Shown here in pieces: positions 1 through 53,922 of a stretch of 53,922 bases of DNA. Under the pieces are notes generated by a model, which worked only from the letters and a program-made list of their open reading frames with translations, made no database searches and was not told where the DNA came from. The stretch spans positions 1 through 53,922 of the IMG/VR virus record IMGVR_UViG_3300010354_000116; one strand, written 5' to 3'. Source of the stretch: a virus. Each line of letters starts with the position of its first letter. Position 1 is the stretch's first letter. The position numbers and the translations under genes were made by a program.

Positions 1-436
1 CGCCTTCGCCTTCGCCTTCTGCACCGTCTATAACGTCACCTGTTACCTTGGGGTTATCCAGTTCAAAGGCATAGTCGCGCACGCGCTTAAACTTTACAGA
101 TGGGTTGCTGTGCCCCTTGTGTGCCTCGAAGAACTCTCGACGCAACAACTCCAATACCTTCGCCAAGTATGACGTTTCTCTGTATTGCACCGTTGACCAA
201 TGCCTTCCGGCAATATGGCCGGCCTCACGCATGCGCAGATTAAACAGGGCCGCGATGGCCCTTTCTGTGGAGCCGGCCAGCTTCTCACCTGCAATGCCTA
301 CCGCGCAGAGCGAGGTTATTGACTGGTTCTTCACGACACCTTCCAGTTGCAATTGTGTCGCCTTGTCGCCTAGGGCAACGATCTCGCCTGCTAGTGAAGT
401 GTATGTGCCTACGTTCATAGTGTTTACGTTTTCCAT
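1..436 (-). CDS. Early phage protein of unknown function, 3' end beyond left edge
   Basis: Open from the ATG at 436 to the window edge (145 codons seen). A purine-rich AGGAAAG lies 6-7 bases before the start. The protein begins MENVNTMNVGTYTSLAGEIV, has a helical middle (KLAGSTERAIAALFNLRMRE) and a charged C-terminal part (LLRREFFEAHKG). At the edge it enters a repeat of GAA-GGC codons (EGEGEG), similar in style to the Gly-X hexamer repeats at the right end of the window. I do not recognise the family. It is divergent from the terminase operon and has a palindrome 105 bases upstream, which fits an early regulated gene. Confidence 0.7.
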   Translation of the reverse strand, partial: MENVNTMNVGTYTSLAGEIVALGDKATQLQLEGVVKNQSITSLCAVGIAGEKLAGSTERAIAALFNLRMREAGHIAGRHWSTVQYRETSYLAKVLELLRREFFEAHKGHSNPSVKFKRVRDYAFELDNPKVTGDVIDGAEGEGEG

Positions 437-491
437 GATGCTTTCCTTTTGTGGCCCGGCCAGCGCGGGCAATTGGTTAGCTGGCGAAGCC

Positions 492-500
492 ATAATAGCA
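492..500 (-). promoter_or_regulatory. Possible extended -10 promoter for the leftward gene
   Basis: On the minus strand the sequence TGCTATTAT (TG-N-TATTAT) fits an extended -10 element, about 55 bases before the ATG at 436. The -35 region (TTTCAG at 515-520) is poor. The palindrome at 542-559 lies roughly 45 bases upstream of the -10, nearly the same geometry as at the promoter before the VRR-NUC gene. Confidence 0.35.
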
Positions 501-541
501 TAATGTGGTACATTCTGAAAAAATCTGTCCGAGAATAATTC

Positions 542-559
542 ACCTAACAATTGTTAGGT
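542..559. promoter_or_regulatory. Palindromic operator-like site, copy 1
   Basis: ACCTAACAATTGTTAGGT is a perfect 18-bp palindrome. An identical copy is at 52912-52929 and a copy differing only at the centre at 50987-51004. All three lie just upstream of minus-strand genes. A site of this size and symmetry is typical of a dimeric repressor or activator; the ribbon-helix-helix protein encoded at 50999-51169 is the best local candidate ligand (inference). Confidence 0.65.
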
Positions 560-702
560 ACCGGCATCGAAAATGGGGTGGCGATACGTTGACCCCACCT
601 ACCCGGCACCCCCCGATTGTGGCGCGAAGGGTGCCCGCCCCCTTTATTTACTATTCCACTCAAACAATCCTGCGTTTTAACAACGACCCCCATAACTTTG
701 TA

Positions 703-752
703 CCCCACCCCCTCTTGTTTTTACGGCACTCGCTACACCCCCACCCCTCTTG
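703..752 (+). repeat. C-rich direct repeats near terS
   Basis: CCCCACCCCCTCTTG (703-717) recurs as CCCCCACCCCTCTTG (738-752), and a related CCCCCACCCCC lies at 793-803. The complementary strand is strongly G-rich. No coding role is evident. Candidate terminase recognition or structural element; not demonstrated. Confidence 0.5.
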
Positions 753-880
753 CTATGGGAACACCCTCCGTCATGGGACCCACGTATTTTTGCCCCCACC
801 CCCACTATGCGTGTATTGCGCACGCTAAGAAAACTCGGTAGGCTGCGCGTACTTCGGTATCTACTACCTGCGAATCTTCT

Positions 881-1519
881 ATGTCAGTTGTAAAAATTGA
901 GCCTACCAAGGAACACCCTGTTCCGTACGACACCCGCGAAGAACAACCAGCGACGTTGCTGGAAGAGATGGCTGTTGCTGCCAACACCATTGAGCTGCAG
1001 TTAGAGCTAGGTGCGCAGCTGGATATCTCCGAGGGCGACATTGAGCGAGAAAAAGAGCTTTTGCGCTCTGTTGCCGAGGCACGGCAGACCACTCCTTTAC
1101 GTGAACCCAACACTGCGTATGCGGCGGCAGCCTTTCTGCGTACTTACGGCGCACAGTTGGCCCTTGATGCGGCGCAGGCTCGGGCGGCTATTACCAACAA
1201 GTTGATGGAGTTGGCGAACTGCGGTGACCCCCGGCACGAGCTGAAGGCGCTTGAGTTGCTGGGTAAGCACAGTGATATTGGTATCTTCAGTGAGCGCAGT
1301 GAGATTTCCGTGAACTACAAGGACGCCGATGACTTGGAACGTGCCATTCGTGAGCGTGTGAAACGCTTGCTCAATGCAACCGTAGTGCATGAGGTGCCGC
1401 TGGGCGAAGCCTTGGATGAGGAGTTGGGCGTTGTGGCGCGAAAGTATGTACCCCAAACGGCCTTGGATGATGCCTTGGATACCCCGTACGAGTCGGTGGA
1501 GGACGAGGATGAGCGGTAA
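881..1519 (+). CDS. terS: Terminase small subunit (putative)
   Basis: 212 aa, first gene of the late operon and overlapping the start of terL by 11 bases, the normal position of a small terminase. It is largely helical: an acidic N-terminal part (EGDIEREKELLRSVAEARQ), a central helical segment (AAAFLRTYGAQLALDAAQARAAITNKLMELANCGDP, about residues 87-120) followed by KALELLGKHSDIGIFSER, then a conserved-looking RAIRERVKRLL segment and an acidic tail ending EDEDER. Small terminases bind the packaging site as rings and stimulate the large subunit. The assignment rests on position and helical pattern rather than a diagnostic motif. No strong Shine-Dalgarno precedes the ATG. Confidence 0.75.
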   Translation: MSVVKIEPTKEHPVPYDTREEQPATLLEEMAVAANTIELQLELGAQLDISEGDIEREKELLRSVAEARQTTPLREPNTAYAAAAFLRTYGAQLALDAAQARAAITNKLMELANCGDPRHELKALELLGKHSDIGIFSERSEISVNYKDADDLERAIRERVKRLLNATVVHEVPLGEALDEELGVVARKYVPQTALDDALDTPYESVEDEDER

Positions 1520-3052
1520 AAAAGCCGACCCGTTCAGCAGTCTTAGTATTAAGGACATACCCACAGTGCTCCCGTTGCTTACTTCAGCGGAGCAAGAACG
1601 GCTTTTGGCTGAGTTGGAGCACTTGGAGAAGCTCAAAGAGCGTAAAAAGCGCAGACGCGCTTCAATGATTTCGTTAAACAGATGTGGCCGACGTTTATCA
1701 GTGGTCGACACCATGCCATTATGGCCGATGCCTTCGAGCGGGTGGCTAAGGGGGAGTGCAAACGGCTGATAATCAACATGCCGCCGCGTCATACCAAGTC
1801 AGAATTTGCCTCTTACCTGCTTCCGGCGTGGTTTTTGGGTAAATTTCCGCATAAAAAGGTGATCCAGACTGCCCACACTGCCGAGTTGGCGGTGGGTTTT
1901 GGTCGAAAAGTGCGAAATTTGGTCGACACGGAGGCTTATCGGGACGTTTTTCCCGGTTTGGTGCTCTCTGCCGACTCAAAAGCAGCGGGTAGATGGAATA
2001 CGAGCAAGGGGGGAGACTACTTTGCGATAGGTGTGGGGGGTGCGGTGACCGGTAAAGGTGCCGACCTGCTCATTATTGACGACCCGCACTCCGAACAAGA
2101 GGCCACACTGGCCGATGTGAACCCCGAAATCTACGACAAGGTGTACGAGTGGTATACATCCGGTCCCCGGCAGCGTTTGCAGCCCGGAGGGTCCATCGTC
2201 GTCGTTATGACACGGTGGGGTCTGCGTGATCTTACGGCGCAAGTACTCAAGTCCAGTGCGCAACGTGGGGCCGACGAGTGGGAAGTGATCGAGTTCCCCG
2301 CTATTTTGCCGTCAGGCAATGCGCTGTGGCCGCAGTTCTGGTCGTTGGATGACCTCAAGGCACTGCGTGAAGAACTCCCCCCGTCAAAGTGGATGGCGCA
2401 GTACCAACAGCAACCCACTTCGGACACCGCCGCTATCGTCAAACGGGACTGGTGGAAACGTTGGGAGCCGGATGAACCCCCTGAGTGTGATTTTGTGCTG
2501 CAGGCGTGGGATACGGCGTTCGAGGCCAACAACCGCTCAGACTACTCTGCGTGCACCACGTGGGGAGTGTTCTTCAACGAGAACACCGATAACTACAACA
2601 TCATCCTGCTTAATGCCTACAAAGATCGTATGGAGTTTCCCACCCTCAAACGCGTGGTGATGGAGCAGTATGACGAGTACCAACCCGACAGTTTGATCGT
2701 GGAGAAAAAAGCCTCTGGTGCGCCGCTGATTTACGAGCTTAGGGCTATGGGAGTACCTGTACAGGAATACACCCCGGTGCGGGGCACCGTGCTCAACCCA
2801 AACAACAAGACGGTACGCCTGAACTCCGTTTCGGATATGTTTGCTTCTGGTGTAGTATGGGCTCCGCAGCGCCGCTGGGCCGATGAGGTCATTGACGAGG
2901 TAGCAAGTTTTCCTTCTGGCGAACACGATGACTACGTGGACTCCACTATTATGGCGCTGATGCGCTTTCGACAAGGCGGCTTCCTGCGTCTGCCAAGTGA
3001 TGAGAAGGAACAGCGTCGAGAATTCCGGTACCGCAAAGGTGGCTACTATTAA
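1509..3052 (+). CDS. terL: Terminase large subunit, reading frame broken at an A-run
   Basis: DNA-packaging motor ATPase and nuclease. The N-terminal part starts at ATG 1509 (MSGKKADPF...ELEHLEKLKERKK), and this frame stops at 1769. The rest lies in the -1 frame, where the codons just before ATG 1682 read KAQTRFNDFVKQ and continue MWPTFISGRHH. Joining the frames at 1644-1649 gives one continuous terminase of about 515 aa. Motifs: MPPRHTKS P-loop (about 1779-1800), LLIIDDPH Walker B, nuclease acids in QAWDTAFE, SLIVEKKAS and HDDYVDS. Either a programmed -1 shift, a real mutation, or a one-base homopolymer error. Starting only at 1682 would drop the conserved N-terminal helix and has no ribosome site. 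Confidence 0.92.
1644..1649 (+). other. Frameshift point AAAAAG in terL
   Basis: Zero-frame codons are CGT-AAA-AAG-CGC; the continuing terminase needs the -1 frame AAA-GCG-CAG. After decoding AAG, tRNA-Lys can re-pair on AAA one base back, a known slip-prone situation, although the classic A-AAA-AAG heptamer is incomplete because the preceding base is T. A short GCGC-AGAC-GCGC inverted repeat follows directly and a GGAG lies about 15 bases upstream. One extra A would also restore the frame, so an indel is equally possible. Confidence 0.6.
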
Positions 3053-3063
3053 AGGGGTCAACA

Positions 3064-5493
3064 ATGGCAATTGAAAAGAGCTTGTACACGCTGCCGCAAG
3101 GGATCAGCGATGAGGGCATGGGAGCTGAGATCGAGATTGAGATCGGGCTGCCCGGAGCGCCGGAAATCACCATGCTGGAGGATGGCGGGGTGGAAATAAC
3201 CCTTGAGCCCTCCGAAGACGATGAGCTGGAAGCGGCACCGTTCGACGCCAACCTTGCCGAGTACATGGACGACGGGGACATGTCGACTCTTGCCAAAGAG
3301 CTGCTGGGGTTTGTACAGGCAGACATCGACAGCCGCAAAGACTGGGCCGACACATTCGTCAAAGGTCTGGAAGTGCTGGGCTTCAAGTACGAGGAGCGCA
3401 CCGACCCGTGGGAAGGCGCGTGTGGGGTCTACTCTACCGTGCTGGCCGAAGCTGTCATTCGCTTCCAAGCAGAAGCTATGTCCGAGACGTTCCCTGCTGC
3501 TGGCCCCGTCAAGACAAAGATCATTGGTGAGATCACCAAGCAGAAAGAAGACGCTGCCTTGCGAGTCAAGGTGGATATGAATTACGAGCTGACCGACGTG
3601 ATGACCGAGTACCGCCCTGAGCACGAGCGGATGCTGTACACACTGGGGCTGGCCGGGTCTGCGTTCAAGAAGGTGTATTTCGACCCCAATATAGGTAGGC
3701 AAGTAGCCATATTTGTCCCCCCAGAAGATGTGATCGTGCCTTACGGCGCATCTAACATCGAGAGCGCGGAGCGCGTTACGCACGTCATGCGAAAGACCAA
3801 GAACGATCTGGTCAAGCTGCAGGCAGCGGGGTTCTACCGTGAGGTCGACCTTGGCGAGCCGTCGCCGTTTCGCACCGACATTGAGGAGAAAAAAGCGGAA
3901 GAAGGTGGGTTCTCAATCACCGACGACGACCGCTACGCTCTGTACGAGATTCACGCCGACCTCATTATTGACGGTATAGATGAGGAAGAAGGGGATGACG
4001 CGCAGCAGATTGCCAAGCCATACGTCGTGACCGTTGAGCGAGGATCGAACACGATCCTGTCAGTTCGACGCAATTGGAACCCAGACGACCCTCTGATGCT
4101 CAAGCGGCAGCACTTCGTGCACTACGTGTACGTGCCGGGGTTCGGGTTCTACGGCTTGGGGCTGATCCACATTATCGGCGGCTACGCTAAGGCCGGTACT
4201 TCAATCATTCGACAGCTGGTCGACTCAGGCACGCTGTCTAATTTGCCCGCAGGGTTGAAAACTCGTGGGTTGCGAATCAAGGGCGACGATACGCCCCTTA
4301 CCCCCGGTGAGTTCCGTGATGTAGATATCCCGTCGGGCGCGTTGCGCGACAACATCATGCCGCTGCCGTACAAGGAGCCAAGCCAGACCCTGCTGGCGTT
4401 GTTGAATCGTATTACTGAAGAGGGTCGCCGTCTGGGAGCAATCTCGGACATGAACATCAGTGACATGAGTGCCAACGCGCCAGTAGGGACCACCCTCGCC
4501 CTGCTTGAACGTACTCTCAAGCCAATGGCGGCGGTGCAGTCCCGCGTCCACTATACGATGAAGCAGGAGTTCAAGCTGCTCAAGGCGTTGATCGCTGAGT
4601 ACGCCCCTGAAGACTACACATACCTGCCTGATCGTGGAGCCCCACGGGCCAAGCGTGAAGACTACGCGGTGGTTGAGGTTATCCCAGTATCTGACCCCAA
4701 CAGCAGCACAATGGCCCAGCGCGTGGTGCAGTACCAAGCCGTGCTGCAGATGGCGCAGCAAGCTCCGCAGATATACGACCTGCCGCAGTTGCATCGTCAG
4801 ATGATTGAGGTGCTGGGGGTAAAGAACGCGGACAAGCTCGTTCCGACCAAGGACGACATCAAGCCTGCCGATCCCGTCAGCGAGAACATGAATGCGCTGG
4901 TGGGCAAGCCGGTCAAAGCGTTTATCTACCAAGACCACGACGCTCACATTGCGACGCACCAGTCCTTCATGCAAGACCCGCAGATCATGGCGTTTATTGG
5001 GCAGAACCCTGCGGCGCAGCAGATCGTGGGGGCTTTGAATGCCCACATAGCGGAGCACATTGCGTTTGCTTACCGTCAACAGATAGAAAATGCGCTGGGA
5101 GCCCCATTGCCAGCCCCCAACGCCGAGCTGTCCGAGGAGATGGAGGTCAAGTTGGCGAGCCTGATTGCCGAGGCTGCACAACAAAACACGCAGCAGAAGC
5201 AGGCCGCTGCAGCGCAGCAAGCAGCACAGCAACAAGCCCAAGACCCGATCATCCAGATGCAGATGCAAGAGCTGCAGCTCAAAGCCGCCGAGCAACAACG
5301 CAAGGCGCAAAAAGATCAGGCCGATACCGCTATCGAGGCAGCTCGCCTACAGCTGGACGCAAGAAAGGCGCGAAGCACGGAGGTACTGGAGGCTACTCGT
5401 ATCGCTGCGATGACCGATCAGGCAAACGCCAAGCAGGATTTGGATGAGGCGCAGGCAATTATTGGTCTGGCAAAAATACGACTAGAGGAATAA
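3064..5493 (+). CDS. Portal protein (P22-like, long form)
   Basis: 809 aa, the dodecameric ring at the capsid vertex through which DNA enters and leaves. It follows terL by 11 bases. The first about 80 residues are acidic (EIEIEIGLPGAPEITMLEDGG). The core (DIDSRKDWADTFVKGLEVLGFKYEERTDPWEG...) is the pattern of the large portals of podoviruses such as P22. The C-terminal about 130 residues are Gln/Ala-rich helix (QQKQAAAAQQAAQQQAQ) resembling the long barrel helix of P22 portal. Length agrees with that class (700-800 aa) rather than the about 500 aa of siphovirus portals. Confidence 0.9.
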   Translation: MAIEKSLYTLPQGISDEGMGAEIEIEIGLPGAPEITMLEDGGVEITLEPSEDDELEAAPFDANLAEYMDDGDMSTLAKELLGFVQADIDSRKDWADTFVKGLEVLGFKYEERTDPWEGACGVYSTVLAEAVIRFQAEAMSETFPAAGPVKTKIIGEITKQKEDAALRVKVDMNYELTDVMTEYRPEHERMLYTLGLAGSAFKKVYFDPNIGRQVAIFVPPEDVIVPYGASNIESAERVTHVMRKTKNDLVKLQAAGFYREVDLGEPSPFRTDIEEKKAEEGGFSITDDDRYALYEIHADLIIDGIDEEEGDDAQQIAKPYVVTVERGSNTILSVRRNWNPDDPLMLKRQHFVHYVYVPGFGFYGLGLIHIIGGYAKAGTSIIRQLVDSGTLSNLPAGLKTRGLRIKGDDTPLTPGEFRDVDIPSGALRDNIMPLPYKEPSQTLLALLNRITEEGRRLGAISDMNISDMSANAPVGTTLALLERTLKPMAAVQSRVHYTMKQEFKLLKALIAEYAPEDYTYLPDRGAPRAKREDYAVVEVIPVSDPNSSTMAQRVVQYQAVLQMAQQAPQIYDLPQLHRQMIEVLGVKNADKLVPTKDDIKPADPVSENMNALVGKPVKAFIYQDHDAHIATHQSFMQDPQIMAFIGQNPAAQQIVGALNAHIAEHIAFAYRQQIENALGAPLPAPNAELSEEMEVKLASLIAEAAQQNTQQKQAAAAQQAAQQQAQDPIIQMQMQELQLKAAEQQRKAQKDQADTAIEAARLQLDARKARSTEVLEATRIAAMTDQANAKQDLDEAQAIIGLAKIRLEE

Positions 5494-5497
5494 CGCC

Positions 5498-5695
5498 GTG
5501 GCTAAAACCGTCTTTGACGTGCTGGACATGAAACTCGCTGAGTCTCAGCGAAGCCAAGAAGAGTTTGTTACATCGGGTGGGGCTAAAGACCATGCGGCGT
5601 ATCGAGAAGCGTGCGGGGTGATCCGGGGTCTAGCCATCGCACGGCAAGAAATACGCGACCTTGCGAAAAACTATATGGAAGACAACGATGATTGA
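5498..5695 (+). CDS. Small conserved phage protein between portal and co-chaperonin
   Basis: 65 aa from a GTG start preceded by AGAGGA. Contains AAYREACGVIRGLAIARQEIRDLAKNYMEDNDD, a helix with an acidic end. It overlaps the next gene by 8 bases, so translation is probably coupled. I know this type of small acidic protein from portal-proximal positions in other phages but not its function; a virion-assembly role is inference only. Confidence 0.75.
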   Translation: MAKTVFDVLDMKLAESQRSQEEFVTSGGAKDHAAYREACGVIRGLAIARQEIRDLAKNYMEDNDD

Positions 5696-6110
5696 AAAAA
5701 CTGCAGCAATGCTGGAGCTGGAACAACAACGTAAAGAGAAGATAGAGCAGGAGGAAAAAGCCCGAGAGGCGCTTGAGCAAGCCATTCCGAAACCGACCGG
5801 GTATCACATACTGATTGCGCTACCCAATGTTGAAGAGACGTTTGGCGAGTCCATGCTGTTGAAGGCAGAAAAAACCGTTCGTGACGAGTACATCCTGTCC
5901 ACTATCGGGTTGGTTCTGGATATGGGCGAACAGGCGTACAACGACAAAGACCGTTTCCCCGCTGGTGCGTGGTGCAAGCCGGGGGATTACGTGATGTTCC
6001 GCGCCAATACTGGTACGCGGTTCAAGATAGGCAAGCAGGAATACCGTCTGATGAACGACGATTCCATCCAAGCAATTGTACCTAACCCGAGAGCCATCTC
6101 TCGTGCATAA
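5688..6110 (+). CDS. GroES-like co-chaperonin
   Basis: 140 aa from ATG 5688 (an upstream TTG at 5661 is less likely). Residues 1-33 form a charged helix. Residues 35-135 fit the 10-kDa chaperonin fold: KPTGYHILIALP (roof strand), a loop with the hydrophobic triplet MLL at 56-58 where GroES carries its GroEL-contact residues, IGLVLDMG (as in GEVLAVG), WCKPGDYVMFRANTGTRFKIGKQEYRLMNDDSIQAIV (as in the VGDIVIF...EVLIMSESDILAIV end of GroES). It would cap host GroEL to help fold capsid proteins, in keeping with its place between portal and scaffold, as T4 gp31 does. The helical N-terminal extension is unusual for the family. Confidence 0.8.
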   Translation: MIEKTAAMLELEQQRKEKIEQEEKAREALEQAIPKPTGYHILIALPNVEETFGESMLLKAEKTVRDEYILSTIGLVLDMGEQAYNDKDRFPAGAWCKPGDYVMFRANTGTRFKIGKQEYRLMNDDSIQAIVPNPRAISRA

Positions 6111-6120
6111 GGAGTGACCC

Positions 6121-7164
6121 ATGCCGATGCAACAAGTAGAGTTCGATTTTCCGGACCCGGACGCCAAAGGCGGCGTAGAAATAGACGTCGAGGTTCCTGA
6201 AAAGGAGTACAACCTCGAAATTGAAGGGGCTGTAGGGCGCGAGACCGTTAAAAAGCCCAAAAAAGTTGCCGAAGACGACGTAGAAATTGAAGTGGTGGAC
6301 GACACTCCCGAGAAAGACAGGGGGAAAAAGGCGTCTGAGCCACCCGAAGAAGTCACCGACGAGGAGCTGCAGAGCTACTCTGATAAGGTGAAAAAACGAA
6401 TTCAGCACTTCAGCAAGGGGTTCCATGATGAGCGTCGTGCCAAAGAACAGGCACTTCGTGAGCGAGAAGCCCTTGAGCAGTACGCCAAGCAACTGCTGGA
6501 AGAGAACCGCAACCTCAAAGGCTCTGTAGACAAGGGGCATAACGCCCTGATCGAGTCTGCAAAGAAGCAAGTCCAAGTTGAGTTGCAGGCCGCCAAGCAG
6601 AAGTACAAAGAGGCATACGAGTCTGGCAATACCGACGCTATCTTGGAAGCACAAGAGGGACTCAATGCGGTGCAAATCCGCATGGATAAGGTAGCTGGAC
6701 TGAAACCAAGAACTGCTACTGACGACGCGGCTTTACAAACCGTTGATAAAGCTGTACAACAGCGCCAAACAGCTCCCGCTACGACTCAAGTGGCAAGAGA
6801 TGAAAAAGCCGAGTCATGGCGAGCTGAGAATACGTGGTTTGGCAGCGACGACGAGATGACTGCGTACGCGCTGGGTTACCACAGCAAACTGATAAAAGAC
6901 GGGGTAGACCCCCGATCCGACGATTACTACGAGAAAATAAACGCTCGTATGCGAAGAATGTTCCCTGAGAGCTTCGACGAAGACGGGGAAGAGCCAGAAA
7001 CGCCCAAGGCGAAGAAAACTGCCAGTGTAGTCGCACCCGCATCGCGGAGCACAGCGCCTAGAAAGATAAGACTGACAGAATCACAGATAGCGATAGCAAA
7101 ACGATTGGGTGTTCCACTGGCTGAATACGCCAAACAACAGGCTGCGTTAATGAGGAAATCATAA
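6121..7164 (+). CDS. Capsid scaffolding protein (putative)
   Basis: 347 aa, very charged. Residues 1-90 are acidic and low in complexity; 85-185 form a long coiled coil (DKVKKRIQHFSKGFHDERRAKEQALREREALEQYAKQLLEENRNLK...); the C-terminal part has a basic helix (RKIRLTESQIAIAKRLG) that could contact the capsid protein. Position between portal and capsid genes plus this architecture is typical for a scaffold. SD AAGGAGTG before the ATG. Ends with TAATG overlap into the next gene. Confidence 0.7.
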   Translation: MPMQQVEFDFPDPDAKGGVEIDVEVPEKEYNLEIEGAVGRETVKKPKKVAEDDVEIEVVDDTPEKDRGKKASEPPEEVTDEELQSYSDKVKKRIQHFSKGFHDERRAKEQALREREALEQYAKQLLEENRNLKGSVDKGHNALIESAKKQVQVELQAAKQKYKEAYESGNTDAILEAQEGLNAVQIRMDKVAGLKPRTATDDAALQTVDKAVQQRQTAPATTQVARDEKAESWRAENTWFGSDDEMTAYALGYHSKLIKDGVDPRSDDYYEKINARMRRMFPESFDEDGEEPETPKAKKTASVVAPASRSTAPRKIRLTESQIAIAKRLGVPLAEYAKQQAALMRKS

Positions 7165-7610
7165 TGGCTGAGAATAGACTTGATAGAGATTTGGAAAAGC
7201 GTGAGCGTACCCACCGCAAGCAAGCATGGAGACGCCCCGAAGTCCTGCCGACTCCTAACCCGGAGCCGGGATATGTCCACCACTGGGTGCGTATTGCTAC
7301 CCAAGGGCAAGCCGACCCAACCAATGTTTCCTCTAAATTGCGCGAAGGATGGGAACCCGTAAGAGCTGCAGACCACCCCGAAATTTTCTTGGCCGCCATC
7401 GAAAATGAGCGATTCAAGGACAATGTTGTGATTGGTGGCTTGTTGCTGTGCAAAGCGCCAGAAGAGCTGGTGGAGGAGCGTACTGCGTTCCATTCCGACC
7501 AGACCAAAGGGCAGATGCTAGCGGTAGACCAAAACCTGATGCGTGAAAATGACCCGAGAATGCCGATTTTCAATCAGCGCAAAACCTCGGTAACTTTTGG
7601 CAAAGGCTAA
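7164..7610 (+). CDS. Conserved structural-region protein of unknown function
   Basis: 148 aa, start overlapping the stop of the scaffold gene (TAATG), so probably coupled. Begins with a basic helix (LDRDLEKRERTHRKQAWRRP), then GYVHHWVRIATQGQADPTNVSSKLREGWEPV, which is familiar from other phage genomes just upstream of capsid genes. No enzymatic motif. Likely a virion assembly or minor head protein (inference from position). Confidence 0.75.
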   Translation: MAENRLDRDLEKRERTHRKQAWRRPEVLPTPNPEPGYVHHWVRIATQGQADPTNVSSKLREGWEPVRAADHPEIFLAAIENERFKDNVVIGGLLLCKAPEELVEERTAFHSDQTKGQMLAVDQNLMRENDPRMPIFNQRKTSVTFGKG

Positions 7611-7626
7611 TTTCTAGGAGTTCATC

Positions 7627-8238
7627 ATGGCTACAACTGCCGCACCCTACGGGCTTCGTCCCGTCAAGCGTGTAGATGGTATGCCCTACGCAGGCGCATA
7701 CTCCACGTACCTGATTAACCCGTCTGGCTATAACACCAACATCTTCTACGGAAGCGTGGTGTACATTAACGCCAACGGCTACATCAATATCGTCACCGGC
7801 ACCGGTGCAGACGCAACCACCAATGACTGGCCCACTGGTTCTACCAGCGCGACTGGTGCTATCGGTGTGTTTGTTGGCTGCAGCTATGTCAATGGACAAG
7901 GGCAGCTGATTTTCAGTCAGTACTACCCAGCCAACACCACTGGCGTGGTGCAGGCGTTTGTCGTAGACGACCCGATGGTTCTGTTCGCCGGTCAGCTTGA
8001 CGGTACAGCCACTCAGGCCGCTGTTGGCGCAAACACTTTCTTCGCTGCTGCTCAGAGCACATCCACTGGTAACACTACCACTGGTAACTCTACTAGCGCG
8101 TTGGATGCAACGGTCGTTACTGTTTCTGCGGCCCTGCGTATTGTGGCGTTCGCCTCCCCGGTATCAGATGCGTTCCCGGACGTGCTGGTTAAAATCAACC
8201 CCGGTTTCCACAGCATGTCTGTGAACACTGGTATTTAA
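7627..8238 (+). CDS. Head decoration-type protein (putative)
   Basis: 203 aa with strong SD (AGGAG). Rich in Gly, Thr, Ser and beta-strand segments, starting MATTAAPYGLRPVKRVDG, the usual beginning of a class of phage head proteins encoded immediately before the capsid gene. No membrane segment or enzyme motif. Decoration or head-stabilising function is inferred from position and composition. Confidence 0.65.
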   Translation: MATTAAPYGLRPVKRVDGMPYAGAYSTYLINPSGYNTNIFYGSVVYINANGYINIVTGTGADATTNDWPTGSTSATGAIGVFVGCSYVNGQGQLIFSQYYPANTTGVVQAFVVDDPMVLFAGQLDGTATQAAVGANTFFAAAQSTSTGNTTTGNSTSALDATVVTVSAALRIVAFASPVSDAFPDVLVKINPGFHSMSVNTGI

Positions 8239-8251
8239 GGAGTAGGCGACT

Positions 8252-9163
8252 ATGGCTATTTCACGCGCCCAACTACTCAAAGAACTGCTTCCGGGGCTTA
8301 ATGCTCTGTTCGGTCTTGAGTACGCACGTTACGGTGAACAGCACGCTGAGATTTTCGAGACCGAAAGCTCAGACCGTTCGTTTGAAGAAGAAACCAAGCT
8401 GTCTGGCTTTGGTGCAGCCCCGGTTAAAAACGAAGGCGCATCCATTGCGTACGATAACGCGCAGGAAGCATTCACTGCCCGTTACGAGCACCAGACAATT
8501 GCTATGGGCTTCTCCATCACCGAAGAAGCGATGGAAGACAACCTGTACGACAGTCTGTCTACTCGCTACACCAAAGCTCTGGCTCGCGCTATGGCGTACA
8601 CCAAGCAGGTTAAAGCTGCTTCTGTACTGAACAACGCGTTCTCAGGCTCCGGTGTGACCTACGGCGATGGTAAGACTCTGTGCGCCACGGATCACCCGCT
8701 GGTGTCTGGCGGTACAAACAGCAACACGCCCGCAACTCCTGCCGACCTGAACGAGACTTCTCTGGAAGCCGCCGTTATTCAGATCGCTGCGTGGACTGAC
8801 GAACGTGGCCTGCTGATTGCTGCTAAGCCCCGCAAGCTGGTAGTTCCGCCCGCGCTGCAGTTCGTTGCTACTCGTTTGCTCGAAACTGAGCTGCGTCCGG
8901 CAACTGCTGACAACGACATCAACGCTCTGCGCTCTATGGGCAGTGTTCCCGAAGGCTACACAGTCAACAACTACCTGACTGATAGCAATGCGTGGTTCCT
9001 GCTCACTGACGTGCCGAACGGCCTCAAGCACTTTGTTCGTGTTCCGATGCAGACGTCAATGGACGCCGACTTTGACACGGGCAACGCTCGTTACAAAGCG
9101 CGGGAACGTTACAGCTTCGGAGTGAGCGATGCATTGGGTATCTTCGGTTCACCCGGCGCATAA
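8252..9163 (+). CDS. Major capsid protein
   Basis: 303 aa, SD AAGGAG. Pattern matches the Mu gpT-like / HK97-fold capsid group: LLPGLNALFGLEYARYGEQHAEIFE at the N terminus, FSITEEAMEDNLYDSLSTRYTKALARAM (spine-helix region), then LCATDHPLVSGGTNSN, AAKPRKLVVPPALQFVATRLLETE and SYGVS-like end. Codons here are C/G-ending and highly regular, as expected for the most expressed gene, and the gene is followed by a strong terminator. Confidence 0.88.
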   Translation: MAISRAQLLKELLPGLNALFGLEYARYGEQHAEIFETESSDRSFEEETKLSGFGAAPVKNEGASIAYDNAQEAFTARYEHQTIAMGFSITEEAMEDNLYDSLSTRYTKALARAMAYTKQVKAASVLNNAFSGSGVTYGDGKTLCATDHPLVSGGTNSNTPATPADLNETSLEAAVIQIAAWTDERGLLIAAKPRKLVVPPALQFVATRLLETELRPATADNDINALRSMGSVPEGYTVNNYLTDSNAWFLLTDVPNGLKHFVRVPMQTSMDADFDTGNARYKARERYSFGVSDALGIFGSPGA

Positions 9164-9193
9164 GCAGTAAAATCAACAACTTAGGTTGTTACG

Positions 9194-9220
9194 AAAGGGC
9201 TCTTCGGAGCCCTTTTTGTT
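9194..9220 (+). terminator. Intrinsic terminator after the capsid gene
   Basis: A 9-bp perfect stem AAAGGGCTC / GAGCCCTTT closed by a C-UUCG-G tetraloop, running into TTTTTGTT. This is a textbook rho-independent terminator 30 bases after the capsid stop codon. The extra-stable tetraloop may also protect the 3' end of the capsid mRNA. Confidence 0.9.
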
Positions 9221-9226
9221 GTGCGT

Positions 9227-9255
9227 TTGACACCTAAGAGCGTACCTGTTACAAA
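9227..9255 (+). promoter_or_regulatory. Sigma70-like promoter restarting the late operon
   Basis: TTGACA (9227-9232), 17-base spacer, TACAAA (9250-9255; four of six to TATAAT). It sits 7 bases after the terminator run and about 90 bases ahead of the next start codon, with no gene between, so it would re-initiate transcription of the genes from 9346 on. Confidence 0.55.
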
Positions 9256-9345
9256 GGGCTATCCCCGGAACACATTACGCGCTGCAGACCGACCGGGCGG
9301 ACGACATGCAGACTGAAGCGCAACACTCGCATGTGAGGCTCTAAA

Positions 9346-10065
9346 ATGGCGAATACGCATTTCTCCGGTCCCGTACTCTATTCTGGCGCAAACACAAACC
9401 CTTACTTTGCCGGTATGGCTGAAATGCCGATTGGCGTTAACTTGGGTGTGTTTTCAATCATCGACGACTTTACTGGCGTGGCGTTTGACTCCACAAACGA
9501 CTGGACCGTAGTCAAAGACTCCGGCGCTTCTGTAGGTATCGTAGCCGATACCGTTGGTGGCGAGCTGGCTCTGACTTCCGCTGCTACTACTGACGACGAC
9601 GGCGGTTCTATTCAGGGTAACGAGATTTTTGCAGTAGCATCCAACACCGGCATTTTCTTCTCCACACGTATCAAGTGCAGCGACGCTGATCAGACTGACA
9701 TTTGTGTGGGGTTGACTGTGAACTTTGCGACTAACCCGGAAGCTATGCTGACTGCAGCTGATCGCATTGTGTTCCAAGTGGACGACGGTAATGCGTCTAT
9801 TCTCTGCAAGACAGAGAAGAATGGTACTGAGACGTCTACAGACTCCGGCGTTGATCTGGCGGACGACACCTACGTGGTGCTTTCCTTCAACGTGCTGAAC
9901 ACAGGCAGCGTGACGTTCTACGTCAACGGCAAGCAAGTTGCCCAGCACACTACCAATATTCCGGACGATGAAAACCTCACCATTGGTGCCATGAGCCTCT
10001 CAGGTTCTGCCAGCGGTACTCGCGTGACTACTCTGGACTACATTATGGCGGCCCAGACCCGCTAA
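9346..10065 (+). CDS. Structural protein with lectin-like jelly-roll pattern
   Basis: 239 aa. Residues about 90-235 show the alternating strands of a concanavalin-type fold: ASNTGIFFSTRIKCSD, ICVGLTVNFATN, RIVFQVDDGNASILCK, TYVVLSFNVLNTGSVTFYVNGKQV, SGTRVTTLDYIMAAQ. The N terminus (MANTHFSGPVLYSGA) is like that of other phage virion proteins. No catalytic residues are recognisable, so a surface or binding role on the capsid is more likely than an enzyme. First gene after the 9227 promoter. Confidence 0.65.
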   Translation: MANTHFSGPVLYSGANTNPYFAGMAEMPIGVNLGVFSIIDDFTGVAFDSTNDWTVVKDSGASVGIVADTVGGELALTSAATTDDDGGSIQGNEIFAVASNTGIFFSTRIKCSDADQTDICVGLTVNFATNPEAMLTAADRIVFQVDDGNASILCKTEKNGTETSTDSGVDLADDTYVVLSFNVLNTGSVTFYVNGKQVAQHTTNIPDDENLTIGAMSLSGSASGTRVTTLDYIMAAQTR

Positions 10066-10075
10066 GAGGTGAGCC

Positions 10076-10210
10076 ATGAGCGACGCTGAAAAGGCTAAGA
10101 AACCGGCCAAGAAGGCCGTGAAAGAACAGGCACCCGCACCGGTGGAACTCCCACCGGTCGGCTCCGCCGCACGAAAGGCAATGATCCTGCAGGGTCTTAT
10201 TAAGGAGTAA
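10076..10210 (+). CDS. Small Lys/Ala/Pro-rich protein
   Basis: 44 aa, ATG 10076, stop 10208-10210, SD GAGGTGAG. Starts with a lysine-rich segment (AEKAKKPAKKAVKEQ), then a proline segment (APAPVELPPVG) and a short helix AARKAMILQGLIKE. Tight spacing (10 and 3 bases to neighbours) and good SD support a real gene. Function unknown; the basic N terminus could bind DNA or acidic proteins. Confidence 0.6.
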   Translation: MSDAEKAKKPAKKAVKEQAPAPVELPPVGSAARKAMILQGLIKE

Positions 10211-10213
10211 GTC

Positions 10214-10807
10214 ATGCAATATGATATTTGGGCGATAAACCCAGCTCCAGACGACGACATTCTGCGTGCGAATGCTTCTATTGCTGGTGCTGGCGCACTG
10301 ACCCTGCTTACTACGAGTGTTTCTCCGTACGGGACGGGCTACAAAATAGCCATTACATCCGCCGGAAACGACACGGGTATTACGTTTACCATCGTAGGTA
10401 TTAAAGTAGGCGATCTCACCGGGGCTAACACAACCGAAGTGGTGACTGGCGCAAGCGGTGCCGCCGCTACTTCTGCAAACTTCTACACAGTGGTGAGCAG
10501 TGTTACGGCTAGCGGGGCATCTGCTGGTAACGTCAAGATTGGTTCTACCGGGTCTTTGGCGTTCCCCCGCACTCGCATCAAGAGTTTGTATTTCGTAAGC
10601 GCGGCTAATGCAGGGTCTGTGAGCTTCAACCTCAACAGCTCTACCGGTGCTACGCTACTTAAACTTGAAACCCCCGGCGGGGCGACAGCGTTCTCAGATA
10701 GTGTGACTATACCGGGTGAGGGTATTCTGACCACTCGTAGCAACCGCACTGACTTTGCTGTTATGACGCTAGCCGAAGTAACTAATGTGACGGTGTTCTG
10801 TGGCTAA
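10214..10807 (+). CDS. Beta-rich virion protein of unknown function
   Basis: 197 aa, SD AAGGAG. Composed of Gly, Ala, Ser, Thr and Val with strand-like repeats (ALTLLTTSVSPYGTGYKIAITSAG, GITFTIVGIKVGDLTG, SLAFPRTRIKSLYFVSAAN). Resembles small capsid-decoration or collar proteins by composition only. Overlaps the next gene by 8 bases. Confidence 0.6.
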   Translation: MQYDIWAINPAPDDDILRANASIAGAGALTLLTTSVSPYGTGYKIAITSAGNDTGITFTIVGIKVGDLTGANTTEVVTGASGAAATSANFYTVVSSVTASGASAGNVKIGSTGSLAFPRTRIKSLYFVSAANAGSVSFNLNSSTGATLLKLETPGGATAFSDSVTIPGEGILTTRSNRTDFAVMTLAEVTNVTVFCG

Positions 10808-11060
10808 ATCACCTGCTTGGACTCGTAAAGAAGGGAAAGACCCGAAGGGCGGCCTGAATGCTAAGGGCCGCGCTTCTGCCAAAGCGCAGGGTATGAACCT
10901 GAAACCTCCTGCGCCGAACCCAAAAACGGATAAAGACGCTGCTCGACGCAAGTCGTTCTGCGCTCGGATGAAGGGTATGAAGGCCAAGAACACAAGTTCA
11001 AAGACAGCGAACGACCCCAACAGCCGAATCAACAAAAGCCTGCGGGCGTGGAATTGTTGA
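10800..11060 (+). CDS. Conserved basic phage protein (KSPAW.RKEGK family)
   Basis: 86 aa from GTG 10800. The text KSPAWTRKEGKDPKGGLNAKGR...LKPPAPNPKTDKDAARRKSFCARMKGM...SSKTANDPNSRINKSLRAW is a family that recurs in many marine and freshwater phages (I recall it catalogued as DUF6321); function unknown. Extremely basic with no secondary structure expected in the first half. Translational coupling to the preceding gene explains the GTG start. Confidence 0.8.
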   Translation: MAKSPAWTRKEGKDPKGGLNAKGRASAKAQGMNLKPPAPNPKTDKDAARRKSFCARMKGMKAKNTSSKTANDPNSRINKSLRAWNC

Positions 11061-11061
11061 A

Positions 11062-11208
11062 ATGCCATCTACATCAAAACGAATGCGTAAGTTTATGGCC
11101 GCAGCCGCGCACAACCCCAAGTTTGCAGCGAAAGCTGGTATTCCGGTTGATGTTGCAAAAGAGTTCAATCGCGCCGATCAGCGCAAATCCAAGAGGGCGA
11201 AGAAATGA
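11062..11208 (+). CDS. Small basic conserved phage protein
   Basis: 48 aa, ATG 11062, one base after the previous stop; its TGA overlaps the next ATG (ATGA). Sequence STSKRMRKFMAAAAHNPKFA followed by AKAGIPVDVAKEFNRADQ and a lysine tail. This short HNP-F-A-x-K-x-G-I-P pattern recurs in phage genomes as a stand-alone protein of unknown function. Confidence 0.75.
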   Translation: MPSTSKRMRKFMAAAAHNPKFAAKAGIPVDVAKEFNRADQRKSKRAKK

Positions 11209-11408
11209 AAAAGATGGATATGAAGATGATGTCTCCCCGTAAGCGTATGGACATGGAAGGCTCTGGCCCCATGAAGATGGCAAAGGGCGGCTCTTGTGGC
11301 ACCAAGCGCATGATGGGCGGCGGCATGACCAAGGGCTACGCCAAAGGTGGCGTAACTCGTGCAGATGGTTGCTGCATGAAGGGGCATACCAAAGGTCGTA
11401 TGGTGTAA
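11205..11408 (+). CDS. Met/Lys/Gly-rich mini-protein
   Basis: 67 aa, of which about a fifth is methionine in the first 40 residues (MKKMDMKMMSPRKRMDMEG). The end, YAKGGVTRADGCCMKGHTKG followed by RMV, is a tail that occurs in several unrelated small phage proteins. The paired Cys and His could bind metal. Starts inside the stop codon of its upstream neighbour. Confidence 0.7.
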   Translation: MKKMDMKMMSPRKRMDMEGSGPMKMAKGGSCGTKRMMGGGMTKGYAKGGVTRADGCCMKGHTKGRMV

Positions 11409-11411
11409 GCC

Positions 11412-11588
11412 ATGATGCCTTGTCGCGGGATGGGCGCAGTAGACCCCGGCAAATTGCCGGGTAACGGCTTCAAAAGTGGTGGCACAGTGAAGGACGCTTG
11501 CTACCGCAAAGTGAAGGCGCAATACCGCGTATTTCCCTCCGCCTACGCATCGGGTGCTATAGCCAAGTGCCGTAAACGAGGTGGGTGA
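11412..11588 (+). CDS. Small Cys-containing conserved phage protein
   Basis: 58 aa, ATG 11412; stop 11586-11588 overlaps the next ATG. C-terminal part VKDACYRKVKAQYRVFPSAY followed by ASGAIAKCRKR is a recurring motif in aquatic phages and some large viruses; function unknown. Basic, with three cysteines. Confidence 0.75.
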   Translation: MMPCRGMGAVDPGKLPGNGFKSGGTVKDACYRKVKAQYRVFPSAYASGAIAKCRKRGG

Positions 11589-11863
11589 TGGCCGTACGCA
11601 AGACTGAAAAAGGGGCGTCACTTCGTCGCTGGTTCAAAGAGGACTGGAAAGACGTACGCACCGGCAAGGCTTGTGGCAGGCAGGAAGGGGAAAAACGCGG
11701 CACGCCGTATTGCAGACCGACTAAGCGGGTATCCGAGAAAACGCCAAAGACGTCCTCTGAGATGACCGCAGCTGAAAAACGATCTAGGATTGCCCAGAAA
11801 AAGAGTTTAGGTCAGCCAGCAGGTGCGCCAAAGCGCGTGCAGCCGCTGAAGAGGAATAAGTGA
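11588..11863 (+). CDS. Basic conserved phage protein (SLRRWFKEDW family)
   Basis: 91 aa from ATG 11588 (a GTG at 11585 is an alternative). VRKTEKGASLRRWFKEDWKD, then TGKACGRQEGEKRGTPYCRPTKRVSEKTPKTSSEM and a lysine-rich end. I recall this family as DUF5872, unknown function, often beside the DACYRKVKA protein as here. TGATG junctions at both ends imply coupled translation. Confidence 0.78.
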   Translation: MAVRKTEKGASLRRWFKEDWKDVRTGKACGRQEGEKRGTPYCRPTKRVSEKTPKTSSEMTAAEKRSRIAQKKSLGQPAGAPKRVQPLKRNK

Positions 11864-12567
11864 TGGCGACGTCCGGCACTACCGCGTTCAACTTGGACTT
11901 TACCGAGATCGCTGAAGAAGCGTGGGAACGTGCTGGGCGTGAGATGCGTTCGGGGTACGACCTTCGTACTGCGCGTCGCTCGATGAATTTGCTCACTATT
12001 GAGTGGCAGAATCGCGGCATCAACATGTGGACTATTGAAGAAGGGACGCTTAACTTGGAGCAAGGTGTAGCCAGCTACGCTCTTCCAGACGACACGATTG
12101 ACTTGCTAGAACACGTAGTTCGCACGGGGGCAGGAAATGTTAGTACTCAGTCTGATCTTAACATTAGCCGCATCAGTGTCTCTACATACTCTTCTATCCC
12201 TAATAAACTTACTCAAGGAAGACCGATCCAGCTTTACATTGACCGAGGGCAAGAACACCCAACGGTAACTGTGTGGCCGGTGCCGGATCAAGGCACGCAG
12301 GCGCAGCCATACTACGTAATGAAGTACTGGCGTATGCGCCGCATTCAGGATGCTGGTAGCGGGGTACAGACCCCGGACATCAACTTCCGTTTTCTGCCGT
12401 GTCTGGTTGCGGGTTTGGGGTACTACATTGCCCAGAAAGACCCTGATTTGATGCCGCGCATCCCAATGTTGCAGGCAGAATACGAGCGCCAGTTTGAACT
12501 TGCTGCGGGCGAAGATAGAGAAAAAGCCCCTGTTAAATTCGTGCCACGTATGTTTTATACGAGGTAA
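11863..12567 (+). CDS. Head-tail adaptor/tail accessory-type protein (putative)
   Basis: 234 aa from ATG 11863. Helical N terminus EIAEEAWERAGREMRSGYDLRTARRSMNLLTIEWQNRGINMWTIEEG followed by strands (ASYALPDDTIDLLEHV, PIQLYIDRG, TVTVWPVPD) and a helical end (FLPCLVAGLGYYIAQKDPDL). This layout is that of the gp4/tubular-A type proteins that dock under the portal in podoviruses; I rely on layout and location, not a signature motif. Confidence 0.65.
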   Translation: MATSGTTAFNLDFTEIAEEAWERAGREMRSGYDLRTARRSMNLLTIEWQNRGINMWTIEEGTLNLEQGVASYALPDDTIDLLEHVVRTGAGNVSTQSDLNISRISVSTYSSIPNKLTQGRPIQLYIDRGQEHPTVTVWPVPDQGTQAQPYYVMKYWRMRRIQDAGSGVQTPDINFRFLPCLVAGLGYYIAQKDPDLMPRIPMLQAEYERQFELAAGEDREKAPVKFVPRMFYTR

Positions 12568-12569
12568 CC

Positions 12570-12881
12570 ATGAGCAACCGGTTTGCTTCTGGGCAAAAAG
12601 CTCTTGCGCTGTGCGACGTATGTGGGTTTCCTTACAAGCTGCGCGAGCTGCGTAATTTGATCGTCAAGGGTAAGGATACGCACGTCAAAGCCTGCCCCGA
12701 GTGCTGGGACCCAGACCAACCGCAACTGCATCTGGGGGAGTTCCCGATAGATGACCCACAAGCGTTGCGCGACCCAAGACCTGATTTCAACGAGTTCCCC
12801 CAAGAACGTGCACGGCTGCAGCCTAGTGGCTCAGTTCATGCCGGGGGTACAATAGGTTACGTAAAGATCGTCATATCTTGA
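12570..12881 (+). CDS. Zinc-ribbon virion-region protein
   Basis: 103 aa, 2 bases after the adaptor gene. CDVCGFPY (Cys 15 and 18) and ACPECWDPDQPQ (Cys 42 and 45) form a four-cysteine zinc ribbon; the rest is polar and proline-rich. Known as a recurring small phage protein next to head-tail genes; no function established to my knowledge. Confidence 0.75.
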   Translation: MSNRFASGQKALALCDVCGFPYKLRELRNLIVKGKDTHVKACPECWDPDQPQLHLGEFPIDDPQALRDPRPDFNEFPQERARLQPSGSVHAGGTIGYVKIVIS

Positions 12882-12892
12882 GAGGCACGAAC

Positions 12893-13057
12893 ATGAAGAC
12901 TGCAAAAGGACCGAAAGTGGTTGTGATGCCGGCGACTCCCACGGTGTACAAAGTAGATACCGTAAATAAGTCCACGGATGTCAAAACCAGCGGCGTGAAG
13001 ACCCGTGGTAATGGCGCGGCTACCAAGGGCACTATGGCCCGTGGACCGATGGCGTAA
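12893..13057 (+). CDS. Small basic protein ending TRGNGAATKGTMARGPMA
   Basis: 54 aa, ATG 12893, SD GAGAGG. Two parts: a strand-like start (GPKVVVMPATPTVYKVDTV) and the Gly/Lys/Arg tail, which is common to many short phage proteins. Unknown function. Confidence 0.7.
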   Translation: MKTAKGPKVVVMPATPTVYKVDTVNKSTDVKTSGVKTRGNGAATKGTMARGPMA

Positions 13058-13072
13058 AAGATTTGGGAGCCC

Positions 13073-13240
13073 ATGATGAAAAAACTGGAAATGGTTACTA
13101 AAGGCGGGAAGAAAGTCCCAGCGTTTGCTGCAGACGGCGTTGGCAAAATGAAAAAAGGCGGTAAGGTGAAGAAAGGCGAGCACCGTATGCCTGATGGGCG
13201 GATTATGAAAGATTCCGCGCACAAAAAGCCCAAGAAGTAA
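13073..13240 (+). CDS. Lysine/glycine-rich mini-protein
   Basis: 55 aa, start ATG 13073 or 13076, SD GGGAG. Nearly a third lysine (TKGGKKVPAFAADGVGKMKK followed by GGKVKKGEHRMPDGRIMKDS). No family recognised beyond its being one of the run of basic mini-proteins here. Confidence 0.6.
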   Translation: MMKKLEMVTKGGKKVPAFAADGVGKMKKGGKVKKGEHRMPDGRIMKDSAHKKPKK

Positions 13241-13255
13241 GTCGAGGGAAGTCCT

Positions 13256-14035
13256 GTGAACTACGAGAACTGCGGGTATGTGTATGCCATAACTAATACC
13301 GTAAATGGCGGTAGCTACATTGGCAGTACCACAAACCTAGCTAGTCGGTGGAAAACGCACAGATACCTTTTACGCAAGGGTGAGCATCACTCCTTTATTT
13401 TACAAAAAGCGTGGGACAAATATGGAGAGGCTTCGTTTTCTTTCGCTCCGATTTTAGTTTGCGCCAAACACATGAGAGGTTTTTACGAAAACGCTCTTAT
13501 TAAACTGGCGCGTTACAACGTGGTAAAGACTGATGTATTTAAAGAAGTATGCGGGGCGAAAATATCCGCAGCGTTGCGTGGGCGAAAAAAGACTGAATCG
13601 CACAGAAAAGCCATTTCTGCCGGTAAAACTGGAGTTGCGATGGGGGACAGTTTTAAGCAAAAAGCTAGACTGCGCCAGTTAGGGGTTAGTATTTCTAGTG
13701 CTACTCGTAGTAGGTTATCGGATAGCCTTAAACAAGCTAGGCACGACGAAAAAGAAGCTAATAGACAGCTGTCGATTCTTGTGTACTCTAAGTTTAAACT
13801 TGGCGACAGTGTGGAGGGTTTATGCAAACTGCACGGAATAACAAGTGCTACTTTCTATAACCATTGCGTCGCCATGAATCTGCCATCGGTCAAACACAAA
13901 GCTATAGAACTTGCCGTGAGTAAAGTTAAATCGTTACTAGAATGTGGAAGTACCTTAACTTCTGCATGTCGAGAGCTTGGTTTAAACCCAAAAACTATGT
14001 CCGCTGTCTTGTTGAGAAGAGCTAAACATGGCTGA
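13256..14035 (+). CDS. GIY-YIG homing endonuclease with NUMOD3-like repeats
   Basis: 259 aa from GTG 13256, SD GAGGGAA. GIY-YIG nuclease residues 1-95: GYVYAI, GGSYIGST, the Arg in NLASRWKTH and the Glu in FYENALIKLA. Then a NUMOD3-like DNA-binding segment (AALRGRKKTESHRKAISAGKTG, about 104-125) and helix-turn-helix-like parts near the end (SVEGLCKLHGITSATFYNH; STLTSACRELGLNPKTMS). The gene is visibly more A+T-rich than its neighbours and separates mini-ORFs from the adaptor gene, so it looks like a free-standing mobile insertion. Its end overlaps the adaptor start by 8 bases. Confidence 0.88.
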   Translation: MNYENCGYVYAITNTVNGGSYIGSTTNLASRWKTHRYLLRKGEHHSFILQKAWDKYGEASFSFAPILVCAKHMRGFYENALIKLARYNVVKTDVFKEVCGAKISAALRGRKKTESHRKAISAGKTGVAMGDSFKQKARLRQLGVSISSATRSRLSDSLKQARHDEKEANRQLSILVYSKFKLGDSVEGLCKLHGITSATFYNHCVAMNLPSVKHKAIELAVSKVKSLLECGSTLTSACRELGLNPKTMSAVLLRRAKHG

Positions 14036-14663
14036 TTACGCAACGCTCTGTAACCAATTGCAAGACATCTGCGAACAGACGTTTACGTCAGATCAGCTGT
14101 CGATGTTTTTTAAGAACGCAGAGCAGAAAATCTACACAACTGTGGATTTACCTGCGTTTCGCAAGAACCAAACTGGGTCGCTGACATCTGGCAACAAGTA
14201 TTTGGCAATGCCGACCGGGATGCTCTACGTCTATTCCTTGGCGGTTATAGGGGCTGACGGCGACTACGAATATCTGCTGAACAAAGACGTCAACTTCATC
14301 CGTGAAGCGTATCCGGGGCCAAACGACACAGGAAAGCCAAAGCACTACGCGGTGTTTGATCAAAATACGTTCATTCTTGGACCTACACCCAATTCCAACT
14401 ACTCGGCAGAGATACACTTCTCTTACTACCCTGAGTCTATTGTTACTGCAGGTACAACGTGGCTGGGTGATGAGTTTGATTCTGCGTTGCTCAACGGCGC
14501 TCTGGTTGAAGCGATTCGATTCCAGCAAGGTGAAGCAGGACTGATAGCCTTCTATGAAAAACTCTACGTACAGTCGCTCACGCTGCTGATCAATGTGGGT
14601 GATGGTAAACTGCGCGGCGACGCGTACCGCGACGGGCAAGTGAAAAGGAAAGTAGCAGGATGA
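14028..14663 (+). CDS. Head-tail adaptor (SU10-type) protein
   Basis: 211 aa. MADYATLCNQLQDICEQTFTSDQLSMFFKNAEQKIYTTVDLPAFRKN, then strands (SGNKYLAMPTGMLYVYSLAVIG), HYAVFDQNTFILGPTPNSNYSAEIHFSYYPESIV and a helix (ALLNGALVEAIRFQQGEAGLIAFYEKLYVQSLTLL). This is the phage adaptor pattern seen in SU10 and related podoviruses, which forms the ring below the portal. Starts within the homing-endonuclease gene, indicating that the latter inserted tightly in front of it. Confidence 0.75.
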   Translation: MADYATLCNQLQDICEQTFTSDQLSMFFKNAEQKIYTTVDLPAFRKNQTGSLTSGNKYLAMPTGMLYVYSLAVIGADGDYEYLLNKDVNFIREAYPGPNDTGKPKHYAVFDQNTFILGPTPNSNYSAEIHFSYYPESIVTAGTTWLGDEFDSALLNGALVEAIRFQQGEAGLIAFYEKLYVQSLTLLINVGDGKLRGDAYRDGQVKRKVAG

Positions 14664-14947
14664 TCAGTACTATTGGCGGTGCGGAGCTGGGGGAAGTCAA
14701 AGCCATGTTGGTCTCTGGCCGTGGTTTTACCCCGGAAGAAGTGGCCGAGCAGGCGCTTAACAAGATCATCTCAGTTGGCGGTAACAGTCACCCTGTCATC
14801 CGTGATCAGGCTGAGGCGTTCAAAAATGAGATTCGTGGGGTGCTAGTTCATTACATGCAGCAGGCCGTGAGGTCTAACCACACTACGTTGGCAAACCGTT
14901 TCCGTGCCGCTGGGCACCCGGAACTTGTAAAACTACTGGAGATTTAA
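14660..14947 (+). CDS. Small conserved helical phage protein
   Basis: 95 aa, ATGA overlap with the adaptor gene. GFTPEEVAEQALNKIISVGGNSHPVIRDQAEAFKNEIRGVLVHYMQQAVRSNHTTL is a helical pattern repeated in this position in other phages. Function unknown; coupling suggests a tail-assembly role. Confidence 0.7.
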   Translation: MISTIGGAELGEVKAMLVSGRGFTPEEVAEQALNKIISVGGNSHPVIRDQAEAFKNEIRGVLVHYMQQAVRSNHTTLANRFRAAGHPELVKLLEI

Positions 14948-14948
14948 C

Positions 14949-15407
14949 ATGGCTATTACCGTCACTACCGCAATGCCTACCAGCTTCAAAGTTGAGTTGC
15001 TCAAGGGTTTGCACGACTTTACGGCGTCTACTGGCGATACATTTAAGATCGCTTTGCTGAAATCTGCTTCTGCAGGTAGCGGCACTTATGGCGCTGCGAG
15101 CACCAACTATTCCAACATCACCGGCAACAGCGACGAGGCCAGCGGCACCGGCTACACGGCTGGTGGTAACACGCTTACCAACGTCACTCCGACTTCTGAC
15201 GGCACCACTGCGATCACTGACTTTGCTGATACTACGTGGTCCAGCGCGTCGTTCACTACTTGTGGGGCGATGATCTATAACACCAACAACTCAAACTCTG
15301 CGTGTGCGGTGTTGAGCTTTGGTGGAGATCAGACCGTAAGTTCCGGTGACCTGCAGATACAGTTCCCTGCAGCGGCTGCAGCTACGGCGATCATTCGTAT
15401 TGCGTGA
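14949..15407 (+). CDS. Structural protein, likely tail/fibre region
   Basis: 152 aa. MAITVTTAMPTSFKVELLKGLHDF and FKIALLKSASAGSGTYG, then Ser/Thr/Gly-rich strands. A similar layout (ALL-K followed by YTAGG) is common for small phage virion proteins of unknown role found ahead of fibre genes. Confidence 0.65.
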   Translation: MAITVTTAMPTSFKVELLKGLHDFTASTGDTFKIALLKSASAGSGTYGAASTNYSNITGNSDEASGTGYTAGGNTLTNVTPTSDGTTAITDFADTTWSSASFTTCGAMIYNTNNSNSACAVLSFGGDQTVSSGDLQIQFPAAAAATAIIRIA

Positions 15408-15415
15408 GGTAAGTT

Positions 15416-16084
15416 ATGGCGCTGGTTCTTAAAGACAGAGTAAAAGAGACCTCGACTACGGCGGGTACAGGCACGCTTACGCTGGCCGGAGCCGTAGCGG
15501 GGTATCAGTCTTTTTCCGTAATCGGCGACAGTAACACTACCTATTATGCAATTGTTGATGGGACGGCCAATACGTGGGAAATAGGTATTGGTACCTATAC
15601 GGCTAGCGGTACGACCCTTTCTAGGGATACGGTCCTTGAGTCTAGTAGCGGTGGAAGTGCGGTTTCTTTTTCCTCTAACTCCAAAGATGTTTTTGTAACT
15701 TATCCGGCGGAACGCGCTGTCGCTACTGACGCCACGCAAACTCTTTCGGGTAAAACAATTACAAACCTAGTGTTTGACGGTAATTACACTGAAGACGTAT
15801 TTACTATTTCTGACGGTGCTTCGGTTGATTTAAATCCAGCTAACGGAACTATCCAATTATGGACGTTGGGGGCAAACCGATCACCTACGGCATCTTCGTT
15901 TGCTTCTGGGCAATCCATGTCATTGATGATTGACGATGGTAGTGCGTACACCATTACGTGGCCTAGCGTAACTTGGAAGACAGACGGGGGAGTCGCCCCC
16001 ACTTTACAAACTACAGGGTATACGATAGTCCAACTTTGGAAAGTAAGCACCACGCTTTACGGCGCTAGGGTCGGTGATGCGTAA
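15416..16084 (+). CDS. Fibre-associated protein of unknown function
   Basis: 222 aa. N terminus MALVLKDRVKETSTTAGTGTLTLAGAVAGYQSFSVIGDSNTTYYAIVDG is a module that precedes fibre proteins in many phages (a base that fits onto the tail, followed by variable beta-rich C-terminal part). From here to about 18104 the third-codon bases become A/T-rich compared with flanking genes. Stop overlaps the next ATG (TAATG). Confidence 0.68.
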   Translation: MALVLKDRVKETSTTAGTGTLTLAGAVAGYQSFSVIGDSNTTYYAIVDGTANTWEIGIGTYTASGTTLSRDTVLESSSGGSAVSFSSNSKDVFVTYPAERAVATDATQTLSGKTITNLVFDGNYTEDVFTISDGASVDLNPANGTIQLWTLGANRSPTASSFASGQSMSLMIDDGSAYTITWPSVTWKTDGGVAPTLQTTGYTIVQLWKVSTTLYGARVGDA

Positions 16085-17655
16085 TGCTTACCGGGAAACT
16101 ACTTAGCGTTACGCAGCAGCCAGCTACTTGGAGTTTAGCTTCCTACTCAGATTTATATGTACAGCAGTTTTCTGTTACTTCGCAAGAGGGTATTCCCCAA
16201 GGGTTATTTTTTAAGCCTGACGGTACAAAAATGTACATAGTAGGAAGTGGGGGGGACGAAGTTAATGAGTACACTCTTTCTTCTGCGTGGGATATACAGA
16301 CAGCTAGTTTCGTTCAATTATTTTCAGTAGCTTCACAAGATACTACTCCGCAAGGATTGTTTTTTACATCCGATGGGTTGGGTATGTATGTGGTCGGGCA
16401 AACTAACGACAATGTGTACCAGTATTCTCTAGGTACCGCATGGAATATAAGTACTGCAAGTTATGTAAGAAGTTTTTCTGTAGCAACACAAGACACTGCC
16501 CCGACTGACGTTTTCTTCAAACCCGACGGTACAAAGATGTATGTTTTGGGGAACTCAGGGAACGACGTTAATGAGTACACATTATCTACCGCATGGGATA
16601 TAAGCACAGCTAGTTACGTGCAAGTGTTTTCGGTATCTGCGCAAGATGCCAGTCCGGAGGGGTTGTTTTTTACTTCTGATGGGCTAGGGATGTATGTAGT
16701 TGGTGCGACTAACCTTGGTGTGTATCAGTACTCTCTGGGTACTGCATGGAATATAAGTACGGCCAGTTATATCAGGACTCTTTCTATAGCTTCAGCTGAA
16801 GGGTCGCCTAGCGGACTTTCGTTTTCTGCTGACGGTACTCAGTTATATGTAGTGGGAGTTGAGTTTGATACCGTATCTAGGTTTTTGCTTACCACTGCGT
16901 GGAACATAGGTTCAGGCAAAGTTCCTACCTCAATGTCTACTGGTTCGCAGTCCAGTGGGGGGCGAGCAATTTCGTTCAAGCCAGATGGAACAGTTTTGTA
17001 TCGCGTGGCAACCGGCAATGACGCAGTGTACGAATACAGCCTATCAACACCGTGGGATATAACTACGTCTACCTATGTACGTAGTGTTTCTGTGGCTTCA
17101 CAGGATACTGTCCCCACCGGGTTGTTTTTCAAGCCGGACGGACTAAAGATGTACATGGTGGGGCAAACAAATGACACTGTACGGGAATACACATTAGCTA
17201 CTGCATGGAATGTAAGCACTGCTACGTACAGCCAAGGTTTTTCTGTGGCAACACAAGAGGGCGCACCAACTGCGCTTCAGTTCAAAGCTGACGGCACAAA
17301 AATGTACGTTATGGGTTCTGTAGGAGATGATGTCAACGAATATAATCTCTCTACGGCGTGGGACATAAGTACAGCCAGTTATGTGCAAGTGTTTTCAGTG
17401 GCAACTCAGGAAACACTCCCGACTTCGCTGTTTTTTAAACCGGACGGCACCGTGATGTACGTTGGGGGGGATACGCTTAAACTGTATCAATACGGACTCG
17501 CCACACCGTGGGATGTTAGTACAGCAAGTTATTCGGGTCAGAGTTTTGCGTTTGAGCCTTCTGGTCCTGCTTCAGCAGCGGGGATTGCGTTTAATGACAT
17601 AGGGTCTAGGCTGTTTATAGCTGCGGCCACGTTGGTGTATCAATTTTCGCTGTAA
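16084..17655 (+). CDS. Ten-repeat beta-propeller-like receptor-binding protein (putative)
   Basis: 523 aa made almost wholly of ten repeats of about 51 residues, consensus FSVASQDTxPxGLFFKPDGTKMY-(I/V)VG-xxND-V-x-(E/Q)Y-xLxTAWDISTASYV. Each unit has four strand-like segments, as one propeller blade; the FKPDGTKMYV core is like YVTN or SMP-30-type blades. Repeats ending VNEY (1, 3, 8) and VYQY (2, 4) alternate at the start, suggesting growth by two-blade duplications. Position among fibre genes and translational coupling to the preceding gene suggest a host-binding tip. Not seen: a catalytic site. Confidence 0.75.
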   Translation: MLTGKLLSVTQQPATWSLASYSDLYVQQFSVTSQEGIPQGLFFKPDGTKMYIVGSGGDEVNEYTLSSAWDIQTASFVQLFSVASQDTTPQGLFFTSDGLGMYVVGQTNDNVYQYSLGTAWNISTASYVRSFSVATQDTAPTDVFFKPDGTKMYVLGNSGNDVNEYTLSTAWDISTASYVQVFSVSAQDASPEGLFFTSDGLGMYVVGATNLGVYQYSLGTAWNISTASYIRTLSIASAEGSPSGLSFSADGTQLYVVGVEFDTVSRFLLTTAWNIGSGKVPTSMSTGSQSSGGRAISFKPDGTVLYRVATGNDAVYEYSLSTPWDITTSTYVRSVSVASQDTVPTGLFFKPDGLKMYMVGQTNDTVREYTLATAWNVSTATYSQGFSVATQEGAPTALQFKADGTKMYVMGSVGDDVNEYNLSTAWDISTASYVQVFSVATQETLPTSLFFKPDGTVMYVGGDTLKLYQYGLATPWDVSTASYSGQSFAFEPSGPASAAGIAFNDIGSRLFIAAATLVYQFSL

Positions 17656-17666
17656 GGGTTTTTATT

Positions 17667-18104
17667 ATGTACGCAAAGCTATTGGCAGATGGGTCTATCA
17701 AAGCTCCTTACTACTTAGTTGATCTACAACGAGATTACCCCCACACTTCGTTCCCTTCGACTATTACCCAAGCCGTGCTAGATGAGTTTGGTGTAGCGGT
17801 AGTTTCAGAAACGCCGCCTCCCGAAGTAGATTTGGCAACAAGTCGGGCAACGTATACTGTAGTTCGTAACGAAGGTAAGTACCAACAGGTATGGGAAGTA
17901 ACACACCTACCAGTGGAAACTGCCTCTCAGAATGTAAGAGAGCGGCGCGACGATAAATTACGAGCATCAGACTGGACGCAGATACCGGACGCTACCGTCA
18001 ATCAAACTTCTTGGGCTTCGTATAGGCAGGCGTTGAGAGATGTTCCCCAGCAAGCGGGGTTTCCTTTTTCTGTAGTGTGGCCTAACCCCCCAACAGGACT
18101 TTAA
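17667..18104 (+). CDS. Tail fibre assembly chaperone-like protein, copy 1
   Basis: 145 aa. N-terminal part MYAKLLADGSIKAPYYLVDL, then the C-terminal domain RRDDKLRASDWTQIPDATV, WASYRQALRDVPQQAGFPF, SVVWPNPP, which is the phage tail assembly chaperone pattern (R..RLL...DW...WA.YRQALRD.P...G.P..V.WP). The same domain recurs at 22079-22570. It lies directly behind the propeller gene and probably helps it fold or attach. Confidence 0.72.
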   Translation: MYAKLLADGSIKAPYYLVDLQRDYPHTSFPSTITQAVLDEFGVAVVSETPPPEVDLATSRATYTVVRNEGKYQQVWEVTHLPVETASQNVRERRDDKLRASDWTQIPDATVNQTSWASYRQALRDVPQQAGFPFSVVWPNPPTGL

Positions 18105-19088
18105 ATGTTCGGGTTCAGTAGCTTTTCAGAGGTACCTTTTGCATCCCTACCTACCTCTGGGGGCGCTGTTACGGTCGCAGTTACTGGAGTTTCCGGTACC
18201 GGTGCGGCAGGCGATGTATCTATCCAAGTAACTGGAGCTGTTGTAGTTCCTTTGGGTGGGTGGGGACGCGCCGGATGGGGGGAACTTCCTTTTGGTACCG
18301 GCTCTGTTTCCGTTGCGGGACAGGGCCAAGTTGGCATTGTTACAACAGCCGTAAATCGTTCGATTGCCGTTACTGGGGTTGAAGGCACTGGTGCAGTTGG
18401 TAGTGTTACGTTTGACGTGACGTTTGCTGTCCAAGGAGTTTTTGGGACTGGCGCAGTATCTACTCCGCTACCTTTGATTGCGCTGACTCCTACAGGGGTT
18501 CAAGGCACTGGCGGGGTTGGTGCTGTTTCTATAGTAGACACTGTTATCCCTATCGGCGTAAGTGGACAAGGTGCAGTTGGTAACGTTACTGTTCGTGCGG
18601 GGCTCTTGGTTGAAGTCACTGGCGTTTCTGGTACTGGCGCTGTAGGGGACGTAGCTCTTTCTTTTGGTAAAACTATAGTTCCAGTAGGGGTATCCGGTAC
18701 CGGAGAGGTCGGCACTCCAACGCTGTCTATAAACTCCAGCGTTGTTCCTGTAGGGGTAAGTGGGCAAGGTGCAATAGGGGACGTAGCTCTCGTATACGAC
18801 GCGTTTGTCCAAGTTACTGGGGTGCAAGGCACTGGGGCAGTAGACAACGTAAGCACAGGTATAGGTAAGACTGTAATACCTACAGGAGTTTTTTGTAGCG
18901 GGGCTGTTGGTACTGTATCATTTAAGATAAGTGATTTAGTAATCCCCGTAGGCGTGCAGGGTGTTGGTGCAGTAGGAACGGTGCGTATAGCAGGGTGGAC
19001 GACCATTAACGACGCCCAGACCCCAAATTGGGTTAACATAAATGACACTCAAACCCCCACATGGGTGGACGTGAACAAAGCGGCTTAG
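18105..19088 (+). CDS. Repetitive GTGAVG fibre-like protein
   Basis: 327 aa, ATG directly after the previous stop. About a dozen units of 22-25 residues with the core VxVTGVSGTGAVGDV (variants VGVSGQGAIG, TGVQGTGGVG). This is a fibrous beta repeat, likely a trimeric shaft. The C terminus has three spaced Trp units (TTINDAQTPNW, VNINDTQTPTW, VDVN) that occur at the ends of other phage virion proteins. Function inferred from repeats and position. Confidence 0.65.
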   Translation: MFGFSSFSEVPFASLPTSGGAVTVAVTGVSGTGAAGDVSIQVTGAVVVPLGGWGRAGWGELPFGTGSVSVAGQGQVGIVTTAVNRSIAVTGVEGTGAVGSVTFDVTFAVQGVFGTGAVSTPLPLIALTPTGVQGTGGVGAVSIVDTVIPIGVSGQGAVGNVTVRAGLLVEVTGVSGTGAVGDVALSFGKTIVPVGVSGTGEVGTPTLSINSSVVPVGVSGQGAIGDVALVYDAFVQVTGVQGTGAVDNVSTGIGKTVIPTGVFCSGAVGTVSFKISDLVIPVGVQGVGAVGTVRIAGWTTINDAQTPNWVNINDTQTPTWVDVNKAA

Positions 19089-19098
19089 GAGCTGAAAC

Positions 19099-20148
19099 AT
19101 GGCGACGTACGTTAACAATCTCCGCCTTAAAGAAATCACTACCGGTGACGAGGATGGCACTTGGGGCACGAGCACCAACACCAACCTTGAGCTGATTGCC
19201 GATGCGTTTGGCTACAGCACCGAGCAGCTGGCCGCCAATGCGGACGAGACGTTCACCATGACCGACGGCACCGCCGACGGCGTGCGGGCTCTGTACCTCA
19301 AGCTCACCTCCGCTGTCTCGCTGTCTGCTACGCGCACGGTGACTCTGGCTCCCAACACGGTCAGCAAGGTCTGGATCATCGAGAACGCCACCACTGGCGG
19401 TCAGTCGATTACGATTTCTCAGGGTTCCGGCAGCACGGTAACCATCGCCAACGGCACCAAGGCTATGGTGTACACCGACGGCGCAGGCGCTACCGCTGCA
19501 GTGGTTCTGGCGATTCCTAATATCCCCGTAGCCAACGGAGGTACCGGAGCAACGACTCTCACCGCCAACAACGTGATCCTCGGTAACGGCGGTTCTGCCG
19601 TTCAGTTTGTAGCACCCGGCACCAGCGGCAACGTCCTGACATCAAATGGTACAACGTGGCAGTCAACAACCCCGGCAGCAGGCATCTCCCTTAGCGCCGA
19701 CAATACGTGGACTGGCACACAGACATTTTCGGGGACATCTGCCAAGTTTGGTGTTGTGCTTTCTGATGCCGCTGAAGTCGCTACTGTTTCGGCAACTGCG
19801 GCTACTGGCACAATCAACTACGACATCACTACGCAGTCAGTCCTGTACTACACCAGCAACGCATCAGCCAACTGGACTGTTAACTTTAGGGCATCTAGCG
19901 GAACCAGTCTGGACACGGCAATGACTACAGGCCAGTCGGTTACTGCGGCTTTCCTAGTCACTCAAGGCGCTACGGCTTACTACAACAGCGCAGTTCAGGT
20001 GGATGGCTCTAGCGTAACTCCCAAGTGGCAGGGCGGCACTGCTCCGACTGCGGGCAATGCTTCCGGTATTGACGCTTACGTTTATACGATCATCAAGACA
20101 GGTTCCGCAGCATTTACTGTGTTGGCTTCGCTGACGAGGTTTGCATAA
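19099..20148 (+). CDS. Tail fibre-type structural protein
   Basis: 349 aa, SD AGGAG. N terminus MATYVNNLRLKEITTGDEDGTWGTSTNTNLELIADAFGY is a module found at the start of many phage fibre proteins. Middle has IPVANGGTGATTLTANNVILGNG, a segment typical of fibre shafts; the C-terminal half is beta-rich (WTGTQTFSGTSAKFG, YYTSNASANWTVNFRASSG). Codon use returns to G/C-ending relative to the preceding four genes. Confidence 0.75.
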   Translation: MATYVNNLRLKEITTGDEDGTWGTSTNTNLELIADAFGYSTEQLAANADETFTMTDGTADGVRALYLKLTSAVSLSATRTVTLAPNTVSKVWIIENATTGGQSITISQGSGSTVTIANGTKAMVYTDGAGATAAVVLAIPNIPVANGGTGATTLTANNVILGNGGSAVQFVAPGTSGNVLTSNGTTWQSTTPAAGISLSADNTWTGTQTFSGTSAKFGVVLSDAAEVATVSATAATGTINYDITTQSVLYYTSNASANWTVNFRASSGTSLDTAMTTGQSVTAAFLVTQGATAYYNSAVQVDGSSVTPKWQGGTAPTAGNASGIDAYVYTIIKTGSAAFTVLASLTRFA

Positions 20149-22070
20149 TGCCGTTGCTTGAGACTAAGGGCGCTGCATCTGCTCAAGGGTTCGGAGAGTT
20201 CTCTAGCTCTGCTGCGGTTAATTACATCGAGGATGTGTTCTCCACCTACCTCTACACCGGCAACGGTTCTACGCAGACCATAACCAACGGGATTGATCTG
20301 TCTACGAAGGGTGGATTAGTTTGGATGAAGGGCCGATCAGGCGCAACAAACCATGCCTTGTACGACACTGTTCGCGGGGCTACAAAAGACCTTGTAAGCA
20401 ACAGCACAGCCGCAGAAACCACGCAAGCTACTGGATTGACCGCATTCAGCGGGACAGGCTTTAGCATTGGCGCACTTGCAAAACTAAACACCAACGCTGC
20501 TACCTACGCTTCATGGACATTCCGCGAGCAGGCGAAGTTCTTTGATATTGTGACGTATACGGGGAATTCCACAGCGAGGACTATTGCCCACAATTTGGGT
20601 TCAGTACCGGGCTGCATAATAATTAAGTGGGTTAATACTGCTGGGGATTGGACTGTCTATCATAGAGGGATAGGTAATCAGACAATTTTGCGGCTTAACT
20701 CTACTTCGGACACTTCATCTTTCGGAAATTCAGCTACTTATTGGAATAATACTGACCCGACTAGCACTCATTTTAGTCTTGGCAATGGCTCGGACGCAAA
20801 TCTAAATGGTTACAATTACATAGCATACCTCTTCGCCCATGACGCTGGCGGCTTTGGTCTGAATGGTACAGACAATGTGATTTCGTGTGGCTCGTTTACG
20901 ACTGACGGTAGTGGTAATGCCACAGTTACTCTTGGATATGAGCCGCAGTGGGCAATGGTGAAAAATAGCAGCGCCGCAGAGAATTGGCTCCTTAAAGACA
21001 ACATGAGGGGAACCCCAGTTGGAACCGCTGGGCCTGTTCTTTATCCAAATAGCTCTAGCGCAGAGGGAAACTTCCAAACGCTTTCTCCTACCGCTACTGG
21101 ATTTTCAATTAGTGGTTTAGGTGGATCAGCAACCTACATCTACATCGCCATACGCCGTGGCCCGATGAAAGCGCCGACTATCGGGACGCAGATAGCTAAT
21201 CCGAAAGGGCTTGTCACATTAACGTCAGGGCAGACCGTAACGACTGGGTTCGTCACCGATATGTCGATTGCCAAGTTCAACGGCACACAGGAATGGCTGC
21301 TTAGTGACAGGTTGAGGAACGCTGTTCTTTATCCCAACACGACTGACAGCGAAGGTGCCTTGTATGGCACTGCTGGGCCTAGGCCGTTTGACGTTCAGGA
21401 CGGGTTCAAGACTTCAGGCATAAGTGGCAGCTACGCGCTCTGGGGATTCCGTCGCGCCCCCGGCTTCATGGATGTGGTTTGCTATACGGGGACGGGTTCT
21501 GCCACAACATTCAGCCACAACTTGGGCGTAGTGCCTGAGATGATGATTGTGAAGAGGCGCAACACTGCTGCCGATTGGTGGGTGTATGACGCTACCACGG
21601 GCAACACCAAGTATCAGGTGCTGAACAGCACGGCTACGCCGACCACTTCGTCAACAGCGTGGAACAACACCACGCCAACCAGCAGTGTGTTCAGTGTGGG
21701 CACAGGAACGCCCGTAAACGCATCGGCGGGCACATACGTCGCCTACCTTTTCGCCACCGTAGCAGGCGTGAGCAAAGTCGGCAGCTACACCGGCACAGGC
21801 ACAACAAACCAGATCAACTGCGGCTTTACAACTGGCGCAAGGTTTGTACTCATCAAGCGTACCGACACTACTGGTAATTGGCATTTGTACGACAGTGGGC
21901 AAGGTATCGTAGCGGGCAATGATCCATATTTCTTGGTGAATACCGATAGTGGGCAGTTCACAGGGACGGACTATGTGGACACCTACAGCGCAGGATTTGA
22001 ACTAAGCAGCACAGCACCAGCTGGGTTAAATGCTAACGGCGGCACATATATCTTCTTGGCTATCGCGTAG
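20148..22070 (+). CDS. Large tail fibre/host-binding protein with repeated YTGN-AHNLG domains
   Basis: 640 aa. Domain VFSTYLYTGNGSTQTITNGIDLSTKGGLVWMKGR, then two copies of a unit FDIVTYTGNSTARTIAHNLGSVPGCIIIKWVNTAGDWTVYHR (about 140-275) and MDVVCYTGTGSATTFSHNLGVVPEMMIVKRRNTAADWWVYD (about 435-540), and a shorter third (KVGSYTGTGTTNQINCGFTTGARFVLIKRTDTTGNW). These repeats are known from aquatic-phage fibre proteins of undetermined ligand. One-base TAATG overlap with the preceding gene. Confidence 0.75.
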   Translation: MPLLETKGAASAQGFGEFSSSAAVNYIEDVFSTYLYTGNGSTQTITNGIDLSTKGGLVWMKGRSGATNHALYDTVRGATKDLVSNSTAAETTQATGLTAFSGTGFSIGALAKLNTNAATYASWTFREQAKFFDIVTYTGNSTARTIAHNLGSVPGCIIIKWVNTAGDWTVYHRGIGNQTILRLNSTSDTSSFGNSATYWNNTDPTSTHFSLGNGSDANLNGYNYIAYLFAHDAGGFGLNGTDNVISCGSFTTDGSGNATVTLGYEPQWAMVKNSSAAENWLLKDNMRGTPVGTAGPVLYPNSSSAEGNFQTLSPTATGFSISGLGGSATYIYIAIRRGPMKAPTIGTQIANPKGLVTLTSGQTVTTGFVTDMSIAKFNGTQEWLLSDRLRNAVLYPNTTDSEGALYGTAGPRPFDVQDGFKTSGISGSYALWGFRRAPGFMDVVCYTGTGSATTFSHNLGVVPEMMIVKRRNTAADWWVYDATTGNTKYQVLNSTATPTTSSTAWNNTTPTSSVFSVGTGTPVNASAGTYVAYLFATVAGVSKVGSYTGTGTTNQINCGFTTGARFVLIKRTDTTGNWHLYDSGQGIVAGNDPYFLVNTDSGQFTGTDYVDTYSAGFELSSTAPAGLNANGGTYIFLAIA

Positions 22071-22078
22071 AGGTAAAC

Positions 22079-22570
22079 ATGGGTTACAGAATCAGAAGCA
22101 ATGGCGCAGTTATGCTTGAAAGCGAGCTACGTCAGTGGGCCAAGGATAACAACGGCCCATCATGGGGTGTCACTACGCCCGAAGTCTTGGAGGCGCTTGG
22201 AGCTGATCCAGTATTTGAAGGCCAGCAAGCTAGTGGTGGCACGGTGTATCAGTACAGCCAAAGATCAGGCGTAGAGCAGATCGAGGGCAAGTGGTATACG
22301 AAATATATCCTTGGCCCTGTGTTCACTGACGGCGAGACAACAGCAGCAGAACAGGAAGCAGCTTATAAAGCTCAGAAGGATTTAGAGTTTGCCAAGTCTG
22401 CCCGCGATACACGAGACCGCTTGCTGTCAGAATGCGACTGGGTGGTGGTGAAGGCGCTGGAGTCTAGTCAGGCTATTCCTACCGAGTGGGCCACCTACCG
22501 CCAAGCACTTCGTGATCTACCACAACAGGCGGGCTTCCCTGTTACGATTGTTTGGCCTGTGAAGCCGTAA
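22079..22570 (+). CDS. Tail fibre assembly chaperone-like protein, copy 2
   Basis: 163 aa. C-terminal domain DTRDRLLSECDWVVVKALES, WATYRQALRDLPQQAGFPV, TIVWPVKP matches that of the 17667-18104 protein, while the N-terminal part (MGYRIRSNGAVMLESELRQWAKDNNG) differs. It follows the large fibre gene by 8 bases, so each fibre seems to have its own chaperone. Confidence 0.75.
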   Translation: MGYRIRSNGAVMLESELRQWAKDNNGPSWGVTTPEVLEALGADPVFEGQQASGGTVYQYSQRSGVEQIEGKWYTKYILGPVFTDGETTAAEQEAAYKAQKDLEFAKSARDTRDRLLSECDWVVVKALESSQAIPTEWATYRQALRDLPQQAGFPVTIVWPVKP

Positions 22571-22579
22571 GGAGCAGTG

Positions 22580-22822
22580 ATGAATATCGACGAAATAGCT
22601 TTACGTCAAATCGTCCGCGAGGAAATGAAGTCGGCTTTGAAAGAGGTCGGGCTGCACGATGATGACGCTGGGACGGATGTTCGTGACCTTCGCTCACTGA
22701 TTACCGACTGGCGCGGCATTAAAAAGACTATCTGGCAGACCATTGCTAGGGCAGGGACTATTTTCGTTCTCGGCCTGCTTATGCTCGGTGGGTGGAACAA
22801 GATCAACGGCAATGGTGAGTAA
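22580..22822 (+). CDS. Small one-TM protein, possible holin/lysis component
   Basis: 80 aa from ATG 22580 (SD GGAG at 22571-22574; GTG 22577 would be too close). Acidic amphipathic N-terminal helix (IDEIALRQIVREEMKSALKEVG), cytoplasmic linker DLRSLITDWRGIKKTIWQTI and one membrane segment AGTIFVLGLLMLGGW. Similar small phage proteins (I recall DUF6127) are placed in lysis cassettes. Its neighbours here are other membrane proteins and an endolysin. Confidence 0.65.
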   Translation: MNIDEIALRQIVREEMKSALKEVGLHDDDAGTDVRDLRSLITDWRGIKKTIWQTIARAGTIFVLGLLMLGGWNKINGNGE

Positions 22823-22824
22823 CC

Positions 22825-23295
22825 ATGCTCGATCCTGTCTCGGCCATGGCGATTGCCACCTCGGCATACAATGTCCTTAAAAAAGGCATCGAGGTAGGCC
22901 GTGAGCTGGAGGACATGGGCGGGCAACTGGGAACGTGGTTCGGTGCGATTGCTGACGTAAAAGCGGCTGACGAAGAAGCTGCTGATCCACCTCTCTTTAA
23001 GAAGATGTTTGCTAGGTCTTCGGTTGAGCAGGAAGCGATTGAGAACCTGATGCGTCGCAAGAAAATTGAGCAGCAAGAGCGTGAGCTAAGAGAGATGATT
23101 GTTTACCGATTCGGGGTAGATGCGTATCGGGACATGATTAAAGACCGCAACAGCATCAGAGACGCCCGCAAAAGAGCAGTTGATGCCCGCGCCAGACGAA
23201 TCAAGAAACTTGTTTTAAATGCCGTCGCCATTGCGCTCATTGCGCTGATAGTGGCGATACCGATTGTGGCTGCAATAGTGATTATGAGGATGTAA
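22825..23295 (+). CDS. C-terminally anchored membrane protein of unknown function
   Basis: 156 aa. Starts MLDPVSAMAIATSAYNVLKKGIEVGRELEDMGGQLGTWFGAIADVKAADEEA; a charged helical middle (ENLMRRKKIEQQERELREMI, DARKRAVDARARRIKKL) and a C-terminal membrane segment (AVAIALIALIVAIPIVAAIVIMRM). The N-terminal pattern recurs in marine phages next to holin genes. Possibly a spanin- or holin-partner, not established. Confidence 0.65.
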   Translation: MLDPVSAMAIATSAYNVLKKGIEVGRELEDMGGQLGTWFGAIADVKAADEEAADPPLFKKMFARSSVEQEAIENLMRRKKIEQQERELREMIVYRFGVDAYRDMIKDRNSIRDARKRAVDARARRIKKLVLNAVAIALIALIVAIPIVAAIVIMRM

Positions 23296-23297
23296 GT

Positions 23298-23783
23298 ATG
23301 ATGACCCTACTTTCCACGCTGCTGGGCTTCGCTTCCGGCGGTCTGCCAAAGGTTCTCGACTTTTTCCAAGACCGTGGCGACAAGAAACACGAGCTGGCAT
23401 TGATGGCTATGCAGCGTGAGCGCGAGATTGCTCTGGCGAAAGAGGGTTATATTGCACAGGCCAAAGTCGAAGAAATTAAGACCGAGCAGATTGCCATGCA
23501 GACACAAGCCCAAGAGAAGTTGGCGATGTGGAAGCACGACATGAAGATTGGCGAAGGGGCCAGCACTTGGGTGATCAACCTTCGCGCCAGTGTGAGACCC
23601 GTGGTCACATATCTGTTTGTTGGCCTTTTGATTACCGTTGATGTTGCGGGAATCTGGTACGCATATTCAACCGGAGTGGCATTTGCAGATGCGATGGATC
23701 AGGTTTTTTCGGACGATGAGATGAGCATATTGGCCGCAATTATCGCGTTTTGGTTCGGGTCGCAGGCTTTCTCCAAGAAATGA
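23298..23783 (+). CDS. Holin-like membrane protein (GTA 3-TM holin type)
   Basis: 161 aa. Hydrophobic N terminus (LLSTLLGFASGGLPKVLDFF), a charged coiled coil (QDRGDKKHELALMAMQREREIALAKEGYIAQAKVEEIKTEQIAM), then two membrane segments (VVTYLFVGLLITVDVAGIWYAYS; MSILAAIIAFWFGSQAF). This order fits the three-TM holin family first described for gene transfer agents. Its stop overlaps the endolysin start (ATGA). Confidence 0.68.
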   Translation: MMTLLSTLLGFASGGLPKVLDFFQDRGDKKHELALMAMQREREIALAKEGYIAQAKVEEIKTEQIAMQTQAQEKLAMWKHDMKIGEGASTWVINLRASVRPVVTYLFVGLLITVDVAGIWYAYSTGVAFADAMDQVFSDDEMSILAAIIAFWFGSQAFSKK

Positions 23784-24247
23784 GCGATTTGATAAAAGCG
23801 TTTGAGGGGTGCCATAACACCCCCTATTTATGCCCAGCGACGCTGTGGACGGTCGGCTATGGTCATGTTCTTTACCCGGATCAAGCTAGACTCAAAGCCG
23901 ACGAAAGACCTGCGTATCCACTTAAACCAGAACACAACAGGGTCTGGGATGCTGACGAAATTGATGCGCTTCTTGCGGAGGATTTACATCGCTTTGAGGC
24001 TGGGATATTACGATTATGTCCTGCTGCTGCTGATAATGACCGCCATTTTGCAGCGTTGGTCAGCTTTGCGTTCAATGTGGGGCTAGGAAATCTTCAGGCG
24101 TCAACCCTGCGGATGAAGTACAATCGCGGGGACTACTCTGGCGCGGCAGACGAGTTTCTCAAGTGGCGCAAGTCAAATGGCGTTGTTTTAAGAGGACTTG
24201 AAAGGCGCAGAGAAGCGGAACGGGCGCTGTTCTTATCTGGGGGTTAA
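23780..24247 (+). CDS. Endolysin, T4-type lysozyme (GH24) with Cys in the catalytic Asp position
   Basis: 155 aa from ATG 23780; a GTG at 23750 is in frame but the ATGA junction with the holin favours 23780. Catalytic spacing Glu9-8 aa-Cys18-5 aa-Thr24 in KAFEG...YLCPATLWTVGYGH. The family has either Asp or Cys at the second position (E-8-D/C-5-T), so this is compatible with activity. The rest (LVSFAFNVGLGNLQASTL, FLKWRKSNGVVLRGLERRREAE) is the usual lysozyme C-terminal lobe. No signal or SAR helix, so release needs a holin. Confidence 0.88.
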   Translation: MSDLIKAFEGCHNTPYLCPATLWTVGYGHVLYPDQARLKADERPAYPLKPEHNRVWDADEIDALLAEDLHRFEAGILRLCPAAADNDRHFAALVSFAFNVGLGNLQASTLRMKYNRGDYSGAADEFLKWRKSNGVVLRGLERRREAERALFLSGG

Positions 24248-24252
24248 TCCCA

Positions 24253-26121
24253 ATGCTCAAGAAAATTAAATTCGCTCCGGGAGTAAACCGTGAAAACACG
24301 CGGTACGCTGCCGAGGGTACATGGTACGAGACCAACAAAGTACGGTTTCGCCTTGGGCTGCCCCAGAAAATTGGTGGGTGGCAGCGCCTCTCTGCAAATA
24401 CCTTCTTAGGCATATGCCGCGCTATGACAAACTGGGCCACACTGGCGGGGCAGAACCTCGTGTCGGTGGGCACGAACCTCAAGTATTACATTGAGCGTGG
24501 CGGTAGCTACTTTGACGTGACCCCTATCCGTCTGACTACGGCTGCGGGGGATGTGACTTTTGCGGCAACTAATGGGTCCGCCGTTCTCACGGTTACCGAC
24601 ATAGACCACGGGGCGCAGCAGGGCGACTACGTAACTTTCTCTGGTGCGGTAAGCCTTGGCGGTAACATCACTGCTGCGGTACTGAACCAAGAGTACAGCA
24701 TTGCCTCCATCATCGACGACGACAACTACACCATTGTAGCTACAGCCACGGCAAACTCTTCAGACAGCGGAGACGGCGGAGCTGCCGTCGTGGCGGCGTA
24801 CCAGATACCTGTAGGTAACGAGCTGGAAGTGCCATTTACCGGGTGGGGTGCAGGGCGCTGGGGGTTTGGTACGTGGGGCTTTGGCGGTACGACAATCGCT
24901 CCCATGCGGTTGTGGAGCCAGAACAACTTCGGTGAGGACTTGTTCTTTACGTACCGTGGCGGCAAGCCGTTTTACTGGGACGCATCCGGCGGGGTGACTA
25001 CTCGGGCGGTGTACGTATCGTCTTTGGGCGGCGCGTCCGACGTTCCTACTGTCGCTAATATTGCGTTCGTGTCTGACATTTTCCGGTTTGCTTTCTGTTT
25101 TGGGGCTAACGAGATAGGCAGTGCCGTCATAGACCCCATGCTGATCCGTTGGTCGGACCAAGAGGACGTAGCTAATTGGACGCCTTCTACGACCAACCAA
25201 GCCGGTAGTTTGCGGGTGTCAAAAGGCACGCAGATTATTACAGTCAAACAAGCCCGCCAAGAAGTACTCGTATTCACCGACTCGGCAGTTTACGGCCTGC
25301 AGTACCTTGGTGCGCCGGAAGTGTGGGGTGCCCAGCTGTTGGGGGACAACATTACTGTCATCAGTCCAAACGCGGTTACCTACGCCAACAACGTGGCGTA
25401 CTGGATGGGCAAGGACAAGTTCTACTACTACGACGGTACGGTTAAAACCCTGACGTGTACGGTGCGTAGCTACGTGTTCGACGACATCAACAAGCAGCAG
25501 TTCAACCAAGTTGTCTGTGGTACTAACGAGCAGTTCGATGAAATCTGGTGGTTCTACCCGTCTGCGGGGTCTAACGAGAACGACCGCTACGTAATCTACA
25601 ATTACGTCGAGAACGCATGGTATTACGGTACGCTTAGCCGCTCTGCGTGGCTGGACTCCGACTTGCGGGATTACCCCATTGCTGCCACGTACAGCAACAA
25701 CTTGGTTTACCATGAAAACGGAGTGGACTCCAACGAGTCAGGAACCCCCACTGCGATCACGGCGACGATTGTATCCGCCGAGTTTGACGTCGATGACGGC
25801 GACCGCTTCATGCTGATTAACCGGGTACTGCCTGACATCACATTCCAAGGCTCTACTGCAGACGCGCCCTCAGTCTCCATGACGTTGCTGCCGTTGGAGA
25901 ACTCCGGTTCGGGTTACTACAATCCGGCTTCAGTGGGGGGTAACAGCGCCAACACTATCTCCCGTATTACCACGGTGCCTATCGAGGAGTTTACCGGGCA
26001 GGTTTACGTGCGGATAAGAGGCAGGCAAATGGCGTTCAAAATAGAGTCTACGGCCTTGGGTGTTACGTGGAAGCTGGGTGCTCCGCGCTTTGACATGATT
26101 CCGGCGGGGCGTAGAGGCTGA
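24253..26121 (+). CDS. Tail nozzle/tubular-type protein (P22 gp10-like, putative)
   Basis: 622 aa, beta-rich. Starts MLKKIKFAPGVNRENTRYAAEGTWYETNKVRFRLGLPQKIGGWQR, a pattern I associate with phage tail hub or DNA-stabilisation proteins of podoviruses. Continues with strands and conserved-looking blocks (WGFGTWGFGG; IRWSDQEDVANWTPSTTNQAGSLRVSKGTQIITVKQARQEVLVFTDSAVYGLQYLG). The size and position (after lysis genes, before internal proteins) fit a tail-tube or nozzle component. ATG overlap with the next gene. Confidence 0.65.
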   Translation: MLKKIKFAPGVNRENTRYAAEGTWYETNKVRFRLGLPQKIGGWQRLSANTFLGICRAMTNWATLAGQNLVSVGTNLKYYIERGGSYFDVTPIRLTTAAGDVTFAATNGSAVLTVTDIDHGAQQGDYVTFSGAVSLGGNITAAVLNQEYSIASIIDDDNYTIVATATANSSDSGDGGAAVVAAYQIPVGNELEVPFTGWGAGRWGFGTWGFGGTTIAPMRLWSQNNFGEDLFFTYRGGKPFYWDASGGVTTRAVYVSSLGGASDVPTVANIAFVSDIFRFAFCFGANEIGSAVIDPMLIRWSDQEDVANWTPSTTNQAGSLRVSKGTQIITVKQARQEVLVFTDSAVYGLQYLGAPEVWGAQLLGDNITVISPNAVTYANNVAYWMGKDKFYYYDGTVKTLTCTVRSYVFDDINKQQFNQVVCGTNEQFDEIWWFYPSAGSNENDRYVIYNYVENAWYYGTLSRSAWLDSDLRDYPIAATYSNNLVYHENGVDSNESGTPTAITATIVSAEFDVDDGDRFMLINRVLPDITFQGSTADAPSVSMTLLPLENSGSGYYNPASVGGNSANTISRITTVPIEEFTGQVYVRIRGRQMAFKIESTALGVTWKLGAPRFDMIPAGRRG

Positions 26122-26777
26122 TGTCCATCGAACGGTACCTCGTTAACAAGATACAACCTCCGGCACTCCCAGTGGCACAAGCTGGCCCGCTGCGTACGTA
26201 CTTGGACGACCTGAACAACATCCTACGCTTGTTTTTTGCTCGGGTATCTAACAACGTCAACCTGCTTACAGGCAGCGACGGCGGGCGGTTTATAGACTCG
26301 CCCAACGGGTTGTTTTGGGACAATGCAGACCAGACGCTGACAACGATCAACGTGGGGAAGCCCGTACGGTTTAACCAAACATATCTCAATAATGGTATGA
26401 CAATTAACGGGCCGTCGACGTCACAGATCACACTGACGTACTCAGGGATTTACAATTTCCAGTTCAACGCCATGCTGCGTAGCACGAACGCCAGCAGTAA
26501 AAACTCGTACATTTGGATAAGACGTAACGGTACGGACATAGGGTATTCTGCACGGGACTACGTAATCTCCGGCTCCAACGCCGTTCTGGAGATCAACTGG
26601 AACTTCAACATTGACGTGCAGGCAGGGCAGTATATCGAGATCATGTGGTCCGGAAGCGATACGAACCTGATTTTAGACGCTATAGTCCCTACGTCGCCCC
26701 ACCCCGGCGTGCCCTCTGCAGTGATTGCGGTGATGTTTGTCTCCGTGCTGCCTGATGTAATACCGACACCCCCTTGA
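26121..26777 (+). CDS. Virion protein with C1q-like jelly-roll pattern
   Basis: 218 aa. N-terminal helix (LRTYLDDLNNILRLFFARVSNNVNLLTG) then beta strands of jelly-roll type: GIYNFQFNAMLRSTN, NSYIWIRRNGTDIGYSARDYVI, AVLEINWNFNIDVQAGQYIEIMWSGSDTN. The GIYNFQF...YIWIRRNG order is like the C1q/TNF-type domains found on several phage tail proteins. Likely a tail-tip or minor surface protein. Confidence 0.62.
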   Translation: MSIERYLVNKIQPPALPVAQAGPLRTYLDDLNNILRLFFARVSNNVNLLTGSDGGRFIDSPNGLFWDNADQTLTTINVGKPVRFNQTYLNNGMTINGPSTSQITLTYSGIYNFQFNAMLRSTNASSKNSYIWIRRNGTDIGYSARDYVISGSNAVLEINWNFNIDVQAGQYIEIMWSGSDTNLILDAIVPTSPHPGVPSAVIAVMFVSVLPDVIPTPP

Positions 26778-26782
26778 GGTGA

Positions 26783-28291
26783 ATGATGCCTACTAACATA
26801 GACCCAACCTACGGTGGTGCGGTAAACGCACAGGGGCTTACAAGCCTTCAAAACATTGGAAACGTAGCCAAGGCAGCAGACGTAGCCAGAACAGCAAGTG
26901 CCGGCACCAAGTTTATGGGCGTAGACCCGGCGAGTATTATTTTTTCCTCCTTCGTTAATTGGATGCTTGGGCGAGGCAACGACGGCCCTGCTGCTGTAGA
27001 GACAACCCCAGAAATGGCAACGCAGCAGCTTTACGATTACTTACAGAGTAGTGAAGGCCAGCTTCCTGAAGGCGCAACTGAAGGACGCGACGTCCAGTAT
27101 CAAGGGTTGTATGACCGCGCTTCAGAACTTGGCATGACTGATCTTGCGGGAATGGCAGCGCAGAGCCCCTATGTAACAAGCTACGCGTCGCCTATTGAAG
27201 CCATACAAGGCGGAGTGAAAGACGCAACAACCGCAGTGGGTGGAGTAATTGATACGGGCCTGCAGCAGTTGGGCGCATTGATGGGTATGGGCGATCCCAG
27301 CCTTGTTGTGTTGAACCCGGTAAACCCTACCGCGTCCGTCGTTTACGGTACTCCGCAAGGCAGCGCCACGCCTACCATCATTGGCAATATGCCGAGAAGC
27401 GGAGCCCCTGTAGGAGTGGTTACCGGCATCCCTGCGCTGGATGATATTCTTGCTGGGGTGTTTAATCAGCGGGGGCAAGGCGGGAAAAGCCTTGAAGAAA
27501 TTATCCGGGGGGTTGTGCTGGATAAGGTTGGAGAAGAGTCGGGGGTTCCTGTTGCCGGTGTGGCAGGGGCTATCGAAGGCGGCTTGGGCGGAGACTTTGA
27601 CAAAGTAGTTGATAGCGTAAGAAACGTCGTCTTGCAGGTAGATAAAAAACTGGAAGAGGAAGCTCGCGTCGACCCGTTCTCTATTATTAAAGGCCCAGCG
27701 GCATCTGAGCAGATTGGTCCTGTGCAGACCGTCGATTCTACTACCCAAATAAAAGGCCCAGCGGCATCTGAGCAGATTGGCCCTGTGCAGACCGTCGATT
27801 CTACTACCCAAATAAAAGGCCCAGCGGCATCTGAGCAGATTGGTCCTGTGCAGACGGTTGATCCGTTCTCTATTATTAAAGGCCCAGCGGCATCTGAGCA
27901 GATTGGTCCTGTAAACACCACAACCACTGACACCACGGGCGATACCAAAACCACAACCACCGACACAACGGGCGATACAGATGCCGACGTTGTTGACGAC
28001 GTTAGAACCATCCTCGGGGAAACCTCAGACAACAAAATTGTCACGGCAACACCGAGCGTTCCGGTTCCTACCGTCACTACCCCCCTGTACGGTCAAGGCA
28101 TTCGTGGGATGAAAACGGAAAAAGCCGGGGTAACCCCGATAGAAGATGTCTTTGATATTAGTGACTTGTCCCTCGCCAACGTGCTGAGTTTGCTGGCCGG
28201 TGAAGGTGACAATACCCAACGCGCCCCGTATTATGGCGGCGGTACTGTGGATAGCAGCGTAGACGAAATACTGCGTCTACTTAGAGGGTGA
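26783..28291 (+). CDS. Virion protein with 21-residue tandem repeats
   Basis: 502 aa. Helical N-terminal half with a short hydrophobic segment (SIIFSSFVNWMLG); from residue 302 four copies of a 21-residue unit IKGPAASEQIGPVQTVDSTTQ (third copy with DPFSI end), then a Thr/Asp-rich linker with two TTDTTGDT units and a C-terminal helix (SDLSLANVLSLLAGEG). Position at the head of the internal-protein block suggests an ejected or internal virion protein. The near identity of the repeats at DNA level implies recent copying. Confidence 0.6.
   Translation: MMPTNIDPTYGGAVNAQGLTSLQNIGNVAKAADVARTASAGTKFMGVDPASIIFSSFVNWMLGRGNDGPAAVETTPEMATQQLYDYLQSSEGQLPEGATEGRDVQYQGLYDRASELGMTDLAGMAAQSPYVTSYASPIEAIQGGVKDATTAVGGVIDTGLQQLGALMGMGDPSLVVLNPVNPTASVVYGTPQGSATPTIIGNMPRSGAPVGVVTGIPALDDILAGVFNQRGQGGKSLEEIIRGVVLDKVGEESGVPVAGVAGAIEGGLGGDFDKVVDSVRNVVLQVDKKLEEEARVDPFSIIKGPAASEQIGPVQTVDSTTQIKGPAASEQIGPVQTVDSTTQIKGPAASEQIGPVQTVDPFSIIKGPAASEQIGPVNTTTTDTTGDTKTTTTDTTGDTDADVVDDVRTILGETSDNKIVTATPSVPVPTVTTPLYGQGIRGMKTEKAGVTPIEDVFDISDLSLANVLSLLAGEGDNTQRAPYYGGGTVDSSVDEILRLLRG
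27686..27913 (+). repeat. Tandem 63-bp repeat, about 3.6 copies, inside a virion gene
   Basis: Units start at 27686, 27749, 27812 and 27875. Each contains AAAGGCCCAGCGGCATCTGA, and copies differ at only a few positions (for example GGTCCT or GGCCCT, ACCGTC or ACGGTT). The unit length is a multiple of three, so copy-number changes keep the frame. Confidence 0.9.
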
Positions 28292-28295
28292 TGAT

Positions 28296-28919
28296 ATGGA
28301 TGGAATTGCCGATTTTTTGAAAGGGTTTATTTTTAAAGACGACGGCAGCGTTGACCCGGTAAAAGCCGCCACCACAGCTGCAGGGTTAGCTGCACTGTAC
28401 GGGTCTTTAAAGCCAGAAAGCAGCATAGGCCAGTTTATTGGCGCGGGTAGCCGCCAACAGCCCATTGGTTATACTGGGGGAATTCCTCAGTATAGAGCAG
28501 AACGCAATGTCCTCCCCACTGCGTTCGCTACTACGACCCCGACTGGGGAACCCCGCCGTCCGGGCAGCGGCGGGCGTCGCTATTTTACAGATATAGTTTA
28601 CACCCCCACAGGTGAGGTTATGCCTCGGTTCGCTCAAGGTGGTATTGCCTCTCTGGCCCCCTCTCGCGGGTACTACTTGGGCGGGGCAACCGATGGTATG
28701 GCAGATGAGATTCCTGCTACTATTGAAGCCACAGAGCCCGTTACGCTTAGCGACGGTGAGTTCGTGATCCCCGCAGATGTTGTCAGCCACCTCGGCAATG
28801 GCAATTCCGATGCCGGTGCGAAGATGCTTTACTCCATGATGGACCGCATACGCCAAGCCCGCACAGGGCGCAAAGAGCAAGGGCGTAGAATCAATCCGAA
28901 CAAGTATCTCCCCGCGTGA
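28296..28919 (+). CDS. Conserved phage virion-region protein (LSDGEFVIPADVVS)
   Basis: 207 aa. C-terminal part YLGGATDGMADEIPATIEAT, LSDGEFVIPADVVSHLGNGNSDAGAKMLYSMMDRIRQARTG is a strongly recurring phage motif of unknown role; middle has Gly/Pro-rich flexible text and FAQGGIASL, a short motif also present in the 29791 protein as MAGGGIVGYADGG. The N-terminal part carries a short hydrophobic stretch (VKAATTAAGLAALYGSL). Probably an internal or tail virion protein. Confidence 0.7.
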   Translation: MDGIADFLKGFIFKDDGSVDPVKAATTAAGLAALYGSLKPESSIGQFIGAGSRQQPIGYTGGIPQYRAERNVLPTAFATTTPTGEPRRPGSGGRRYFTDIVYTPTGEVMPRFAQGGIASLAPSRGYYLGGATDGMADEIPATIEATEPVTLSDGEFVIPADVVSHLGNGNSDAGAKMLYSMMDRIRQARTGRKEQGRRINPNKYLPA

Positions 28920-28929
28920 GGTAGAGAAC

Positions 28930-29772
28930 ATGGCTGAAAACAATATGGTTGCCGAAGAGTCCTCCCTTTCCAGTTGGGTGGGGCCGTACGTTACTCAGAT
29001 GCTTGGGCGCGGCGCGGCGGTGGCTGATATGCCCTACACGGCGTACCAAGGACCCCTGACTGCGGGACCGTCTGCACTGCAAACACAAGCCTTCCAAGGA
29101 CTGGGTGCACTGCAGACACCGACTACTTCCGGGTCTTTCACAGGTGCTGCGTACGCCCTCCCCACTGCGGAACAAATGGCTGCAGGGCAGCCCGGTACTT
29201 ATACCTCCGCTTCAGGCAATGTGGCGCAGCAGTACATGACTCCGTACTTGCAAGCGGTGTTGGACCCTCAAGTAGCCGCAGCCCGTCGACAGGCAGAGAT
29301 AAGTCAGCAGAACCTGCAGAGCCAGTATGGCAAAGCCGGTGCGTACGGTGGGTCACGTCAAGGTGTAGCGGAAGCGGAGCTGCAGCGTGGATTGCTCGAC
29401 CGTCTGTCTGGCATCTACGGCACCGGGTATCAGAATGCGTTCCAGCAGGCGCAGGATCAGTTTAATAGAGAGCAGCGGTATGGCTTGGATGTGCTGGCAG
29501 CGCAGCGTGCCGGGGGTACGGAGCAGCGCAACATCGAGCAACAAGGCATCCTCGCGGACATCGCTCAGTTTGAACAGGAACGGGACTACCCGATGCAGCA
29601 ACTCAAGTTTATGCAGTCACTGCTTGGCGGGGCGCTGCCGCTGGAGACGCAGACGTATTCTTACTACGAGCCGTCGGGGTTGCAGTCGTTGACGGGCGGT
29701 CTGGGTGCAGCATCCAGCATATATGACGTGCTAAATCAGTATTTGAACCCGATCAAGAAGACCGCTGGCTAA
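28930..29772 (+). CDS. Internal/ejection-type virion protein (putative)
   Basis: 280 aa. Ala/Gln-rich helical protein: YMTPYLQAVLDPQVAAARRQAEISQQNLQSQYGKAGAYGGSRQGVAEAELQRGLLDRLSGIYGTGYQNAFQQAQDQFNREQRYGLDVLAAQRAGG. Proteins of this composition lie before the large internal protein in podoviruses and are thought to be ejected with DNA; no direct motif. Confidence 0.62.
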   Translation: MAENNMVAEESSLSSWVGPYVTQMLGRGAAVADMPYTAYQGPLTAGPSALQTQAFQGLGALQTPTTSGSFTGAAYALPTAEQMAAGQPGTYTSASGNVAQQYMTPYLQAVLDPQVAAARRQAEISQQNLQSQYGKAGAYGGSRQGVAEAELQRGLLDRLSGIYGTGYQNAFQQAQDQFNREQRYGLDVLAAQRAGGTEQRNIEQQGILADIAQFEQERDYPMQQLKFMQSLLGGALPLETQTYSYYEPSGLQSLTGGLGAASSIYDVLNQYLNPIKKTAG

Positions 29773-29790
29773 AAACAGGAGCGCTACACC

Positions 29791-31791
29791 ATGATGCAAC
29801 AAGGTCTAGGCGCACTGACGCCGCAACTGCCCGCAGGGCAAGCTCCTGCCAACCCAACACGAATGGCAGCGGCGATGGACGTGGTAACAAGCGATGCGGA
29901 AGAGCAGATTCTCGACCCGCGCACACTTGCATTGATCAAGTACAAAGACGCCGTGCAGGCCATGCAGTCGGCGGATCAACTTATGGCCGCGTCACGTCCG
30001 GCCCCCACACCCCCTACTGTAGCAGAGCGCACCAAGCTCGCAGCCGAGCAGGGCATCATGGGTCTTGCTTCACGTTTGGCCCCGGGACTCCAACAACAAG
30101 GTAACCGTATGGGTGCCGCTCAAATGCAGCAAGCGATGACTGGTGGGCTGCCACAGCTTCCGTCGCCAAATATGGCACGTATGGCCGGTGGTGGTATTGT
30201 GGGTTACGCCGACGGTGGCGGTGTGGATACGGACGTACAGAGATACATCGAGCAATACCGCACTATTATGGCTGCAATTCAGAGTGCGGGTACTCCAGAA
30301 CAAAAGGCTGTGCTGCAACAGCGCCTGCGTGAGATTCAAAGCACATTTGACCCTGAAACAGTGGCCCGCGCTCACATGCAGATGAGCGGCCAAGGTATGG
30401 CTGATGGCGGGCGGGTAACGGGTTACGCCCCCGGAGGGGACGTCAGAGTAGAAGGAGCGCAGCCTGTAGATTTTATTCCTACCCTCCCGCGTGAGGGGCA
30501 ACCTACATCGGTTGAAGAATTAGTTGCTGCAGCCGAAAGATACAATCGGATTGAGGCGCAAGCTGAACGCGCTAGAGAGCAGCGGCGTAGACAGTTGGAA
30601 GAAAACTATGGCCTACCTACTTCAGAGGGGGGTAAGGGAGCTGTAGGTTCCGCGTACATAGACCCGGAAACCGGCAAACCTATGTCTTTGGGGGAGCGGT
30701 TACGCCCACTTCTCAAGTTTTTTTACGACCCCAGTGGCCGGGAGGGGCAGTACGGTGGCGCGTCGTCGCGTGAGGTCTCTACCCCTCCTGAATCTGCACG
30801 CACCCCAAATTTTAACGTTGGTATTGCTACTCCTAGAGACGATAGCTTCCGCATGCAGGGAGTTTCGGGGAGAGCCGCAGCGCAACCACGTCGTTCTATT
30901 ACCGGTAACCCAGACCTCGACGCTGCGCTTGCATCTATGACCGAAGAAGGTAATGCCTCCATCCCTAGAGTAGAAAGTGAAACAGGTAGTGGGCTTGAAG
31001 CGTTGTTGAAGCGTCGCCTCGAAGATGGGTTTGTAGATACTGCCCGGACCGATGCTGAAACCCGTGCCCGGGAAGCCTACGCAGTACCTGAAGAATTGCG
31101 AGAGCTTTACCGTAAGCGTTTGGAGGCGTTGGATCGTCCGATGTATACCCCGGAAGAAGAGCGTAGACGCTCCCTGCAAGGACTCTTATCTGGGTTGGCA
31201 AGTTCAAGCTACATTGCCGAAAGTGGTCCAGCGGCTATGCAGGGTGTGAATGAAGTGCGAGACGCCGTTCGCCAAGATGAGCTGGCTCGTGCGGAACAGC
31301 AGTTCAACCTCTCCGACCAACTTATGGGTATGGATAGAACTGCAAGTATCGAAGCCTTTGGTGCTGGCCTTGAAGCCTCTAACGCAGCAATGACACAACA
31401 AAATGCTGCCATGTCGGCTACAGCCTCTATGCTTAATGCCGCTGGACAACGTGAACAAGCCGCTCTTATTCAGGAAAGTCAGAACCGTATGTCGGCGCTG
31501 CAAGTGCAAGCCGATGCCATCAGCAAAGCCGCGCAAATGGGGCAGGATGTTACCAACTCACTGGTCAACTATGCTGAAACGTTGCGTCGTAGCCTGCAGG
31601 ATACGGACTCAGCTATGGCTAATATATTGGAAGCAAGCGGGCCCGGTATGGCGTTGCCTCCGGAATCACAGGCTGCGCTTCAAACCCTGCGAGATCAGCG
31701 AAACATTCTCAACAGCCAGTACAGCGCGGTAACAGGCCGAGTAGGATCAAGGCTGGGTGTGCCTGAAGTAATAGATTACACTAGCTTGTAA
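29791..31791 (+). CDS. Large helical virion protein, probable ejection protein
   Basis: 666 aa. Contains MAGGGIVGYADGGG (about residues 130-143) and GMADGGRVTGYAPGG, glycine motifs shared by many phage internal proteins. The middle is disordered and polar; the C-terminal about 250 residues are Ala/Gln-rich coiled coil (QQFNLSDQLMGMDRTASIEA, SQNRMSALQVQADAISKAAQ). No enzyme motif seen. Precedes the giant protein, as ejection-complex genes do. Confidence 0.62.
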   Translation: MMQQGLGALTPQLPAGQAPANPTRMAAAMDVVTSDAEEQILDPRTLALIKYKDAVQAMQSADQLMAASRPAPTPPTVAERTKLAAEQGIMGLASRLAPGLQQQGNRMGAAQMQQAMTGGLPQLPSPNMARMAGGGIVGYADGGGVDTDVQRYIEQYRTIMAAIQSAGTPEQKAVLQQRLREIQSTFDPETVARAHMQMSGQGMADGGRVTGYAPGGDVRVEGAQPVDFIPTLPREGQPTSVEELVAAAERYNRIEAQAERAREQRRRQLEENYGLPTSEGGKGAVGSAYIDPETGKPMSLGERLRPLLKFFYDPSGREGQYGGASSREVSTPPESARTPNFNVGIATPRDDSFRMQGVSGRAAAQPRRSITGNPDLDAALASMTEEGNASIPRVESETGSGLEALLKRRLEDGFVDTARTDAETRAREAYAVPEELRELYRKRLEALDRPMYTPEEERRRSLQGLLSGLASSSYIAESGPAAMQGVNEVRDAVRQDELARAEQQFNLSDQLMGMDRTASIEAFGAGLEASNAAMTQQNAAMSATASMLNAAGQREQAALIQESQNRMSALQVQADAISKAAQMGQDVTNSLVNYAETLRRSLQDTDSAMANILEASGPGMALPPESQAALQTLRDQRNILNSQYSAVTGRVGSRLGVPEVIDYTSL

Positions 31792-31814
31792 AACGGCTGA
31801 CTAAGGGGGTCCCC

Positions 31815-34800
31815 ATGCCTGTAGTACGCGTGCCAGACGGCAGGCTTGTAAATTTCCCGGATGATATGCCGAGAGAACAGATACGGGCCATAATTGCCTC
31901 TAAGTTCCCTGACGCATACAAAGAACAGGAAATACCCCCGCCTACCCCCATTGAGCGTACTTTCTCCGGGCAGGTGGGTGAGTTATTCCGGGGGATTCCT
32001 CGCGGGGCGGTTAACCTGTTGGAAAGCGCAGGTATCGGCGCTAGCGCACTTTTGCCTGAAGGCGCAGAAGAGTCTGTACGTGGTGTTGTTGAGCGTCTTG
32101 GTGAAAGTGCAGCAGCGCCATTTCAACGTAAAGCTGGCTATGAAGACAGCATGGCGGGTACGTTCGGGGAGGCTGTTGGCAGCTTCGTGCCGTTTTTGGC
32201 GGCGGGTCCGCTCGGCGTTGCTGGTAGAGTTGGGGCTACGGGATTAGCTGGTGCAGCGGGTGCTGGGCAAGCTCGCACGAGAGCAGAAGCAGGTGAAGCT
32301 ACGCCTGAAGAGCGGGCGCAGGCGACAGCACTGGGTAGCGTAGTTGGGCTGTCCGAAGTCCTTATTCCGTTTCGCATCCTAGATAATGCCATCGGTGCGG
32401 TGCCTGCCTCGGGGGTAGTCAACCGTCTCAAGCGTGCTGCACAAGCCGGGGGCGAGGAAGGAGCGCAGGAAGTCGCTGCAGAAGTAGCGCAAAACCTAAT
32501 AGCAAGAGGGATATACGACCCCGAGCAGGGTGCGTTCACTGGCACTGGCGAGTCTTTTGGCTACGGCGCTGGGGTTGGCGGTCTTGTGCAAGGTCTTATG
32601 GACCTGTTCGTCAAGGATAGAGGAGGTGCCCCAGCTCCTCAACCTGCCCCAGAAGAAGAGGGGGACGAAACTACCTTAGTTGGTACAGAGCAGGGGCCGT
32701 CTATTTTTGAAGGGGAAGATTTGTTCCCTGCCGAACTCGAAACTGCGTTAGCGCAAGCTCCGCGTCCTGAGCGTCCTTTAGCAGCTGAACCCTCCGTAGA
32801 AGAAGCTAGACCCACATCGGACATGATGGGGGATTTGGTAGATATCGCGGAAACTGAAGAAATACAAGACCTTCTGGACGAAGAAGAACTTGCTCGCATG
32901 CAGGAGCAGGAAGACCTTGAGCTAGCAAAGGCACAAGCCACTCGTGCCGGGGCTCAGAACATAGTAGACGACATAGAGCGCCAACTGGAAGCAAACCGGG
33001 CGCAAGCCGCGATGCTCGCTCGCAGACGCGAAGAGTCAAAGCAAAAACGCCAAGAAATCCTCGCTCCTGTATTAGCGCGAGAAGATATTACTGACGTAGA
33101 AAATATAGGGCGTGCGTTTTCTGCAGAACTGCGACGTCAGGGTTTTGCAAATACGGAACCCACAAAAGACGAACTTGCGCAAATTACTTCTCGATCTTAT
33201 CAATTAGAGGAAGCAGCACTTACAGGTATAGAGCAAGAAAACGCGAGGCGTGCAGGGGTTAGCGAGTTAGAAGCGTTAATCCCAGAAAAGAAGCCAAAAC
33301 CTCAAGCGGTTAGCACAACAACAACCCCAGTCGATACAAGCAACCGGGACAGGCTGGACAGAACTGGTCGGGGGGCGTCTGGGCAGCTTGAAATTCCCGC
33401 CGTGGAAAGAGCGAGTAAAGCCGAACGTCGCGTCGCAGCTATTACAAAAGAAGAACTCGATGCCGCCGGGGTACCTGCAAATGCGCCTATCCGTCGCCGA
33501 GTGCAAGGCGTACCCCTGACAACTACAGAAACAGCTGCCCAAGTTCAGCAGGATTTACTTTCTTTTGCCGCTAACCCCGTCGTACAGGAACGCACCCCAG
33601 AAGTCGCTGCGCAAGTAGAAACCTTGGCGCAGACCGTAACTGAAACCGTTGCCCCTGCGCCTGTTACCGAGACCGTAGAAGAAACCGTCGCCCCCGCAGC
33701 TCAAAAAACTAGGGGAAGAAAGCCGGGGGTGCCCCTTACTCCAGAACAAATCGCCGAAAGAGCTGAAAGAAACAAATCCGTTAACGCCAAACAAACAGCA
33801 CAAGCCCGTGCCACCGAAAGACTTTTGGCTGATCTTGAGGCGGACAACATAAGCAAGGTTTTATCGCAAAAAGCCTATTCTCCGTATTTCCCTACAGTTG
33901 AAGACTTTGAGAGCTACAAGAAAAGCGCCACAGATGAAAAAGCGTCTCGGGAGCAGTTCGACACGGAGACTAAAGCTAAATTTATAGAATTGCGCCTGTC
34001 AGGCATGGATACACGTAGAGCTGAAAAAACAGCCGCTTTGTATGCACGAGATAAGCAAGTAGCGTTTAACAACGCTTCAAATGCGATCAAAAATCTAGAA
34101 GCGAAACGCGTTGGTAACATAGCCAATGTTATGCAGGTTGCAAATGATCGCAGAGCCAGCGAAGCAAAAAGAGCCGCCGCAAGCAAAGTTTTGTCCGATC
34201 CGCGTATAAACCCGGCAGACATTGAGGCAGCTACACGACTTTTGCGCTCAACCGTATCCAAGAGCCTACTACCAAGACAGCAGTCGCCAGTCGACGTGGA
34301 AGGTGATCTCGGGCTTATCACCCGTGCTCCGTTATCCTCCGAGGAAACAACAGACTCCGCAGCGGACACAGCAACGGCGATCCAAAACAATAAAGGTAGA
34401 ACCGAGTTTGAGCGCAGACTCGCAAAAGTGCTACACCCGGTACTGCAGAAACTAGGTACAAAGTTCGTTGTTGTGCGAGGCCCAGCGGCCTTACCAGAAA
34501 ATCTTAGGGGCCAGCCCGTATTTGCAGGGCTGTACGACTCTGTAGGAAACACCGTATACCTAGACGCCGAGCAAGGGACAGACGTTGGTACCGCATTGCA
34601 CGAGTTCGTGCACGTCGCCTCGGTCGATGTGATCGACACATATTACGAAAACCCAGAAAGTTTGTCCGTAGAAGCGCAGCAGGCTGTTAAAGAAATGCAG
34701 GAGCTGATGGTACGCGCAGGGGGCAGATATGCGCAGCTTAAACAATCTGGTAGGGCAACCCCTGATCTGGACCTCGTCGCTGAGGCCACAGATGGCTTTA

Positions 34801-37800
34801 TGGATGTGAAAGAGTTCGTAGCGTACGGACTTACGAGCAACGACATGCAAGAAATGCTGCTCAGCATGCCCCCTACAAAGCAAGCCAACATAGGCGGGGT
34901 GAGGCTCAGCACTGCGTTTTCCAGCTTCGTAAACGCCATCCGCAAGATGTTGGGTATTCCCGGTCGAGACCTCAGTGCGTTCGAGCAGCTGCTTGATCTG
35001 ACTGGCCGCGTGGCTCAAGAAACTATGAGCGGAAGAGCGACGCTTTCTGCGAACCTCGTATTTTCAAAGGAAACCAAATCTGCGGCGGATGCGGTTAACC
35101 AAAACACCCCAGCGGCCAACGCTCGTTTCCTGCAGTCACAAGGTGACCAACTTAACAAAGCGTCGAAGCCCCCGAAAAACCCAGCCGTGCGGCGCACAGT
35201 AAACACCGTGATGGGGCAAGGCAAAGAGGCGGTTCGCAAGGTCCTGACGTGGGGTCTGCCCTTGCCTGCGCTCAATGACTACGTGCAGTCCTACTTGAGC
35301 AAAGGAGCGTACGAACCGTTTGCCGCCTCTATGCAGCGGTTCACTGACATTGCCATTCGTTCTGAAGGCGAGATGCGCCGTTTCATTGACTCAATTACTG
35401 TGCAGTTAGCCCGTATGGGGGATTGGAAGCGCGACAACGCCGACAAGTATCAAGCATTCACAGACCTGTATTTCGGTGGGTCCCACGCCAAGGTGGACCT
35501 TACTAAGCTAAGAAGTGCATACACAGGCAACACTAAGAAATTGGCGGAGTATGACCGGCTCAAGAAGTTCTACGACAGCATAGGCCCAAGTGGGCAGGCC
35601 ATTTACAAGCAGATGCGGGCGATCCACAACCGCCAGTTCGACCAGATTCTCGACCAAGTGTACAACCGTGTGTACTCGGAAACGCAAAACGTTGAGCTGG
35701 CTACTCGGTTACGTAATGAGTTCGCTCAACGAATGGCGGATAAAGGCCCGTTGGAAGGGTATGCCCCCATGTTGCGCCCAAGCGGGAAGTACTTGTTGCA
35801 ATACCCAGTAGAAGGCGAAGAGCAGCTGGCGTTTGAGGTGTTCTCCAATGGCATGGATCGTGAAGCGCGTATCCAACAGCTTATGACGGAAAACAACCTT
35901 TCCCGAGAGGACATTAGATCGTTCCTTAGTAGCGACAAAGGTGCATTCGATGGTGTGGTTCCTACGAGCTTTTTGGGTGATGTGCTGGCGGAGTTGAAGA
36001 AAGGGAATGTTTCTGATGCCGTGATTGAATCAGTTATGACAATGGGCGTAGCCGTATCACCTGCAAACCTCGTGATGGAGCGTCTTGCTTCCCGTAAAGA
36101 AACTCCGGGTTATGTCCGTGACCCGTTCTGGGCGTTTCAAGAAGGCACTTTGGGGCTGGGTCGTAAACTCATCAACATCAAGTACGCCGCGCAAACGTCA
36201 ACCGAACTGCGCAATATGGAGGCCGCTCGAAGAAACGTAGAGAACGACCCCAACGCAGCGGCAATTATGGAAGACGTAAGAAAGCGTGCTGCATACGCAG
36301 CCAACCCGAGTCAAAGCTGGTGGTCAAACATTGCAACTACGGGCACATACGGATGGACTCTTGGCTTTAACGCGTCTTCTGCCATCGTGGATATGTCGTC
36401 TCTCGCACTTATCGTGGCACCTTACTTGTCTCGCACTTATGGCATGGGGAAGACTTACGGGGCGATGCTACGTGCGACAAAAGACATCATGGGTATGGGC
36501 TCGTCTGCCGACGTGGAAACCTTGGCGACCGAAGGGTTGGAAGGGCCGGAACTGCAGAAAGCTCTCGACACCCTTGGTGTAAAAGAGCGTGATATGGTGC
36601 GTCGTAAGACAACCCCCTCTATGCTGAACATCAACTTCAACGACCCCGTTCAAGCCGCGAAGTATGCTTACTTGAAGCCCTTGGTGGACAAAGTGCGAGA
36701 GACCGGCCACTCGGAACGATACTCTGAGCTAAGCGAATTAAGCGAGTTTGGTGAGGGTAACTTCCTGTCCAAATTGGCGGCGCGTATGGGCTTTATGATG
36801 AGCACCAGCGAACGACTTAAACGCGAGATAGGACTGAAGGCTGCGTATGATCTGCAGCTAAGTAAAGTCGCCCCCAACGGCAACCCAACGCAGGAGCAGA
36901 TGGTCGATGCAGCTAACAAAGCGATGGAGATGAGCCTGCTGCTTAACGGTGGCTCTACTGCAGTGACAGGTGCTCGGTTCCAACAAGGCGACATATCACG
37001 AATAGCGTTCATGTATCGGCGTTTTGCTGCACTGCAGTTGTATATACAGACTAAAACCATTTACGACGCCACCAGTAACGACGACCCTGCTGTTAGAGAA
37101 GCAGCACGTGGGTTCGCCGCACAATCTATGCTCACTAGCGTGGCCTTTGTGGGGGTAAAAGGCGCGCCTATGATGGGGGCGGTAGCTACGCTTTGGGCCA
37201 TGATGGCGGCGGTGTTTGACGACGAGGACGAGGACAACTCTTTGGAGGCGTTCCTACGCACAAACCTCAACCCCGTGCTTGTTGAAGGGGTGCCTAACAT
37301 ACTGTTCAACGCTAACGTAGGCGAACGTATGGAGCTGACTAACCTATTGGTGCGGGAAACCAACCTGCCCGACGATGCTACGGCTGCCGATATTCTTCTC
37401 GCCCATTTTGGTGGGCCTGCTTACGGGTCTATCCAAAGGGTAATTCGAGGTAAGCAGTTAATCGAGCAGGGTGAGATACAGCGAGGCATCGAAAGTATGC
37501 TGCCTGTCTCTGTAAGCAACATTTTCAAGTCCGGGCGGTTCTTGACCGAAGGGGCTGTTGAAACAATGCGTGGCGATGAAGTTGTGGAAGTTACTCCGCA
37601 GGGAGCATTGGCGCAGCTCATGGGTTTTGCCCCAGCAGACTACGCACGGGCTATGCAGTTTAAGACCAACCAAGCGGAGGTCGACCGCCGCATGAACCAA
37701 CGCAGGTCATCTTTGTTGGATGCGTATTACACAGCGTATCGTGTAGGAGACGCTTCAGGTATGGTACAAGCGGTAGAAGCCATAGGAAAATTCAACCAGC

Positions 37801-37949
37801 GGTACCCAAATTTTGGGATTACCAACAGCCAGCTGAAACAGTCGGTGTCCACTAGGAACCGTAACACTGAAGAGATGGTGATGGGCACGCTACCTACCGT
37901 GCGCCGCCGTATGGACTGGCTGGAATCTGCGGAAGACTGGGGGTTCTAA
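31815..37949 (+). CDS. Giant (2044 aa) multidomain virion protein with HEFVH metallopeptidase-like motif
   Basis: Starts with the short module VVRVPDGRLVNFPDDMPREQIRAIIASKFP common at the front of phage giant proteins, then a hydrophobic Ala/Gly segment (about 110-190). Residues 280-860 are acidic or Gln/Glu-rich and coiled. About 880-1060 hold TVYLDAEQG...ALHEFVHVAS with H929-E930...H933 as a zinc-peptidase HExxH; a third ligand is not certain. The last 900 residues are helical, with a hydrophobic segment VAFVGVKGAPMMGAVATLWAMMAAVF and an end resembling the large polyvalent protein type. Likely carried in the capsid and injected. Last gene of the late operon; its TAA overlaps the opposing gene's stop. 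Confidence 0.75.
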   Translation: MPVVRVPDGRLVNFPDDMPREQIRAIIASKFPDAYKEQEIPPPTPIERTFSGQVGELFRGIPRGAVNLLESAGIGASALLPEGAEESVRGVVERLGESAAAPFQRKAGYEDSMAGTFGEAVGSFVPFLAAGPLGVAGRVGATGLAGAAGAGQARTRAEAGEATPEERAQATALGSVVGLSEVLIPFRILDNAIGAVPASGVVNRLKRAAQAGGEEGAQEVAAEVAQNLIARGIYDPEQGAFTGTGESFGYGAGVGGLVQGLMDLFVKDRGGAPAPQPAPEEEGDETTLVGTEQGPSIFEGEDLFPAELETALAQAPRPERPLAAEPSVEEARPTSDMMGDLVDIAETEEIQDLLDEEELARMQEQEDLELAKAQATRAGAQNIVDDIERQLEANRAQAAMLARRREESKQKRQEILAPVLAREDITDVENIGRAFSAELRRQGFANTEPTKDELAQITSRSYQLEEAALTGIEQENARRAGVSELEALIPEKKPKPQAVSTTTTPVDTSNRDRLDRTGRGASGQLEIPAVERASKAERRVAAITKEELDAAGVPANAPIRRRVQGVPLTTTETAAQVQQDLLSFAANPVVQERTPEVAAQVETLAQTVTETVAPAPVTETVEETVAPAAQKTRGRKPGVPLTPEQIAERAERNKSVNAKQTAQARATERLLADLEADNISKVLSQKAYSPYFPTVEDFESYKKSATDEKASREQFDTETKAKFIELRLSGMDTRRAEKTAALYARDKQVAFNNASNAIKNLEAKRVGNIANVMQVANDRRASEAKRAAASKVLSDPRINPADIEAATRLLRSTVSKSLLPRQQSPVDVEGDLGLITRAPLSSEETTDSAADTATAIQNNKGRTEFERRLAKVLHPVLQKLGTKFVVVRGPAALPENLRGQPVFAGLYDSVGNTVYLDAEQGTDVGTALHEFVHVASVDVIDTYYENPESLSVEAQQAVKEMQELMVRAGGRYAQLKQSGRATPDLDLVAEATDGFMDVKEFVAYGLTSNDMQEMLLSMPPTKQANIGGVRLSTAFSSFVNAIRKMLGIPGRDLSAFEQLLDLTGRVAQETMSGRATLSANLVFSKETKSAADAVNQNTPAANARFLQSQGDQLNKASKPPKNPAVRRTVNTVMGQGKEAVRKVLTWGLPLPALNDYVQSYLSKGAYEPFAASMQRFTDIAIRSEGEMRRFIDSITVQLARMGDWKRDNADKYQAFTDLYFGGSHAKVDLTKLRSAYTGNTKKLAEYDRLKKFYDSIGPSGQAIYKQMRAIHNRQFDQILDQVYNRVYSETQNVELATRLRNEFAQRMADKGPLEGYAPMLRPSGKYLLQYPVEGEEQLAFEVFSNGMDREARIQQLMTENNLSREDIRSFLSSDKGAFDGVVPTSFLGDVLAELKKGNVSDAVIESVMTMGVAVSPANLVMERLASRKETPGYVRDPFWAFQEGTLGLGRKLINIKYAAQTSTELRNMEAARRNVENDPNAAAIMEDVRKRAAYAANPSQSWWSNIATTGTYGWTLGFNASSAIVDMSSLALIVAPYLSRTYGMGKTYGAMLRATKDIMGMGSSADVETLATEGLEGPELQKALDTLGVKERDMVRRKTTPSMLNINFNDPVQAAKYAYLKPLVDKVRETGHSERYSELSELSEFGEGNFLSKLAARMGFMMSTSERLKREIGLKAAYDLQLSKVAPNGNPTQEQMVDAANKAMEMSLLLNGGSTAVTGARFQQGDISRIAFMYRRFAALQLYIQTKTIYDATSNDDPAVREAARGFAAQSMLTSVAFVGVKGAPMMGAVATLWAMMAAVFDDEDEDNSLEAFLRTNLNPVLVEGVPNILFNANVGERMELTNLLVRETNLPDDATAADILLAHFGGPAYGSIQRVIRGKQLIEQGEIQRGIESMLPVSVSNIFKSGRFLTEGAVETMRGDEVVEVTPQGALAQLMGFAPADYARAMQFKTNQAEVDRRMNQRRSSLLDAYYTAYRVGDASGMVQAVEAIGKFNQRYPNFGITNSQLKQSVSTRNRNTEEMVMGTLPTVRRRMDWLESAEDWGF

Positions 37950-38140
37950 ACGCGCCACACCCGCACACCGCGTACACCGTCTTCTATGACTACTTTGGTA
38001 ACTACTTTGTAGCGAAGGCGGTGTACGACTTGTAGTATGTCTCTGCGGGACTTCTTGGGGTTCAGGCAGGGTATAAAAAACGAGCACCCCACGCCGAACC
38101 CCTTCCAGTTAATTTCGTACGCTACTTTCTCCACCCGCAT
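37946..38140 (-). CDS. Small conserved phage protein (SFFIPCL)
   Basis: 64 aa, ATG 38140, GGAG 7 bases upstream. VAYEINWKGFGVGCSFFIPCLNPKKSRRDILQVVHRLRYKVVTKVVIEDGVRGVRVWRV: strand-helix-strand layout and a conserved-looking SFFIPCL/ VIEDG-RGVRVWRV pair that I recognise as a recurring early-gene neighbour of phage primases; function unknown. Starts within the end of the primase gene (32-base overlap). Confidence 0.7.
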   Translation of the reverse strand: MRVEKVAYEINWKGFGVGCSFFIPCLNPKKSRRDILQVVHRLRYKVVTKVVIEDGVRGVRVWRV

Positions 38141-40994
38141 TCTCTGGCTCCGTCGGCAGCAAGTTGCTGACGTCTATAAACTCCGGGTTGTCGCAGTTAA
38201 GCACCAAGCACCGCACTCCCGCTGCTACCACACTCATGCCCTTGGACAATCGCTTGTTGTGAGTGTCCACCAGAATGCCTTTTTTCTTCAGCTCTTTCAG
38301 CGTCTCAGTGTAGTCCACTTGGTAAGTCACGCAGTCTTTGCGGAATGCCGAGACCGCTATGTACATCATCTTGGTGTCTGGCTCAAACCGCAGCAACAAC
38401 TCGCCTCGTGGTTCTACATAGGGGGCTTTTGGTAAATGACTGCGCTTGTCCACAAGCTCGTCAACGACGAGCACATTGTTGATATGGCGGTACACGTAGT
38501 CTGCAATTACTGCGCTGGCGTCGTTGACCGGGGCTTTGGTAGCGACGCGCAGTTCCTGAATCTTGTCCATGACCTTTGCGTAGATACGCGCCATATCCCA
38601 ATCCACAAGCAGACCCAGACGAGATGCGATAAGCCCTGCAGTGATGTTGACCGCTGCAATTGCAGACCAGTTACGCTCGCGGGACGTCAGTGCCAGTTCC
38701 TTGTCTATCTTTGCCTGCACGCGGATCAGTGTGGCTTTTACTTCTTCCATATTAGACAGCACGTACTGAACGAACGGCACGATGGCGTGACCGTGATTGT
38801 TGATCAGCTGGTGGTCGAACATAAACTTGCCGTGCTCGGTAGAGATGACGTCTTGGTCCGTGTAATCAACCTTGAACTCCAACAACCGCATGATTTCGCC
38901 GTCCGCCACCGCCTTGAGTGCGCCTACTTTGTCGTAGAAGGATGCGTTGGAAGATGTCAGGGTTAGCGTGCGCCATGTGGTGTTGTTAATGCGTAGCTTG
39001 TTCTCGTGGGCGTCGCCTTTGTCTTTGCCTTTACCCTGCGAGTACGCATACACAAGGTCTGAAAAAACTTTTGGTTCCAAGTTGGTTATCTCGTCGACGG
39101 TGTTGACGATGTTGTTCAGGATGCCAACCTTTGTGATCCGCGCTACCTTTGTATCTTCTACGTTACCCAGTAGGTCTTCGGGGTGTCCGCAGATGCTGTT
39201 TGCCATGCGTAACACAGTGGTCTTGCCTGTACCTGCGTGGCGGTGGATCAAGTTGATGATCGCCCCTTTCTGCCCAGTGAACTTGAGCAGGACGGAGCCA
39301 AACCCAGTCAACGCAGCAAATGCTTGTATCTCCATACCTTGTTTGCCATAGAGGGAGAACACTTCCTTCCACGCGTCCAACGTACCGGCGGTCTCGAAAT
39401 AGGGCACCAATGACTCCGTGATGGATGAGGGGGGGCTGTGGTAAACACCGTCCTTGGTAATTTCCCGACTGCCTACAATGAATTTAGTATCGTTGTCTGC
39501 CCAACCAAACTGTCTGCGCATAATCTCTGCCTTCCTCTTAAACTGCAGCTCTTTCAGAGCGTGTATTACGTAACCGTTTATTAGTTTGAACTGGGCGTCC
39601 GACACCATGATGCCGTACTTAGCCAGCTCCTTACGCAGCTCTACTGCCTGCGAAATCTTGGTGTTTGGGATGCTGAACTCCCGTACTCCATCTCGTGGCG
39701 TGTGCACACGGAACAACACAACATCGCCCATCAGAGGGTCGTTGAGTCTTTTGATCAGGTAGAAGTCGTGCTCGTACACAAGTCTCGGGTCATCCTCGCC
39801 AAGCTGGATGTACAAGCCACCGTTCTTCCCACGAAAGTACGGCTCTGTGTAGTGGGGTGATGGGGCGAGCTCTTCAACGTCGTCTTCTGGCTCCTCGACT
39901 TCTTCTGGTTCTTGAGGCGCTTCTGCAGTTGGGATCGGGTCACCTTGCTCGTGTCGACGTATTTCTTTCCCGAGCAGGATGGGGCTTTTGATCTTGCCCA
40001 GATGGGGGCATCCTTTGCATGTTCCGGGGTTGTTGCGTTCAAACACGTCACACGTATGTGGCCCTACGATGTGCTCTATCTTCTTCTCTACGCTTGCGGG
40101 GTCGTAATCAGGGTGCCCTTCAGACATGCGCTGGATAGACTCATCTGCGTCGCTGCAGAACTTCGCCACTGACAACGCATCAAACCAACGGGGTTCGGCC
40201 AATGTCTCCCGTTCCATGTAGCAACTAAGCAGTTGTGCGCAACCATCACCCTTGGCACTGCGTACCATTATCTTGGAGAAACTGCTTTCTATGTTCTCTT
40301 GCAGCATCTTGCCCAACGACGACACGCGGCGGGCACCTCTGAGTACAGGCTGCACCTCGGGGTCTACACCCAACACCTTGCAGAACGACTCGAAGCTTAC
40401 TGGCTCAGAGACCTTGAGCACTTTGACTATCTTGGGAGGGTTGTCTTTGAAATTCGGCGTGCCCGGTATACGTAGTACGCGAGCGGTCTCAAACACATTG
40501 GCGTCTACATACAGTTGTTGCGTGGCGCATACGTCACGAAGCCGTGCTGCTACCACGGTCCACTTATCTGGTGATATGGGCGCATCCAGCACCCAGTACA
40601 CGTGCAACCCACGCCCGGAGTTGACAACGGTGGGTATAGGAAGACCGACGGTATCGCAGAATTGCAGTAGTGTTTTTAGCCCTGCCCCTTGGTCTATGTA
40701 ACCAAAAGGTTTGCCTGTTTCGGGGTTTATTTCCGCTTTGGTGGGGCCGCAGTCAATATCTAACCAGAACGCCTTGAGAGTGGCGACGTTCTCTTGTTTG
40801 CGATTGTCCGGCGTTTTGAACCGAGCAATAGCGAAGAATGCGTTGCGTCCAGCTTTTACGAAGCTATCTGCAACGGAGTAAGCCTCCTCGTACGTAGCAA
40901 CGAGGCGTTGTTTTGGGTAATCGTCTGAAAGCCCTAGTACGCATATGTACCCTTCCTCGGGCTGCACGTAACGAAGCAGGTCAAAGTTTTCCAT
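38109..40994 (-). CDS. Primase-helicase: AEP primase fused to DUF927-type helicase
   Basis: 961 aa. Primase part (1-210): FWLDIDCG with D79 and D81, GRGLHVYW with H131, VDANVFETARVLRIPGTPN with D164, the three motifs of archaeo-eukaryotic/RepB-type primases. A Cys cluster at 316, 327, 330 (TCDVF...TCKGCPHLG) may bind zinc. An acidic linker (360-380) leads to a DUF927-like ATPase: Walker A HRHAGTGKTT at 586-594 and NTVDEITNL with DE at 635-636. Makes primers and unwinds the fork for the PolA encoded at 48034-50331. Starts 4 bases after the HTH gene. Confidence 0.82.
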   Translation of the reverse strand: MENFDLLRYVQPEEGYICVLGLSDDYPKQRLVATYEEAYSVADSFVKAGRNAFFAIARFKTPDNRKQENVATLKAFWLDIDCGPTKAEINPETGKPFGYIDQGAGLKTLLQFCDTVGLPIPTVVNSGRGLHVYWVLDAPISPDKWTVVAARLRDVCATQQLYVDANVFETARVLRIPGTPNFKDNPPKIVKVLKVSEPVSFESFCKVLGVDPEVQPVLRGARRVSSLGKMLQENIESSFSKIMVRSAKGDGCAQLLSCYMERETLAEPRWFDALSVAKFCSDADESIQRMSEGHPDYDPASVEKKIEHIVGPHTCDVFERNNPGTCKGCPHLGKIKSPILLGKEIRRHEQGDPIPTAEAPQEPEEVEEPEDDVEELAPSPHYTEPYFRGKNGGLYIQLGEDDPRLVYEHDFYLIKRLNDPLMGDVVLFRVHTPRDGVREFSIPNTKISQAVELRKELAKYGIMVSDAQFKLINGYVIHALKELQFKRKAEIMRRQFGWADNDTKFIVGSREITKDGVYHSPPSSITESLVPYFETAGTLDAWKEVFSLYGKQGMEIQAFAALTGFGSVLLKFTGQKGAIINLIHRHAGTGKTTVLRMANSICGHPEDLLGNVEDTKVARITKVGILNNIVNTVDEITNLEPKVFSDLVYAYSQGKGKDKGDAHENKLRINNTTWRTLTLTSSNASFYDKVGALKAVADGEIMRLLEFKVDYTDQDVISTEHGKFMFDHQLINNHGHAIVPFVQYVLSNMEEVKATLIRVQAKIDKELALTSRERNWSAIAAVNITAGLIASRLGLLVDWDMARIYAKVMDKIQELRVATKAPVNDASAVIADYVYRHINNVLVVDELVDKRSHLPKAPYVEPRGELLLRFEPDTKMMYIAVSAFRKDCVTYQVDYTETLKELKKKGILVDTHNKRLSKGMSVVAAGVRCLVLNCDNPEFIDVSNLLPTEPENAGGESSVRN

Positions 40995-40998
40995 AGGG

Positions 40999-41229
40999 TT
41001 ACCGCTGCAGACTGGCGATTAGCGCCTTTATACTTTCTTCCGTGCCTCTACGTGGCCTCGCCGCCCCAATGAACCAGCTATAGACAGTTTGTCTGCTAAC
41101 GCCGAGATGTTCGGCCACGGCTGCTACGGGCACATTGTTTTCAATGCACGTGCGGCCAAGCCGAACACCCAGCGAATCGCCAGCTGCTTTATTGAGATTC
41201 ACCAACCTCAACGAGTAACCGACGCTCAT
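40999..41229 (-). CDS. Small HTH DNA-binding protein (Cro-like)
   Basis: 76 aa. Helix-turn-helix at about 34-56: VAAVAEHLGVSRQTVYSWFIG, with basic following residues (ARPRRGTEES). Placed between the ssDNA-binding gene and primase, coupled by a TGATG junction. Could be a transcription regulator or an origin-binding factor; no operator is assigned to it with certainty. Confidence 0.75.
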   Translation of the reverse strand: MSVGYSLRLVNLNKAAGDSLGVRLGRTCIENNVPVAAVAEHLGVSRQTVYSWFIGAARPRRGTEESIKALIASLQR

Positions 41230-42164
41230 CAGCTTTTACGTCCCCATTCGCTAATGACTGACGCCAGTTGATCCTCTTCAGAATCGACGTCCTGCGGTTC
41301 TTCCTCGCGCTTACGCGTGCTGCGTTTAACCGGCTCGGCAATGACTTCTTCCTCGTCGTCCGGTTCTTCAGTGCGTTGCACGCGTGGCTTGGGTGCCGGA
41401 GCTTCTGCCTTCTTTGCAGCTGGCTTGGCAGTGACACCATCGACCTGCGCGACGGTGATACGCGTGTACAACTCAGTTTCCGGGCGGCCTTGTGCCGAAG
41501 CAACAAGATCGTATTCGGCGTCGCTGAGTTGCCGAGCTGGGGTAAAGGTTAGCTCCATACCTTCAGCGTCCAAGTCGTAGCTGATCTGCGTAACTACCGT
41601 GTCAGGAGCTTCTCGGTTGAGCAGTAGGTACTTCACATAGCTCTCGAACGGATGCACATTGCCTACACCCTTGCCGAACAGTGACTTTGCAGGGATGCTG
41701 AACTGGTACACGTCCCCTGAGTTGTCGCCTTCAAGCAGGATGGCAACTCGACGTTGGAAGCGGCATGCACGACCACCGTTGTCGCCGGAGCCTTTGATGT
41801 TTTGCGGGCACTCGGCACAGTTGCTGTGCTGTCTGTCAGGGACATCCGCATCGGGTACGTCTGCGTTGTTAGACCAGCAGTTCGGCAGTGTAGGCTCTGC
41901 TTCCGGGTCATACTTTTCGCGGTAGTAGATGCGGGACACACTGGGCAGCATGCCAACAATGATCGCGTTGAATGAATCACGGATCGGGTCTCCCACTTGC
42001 TCGCCGTTGATGATCTTGCGGAAGAAACCTTTGTTGTTGGTTTGTATGCGCCTGCTGTACATCTTGATGCTGTCAGCCAACTTCTGGCCCAACGCACTGG
42101 AACGTCGGCCATCGGAGGCAATGACTTGGCTTTGGTTTTTGAATATAGAAACGTCTTTACTCAT
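41229..42164 (-). CDS. Putative single-stranded DNA-binding protein
   Basis: 311 aa. Core 1-230 with a Cys cluster (NCWSN...SNCAECPQN...RACRFQRRVAILLEG) that could bind zinc, then strands; C-terminal 80 residues very acidic and disordered (RTEEPDDEEEVIAEPVKR...EEDQLASVISEWG), as in phage SSBs whose acidic tail recruits polymerase or helicase. Location with primase and helicase supports this, but no OB-fold signature is certain. Preceded by GGAGATACC. Confidence 0.55.
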   Translation of the reverse strand: MSKDVSIFKNQSQVIASDGRRSSALGQKLADSIKMYSRRIQTNNKGFFRKIINGEQVGDPIRDSFNAIIVGMLPSVSRIYYREKYDPEAEPTLPNCWSNNADVPDADVPDRQHSNCAECPQNIKGSGDNGGRACRFQRRVAILLEGDNSGDVYQFSIPAKSLFGKGVGNVHPFESYVKYLLLNREAPDTVVTQISYDLDAEGMELTFTPARQLSDAEYDLVASAQGRPETELYTRITVAQVDGVTAKPAAKKAEAPAPKPRVQRTEEPDDEEEVIAEPVKRSTRKREEEPQDVDSEEDQLASVISEWGRKS

Positions 42165-42172
42165 GGTATCTC

Positions 42173-42574
42173 CTATTTACCTGTTGGTTTTCGCACAGTG
42201 ATAACGTACTTCTGGTTTGCTTGCAGGCCCGGAGGGACGTCCTCGGGGTTTTCTGTCAGGAACTCTTTCATGTTGCCGTTGTGAATCCGTTTCTCCAGCA
42301 AGTGCATCGCGTCGTGTTTGCGTACAAACGAGTAAAAGCTGTCCCAGTCGCTCGTCCAGAAATGTTGCTGTAGACGGCGGCTGATGGTGCCATCGGGGGT
42401 GCTGATGGTGTTGGCGTCTTCCTCGTTGCACAAGGCAAGCAGGCGTTCAGACACAAGTTCCTTCTTGGCTTCGATCTCCTTGATCTTGTCTTCTAACTCT
42501 TGGATGGCGGTGCGCATCTGTATGTAGATACGCGCCAGTGTTGCTGCGTTAAGGTCACTTATTGCTTCGCTCAC
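42173..42574 (-). CDS. Conserved early phage protein with coiled coil
   Basis: 133 aa. An N-terminal helix (ATLARIYIQMRTAIQELEDKIKEIEAKKELVSERLLAL) followed by a compact part: TISTPDGTISRRLQQHFWTSDWDSFYSFVRKHDAMHLLEKRI. Homologous proteins occur in many podoviruses upstream of ssDNA-binding or nuclease genes; no function known to me. First gene after the promoter at 42605-42632; SD AAGGAG. Confidence 0.75.
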   Translation of the reverse strand: MSEAISDLNAATLARIYIQMRTAIQELEDKIKEIEAKKELVSERLLALCNEEDANTISTPDGTISRRLQQHFWTSDWDSFYSFVRKHDAMHLLEKRIHNGNMKEFLTENPEDVPPGLQANQKYVITVRKPTGK

Positions 42575-42604
42575 AGATGTCTCCTTTGTGTATCTGGGAG
42601 GATC

Positions 42605-42632
42605 AGTGTAGCAAGTAACTTAACAATGTCAA
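42605..42632 (-). promoter_or_regulatory. Sigma70-like promoter for the replication operon
   Basis: Minus strand TTGACA (42632-42627), 16-base spacer, TACACT (42610-42605), about 30 bases ahead of the ATG at 42574. The -35 abuts the helicase stop region. Just beyond the -35, TTGTTAAGT resembles half of the palindromic operator (TTGTTAGGT). Confidence 0.6.
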
Positions 42633-44182
42633 GAAGTTATTTCTTGTTTGTACAGGTCAACTATTTTCTCGTGACTGCTGATGTTAGAGCGCAGTAAAGT
42701 GTAGAGCTTGGCTTCCATCTCACTGCCTCTGATGTGCACAATGGTCATCGGGTTGTGCTGTCCCGGTCGGTCGATGCGAGCATTTGCTTGCAAGTAGGTT
42801 TCTACGCTTGGCACTGGCGAGTACCAAACGATAGTGTTGGCCGCAGTTAGAGTCAACCCGTGCGATGCGGCTTGTGGTTGGATAATGAGCACATGGGGGT
42901 CTGGAACTGTTTGGAACCTGTGGATTATGTCTGCTCGCTTATTCACAGATACTTTGCCAGAAATTATGTCGCACGATATTTTGTGTTTGGTGAGGTATTC
43001 GTACAACAAGTCTATGGTGTGCGTGAAAGGCACGAAGACGAGTACTTTGTGCGAGGACTCCTCAATGACTTCCAACACTACCTGCAGTCTGTTACTTACG
43101 TCGAACTCGATCACTTCCCTTTCGTCGGTGTACACCGCACCACCGGATATTTGCAGTAGCTTGTTGAGGTTGGTCGCAGCGTTGACCGAGGTTACCTGCT
43201 CCCCGTCGGCATGGATGATCATCTGCTTCTTCAGCATCGTGTAGTACTTTTGTTGTTGTGCGGTAAGCGGTGCCTCTCTGTCTACGTGTGTAACTGGTGG
43301 TAGGTCTAGGCACTGGCTTTTTTCAAACCGAATCGCGGGCTGCAGTACTTGGTGGACTATCTTGTCTGCGTTGAGTGTTGGCCGCCAAATATACTGGCTG
43401 ATTTTACGCATTACTTTGTCGCGGAACTGTCCGAAGTATTTCGGGCATTGAGTGGGGTTTACCAGCCTAGCCAAACCAAACGCATCCAGTGGGGATTGTG
43501 CCGCAGGAGTACCTGTAAGCATCCAAAGCCATTTGGCCTGTGCAACTATTTCGTTGAGTACTTTCCACCGAGTTGTGCTTACATTCTTATAAGCAGACGC
43601 TTCGTCAACCACGATCATGTCGAAGCCGCCTTTTAAGATTTCTTCTTTGACGACACCCACCCCGTCGAAGTTGATTATGAGAAACTCCGTACCCGCATTG
43701 ATTATTTTCTTGCGTTGCGCAGACGTACCATAAGCCACCGCGCATCCACGGTGCATAGCAAACGTGAACAAGTCTTGCTGCCATGCGGACTTCATAATCG
43801 ACAACGGGCATATGACAAGCACGCGTTTGATCGCGCCGATACTTAGCAGGTAGTCCGCTGCCCATATGACGGATGCCGTCTTGCCGGTGCCTTGCTCGTT
43901 GAAGCAAAACGCCTTCTTGTGGAGAGTCAGGAACCCAGCGGTTTCTTTCTGGTGTGCGAACGGTTTGTATCTACCAGTCCAGTTGTAATCACGCTGTATC
44001 GTGGAGGGGACTTTTTTTAACCCCATCCCAGCAAGAATCTGAGCGTCCTCAAGCGTCCATTTCACGGCGAGGGTGAACATCCCGTCGTCTTCTTTTACTA
44101 CTTTGAATGTCGCAGACTTTTCTGCCAACAGGTGCGGTTTGCGTGTGCGCAGCACCAAGGCAACGTCGTTTACAATTTCCAT
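42629..44182 (-). CDS. SNF2-family DNA helicase/translocase
   Basis: 517 aa. Motif I NEQGTGKTASVIWAA, Ib LVICPLSIMKSAWQQD, II MIVVDEASAYKN (DEAS), III WLWMLTGTPAAQSPLD; second RecA lobe with VLVFVPFTHTIDLLYEYL, HVLIIQPQAASHGLTLTAAN and VETYLQANARIDRPGQHN (motif VI). Single-domain phage SNF2 proteins are ATP-driven dsDNA translocases often near recombination or replication genes; here it is next to HNH and Cas4-like nuclease genes. Confidence 0.88.
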   Translation of the reverse strand: MEIVNDVALVLRTRKPHLLAEKSATFKVVKEDDGMFTLAVKWTLEDAQILAGMGLKKVPSTIQRDYNWTGRYKPFAHQKETAGFLTLHKKAFCFNEQGTGKTASVIWAADYLLSIGAIKRVLVICPLSIMKSAWQQDLFTFAMHRGCAVAYGTSAQRKKIINAGTEFLIINFDGVGVVKEEILKGGFDMIVVDEASAYKNVSTTRWKVLNEIVAQAKWLWMLTGTPAAQSPLDAFGLARLVNPTQCPKYFGQFRDKVMRKISQYIWRPTLNADKIVHQVLQPAIRFEKSQCLDLPPVTHVDREAPLTAQQQKYYTMLKKQMIIHADGEQVTSVNAATNLNKLLQISGGAVYTDEREVIEFDVSNRLQVVLEVIEESSHKVLVFVPFTHTIDLLYEYLTKHKISCDIISGKVSVNKRADIIHRFQTVPDPHVLIIQPQAASHGLTLTAANTIVWYSPVPSVETYLQANARIDRPGQHNPMTIVHIRGSEMEAKLYTLLRSNISSHEKIVDLYKQEITS

Positions 44183-44451
44183 TAAGAGCGTTTCCCTTTC
44201 ATAGCCCCTGTGCGCGTGCGTGGGTAGGAGTAGTTGTCCTTACCTTCCTTCACTGACAGGTTGTTTCTATCGTTACTGCCGCCTTTTGACAGCGGAGTTT
44301 TGTGGTTTGCATGTTTGCCGTCACCTTTGCGTAGCTTGCCCTCTTCCATCAACTGGCGACGGGCTGCGTTACGCTTGGCACGGTTTTTCTTTTGCTCTTG
44401 CGTACCTTGGTAGTTGTCGTACTCGGAGCGGTAGTTGCGGGTTTTAGCCAT
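44182..44451 (-). CDS. HNH-like small nuclease
   Basis: 89 aa. Basic helix-rich N terminus (QEQKKNRAKRNAARRQLMEE) then a compact HNH-like core DGKHANHKTPLSKGGSNDRNNLSVKEGKDN. The HANHK...GG...N pattern matches the small phage HNH proteins; the first His is at 51 by count of the conserved GKHANH. One-base overlap with the helicase start. Confidence 0.72.
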   Translation of the reverse strand: MAKTRNYRSEYDNYQGTQEQKKNRAKRNAARRQLMEEGKLRKGDGKHANHKTPLSKGGSNDRNNLSVKEGKDNYSYPRTRTGAMKGKRS

Positions 44452-44453
44452 GC

Positions 44454-45119
44454 TTAATCACCTCGATAATGTTCACACTTTTTGACGGGGCAATATGCGC
44501 ACAGGGGACCACTGACCGCATTCCACACGTTGTGCTGCTGTGCTACGGCAAGTCTTTCCAGCTGAGTATCAAACGTTGCGTAGTACGCTTTGTGGAACCG
44601 TCTCTCGTGGGTCTTTTGCACGAACTCTTTGCTCACCACAAACACCAACGCAGACTTGATGGTTTGTACTTGTGGGTAGTAAGTGAACAGCGCAGCGGCG
44701 CATATGTCCAGCTGTGTAGTGTCCGCATACTTCGCATTTTTGCTCGTTTTGTAGTCCACCAGATACGCAGTATCGCCATCTATGATAAGCAGGTCCGCGA
44801 TGCCGCGCCACCACACGTTCTTGGCGAAGAAAGTGGTCGGGGTGTATTCCTTGCCGTCGTAGGCGATTGCCAGACGTAGTTCGCAGTGTTTTTCCCCCGG
44901 TATGTCTCGTAGCGCATCCAGTATCGCCGTTATGTACGAGAAACGCTTGGGTAGGGGGGTAGCTTGTTTTACGTATTCTTCCGCAGCTTTATGTAGTTGG
45001 TTACCGTAGAGCGTTGCTTCACTACCTTCGTCGACAACATCTTTTGCGACTTTGAGGTGGTAGTATTTTTTTGCACACTGCTCGAATGTTTTTATGCTGC
45101 TGTAAGACCAAGCTGTCAT
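44454..45119 (-). CDS. Cas4/RecB-like PD-(D/E)XK exonuclease with Fe-S-type cysteines
   Basis: 221 aa. YSSIKTFEQCAKKYYHLKV (first Cys), GNQLHKAAEEY (H motif), GIADLLIIDGDTAYLVDYKTSK (core D...DYK), DICAAALFTYYPQ (Q/Y motif), and a C-terminal CAYCPVKKCEHY triad. One N-terminal plus three C-terminal cysteines is the arrangement of AddB/Cas4 iron-sulphur nucleases. In phages such proteins process DNA ends for recombination or degrade host DNA. There is no CRISPR array nearby. Confidence 0.82.
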   Translation of the reverse strand: MTAWSYSSIKTFEQCAKKYYHLKVAKDVVDEGSEATLYGNQLHKAAEEYVKQATPLPKRFSYITAILDALRDIPGEKHCELRLAIAYDGKEYTPTTFFAKNVWWRGIADLLIIDGDTAYLVDYKTSKNAKYADTTQLDICAAALFTYYPQVQTIKSALVFVVSKEFVQKTHERRFHKAYYATFDTQLERLAVAQQHNVWNAVSGPLCAYCPVKKCEHYRGD

Positions 45120-45343
45120 TTAGGGGGCTTCCTTATGTCGTCTCCGAAGTTGTTGTGCTTCTCGATGCGCCTTCTGATTACAGACGCCGGTTGCACGTCT
45201 TCAGAGCATACACCCTGCGGTATCGTACGTATACTACCGCCGTTCTTCAGGAACTCGGCTACCTTTTCTTCCAACCACTCCCGTGTGTATTGGGGTTCTT
45301 CGTGCTTCTGATCTGAGTAAATTTTGTCGTCAATCCGACCCAT
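45116..45343 (-). CDS. Small early phage protein of unknown function
   Basis: 75 aa, ATGA overlap with the exonuclease gene. EEPQYTREWLEEKVAEFLKNGGSIRTIPQGVCSEDVQPASVIRRRIEKHN: one helix then a loop and a basic helix. Similar short proteins with REW-E-V-FL-GG-IR-IP-GV accompany RecB-like genes in other phages. Function unknown. Confidence 0.65.
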   Translation of the reverse strand: MGRIDDKIYSDQKHEEPQYTREWLEEKVAEFLKNGGSIRTIPQGVCSEDVQPASVIRRRIEKHNNFGDDIRKPPK

Positions 45344-45512
45344 GATCCGCCTCGTATTGTTGTTCTAAGACGTAAAGTTTGGCTACTTCAAAAAGCCCAA
45401 TCATCTGGATTACAGAAAGTTTCCCAGCATTGGCATCTATTAGTTTTTTGATATCCTCCATTGCTTCTGCTTCGCAGCGCAAAAGAACCGGATGTGGCAC
45501 TATATCTCCCAT
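45330..45512 (-). CDS. Small helical protein
   Basis: 60 aa from ATG 45512 (TGATG junction with the SleB-like gene). Predicted wholly helical (CEAEAMEDIKKLIDANAGKLSVIQMIGLFEVAKLYVLEQQY). Coupled on both sides. No family recognised. Confidence 0.58.
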   Translation of the reverse strand: MGDIVPHPVLLRCEAEAMEDIKKLIDANAGKLSVIQMIGLFEVAKLYVLEQQYEADHGSD

Positions 45513-45916
45513 CACTCACCTCTGTAAAAAACGTGATTATCTATTCTCTTCGTGCGTTGTAGCTCTGCCGCCCACCACGGCTTTACTCTAGTTGCATGGT
45601 AGTGCGTAGCTCCCCCTGTTGGATCAGGCATAAAGCCAGCAGCGGTCAGCATCGTAATAGCAAGAGCTTTGGTGTAAGCCCAGTCATCGTATACGTCCTC
45701 TCTTTTGCCGTCACACATATACGAAAACTGGCACTGGTGACGGCGGTGTTCGTCTTGGTTTACAACACCGCACGCTGTGTCTGGATAGCGCCAACTGTTT
45801 ACCCTGTTATGCACTACCCAAGCGACAGCAACTTGACCTTCCAGCGGTTCGCCACGGGCCTCGAAGTAAATCGCGCTCGCAACGCAGAACAGGGCTGAAA
45901 TCAGGGCTGAAATCAT
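45512..45916 (-). CDS. SleB-like cell wall hydrolase with N-terminal signal segment
   Basis: 134 aa. After a hydrophobic start (MISALISALFCVASA) comes the Hydrolase_2/SleB pattern: AIYFEARGEPLEGQVAVAWVVHNRVNSWRYPDTACGVV, CQFSYMCDG, DPTGGATHYHATRVKPWW, FYRGE. In the family the Glu of YFEARGEP is catalytic and the enzyme cuts peptidoglycan as a lytic transglycosylase-type enzyme. The export signal would place it in the periplasm. It is in the early operon, apart from the endolysin at 23780, so it could serve another step than final lysis. Confidence 0.85.
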   Translation of the reverse strand: MISALISALFCVASAIYFEARGEPLEGQVAVAWVVHNRVNSWRYPDTACGVVNQDEHRRHQCQFSYMCDGKREDVYDDWAYTKALAITMLTAAGFMPDPTGGATHYHATRVKPWWAAELQRTKRIDNHVFYRGE

Positions 45917-46092
45917 CGCTTGTCCTTCTTGGCTGCGCGGAAAATAAAATCAAACAGGCCCGGAGACATTTTCAGCGTTACGGGCATATCTGGGTCAGCG
46001 CATTCGCACGCTTGCACTTTTTCAAACGTATTTTCCTGCGGCTTGTACGGGACAAGGCACTTTTTGCATCTTACTGCGGTAGTGTTCGGCAT
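45913..46092 (-). CDS. Small Cys-rich (zinc-ribbon-like) protein
   Basis: 59 aa from ATG 46092, with GAAGGAGAAC upstream; an ATG 27 bases earlier lacks a site. RCKKCLVPYKPQENTFEKVQACECADPD provides CxxC...CxC metal ligands. Overlaps the SleB-like gene (ATGA) and the preceding 35-aa ORF (TAATG). Confidence 0.6.
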   Translation of the reverse strand: MPNTTAVRCKKCLVPYKPQENTFEKVQACECADPDMPVTLKMSPGLFDFIFRAAKKDKR

Positions 46093-46199
46093 TATGTGTT
46101 CTCCTTCAACCCAATCCATATTTTCTTCTCTGGGATGTTCTCCTTTTTGATCTCTCCGCTCATCTCATCAACCCAAACTTTAGTTATTTCCAAGCTCAC
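46092..46199 (-). CDS. 35-residue mini-protein, GTG start
   Basis: GTG at 46199 with GGGAGG (46206-46211) at good distance. VSLEITKVWVDEMSGEIKKE then NIPEKKIWIGLKENT. Overlaps the end of the 78-aa gene (46180-46416) and touches the next start (TAATG). A longer version from ATG 46283 would overlap more and has a poor N-terminal composition. Confidence 0.45.
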   Translation of the reverse strand: MSLEITKVWVDEMSGEIKKENIPEKKIWIGLKENT

Positions 46200-46416
46200 T
46201 TTGTGCCTCCCATGCGCCGACAACCTCGGCAATTTTTGTTCTTGAATTGACCCCGACCCTGAACCCACGCACATAGGCCTCATTGACTAATTTCTCAAAG
46301 TACCGACGATCCGTCTCCGCGTCTACGCTTTTCGATTCGTCCCACCACCAGCCAGCGGCAAGCACGATCTCTTTGACCTGCTTCCTGTCCAGCTTTGTTA
46401 TGTCGATGAACATCAT
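46180..46416 (-). CDS. Small early protein with aromatic motif
   Basis: 78 aa, AAGGAG before the ATG. KLDRKQVKEIVLAAGWWWDE SKSVDAETDRRYFEKLVNEAYVRGFRVGVNSRTKIAE. Predicted alpha/beta, no family recognised. ATGA overlap with the upstream gene. Confidence 0.6.
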   Translation of the reverse strand: MMFIDITKLDRKQVKEIVLAAGWWWDESKSVDAETDRRYFEKLVNEAYVRGFRVGVNSRTKIAEVVGAWEAQSELGNN

Positions 46417-46667
46417 CGCGGCTCCTTGTTGTCTTGCAATGCCACTGGAACGTAATACTCTCTGTCATGCCGCACTCTGTTAATTGGGCCGACCACCTTG
46501 CCGTCCGCGTGTGAGTGCGTGAGCATATCTTCCAGCAGTGCTGATACAGTCGTCAGTTGATACCGCATTTGCATCACTTCGTTATAAAGCGCGTAGACTT
46601 TCTCATCTGTGTTGCGCTCGCTCCAGTATTTTTCTCTTTGTGATAAACCTAGTTTTTCGATACTCAT
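46413..46667 (-). CDS. Small helical early protein
   Basis: 84 aa. SQREKYWSERNTDEKVYALYNEVMQMRYQLTTVSALLEDMLTHSH is helical, the tail NRVRHDREYYVPVALQDNKEPR is polar. ATGA overlaps at both ends. Unknown function. Confidence 0.6.
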   Translation of the reverse strand: MSIEKLGLSQREKYWSERNTDEKVYALYNEVMQMRYQLTTVSALLEDMLTHSHADGKVVGPINRVRHDREYYVPVALQDNKEPR

Positions 46668-46888
46668 TCTTCAACCCTCTCGTATGTTTGTTCAAAAATA
46701 TCCGGCTTGCATGGATAGTGTTCACCCTTAATCCCAGTGATGATCCAGTCGCCGGGGATGACGCGCATCAATCCTTCAAGGGTCGGCACAAATCCTTCTC
46801 TGGGGTCGTGCCACTCAACGGCGGGGTGGTCGCCGTGTTTAAACCACTGCGTTGCCTCAATGACCACGGGCTTCTTTCGATATTTCAT
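46664..46888 (-). CDS. Conserved phage/prophage protein (MKYRKKPVVIEA)
   Basis: 74 aa from ATG 46888, SD GAGGAGG at good distance; the ORF open 36 bases further upstream lacks one. KYRKKPVVIEATQWFKHGDHPAVEW...VIPGDWIITGIKGEHYPCKPDIFEQTYE is a very widespread phage and prophage family with no defined function. Confidence 0.85.
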   Translation of the reverse strand: MKYRKKPVVIEATQWFKHGDHPAVEWHDPREGFVPTLEGLMRVIPGDWIITGIKGEHYPCKPDIFEQTYERVEE

Positions 46889-47076
46889 TTGCTCGCCTCC
46901 TCTGGAATGGCCGTTACAACACACTGCTTATTGCGCGGCAGCGTTTTCTCGCACTCTGCTATGGCTGTCACCGCCAGTGATCTGTACGACCCGGGCATCA
47001 AATTCAGTAACATAAAGACGACTAGTGTAAGGATTACACCTAGACAGAACGCCAAATATATATCTCTATTGTTCAT
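46885..47076 (-). CDS. Single-pass membrane protein of early operon
   Basis: 63 aa. Membrane segment YLAFCLGVILTLVVFMLLNLM (about 7-27), then a short periplasmic-like part with two Cys: AECEKTLPRNKQCVVTAIPE. Such N-in, C-out small proteins with an ECEK-LPR-Q-C tail are widespread in phages; function unknown. ATGA overlap with the next gene. Confidence 0.7.
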   Translation of the reverse strand: MNNRDIYLAFCLGVILTLVVFMLLNLMPGSYRSLAVTAIAECEKTLPRNKQCVVTAIPEEASK

Positions 47077-47079
47077 ATC

Positions 47080-47460
47080 TCACCTTGCCTTACTGCTATG
47101 TCGGCCACGGTGACCAGCTTTTCCAGTGCATCGATTGCCTGACGAGTCAACGTGGGGGCACCGACGAATAGCCTTCGGCACACCGGGTTTATGGCGTTCT
47201 TGCTCCTTCAAAACAGCCATTGCGATATACACAATCGCCCCCAGTGCTTCTTGCACGAACGCATCTCCCTCACGGGTGCTGGCCGCTTCTTCTAACTTCT
47301 TAGCTGCCTGCCCGGTCAAGAACCCCCGACCGTGCATCTTGCCGTAGTGTACCCACGGCTGCTCTAGGAACGGCGTGGTGTCGCCGCCATGTCTTTCGCC
47401 TTTGCCCTTGGTGGCCTGCTGTATCGCTTGGTCAAACACTTGTTGCAGTGGGTGTGTCAT
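47080..47460 (-). CDS. Conserved early phage protein with C-terminal zinc-finger-like tail
   Basis: 126 aa from ATG 47460 (AAGGAG 5 bases upstream). THPLQQVFDQAIQQATKGKGERHGGDTTPFLEQPWVHYGKMHGRGFLTGQAAKKLEEA...ALGAIVYIAMAVLKEQERH, a family I know in phage early regions without assigned role; the tail RRCPHVDSSGNRCTGKAGHRGRHSS has Cys/His ligands spaced as in small DNA-binding fingers and may be an added module. Confidence 0.72.
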   Translation of the reverse strand: MTHPLQQVFDQAIQQATKGKGERHGGDTTPFLEQPWVHYGKMHGRGFLTGQAAKKLEEAASTREGDAFVQEALGAIVYIAMAVLKEQERHKPGVPKAIRRCPHVDSSGNRCTGKAGHRGRHSSKAR

Positions 47461-47614
47461 CGTAGCTCCTTGGTTCTTGTTGGTTGCACAGTTCACATCC
47501 CGGATGATCAGGGTCTCGGCAGTCAGGGAACTGGTTTAATTTCTGCCTGTACCTTCTTCCGTGCCTCCATGCGGCGGCCTCGTCTTCTTCGTCTTGCTCA
47601 GTGTAAAAACTCAC
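47432..47614 (-). CDS. Small acidic/Cys protein (RDPDHPGCELC)
   Basis: 60 aa from GTG 47614. EQDEEDEAAAWRHGRRYRQKLNQFP then CRDPDHPGCELCNQQ, a CxxxxxxxCxxC cluster. Overlaps genes on both sides (17 and 29 bases), suggesting coupling. Recurrent small phage protein type, function unknown. Confidence 0.55.
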   Translation of the reverse strand: MSFYTEQDEEDEAAAWRHGRRYRQKLNQFPDCRDPDHPGCELCNQQEPRSYDDTPTATSV

Positions 47615-47801
47615 GATCCAGCTCCTCTACTTCCAATACAGCTATTGTGAATACCGTAATTGCGTCGGCCAGCACATACGTTGACGCTTCCGGGCAGTGA
47701 GCGCCGTACAAGTAGTAGTCATCTTCAGAGGTTTTCAATTCCTGCGCCGCAACCATAGCGGCGTCTTTTGTGTCGAATATCAACGGTGTCAGTCGTTTCA
47801 T
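47598..47801 (-). CDS. Small early protein
   Basis: 67 aa, ATG 47801. MKRLTPLIFDTKDAAMVAAQELKTSEDDYYLYGAHCPEASTYVLADAITVFTIAV, alpha/beta-like. Its start overlaps the stop of a 12-codon leader ORF (ATGA). Confidence 0.58.
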   Translation of the reverse strand: MKRLTPLIFDTKDAAMVAAQELKTSEDDYYLYGAHCPEASTYVLADAITVFTIAVLEVEELDREFLH

Positions 47802-47836
47802 GTCGGTTCCCGTATAAGTGTGCGTGATGGTGTCAT
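47798..47836 (-). CDS. 12-codon leader ORF
   Basis: ATG 47836 with a very strong GGGGGGAG 7 bases upstream encodes MTPSRTLIREPT and stops within the next gene's ATG (ATGA). The position, right before a gene with a weak ribosome site of its own, suggests a coupling or leader peptide. Confidence 0.4.
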   Translation of the reverse strand: MTPSRTLIREPT

Positions 47837-48033
47837 GCAGTTACTCCCCCCATTCAGAGCACTTGCACTAACCACCACGGCTAACCGTAGCGTGGCTTAC
47901 CCGACGTGCGCCCAAGTGTGGAAGGACTACCATGTAGACCGAGACTCGTAGCACGTTGCGGACGTTATTTGGCCGTACCGGGCCTGCCCACCATCCGCTG
48001 GGGCATCGGGGGAGGCACCACCCCCCACTGCAA
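47837..48033 (-). other. Short non-coding gap of the early operon with two hairpins
   Basis: About 200 bases between polA and the small-gene array. A hairpin at 47875-47895 has 8 paired bases (CCACG(G)CTA / TAGCGTGG) around ACCG; a second G5/C5 hairpin is at 48008-48025. Neither is followed by a T-run. A 22-codon ORF from TTG 48033 to 47965, directly after the polA stop, is possible (ends RMVGRPGTAK) but weakly supported. Confidence 0.45.
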
Positions 48034-50331
48034 TCACTCACCACCGTAGCTTTTTGCCACTTTACCTTCGCAGTTCAAAGGAAGCGTAAGCGCCCATTGC
48101 GGACGTATCCGCATACAGTTCTCTACGTACTGCAGCCCTTCCTCGGCTTCGTTCTCCGGCACCACGCAGCCAATCGCGTCATGCACCGTCATCACTACCT
48201 TATACTTCTTAGCCACAAGCAACATGTGTTCACCGACTACAATACGCGCCAAGGCTTGGCAGATATTTTCTATATTCTTACCGCCGTATATCTTGTTGGG
48301 TATGGTCGCTCGTCCCTTCTTCATGTCGTAAACAAGCTCTGCGTGCCCCTCGTCGTTCTTAACTTTACGCAAGTTGGGGTACTGGATGTAAAGGCCGTTT
48401 GGCAACCGTATACCTGCCCCACCTTCTACTGATAGCACGCCGTCCAACCCAAGCGGTGCTGTTTTACTTTGCATGAGGGCGAGCAGCGCATCATTTGCTT
48501 GCTTCCATAATTGCGGGATGTTGGGGTAAGTAGCACGGTACACGTGGATAACCCGCTCGCATTCCTCTAACGGCATATCCACACCAAAGTTTTTAAGTTG
48601 TGCTTGGAACTTGGCCGCACCCATCCCATAGCCACAGTTATGGACTATAAGCGGCCCTGCATCCGTCGCAATTGTGTATCTGTTCCTCGGCCCTGCGTAA
48701 GCGATGTCGTAGGTCATCAAGTTCTGTTTGCATAATTTTGACCTTTCGTCTGTTCTTCGCGTTTTCAGAGCGAGTAGCGAACCTGAGATTGCCGGGTTCA
48801 TACCCCCGGTTGTTGTCCCCCTTAACATAGCCTGTGACGGTAAGTTTTCCGCTCCGGTAGCCAGTGCCCGGGAGCGCGTATTTTCGTCGGTTACCAGATA
48901 TTGCCACTCCGTCCACCGGGTCCCGCACAATACGCGGTGATCTGGAGTCAACCAGACGCCGCAACTCTTCCACGTTTCTTTGAAGCCTTTCCTCAGTAAT
49001 CCGCGATGGCATACCCATTCCTCCCCATCCCAAAGTTTGTCGTGTAGGGTCACCGTTTCAATCGGTTTCCACCCCGACTCGCATAGTGTGAGAGTTCCCT
49101 CGGCAATACAACCTAGTATGGTCGTCTTTCCCACAAAGCGTTCGCCTTTGCTAATCTCCTCCTGCGGCTTGCCGTAGATAGCTGAGGCCATGATTTTGTA
49201 CACGTCGTCACCACGAGCAAACGCGTCGACCAGATCATCCTGCTGCGCCAACCATGCCAACACACGCGCTTCAATCTGAGACAAGTCGCAGTCCACAAAC
49301 ATATACCCAGCAGGAGCACGGATGGCATGCTTGAGCGTAGACCCACGTGGTAGGTTCTGCATGTTTATGAGTTCATCCCCGCCCCAGCGACCGGTTCGCG
49401 CAGCGTAGTAACGCAGTGGTATCGGGAGTGCTCCCCGCTGAGCGATCTGTATGAATCGCTCCGTTCTTGTTTCTTCCAGCGTAGACTTAACACCCAACCG
49501 AGCAGCCGCCAGTGCTTGCACGTATTCGTTCTCATGCTCCAACAAGGCGCGGAACCCTTCGTCTGTCTTAGCCAGTGCATAAGTTTGCTTGCCAGTAGTC
49601 AGACTGGTTTTCATCGGCGGCTCTACTGCGTATTGCCGTAGTAGTTGTGCGAACTGCGGGTTACTGCGCAGCATCTTGGGGTCTTGCGTCACTTTTTGTG
49701 TGAGTTCTTCCCGTCTGGTGCGAACAGCCTGCAAGTGTTGCTGCAGCATCGGTATATCCAGCTCAAGCACAGGCTCTGTAAACATGCGGATAGTGAGGTC
49801 GATCAAGCTCAACTCAAACGCAGGGAAACGGTGCAGCAACCGTGCGAACAACTTGGAGGTCAGCACCACGTCGTTGCAGCAATATTCCCCGTATGCCTGT
49901 AGCTGTTGTGGGGTGAAGTCCAGTCGGCGTTTGCCCAACGCATCGAGCACCTCAGTGCCTTTGACGCCCAAGCCGTAGTGCTCGCTCAACGCAGCCAGTG
50001 ACCCACCCACTTCCGTTGCGTGTTTTGCACGTGCCATAGACAGGGTGTCTGCGATCTTGTGCGGGCGTATACCAAAACACCAAGACAGAATTGCCATATC
50101 AAACTTGGCATTGTGAGCCACTGCAATGCTGTCTTCCCAGTCAAATGTGCGTAGGAACGCAGCCGTCGCATCGTGCGTCCCGCTAAACCACACCGGGGTT
50201 TCCTTGTTGCGTTGCACCGCTACGCCTATCACTTCAAAGCGCGGGTCTCGTATGTACTCCTCGGTGGTCAGTTTGCTGAACCCAAACTCTTTGGAGTAGT
50301 ACGTCTCAAAGTCTACGTACAGAATGTTCAC
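48034..50331 (-). CDS. polA: DNA polymerase I-type replicase containing a mini-intein
   Basis: 765 aa, 607 without the intein. N-terminal 3'-5' exonuclease: LYVDFETYY (D7, E9), VAHNAKFD (D78), YCCNDVVL (D154). Polymerase: RTGRWGGDELINMQNLPRG, motif A FVDCDLSQIEARVLAW (D349), fingers helix KTTILG//CGYGMGAAKF, motif C VMTVHDAIG (H717, D718). The intein (residues 408-565) splits the fingers motif after G407. Splicing must occur before the polymerase is active. Neighbour genes: a 95-aa conserved protein overlapping its start and the small-gene array behind it. Confidence 0.92.
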   Translation of the reverse strand: MNILYVDFETYYSKEFGFSKLTTEEYIRDPRFEVIGVAVQRNKETPVWFSGTHDATAAFLRTFDWEDSIAVAHNAKFDMAILSWCFGIRPHKIADTLSMARAKHATEVGGSLAALSEHYGLGVKGTEVLDALGKRRLDFTPQQLQAYGEYCCNDVVLTSKLFARLLHRFPAFELSLIDLTIRMFTEPVLELDIPMLQQHLQAVRTRREELTQKVTQDPKMLRSNPQFAQLLRQYAVEPPMKTSLTTGKQTYALAKTDEGFRALLEHENEYVQALAAARLGVKSTLEETRTERFIQIAQRGALPIPLRYYAARTGRWGGDELINMQNLPRGSTLKHAIRAPAGYMFVDCDLSQIEARVLAWLAQQDDLVDAFARGDDVYKIMASAIYGKPQEEISKGERFVGKTTILGCIAEGTLTLCESGWKPIETVTLHDKLWDGEEWVCHRGLLRKGFKETWKSCGVWLTPDHRVLCGTRWTEWQYLVTDENTRSRALATGAENLPSQAMLRGTTTGGMNPAISGSLLALKTRRTDERSKLCKQNLMTYDIAYAGPRNRYTIATDAGPLIVHNCGYGMGAAKFQAQLKNFGVDMPLEECERVIHVYRATYPNIPQLWKQANDALLALMQSKTAPLGLDGVLSVEGGAGIRLPNGLYIQYPNLRKVKNDEGHAELVYDMKKGRATIPNKIYGGKNIENICQALARIVVGEHMLLVAKKYKVVMTVHDAIGCVVPENEAEEGLQYVENCMRIRPQWALTLPLNCEGKVAKSYGGE
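48637..49110 (-). other. Intein in DNA polymerase, 158 aa
   Basis: Starts CIAEGTLTLCESGWKPIETV (block A, Cys1), block B GVWLTPDHRVLC with T-x-x-H, and ends with block F YDIAYAGPRNRYTIATDAG and block G LIVHN, followed by Cys+1 of the extein. All splicing residues (C1, TxxH, HN, C+1) are present, so it should splice. There is no in-frame endonuclease; a second ORF in another frame fills most of the length. Confidence 0.9.
48638..49012 (-). CDS. HNH-endonuclease-like ORF nested out of frame inside the intein, core deleted
   Basis: 124 codons, ATG 49012 with GGGGAGG (49020-49026) 7 bases upstream, stop TAA at 48640-48638 formed by the last two intein codons. Residues 43-64 (RKYALPGTGYRSGKLTVTGY) resemble the N-terminal region, and 66-91 (DNNRGYEPGNLRFATRSENA and following KNRRK) the C-terminal HNH region, of a phage HNH-protein family as I recall it; the zinc-finger and HNH catalytic core that should lie between is absent, with the junction near 48817. 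Ends in a helix (LDDLRHRLRRAEEQ) and CDGC. Probably inactive as a nuclease. May be an expressed overlapping gene or a frame-shifted relic. Confidence 0.55.
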   Translation of the reverse strand: MPSRITEERLQRNVEELRRLVDSRSPRIVRDPVDGVAISGNRRKYALPGTGYRSGKLTVTGYVKGDNNRGYEPGNLRFATRSENAKNRRKVKIMQTELDDLRHRLRRAEEQIHNCDGCRAAYSP

Positions 50332-50615
50332 GCATTGCCCCCTGTTGTGGAGGTACTATCATCACCAGTAGTGAGCACCTGAAGGACATGTTTGGTAAAC
50401 ACCGTAGCTTGTACGTTTGCCAGCGAAGCATTCAACTGCTTTCTTTCCTCGTCAGAGAAGAAGCCGCCCGAGCGGCTCGGGTCAAGCAGGATGTCTACCA
50501 AGGCACGCCACTTCGATATGTTTTTTGGTGTGCGCAATGAGGGAATACCCAGCCGGTCAAACTCCTCCGGGTGGCTCTCCATACGTTTCAAAAGTATCTC
50601 AACTCCCTTGTTCAT
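50328..50615 (-). CDS. Conserved early phage protein upstream of polA
   Basis: 95 aa. NKGVEILLKRMESHPEEFDRLGIPS...KWRALVDILLDPSRSGGFFSDEERKQLNASLANVQATVFTKHVLQVL: helical, with a conserved-looking EILL-RM-SHPEEF start known next to polymerase genes in other phages. Overlaps polA by 4 bases and the VRR-NUC gene by 17. Function unknown. Confidence 0.72.
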   Translation of the reverse strand: MNKGVEILLKRMESHPEEFDRLGIPSLRTPKNISKWRALVDILLDPSRSGGFFSDEERKQLNASLANVQATVFTKHVLQVLTTGDDSTSTTGGNA

Positions 50616-50895
50616 TCAGCAGCGCCTCCAGTACGTCAATGTTGTTCTCGTTAATCACGAGAGAAATACCTCCAGCTTCTTGGATAGCCGCAAGCTCTCT
50701 GAGTTGCAGGGGTGTCGGTTTGTTTGCGCCTGCCTTGCATTCAATCCCAAGAAAGCGTCCACGCACACAACACACCACATCAGGTACTCCAGAACGGCCA
50801 AGGCCGTATGTTGCAGGGAAGAAGTAATACACACTGTGCGCCTTGAGTAAGGCGACAACTTTATTTTTGACTTTGCGTTCGGGAGTAAGTGCCAT
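50599..50895 (-). CDS. VRR-NUC domain nuclease
   Basis: 98 aa from ATG 50895 (GGAAGG upstream; the ORF extends 51 bases further without a site). KNKVVALLKAHSVYYFFPATYGLGRSGVPDVVCCVRGRFLGIECKAGANKPTPLQLRELAAIQEAGG: the PD-(D/E)XK motif GVPDVV...IECKAG of the VRR-NUC family, which in phages is a stand-alone structure-specific nuclease (junction or flap cutter). Confidence 0.88.
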   Translation of the reverse strand: MALTPERKVKNKVVALLKAHSVYYFFPATYGLGRSGVPDVVCCVRGRFLGIECKAGANKPTPLQLRELAAIQEAGGISLVINENNIDVLEALLNEQGS

Positions 50896-50932
50896 ACGTT
50901 GCCTTCCGTTAAAGTAATAAACCCACAGACAA

Positions 50933-50960
50933 ACTATAACATACAACTAGACAATGTAAA
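50933..50960 (-). promoter_or_regulatory. Sigma70-like promoter before the VRR-NUC/polA genes
   Basis: Minus strand TTTACA (50960-50955), 16-base spacer, TATAGT (50938-50933): five of six matches in each box. It lies about 40 bases before the ATG at 50895 and 27 bases downstream of the palindrome at 50987-51004, a layout suited to an upstream-binding regulator. Confidence 0.65.
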
Positions 50961-50986
50961 CAAGCACTACTCCCGTGCTGCGCACA

Positions 50987-51004
50987 ACCTAACAAATGTT
51001 AGGT
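50987..51004. promoter_or_regulatory. Palindromic operator-like site, copy 2
   Basis: ACCTAACAAATGTTAGGT; the 8-bp arms are identical to the other two copies, only the central dinucleotide differs. The stop codon of the ribbon-helix-helix gene (50999-51001) lies within it, and the VRR-NUC promoter begins 27 bases further on. Confidence 0.65.
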
Positions 51005-51169
51005 ACTGGATTCTGGCGTATCCGTAGTTGCTTCTTGGACGTGTTGTTCAAGCGCATCCCGTATGGCCTTGGTGTAGTTAGGGAACTGTTTGAAATAATC
51101 CAACACATACCCCGGCAAACGCACATTCACATGCACCATTGCACCTGCTTCTTTGTCATACATCTCCAT
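50999..51169 (-). CDS. Small ribbon-helix-helix regulator (putative)
   Basis: 56 aa, ATG 51169 or 51163 behind AGGAGAG; not long enough for standard ORF calling. AMVHVNVRLPGYVLDYFKQF then PNYTKAIRDALEQHVQEA gives the strand followed by two helices of CopG/Arc-like DNA-binding dimers. The last codons and stop are the palindrome ACCTAAC. It starts inside the end of the 287-aa gene. Likely autoregulatory through the adjacent palindrome (inference). Confidence 0.7.
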   Translation of the reverse strand: MEMYDKEAGAMVHVNVRLPGYVLDYFKQFPNYTKAIRDALEQHVQEATTDTPESST

Positions 51170-52019
51170 ACTCTCCTATCACTAAGAAATGATCTTCGTT
51201 AAGTTTAATACCTGTGTCGTATATGAATGTTTCGGCATCCGCTAATTTTAGCTTGCCGAGTTTTTCCGCTAACTTACGGGGTATCTCGCTGCACGGATAT
51301 TGCGCGATCAATGTGTCTGCCATGCACACCACGTAGGTGCCTTTGTGTTGGTGTACGTACACAGCGTCCTTGTCCAACTCGGAAAACAAACGAAGCTCTT
51401 GCACGGACTCCCACATTTTCTCCAGTACCTGCTCGGTAATTCCATGTGCTTTGAACAAGTCATTGAAAAACTCGTAGCTGTTACGGAACATGGGCGCAAG
51501 ATACTGGTTTGCAAACCCCCCAAACTCGTTGCGCCTACCCATTTGTTGCCTACGCAATTTACCTATCAACCGCCCTAACTGCTCTCGTTGATCGCTATAC
51601 CTGCTCACGGGTGTATGCGGAACAAAATACTCCTGCATTATCTTTACCGCCGAGCCGTACTGTTTGGTTATTTTGGCCCCTCTAGGAACGCGTGCTGCTA
51701 TTAAGGGCGAGGAGAACTCCAACGCATCAACCGTTTCGTAGAGCGTTTTTATACTCCCCACCCACGTTCCGTCGTGCATTACGCGTATCTCACGTGCAGC
51801 CCTGACCCCTTCGTTATTCGCATAGGTGCCGGACACCGTGTACAAAAACTGCGGGTGCAGTTGGTGTTGCAAGCGCAGTAGTTTCGCCATCATCGTAGTC
51901 AGCCGCAACGACGATAAGTCAGTTATTGAGGGTACGGTACATGTAACGCACGAGCCTAGTTCCGCTGCCAGCTCAGAAAAAGGCACGTTGAATTTATCGT
52001 GTATGAAGTGCAGTGGCAT
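51156..52019 (-). CDS. Early protein of unknown function, 287 aa
   Basis: Start ATG 52019 with GAGGT upstream (a TTG further upstream is unlikely). Alpha/beta composition: SELAAELGSCVTCTVPSI, MHDGTWVGSIKTLYETVDALE, basic middle (REQLGRLIGKLRRQQMGRRNEFGGFANQYLAPMFRNS) and a C-terminal helix-rich part ending HFLVIGEYGDV. No motif I can name. Lies between two conserved early genes and overlaps the ribbon-helix-helix gene. Confidence 0.65.
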   Translation of the reverse strand: MPLHFIHDKFNVPFSELAAELGSCVTCTVPSITDLSSLRLTTMMAKLLRLQHQLHPQFLYTVSGTYANNEGVRAAREIRVMHDGTWVGSIKTLYETVDALEFSSPLIAARVPRGAKITKQYGSAVKIMQEYFVPHTPVSRYSDQREQLGRLIGKLRRQQMGRRNEFGGFANQYLAPMFRNSYEFFNDLFKAHGITEQVLEKMWESVQELRLFSELDKDAVYVHQHKGTYVVCMADTLIAQYPCSEIPRKLAEKLGKLKLADAETFIYDTGIKLNEDHFLVIGEYGDV

Positions 52020-52026
52020 AGTTACC

Positions 52027-52884
52027 TCACCAGTCAAATTGTCCAAGGATTGAGTCAAGTTTGTTCTTCACGTGGGTGCGCATCGCGGGGGATTCTTTGA
52101 TGTCCTCAACATCCACCCCAGTCAATGCCCGCTCCAGTTGCACGCGAGCACGATCCAGTTGTTGGTCTGCTGTTACGTTCATATGTCCAAGAAGTTTGCA
52201 CAAGTCCAATGCGTTGGAGACAAACGTGTCGTGGAAGCGTTTCTGTTTCTCGTCCTCACTCTCACGCTCTCGGAGTTTGTCACTCATACCGACCAGCATC
52301 TTATGCAAGTCATCCCACGGCTTACGCATGGCATCAGCCAAACGTCGTTCTACTTCCTCCTCACATGAACGTTGCATTTGCAGTAGTTCACTGGCTGGTA
52401 CGTCCACGCAGAAATGGCCTGACTGTGGCACCGGGCTTATCGTTAGCGACCATTTGTACTTCCCCACAATCTCGTGCGCATCTGGGTAGTCTGCCTCGTT
52501 GTACATACCTGCCAAGTAGTTACGCGCAGTCTGTTTCGCGGCTTCGTAATTGGGGATGAACTTCCCCACTAGCGCGTTGAACTTCTGCTCCAGTCGGTTC
52601 ATCTCTGCTTTGTACTCAAGGAACAAACTGGTGGGCAGTAACCGCGCACCTCGGTCTTGCCACGGCATCGTCTGCTCGTTATTAAACAGTCGGCAGCGAG
52701 CGGCATGTAGTTCAATGTCCTTTGCCAAAGACGTACCGCACATCAAGTCTTTGTGTACCTTGCCTGCTTTTGCATCGGCTTGGTTGAGGTTGTTAAGCCT
52801 TGTGGTTTGGTGTTTATCCAGACGCTCGGTGCCCCATGTAGAGATGTTCAGTTGTACCAATACAGCGCGATCAGCAATACTCAT
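52027..52884 (-). CDS. Early phage protein of unknown function (LNISTWG family)
   Basis: 285 aa, AAGGAG before ATG 52884. VQLNISTWGTERLDKHQTTRLN...GTSLAKDIELHAARCRLFNNEQTMPWQDRGARLLPTSLFLEYKAEMNRLEQKFNALVGKFIPNYE and a coiled C-terminal half. The beginning and LLP...Y-EY-M pattern resemble proteins annotated DUF3150, but I cannot confirm that. Exact palindrome copy 28 bases upstream. Confidence 0.68.
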   Translation of the reverse strand: MSIADRAVLVQLNISTWGTERLDKHQTTRLNNLNQADAKAGKVHKDLMCGTSLAKDIELHAARCRLFNNEQTMPWQDRGARLLPTSLFLEYKAEMNRLEQKFNALVGKFIPNYEAAKQTARNYLAGMYNEADYPDAHEIVGKYKWSLTISPVPQSGHFCVDVPASELLQMQRSCEEEVERRLADAMRKPWDDLHKMLVGMSDKLRERESEDEKQKRFHDTFVSNALDLCKLLGHMNVTADQQLDRARVQLERALTGVDVEDIKESPAMRTHVKNKLDSILGQFDW

Positions 52885-52911
52885 GGTGTTTCTCCTTGGT
52901 TATGGTGGTTT

Positions 52912-52929
52912 ACCTAACAATTGTTAGGT
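52912..52929. promoter_or_regulatory. Palindromic operator-like site, copy 3
   Basis: ACCTAACAATTGTTAGGT, identical to copy 1 at 542-559, in the 46-base gap between two minus-strand genes and 28 bases before the next start codon. No clear -35/-10 pair is visible in the gap. Confidence 0.6.
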
Positions 52930-52930
52930 G

Positions 52931-53173
52931 TTACTCAGGTTTGCCTTTTAGCTTGCCCATGCCGTAAAGCGCATCGGACAAAAACTTCAACTCCCCACCC
53001 CCCATTTCTGCGGGGGTGAGTTCGTACACGTGGTGCGAGTTTTGTTTAGTGCTCCAGTTGTGCTTGATTTCATACACTTCTTTGCCATATCGGTGAATAA
53101 GCGCGATCACTTCATCGGCTTGTTCAGGAGTCAATAGGTGCTTACGGTCTTGCAGTTCAAATATGATTCTCAT
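52931..53173 (-). CDS. Small early protein
   Basis: 80 aa, GAGGAG before ATG 53173. FELQDRKHLLTPEQADEVIALIHRYGKEVYEIKHNWSTKQNSHHVYELTPAEMGGGELKFLSDALYGMGKLKG. Alpha/beta, no family recognised. Overlaps the first Gly-Tyr repeat gene by 17 bases. Confidence 0.62.
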   Translation of the reverse strand: MRIIFELQDRKHLLTPEQADEVIALIHRYGKEVYEIKHNWSTKQNSHHVYELTPAEMGGGELKFLSDALYGMGKLKGKPE

Positions 53174-53468
53174 GCGTTTCTCCTCTGGTTAGTTTCTTTG
53201 TTGCAAGTAAGCAGATCACATGCTCGGGCGTGAGTGGGTCGGTGTTGCCGTGGCCCTTGCCCTTGCCGTTGCCTTTGCCGTTGAAGTAGCCGTAGCCTTT
53301 GCCGTAGCCGTCGCCGTTGCCGTAGCCGTAGCCGTAGCCTTTGCCGTAGCCGTCGCCGTTGCCGTAGCCGGTGCGGTAGCCGTAGCCGTTGCCGTAGCCG
53401 TCGCCGTAGCCGTCGCCGTGGCCGTGGCCGTGGCCGTAGCCGTTGCCGTTGGGTTTCAACAGGTACAT
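53157..53468 (-). CDS. Gly-Tyr-X repeat protein, copy 1
   Basis: 103 aa. MYLLKPNG, then about 60 residues of alternating Gly and Tyr/Asn/Asp/Lys/His, then the tail TDPLTPEHVICLLATKKLTR and GETHENHI. Disordered, encoded by GGCNAC-type hexamers. Start has GGAGG 5 bases upstream, lying inside the tail codons of copy 2. Function unknown. Confidence 0.6.
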   Translation of the reverse strand: MYLLKPNGNGYGHGHGHGDGYGDGYGNGYGYRTGYGNGDGYGKGYGYGYGNGDGYGKGYGYFNGKGNGKGKGHGNTDPLTPEHVICLLATKKLTRGETHENHI

Positions 53469-53847
53469 GTCAACCTCCGGGCTGCAAGTAGGCAGATCAC
53501 ATGCTCGGGTGTGATTGGGTCGCCGTAGCCGTCGCCGTCGCCGTTGCCGTAGCCGTAGCCGTAGCCGTAGCCGTCGCCGTAGCCGTCGCCGTAGCCGTCG
53601 CCGTCGCCGTTGCCGTAGCCGTAGCCGTAGCCGTAGCCGTAGCCGTAGCCGTTGCCGTTGCCGTGGCCGCCGTTGCCGTCGCCGCCGTAGCCTTTGCCGT
53701 CGCCGCCGTAGCCTTTGCCGTAGCCGTAGCCGTAGCCGTTGCCGTTGCCGTAGCCGTAGCCGTGGCCGTAGCCGTCTTTGTTCAACAAGTACATGTCAAC
53801 CTCCGGGCTGCAAGTAGGCAGATCACATGCTCGGGCGTGAGTGGGTC
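53199..53847 (-). repeat. Tandem unit boundaries shared by the repeat genes
   Basis: A 59-bp block (53463-53521 and 53789-53847) that carries the end of one gene, the ribosome site and the start of the next is repeated with two differences; a diverged third copy of its distal part is at about 53199-53243. Hexamer arrays (GCCGTA, GCCGTC, GCCGTT on the plus strand) fill the space between: about 53252-53449, 53522-53776 and 53862-53922. Confidence 0.85.
53456..53794 (-). CDS. Gly-Tyr-X repeat protein, copy 2
   Basis: 112 aa. MYLLNKDG, about 80 residues of GY, GN, GD, GK repeats (including a GGDGKGYGGDGNGGHG patch), then DPITPEHVICLLAARRLTCTC. Overlaps copy 1 start by 13 bases. The Ala-Val ORFs on the other strand are shadows of this repeat. 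Confidence 0.6.
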   Translation of the reverse strand: MYLLNKDGYGHGYGYGNGNGYGYGYGKGYGGDGKGYGGDGNGGHGNGNGYGYGYGYGYGYGNGDGDGYGDGYGDGYGYGYGYGNGDGDGYGDPITPEHVICLLAARRLTCTC

Positions 53848-53922
53848 GGTGTTGCCTCTGCCGTAGCCGTAGCCGTTGCCGTAGCCTTTGCCGTTGCCGT
53901 AGCCGTGGCCGTAGCCGTAGCC
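53782..53922 (-). CDS. Gly-Tyr-X repeat protein, copy 3, 5' end beyond right edge
   Basis: 47 codons seen, GYGYGHGYGNGKGYGNGYGY then GRGNTDPLTPEHVICLLAARRLTCTC. The stop overlaps the start region of copy 2. The upstream part lies outside the window. Confidence 0.6.
   Translation of the reverse strand, partial: GYGYGHGYGNGKGYGNGYGYGRGNTDPLTPEHVICLLAARRLTCTC

What the first reader, a model, noticed from the sequence alone, without database searches (positions are those of the whole stretch)
48638..49110. HNH-endonuclease-like ORF overprinted on a functional-looking mini-intein, with its catalytic core missing
The 158-aa PolA intein keeps all splicing residues, yet the same DNA carries a 124-codon ORF in another frame with a strong GGGGAGG ribosome site and a stop made from the final intein HN codons. 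Its N-terminal (KYALPGTGYRSGKLTVTGY) and C-terminal (NRGYEPGNLRFATRSENA) parts resemble the two ends of phage HNH proteins, joined directly near 48817. Two full reading frames sharing one mobile element, with the endonuclease reduced to its edges, would be an unusual intein/homing-gene relation: a decaying overlapped homing gene, or a retained DNA-binding or maturase-like remnant.
Basis: partly seen in the sequence, partly recalled or inferred. Interest (0 to 1): 0.85.

Follow-up and report, generated by a model that had tools for sequence, protein, structure and literature searches.

The report
Homing endonuclease gene overprinted on intein
In this phage's DNA-polymerase gene the same DNA spells two proteins: a self-splicing intein in the gene's own frame and, in another frame, the shortened leftover of a DNA-cutting homing enzyme; more than a hundred relatives carry the complete two-in-one version, so a mobile element routinely hides its endonuclease gene inside the coding sequence of its own splicing protein.

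Summary
Window 48637-49110(-) is a 158-codon PolA intein with every class-1 splicing residue and a predicted HINT fold. A 124-codon ORF (49012-48638, one base out of phase) overlaps it, with GGGGAGG seven bases before its ATG and its stop formed by the intein's His-Asn codons. It joins the two ends of an HNH endonuclease; 375 nt of core are deleted at about 48818.

The larger result is in the relatives. Of 49 complete related inteins found by intein sequence alone, all are open in the intein frame and 45 carry a full 241-288-codon HNH ORF in the same alternative frame. Over 75 representatives there are 0 intein-frame stops against 357 expected from synonymous shuffling. Substitutions switch from intein-type to HNH-type where the HNH begins. 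Two further lineages do the same in the other alternative frame. Free-standing HNH relatives almost never leave such a frame open.

So the window holds a decayed member of a widespread architecture: a mobile intein whose homing endonuclease gene is overprinted on it and probably translated by internal initiation. The closest published case is the ShiLan insertion (2025), which is not an intein. Splicing, cleavage and homing are inferred, not shown.

The parts
48034..50331 (-). family-A DNA polymerase precursor (765 codons), host gene of the intein
   Evidence: PF00476 DNA_pol_A E=1.6e-29 and 3'-5' exonuclease PF01612; phrog_17
49111..50331 (-). N-extein, ends ...RFVGKTTILG
   Evidence: 76 of the 80 closest relatives have this PolA uninterrupted across the site
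48637..49110 (-). mini-intein, 158 aa, C1...TPDH...D135...HN
   Evidence: splicing residues invariant in alignment A2; profile hits Mtu RecA intein 3ifj E=4.7e-5; AlphaFold pLDDT above 93 in residues 1-90 and 131-158, Foldseek top PDB hits are inteins
48034..48636 (-). C-extein, starts Cys+1 (CGYGMG...)
49020..49026 (-). GGGGAGG, Shine-Dalgarno-like site for the nested ORF, 7 nt before its ATG, inside the intein's conserved WDGEEWV codons
   Evidence: sequence; conserved in relatives
48638..49012 (-). nested HNH-endonuclease remnant, 124 codons + TAA, frame one base earlier than the intein
48819..49012 (-). N-terminal part of the HNH frame (about residues 1-65 of the full protein)
   Evidence: tblastn to L003, L005 and others in the same alternative frame
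48638..48818 (-). C-terminal part of the HNH frame (NNRGYEPGNLRFATRSENAKNRR..., coiled tail)
   Evidence: 83% identity to L003 in the same frame; phrog_374 HNH
48817..48819 (.). deletion junction: 375 nt (125 codons) of HNH core missing relative to L003
   Evidence: pairwise alignment
48739..48819 (-). segment encoding the disordered intein loop (residues 98-124); in full-length relatives the region whose only evident duty in the intein frame is to stay open
   Evidence: pLDDT about 35; codon-position rates

Best explanation
The element is a class-1 phage intein whose homing endonuclease gene is overprinted on it instead of fused in frame. In complete copies the ribosome that translates polA reads straight through about 285 intein codons; the intein then splices out by its N-terminal (about 90 aa) and C-terminal (about 35 aa) HINT halves, carrying between them a loop of about 130-150 residues that is merely the out-of-phase reading of the endonuclease gene. 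A second ribosome starts inside the intein at its own Shine-Dalgarno and start codon and makes a separate HNH endonuclease of about 210-260 residues. That enzyme would cut intein-free polA alleles, and repair from the intein-bearing copy would spread the element. In the window, a 375-nt in-phase deletion removed the endonuclease core while leaving the polymerase/intein frame intact, so a mini-intein remains with two joined endonuclease ends that can no longer cut. Shown here: anatomy, dual open frames, selection on both frames, intein-type sequence and predicted fold, empty alleles, repeated core-deleted copies. Inferred: splicing, internal initiation, cleavage, homing, and lack of function of the window's 124-aa remnant.
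For: (1) 124 of 124 family-A inteins are open in the intein frame and 119 also carry a full HNH ORF. Search by intein only: 49/49 open, 45 with full HNH. Search by HNH profile: 75 of 80 lie in an alternative frame of a larger open ORF, the other frame having 4-37 stops. Search by polA only: the 3 intein-bearing alleles all have both frames. (2) Synonymous permutation: 0 stops seen against 357 expected over 75 clusters; two other lineages 0 vs 121 and 0 vs 185. (3) Codon positions: before the HNH start intein third positions vary most (0.210/0.068/0.039); in the HNH core HNH third positions vary most (0.177 vs 0.059 and 0.029); the same switch occurs in the other two lineages. (4) Start signals: the Val codon that creates the ATG is GTA in 28/30 vs 16.5% background (P=4e-20); in the other start class the preceding codon ends in A in 41/45 (P=7e-28). 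(5) HNH homology E=4e-32; intein homology and fold. (6) 76 of 80 nearest PolA relatives are empty at the exact site. (7) Decay: four independent core-deleted copies, all with the intein frame kept, plus L027 with a premature stop in the HNH frame only. (8) Controls: none of 50 free-standing homologues of family B has either alternative frame open, and 48 of 49 of a third HNH set are not overprinted.
Against: No experiment: neither splicing, nor translation of the nested frame, nor cleavage is shown. The loop of full-length inteins was not modelled. In a sizeable part of the family, including Jersey-type and APSE-type copies, the Shine-Dalgarno is weaker, and some copies start at GTG. The 85% clusters are not independent, so the P values are optimistic. 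The remnant in the window could still have a role; with one copy of this deletion no selection test is possible.
Confidence: 0.86

Rival explanations
1. The insert is a self-splicing group I intron with an intron-encoded HNH gene, as the Sodalis phage SO-1 record annotates the nested ORF (gp39, 'type I self-splicing intron').
For: SO-1 annotation; HNH genes are common in phage introns (general knowledge).
Against: The polymerase frame is open through the whole insert in 124/124 copies; intein splicing residues are invariant and the fold is HINT; no Rfam match in the window region or in six full-length loci (no positive control was run).
Confidence: 0.02
2. The nested ORF is a chance by-product: a fused or free-standing HNH was frame-shifted, and the alternative frame is an accident of composition.
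For: G+C-rich phage DNA often has long alternative ORFs (general knowledge).
Against: 0 stops vs 357 expected, HNH-frame purifying pattern, conserved start signals, closed alternative frames in free-standing homologues, and the third frame of the same DNA carrying 4-37 stops.
Confidence: 0.02
3. Split ('fractured') intein: the polymerase is made as two proteins by trans-splicing with a free-standing endonuclease between them, and the window is a re-fused form.
For: Fractured genes with endonucleases between split-intein halves are described in phage metagenomes (Dassa et al. 2009, from memory; paper not held).
Against: No stop separates the halves in any of 124 copies. A split ancestor is possible, but no such intermediate was found; the one interrupted case (L124) is a Jersey-type record nearly identical to uninterrupted ones.
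Confidence: 0.04
4. The HNH is made by -1 ribosomal frameshifting from the intein frame, giving an IntN-HNH fusion, rather than by internal initiation.
For: In family A the HNH frame is the -1 frame; in several loci it is open back to the intein start.
Against: In many loci a stop lies only a few codons before the HNH start; start-codon-making synonyms and the Shine-Dalgarno are conserved; families B and C lie in the other frame.
Confidence: 0.06
5. In the window the 124-aa remnant is kept as a working DNA-binding or regulatory protein.
For: It keeps its start signals and the conserved end residues.
Against: A 3n deletion keeps the frame automatically; other deleted copies end at other points and one (L002) is broken. 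No second copy of this deletion was found to test.
Confidence: 0.06

Closest known systems
ShiLan domain (Arsenault, Gosselin and Gogarten 2025, PMC11855218)
   Same: In-frame insert in a phage gene whose DNA hides an HNH endonuclease in another frame; no stops in the host frame; sporadic distribution; TAA stop in the last bases of the insert.
   Different: The authors find no intein motifs or splicing domain, no Shine-Dalgarno, a non-essential methylase host and a 195-aa product; they conclude it is neither intein nor intron. Here the host-frame product is a canonical intein in PolA, with conserved internal start signals, three lineages in both alternative frames, and quantified dual selection.
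Full-length mobile inteins (PI-SceI type, or HNH inteins with an in-frame endonuclease domain)
   Same: HINT splicing domain plus homing-type endonuclease in one mobile element at a conserved site of a replication gene.
   Different: The endonuclease is not part of the intein polypeptide; it is a separate gene on the same bases in another frame.
Split inteins with a free-standing endonuclease (fractured genes; Dassa et al. 2009, from memory)
   Same: Separate endonuclease gene located between intein halves in phage replication genes.
   Different: Here the intein is continuous and the endonuclease overlaps the halves and the loop.
Nested ORFs already deposited: APSE-1 P46, Sodalis phage SO-1 gp39, Salmonella phage LPSE1 LPSE_00001
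   Same: The same nested HNH ORFs, annotated as separate or hypothetical genes.
   Different: Not linked in the records to an overprinted intein; SO-1 calls it an intron, and most other records seen annotate only the polymerase.
phrog_374 / phrog_3377 phage HNH endonucleases
   Same: The nested proteins of all three lineages belong here.
   Different: Free-standing members tested leave no open alternative frame.

Membership tests
class-1 intein | Cys/Ser1, block B TxxH, block F Asp, C-terminal His-Asn, Cys/Ser/Thr+1 | tested here: met
   C1, T55xxH58, D135, H157 N158 invariant in 28 inteins; +1 is Cys in most loci, Ser in a few
class-1 intein | HINT fold | tested here: met
   predicted model only: AlphaFold pLDDT above 93 in both halves; Foldseek hits are solved inteins, prob 1.00; sequence profile to 3ifj E=4.7e-5
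class-1 intein | protein splicing | not testable with these tools
   needs expression
HNH endonuclease (phrog_374) | profile match of the nested protein, full-length copies | tested here: met
   L003 E=4e-32; L062 7e-59; L307 4e-23
HNH endonuclease (phrog_374) | complete catalytic core in the window copy | tested here: not met
   residues about 63-191 deleted
homing endonuclease | cuts the intein-free allele at the insertion site | not testable with these tools
   only sporadic distribution and empty alleles shown
group I intron | catalytic RNA core | tested here: not met
   no Rfam match at E 0.1-1; host frame continuous
split intein / fractured gene | host frame ends and restarts between intein halves | tested here: not met
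   124/124 continuous
ShiLan-type insertion | open host frame with an out-of-frame HNH | tested here: met
ShiLan-type insertion | no splicing domain in the host frame | tested here: not met
   intein motifs and fold present

The most novel reading that the evidence does not exclude
Overprinted-endonuclease inteins are a separate, undescribed architecture of mobile intein beside full-length, mini and split ones. It arose at least twice, probably three times, uses both possible same-strand alternative frames, is widespread in phage PolA and found in SNF2-type helicase genes, expresses its endonuclease by internal initiation, and shields that gene from frameshift decay because any indel would also destroy the essential polymerase.
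Probability: 0.6. Interest if true: 0.9.

Novelty: new variant of a known kind. Interest (0 to 1): 0.82.

Why it matters
Long same-strand full overlaps of two conserved protein genes are rare in cellular and dsDNA-phage genomes (general knowledge); here one is repeated in scores of phages with a clear division of labour along the sequence, so rates of dual-frame evolution can be measured. It shows another way an intein can carry a homing endonuclease without fusing to it, explains the odd middles of many annotated 'intein-containing DNA polymerases' (Jerseyvirus, APSE, Caulobacter and Streptococcus phages), and reveals hidden endonucleases that annotation skips. It is a natural example of genetic entanglement: an essential gene holds a selfish gene's frame intact. 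Cultured phages carry full copies, so splicing, internal initiation and homing can be tested directly.

Tried and rejected
Pfam and NCBIfam show neither the intein nor the HNH; PHROGs, PDB profiles and structure do. The HNH profile found no useful PDB relative by sequence or fold (all E>0.5), only viral HNH models, so no catalytic residues are assigned. Group I intron: no Rfam match. Split intein: no interrupted host frame. Remnant function in the window: no test possible. First pairing of L027 with an upstream block was an artefact and was corrected. Eleven 'inteins' were exonuclease motifs (LAHNT.FDGAI), corrected. L267, an alternative ORF spanning an HNH without intein motifs, was rejected. 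Literature: ten searches; only the ShiLan paper is close. Its reference 7 (Gosselin et al. [quoted passage not shown] 2009 are not held, so prior description cannot be excluded.

Full report
What is in the window. The phage record (53.9 kb, a virus record of IMG/VR type) encodes a family-A DNA polymerase at 48034-50331(-), interrupted by a 158-codon intein at 48637-49110(-) between ...KTTILG and CGYGMG.... Cys1, TPDH, Asp135, the final His-Asn and Cys+1 are present; these intein residues are invariant among 28 aligned inteins. A profile of the family finds the Mtu RecA mini-intein in the PDB (E=4.7e-5). The AlphaFold model is confident (pLDDT above 93) in residues 1-90 and 131-158, disordered at 98-124, and matches solved inteins. 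One base out of phase lies an ORF starting ATG at 49012, seven bases behind GGGGAGG, and ending in TAA made from caTAAc, the intein's His-Asn codons. Its 124 residues match HNH endonucleases (phrog_374, E=4e-6).

What is missing. Aligned to the nearest full relative L003 (87% identity in the splicing blocks) the window lacks 375 nt, junction about 48818. That removes HNH residues of roughly 63-191, with most invariant positions of the family (C77, C79, C99, C102, H126, R127, the YGGRGI block, D188, R189). The window copy is a mini-intein with two joined ends of an endonuclease.

The complete form. A scan for the intein alone brought 56 loci. In the 49 with both intein ends the intein frame has no stop; 45 hold a 241-288-codon HNH ORF in exactly the same relative frame, three are shortened (L001, L002, L036), and one (L027) is full length but has a premature stop in the HNH frame only. 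A scan with the HNH profile gave 80 loci; 75 are nested in another open frame with zero stops, inside ORFs mostly of 600-1300 aa, while the remaining frame has 4-37 stops. Nearly all hosts are PolA, at several sites (ILG|CGYGMG, GK|CxLGLGY, EIS|CQSMTRD, CEN|CCQAVARD); one (L135) is an SNF2-type helicase by its sequence motifs.

Is dual coding real? Shuffling synonymous codons within each HNH gene predicts 357 stops in the intein frame over 75 clusters; none is seen. Substitutions change type along the element. In the intein N-block before the HNH start, intein third positions vary most (0.210 against 0.068 and 0.039 per codon). In HNH 1-60, where both proteins need the sequence, both are held back. 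In the HNH core, HNH third positions vary most (0.177 against 0.059 and 0.029) although each such change alters the intein residue. So the intein frame there needs little more than to stay open, and the HNH frame is under protein-level selection. Start signals are conserved against codon preference: GTA, the only Val codon that makes the ATG in WVC, is used in 28/30 against 16.5% in the exteins (P=4e-20), and in the other start class the codon before Trp ends in A in 41/45 (P=7e-28). The clusters are related, so these P values are optimistic.

Other lineages. Caulobacter phage GB2A and APSE-1/2 have PolA inteins at another site (SGKL|C...HN|CEN) with a different HNH in the other alternative frame; 17 IMG/VR loci share this, two of them (L160, L161) in an SNF2-type helicase. 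In bacterial genomes, mainly gut Clostridia, a third group sits at KGK.AELA|C...LVHN|CGYGGS, also in the second frame, and its HNH matches Streptococcus and Gardnerella phage PolA genes at 62-76% identity. Stops expected/seen: 121/0 and 185/0, with the same switch of codon-position rates. A tree of the splicing domain needs at least three changes of lineage or frame label, two of them forced by well-supported branches; it has few columns and many open forks. Of the free-standing homologues, 0 of 50 (family B set) and 1 of 49 (another set, no intein) have a spanning alternative frame.

Mobility and decay. 76 of the 80 closest PolA relatives are uninterrupted at the site, with Ala (32), Ser (20), Cys (13) or Leu (11) at +1; the three occupied alleles have Cys+1 and the full overprinted intein. 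Four core-deleted copies arose independently. Deletions had to be multiples of three to keep the polymerase, which by itself keeps the nested ends in phase; the open remnant in the window is therefore no sign of retained function.

How it most likely works. The polymerase precursor is translated through the intein, which splices; ribosomes also start at the internal site and make a separate HNH endonuclease; this cuts empty polA alleles and the element is copied in. Splicing, initiation, cutting and homing are inferred from homology and selection. Because any frameshift in the endonuclease would also ruin the polymerase, overprinting should slow its decay (inference).

What is known. The nested ORFs of APSE-1 (P46), Sodalis phage SO-1 (gp39, labelled a type I intron) and Salmonella phage LPSE1 are in GenBank, but many records annotate only a polymerase, some as 'intein-containing'. 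No Rfam intron is found. The only described analogue found is the ShiLan insertion (PMC11855218), which its authors conclude is not an intein. A preprint from the same group on non-canonical actinobacteriophage inteins is not held, so priority cannot be settled. I file the window element as a class-1 mini-intein by sequence and predicted fold, its nested ORF as a broken member of the phrog_374 HNH family, and the architecture as a new variant of a mobile intein.

Noticed in passing
window 42629-44182(-): SNF2-type helicase whose LLQIS|GGAVYTDEREVIEFD stretch is the empty form of the site occupied by a family-B overprinted intein in L160 and L161.
   Followed up: partly
window 13256-14035(+): 259-aa ORF whose start resembles a GIY-YIG homing endonuclease (YVYAITNTVNGGSYIGSTTNLASRWKTHR), free-standing among virion genes; not tested against a profile.
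   Followed up: no
L027 and L033, 2718-3531: A further intein-like N block and an HNH fragment about 1 kb upstream of the PolA intein, perhaps a second element.
   Followed up: no
L306-L325 (GTDB genomes) and L409, L410: Overprinted PolA inteins in genomes of gut Clostridia, including cultured strains (Allobaculum mucilyticum, Eubacterium plexicaudatum), and matching HNH frames in Streptococcus and Gardnerella phages whose records annotate only a DNA polymerase.
   Followed up: partly
L107 end of intein (PLIVQT|CGYGMG): An intein copy whose terminal His-Asn reads Gln-Thr; possibly a splicing-dead intein or an assembly error.
   Followed up: no
L124 (IMGVR_UViG_638275545): Old Jersey-type sequence with the polymerase frame interrupted upstream of the HNH, although nearly identical records are open; probably a sequencing error.
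   Followed up: no
L328-L407 (PolA relatives): Empty alleles mostly have Ala, Ser or Leu at the +1 position while occupied ones have Cys, suggesting that Cys+1 comes in with the intein by co-conversion.
   Followed up: partly
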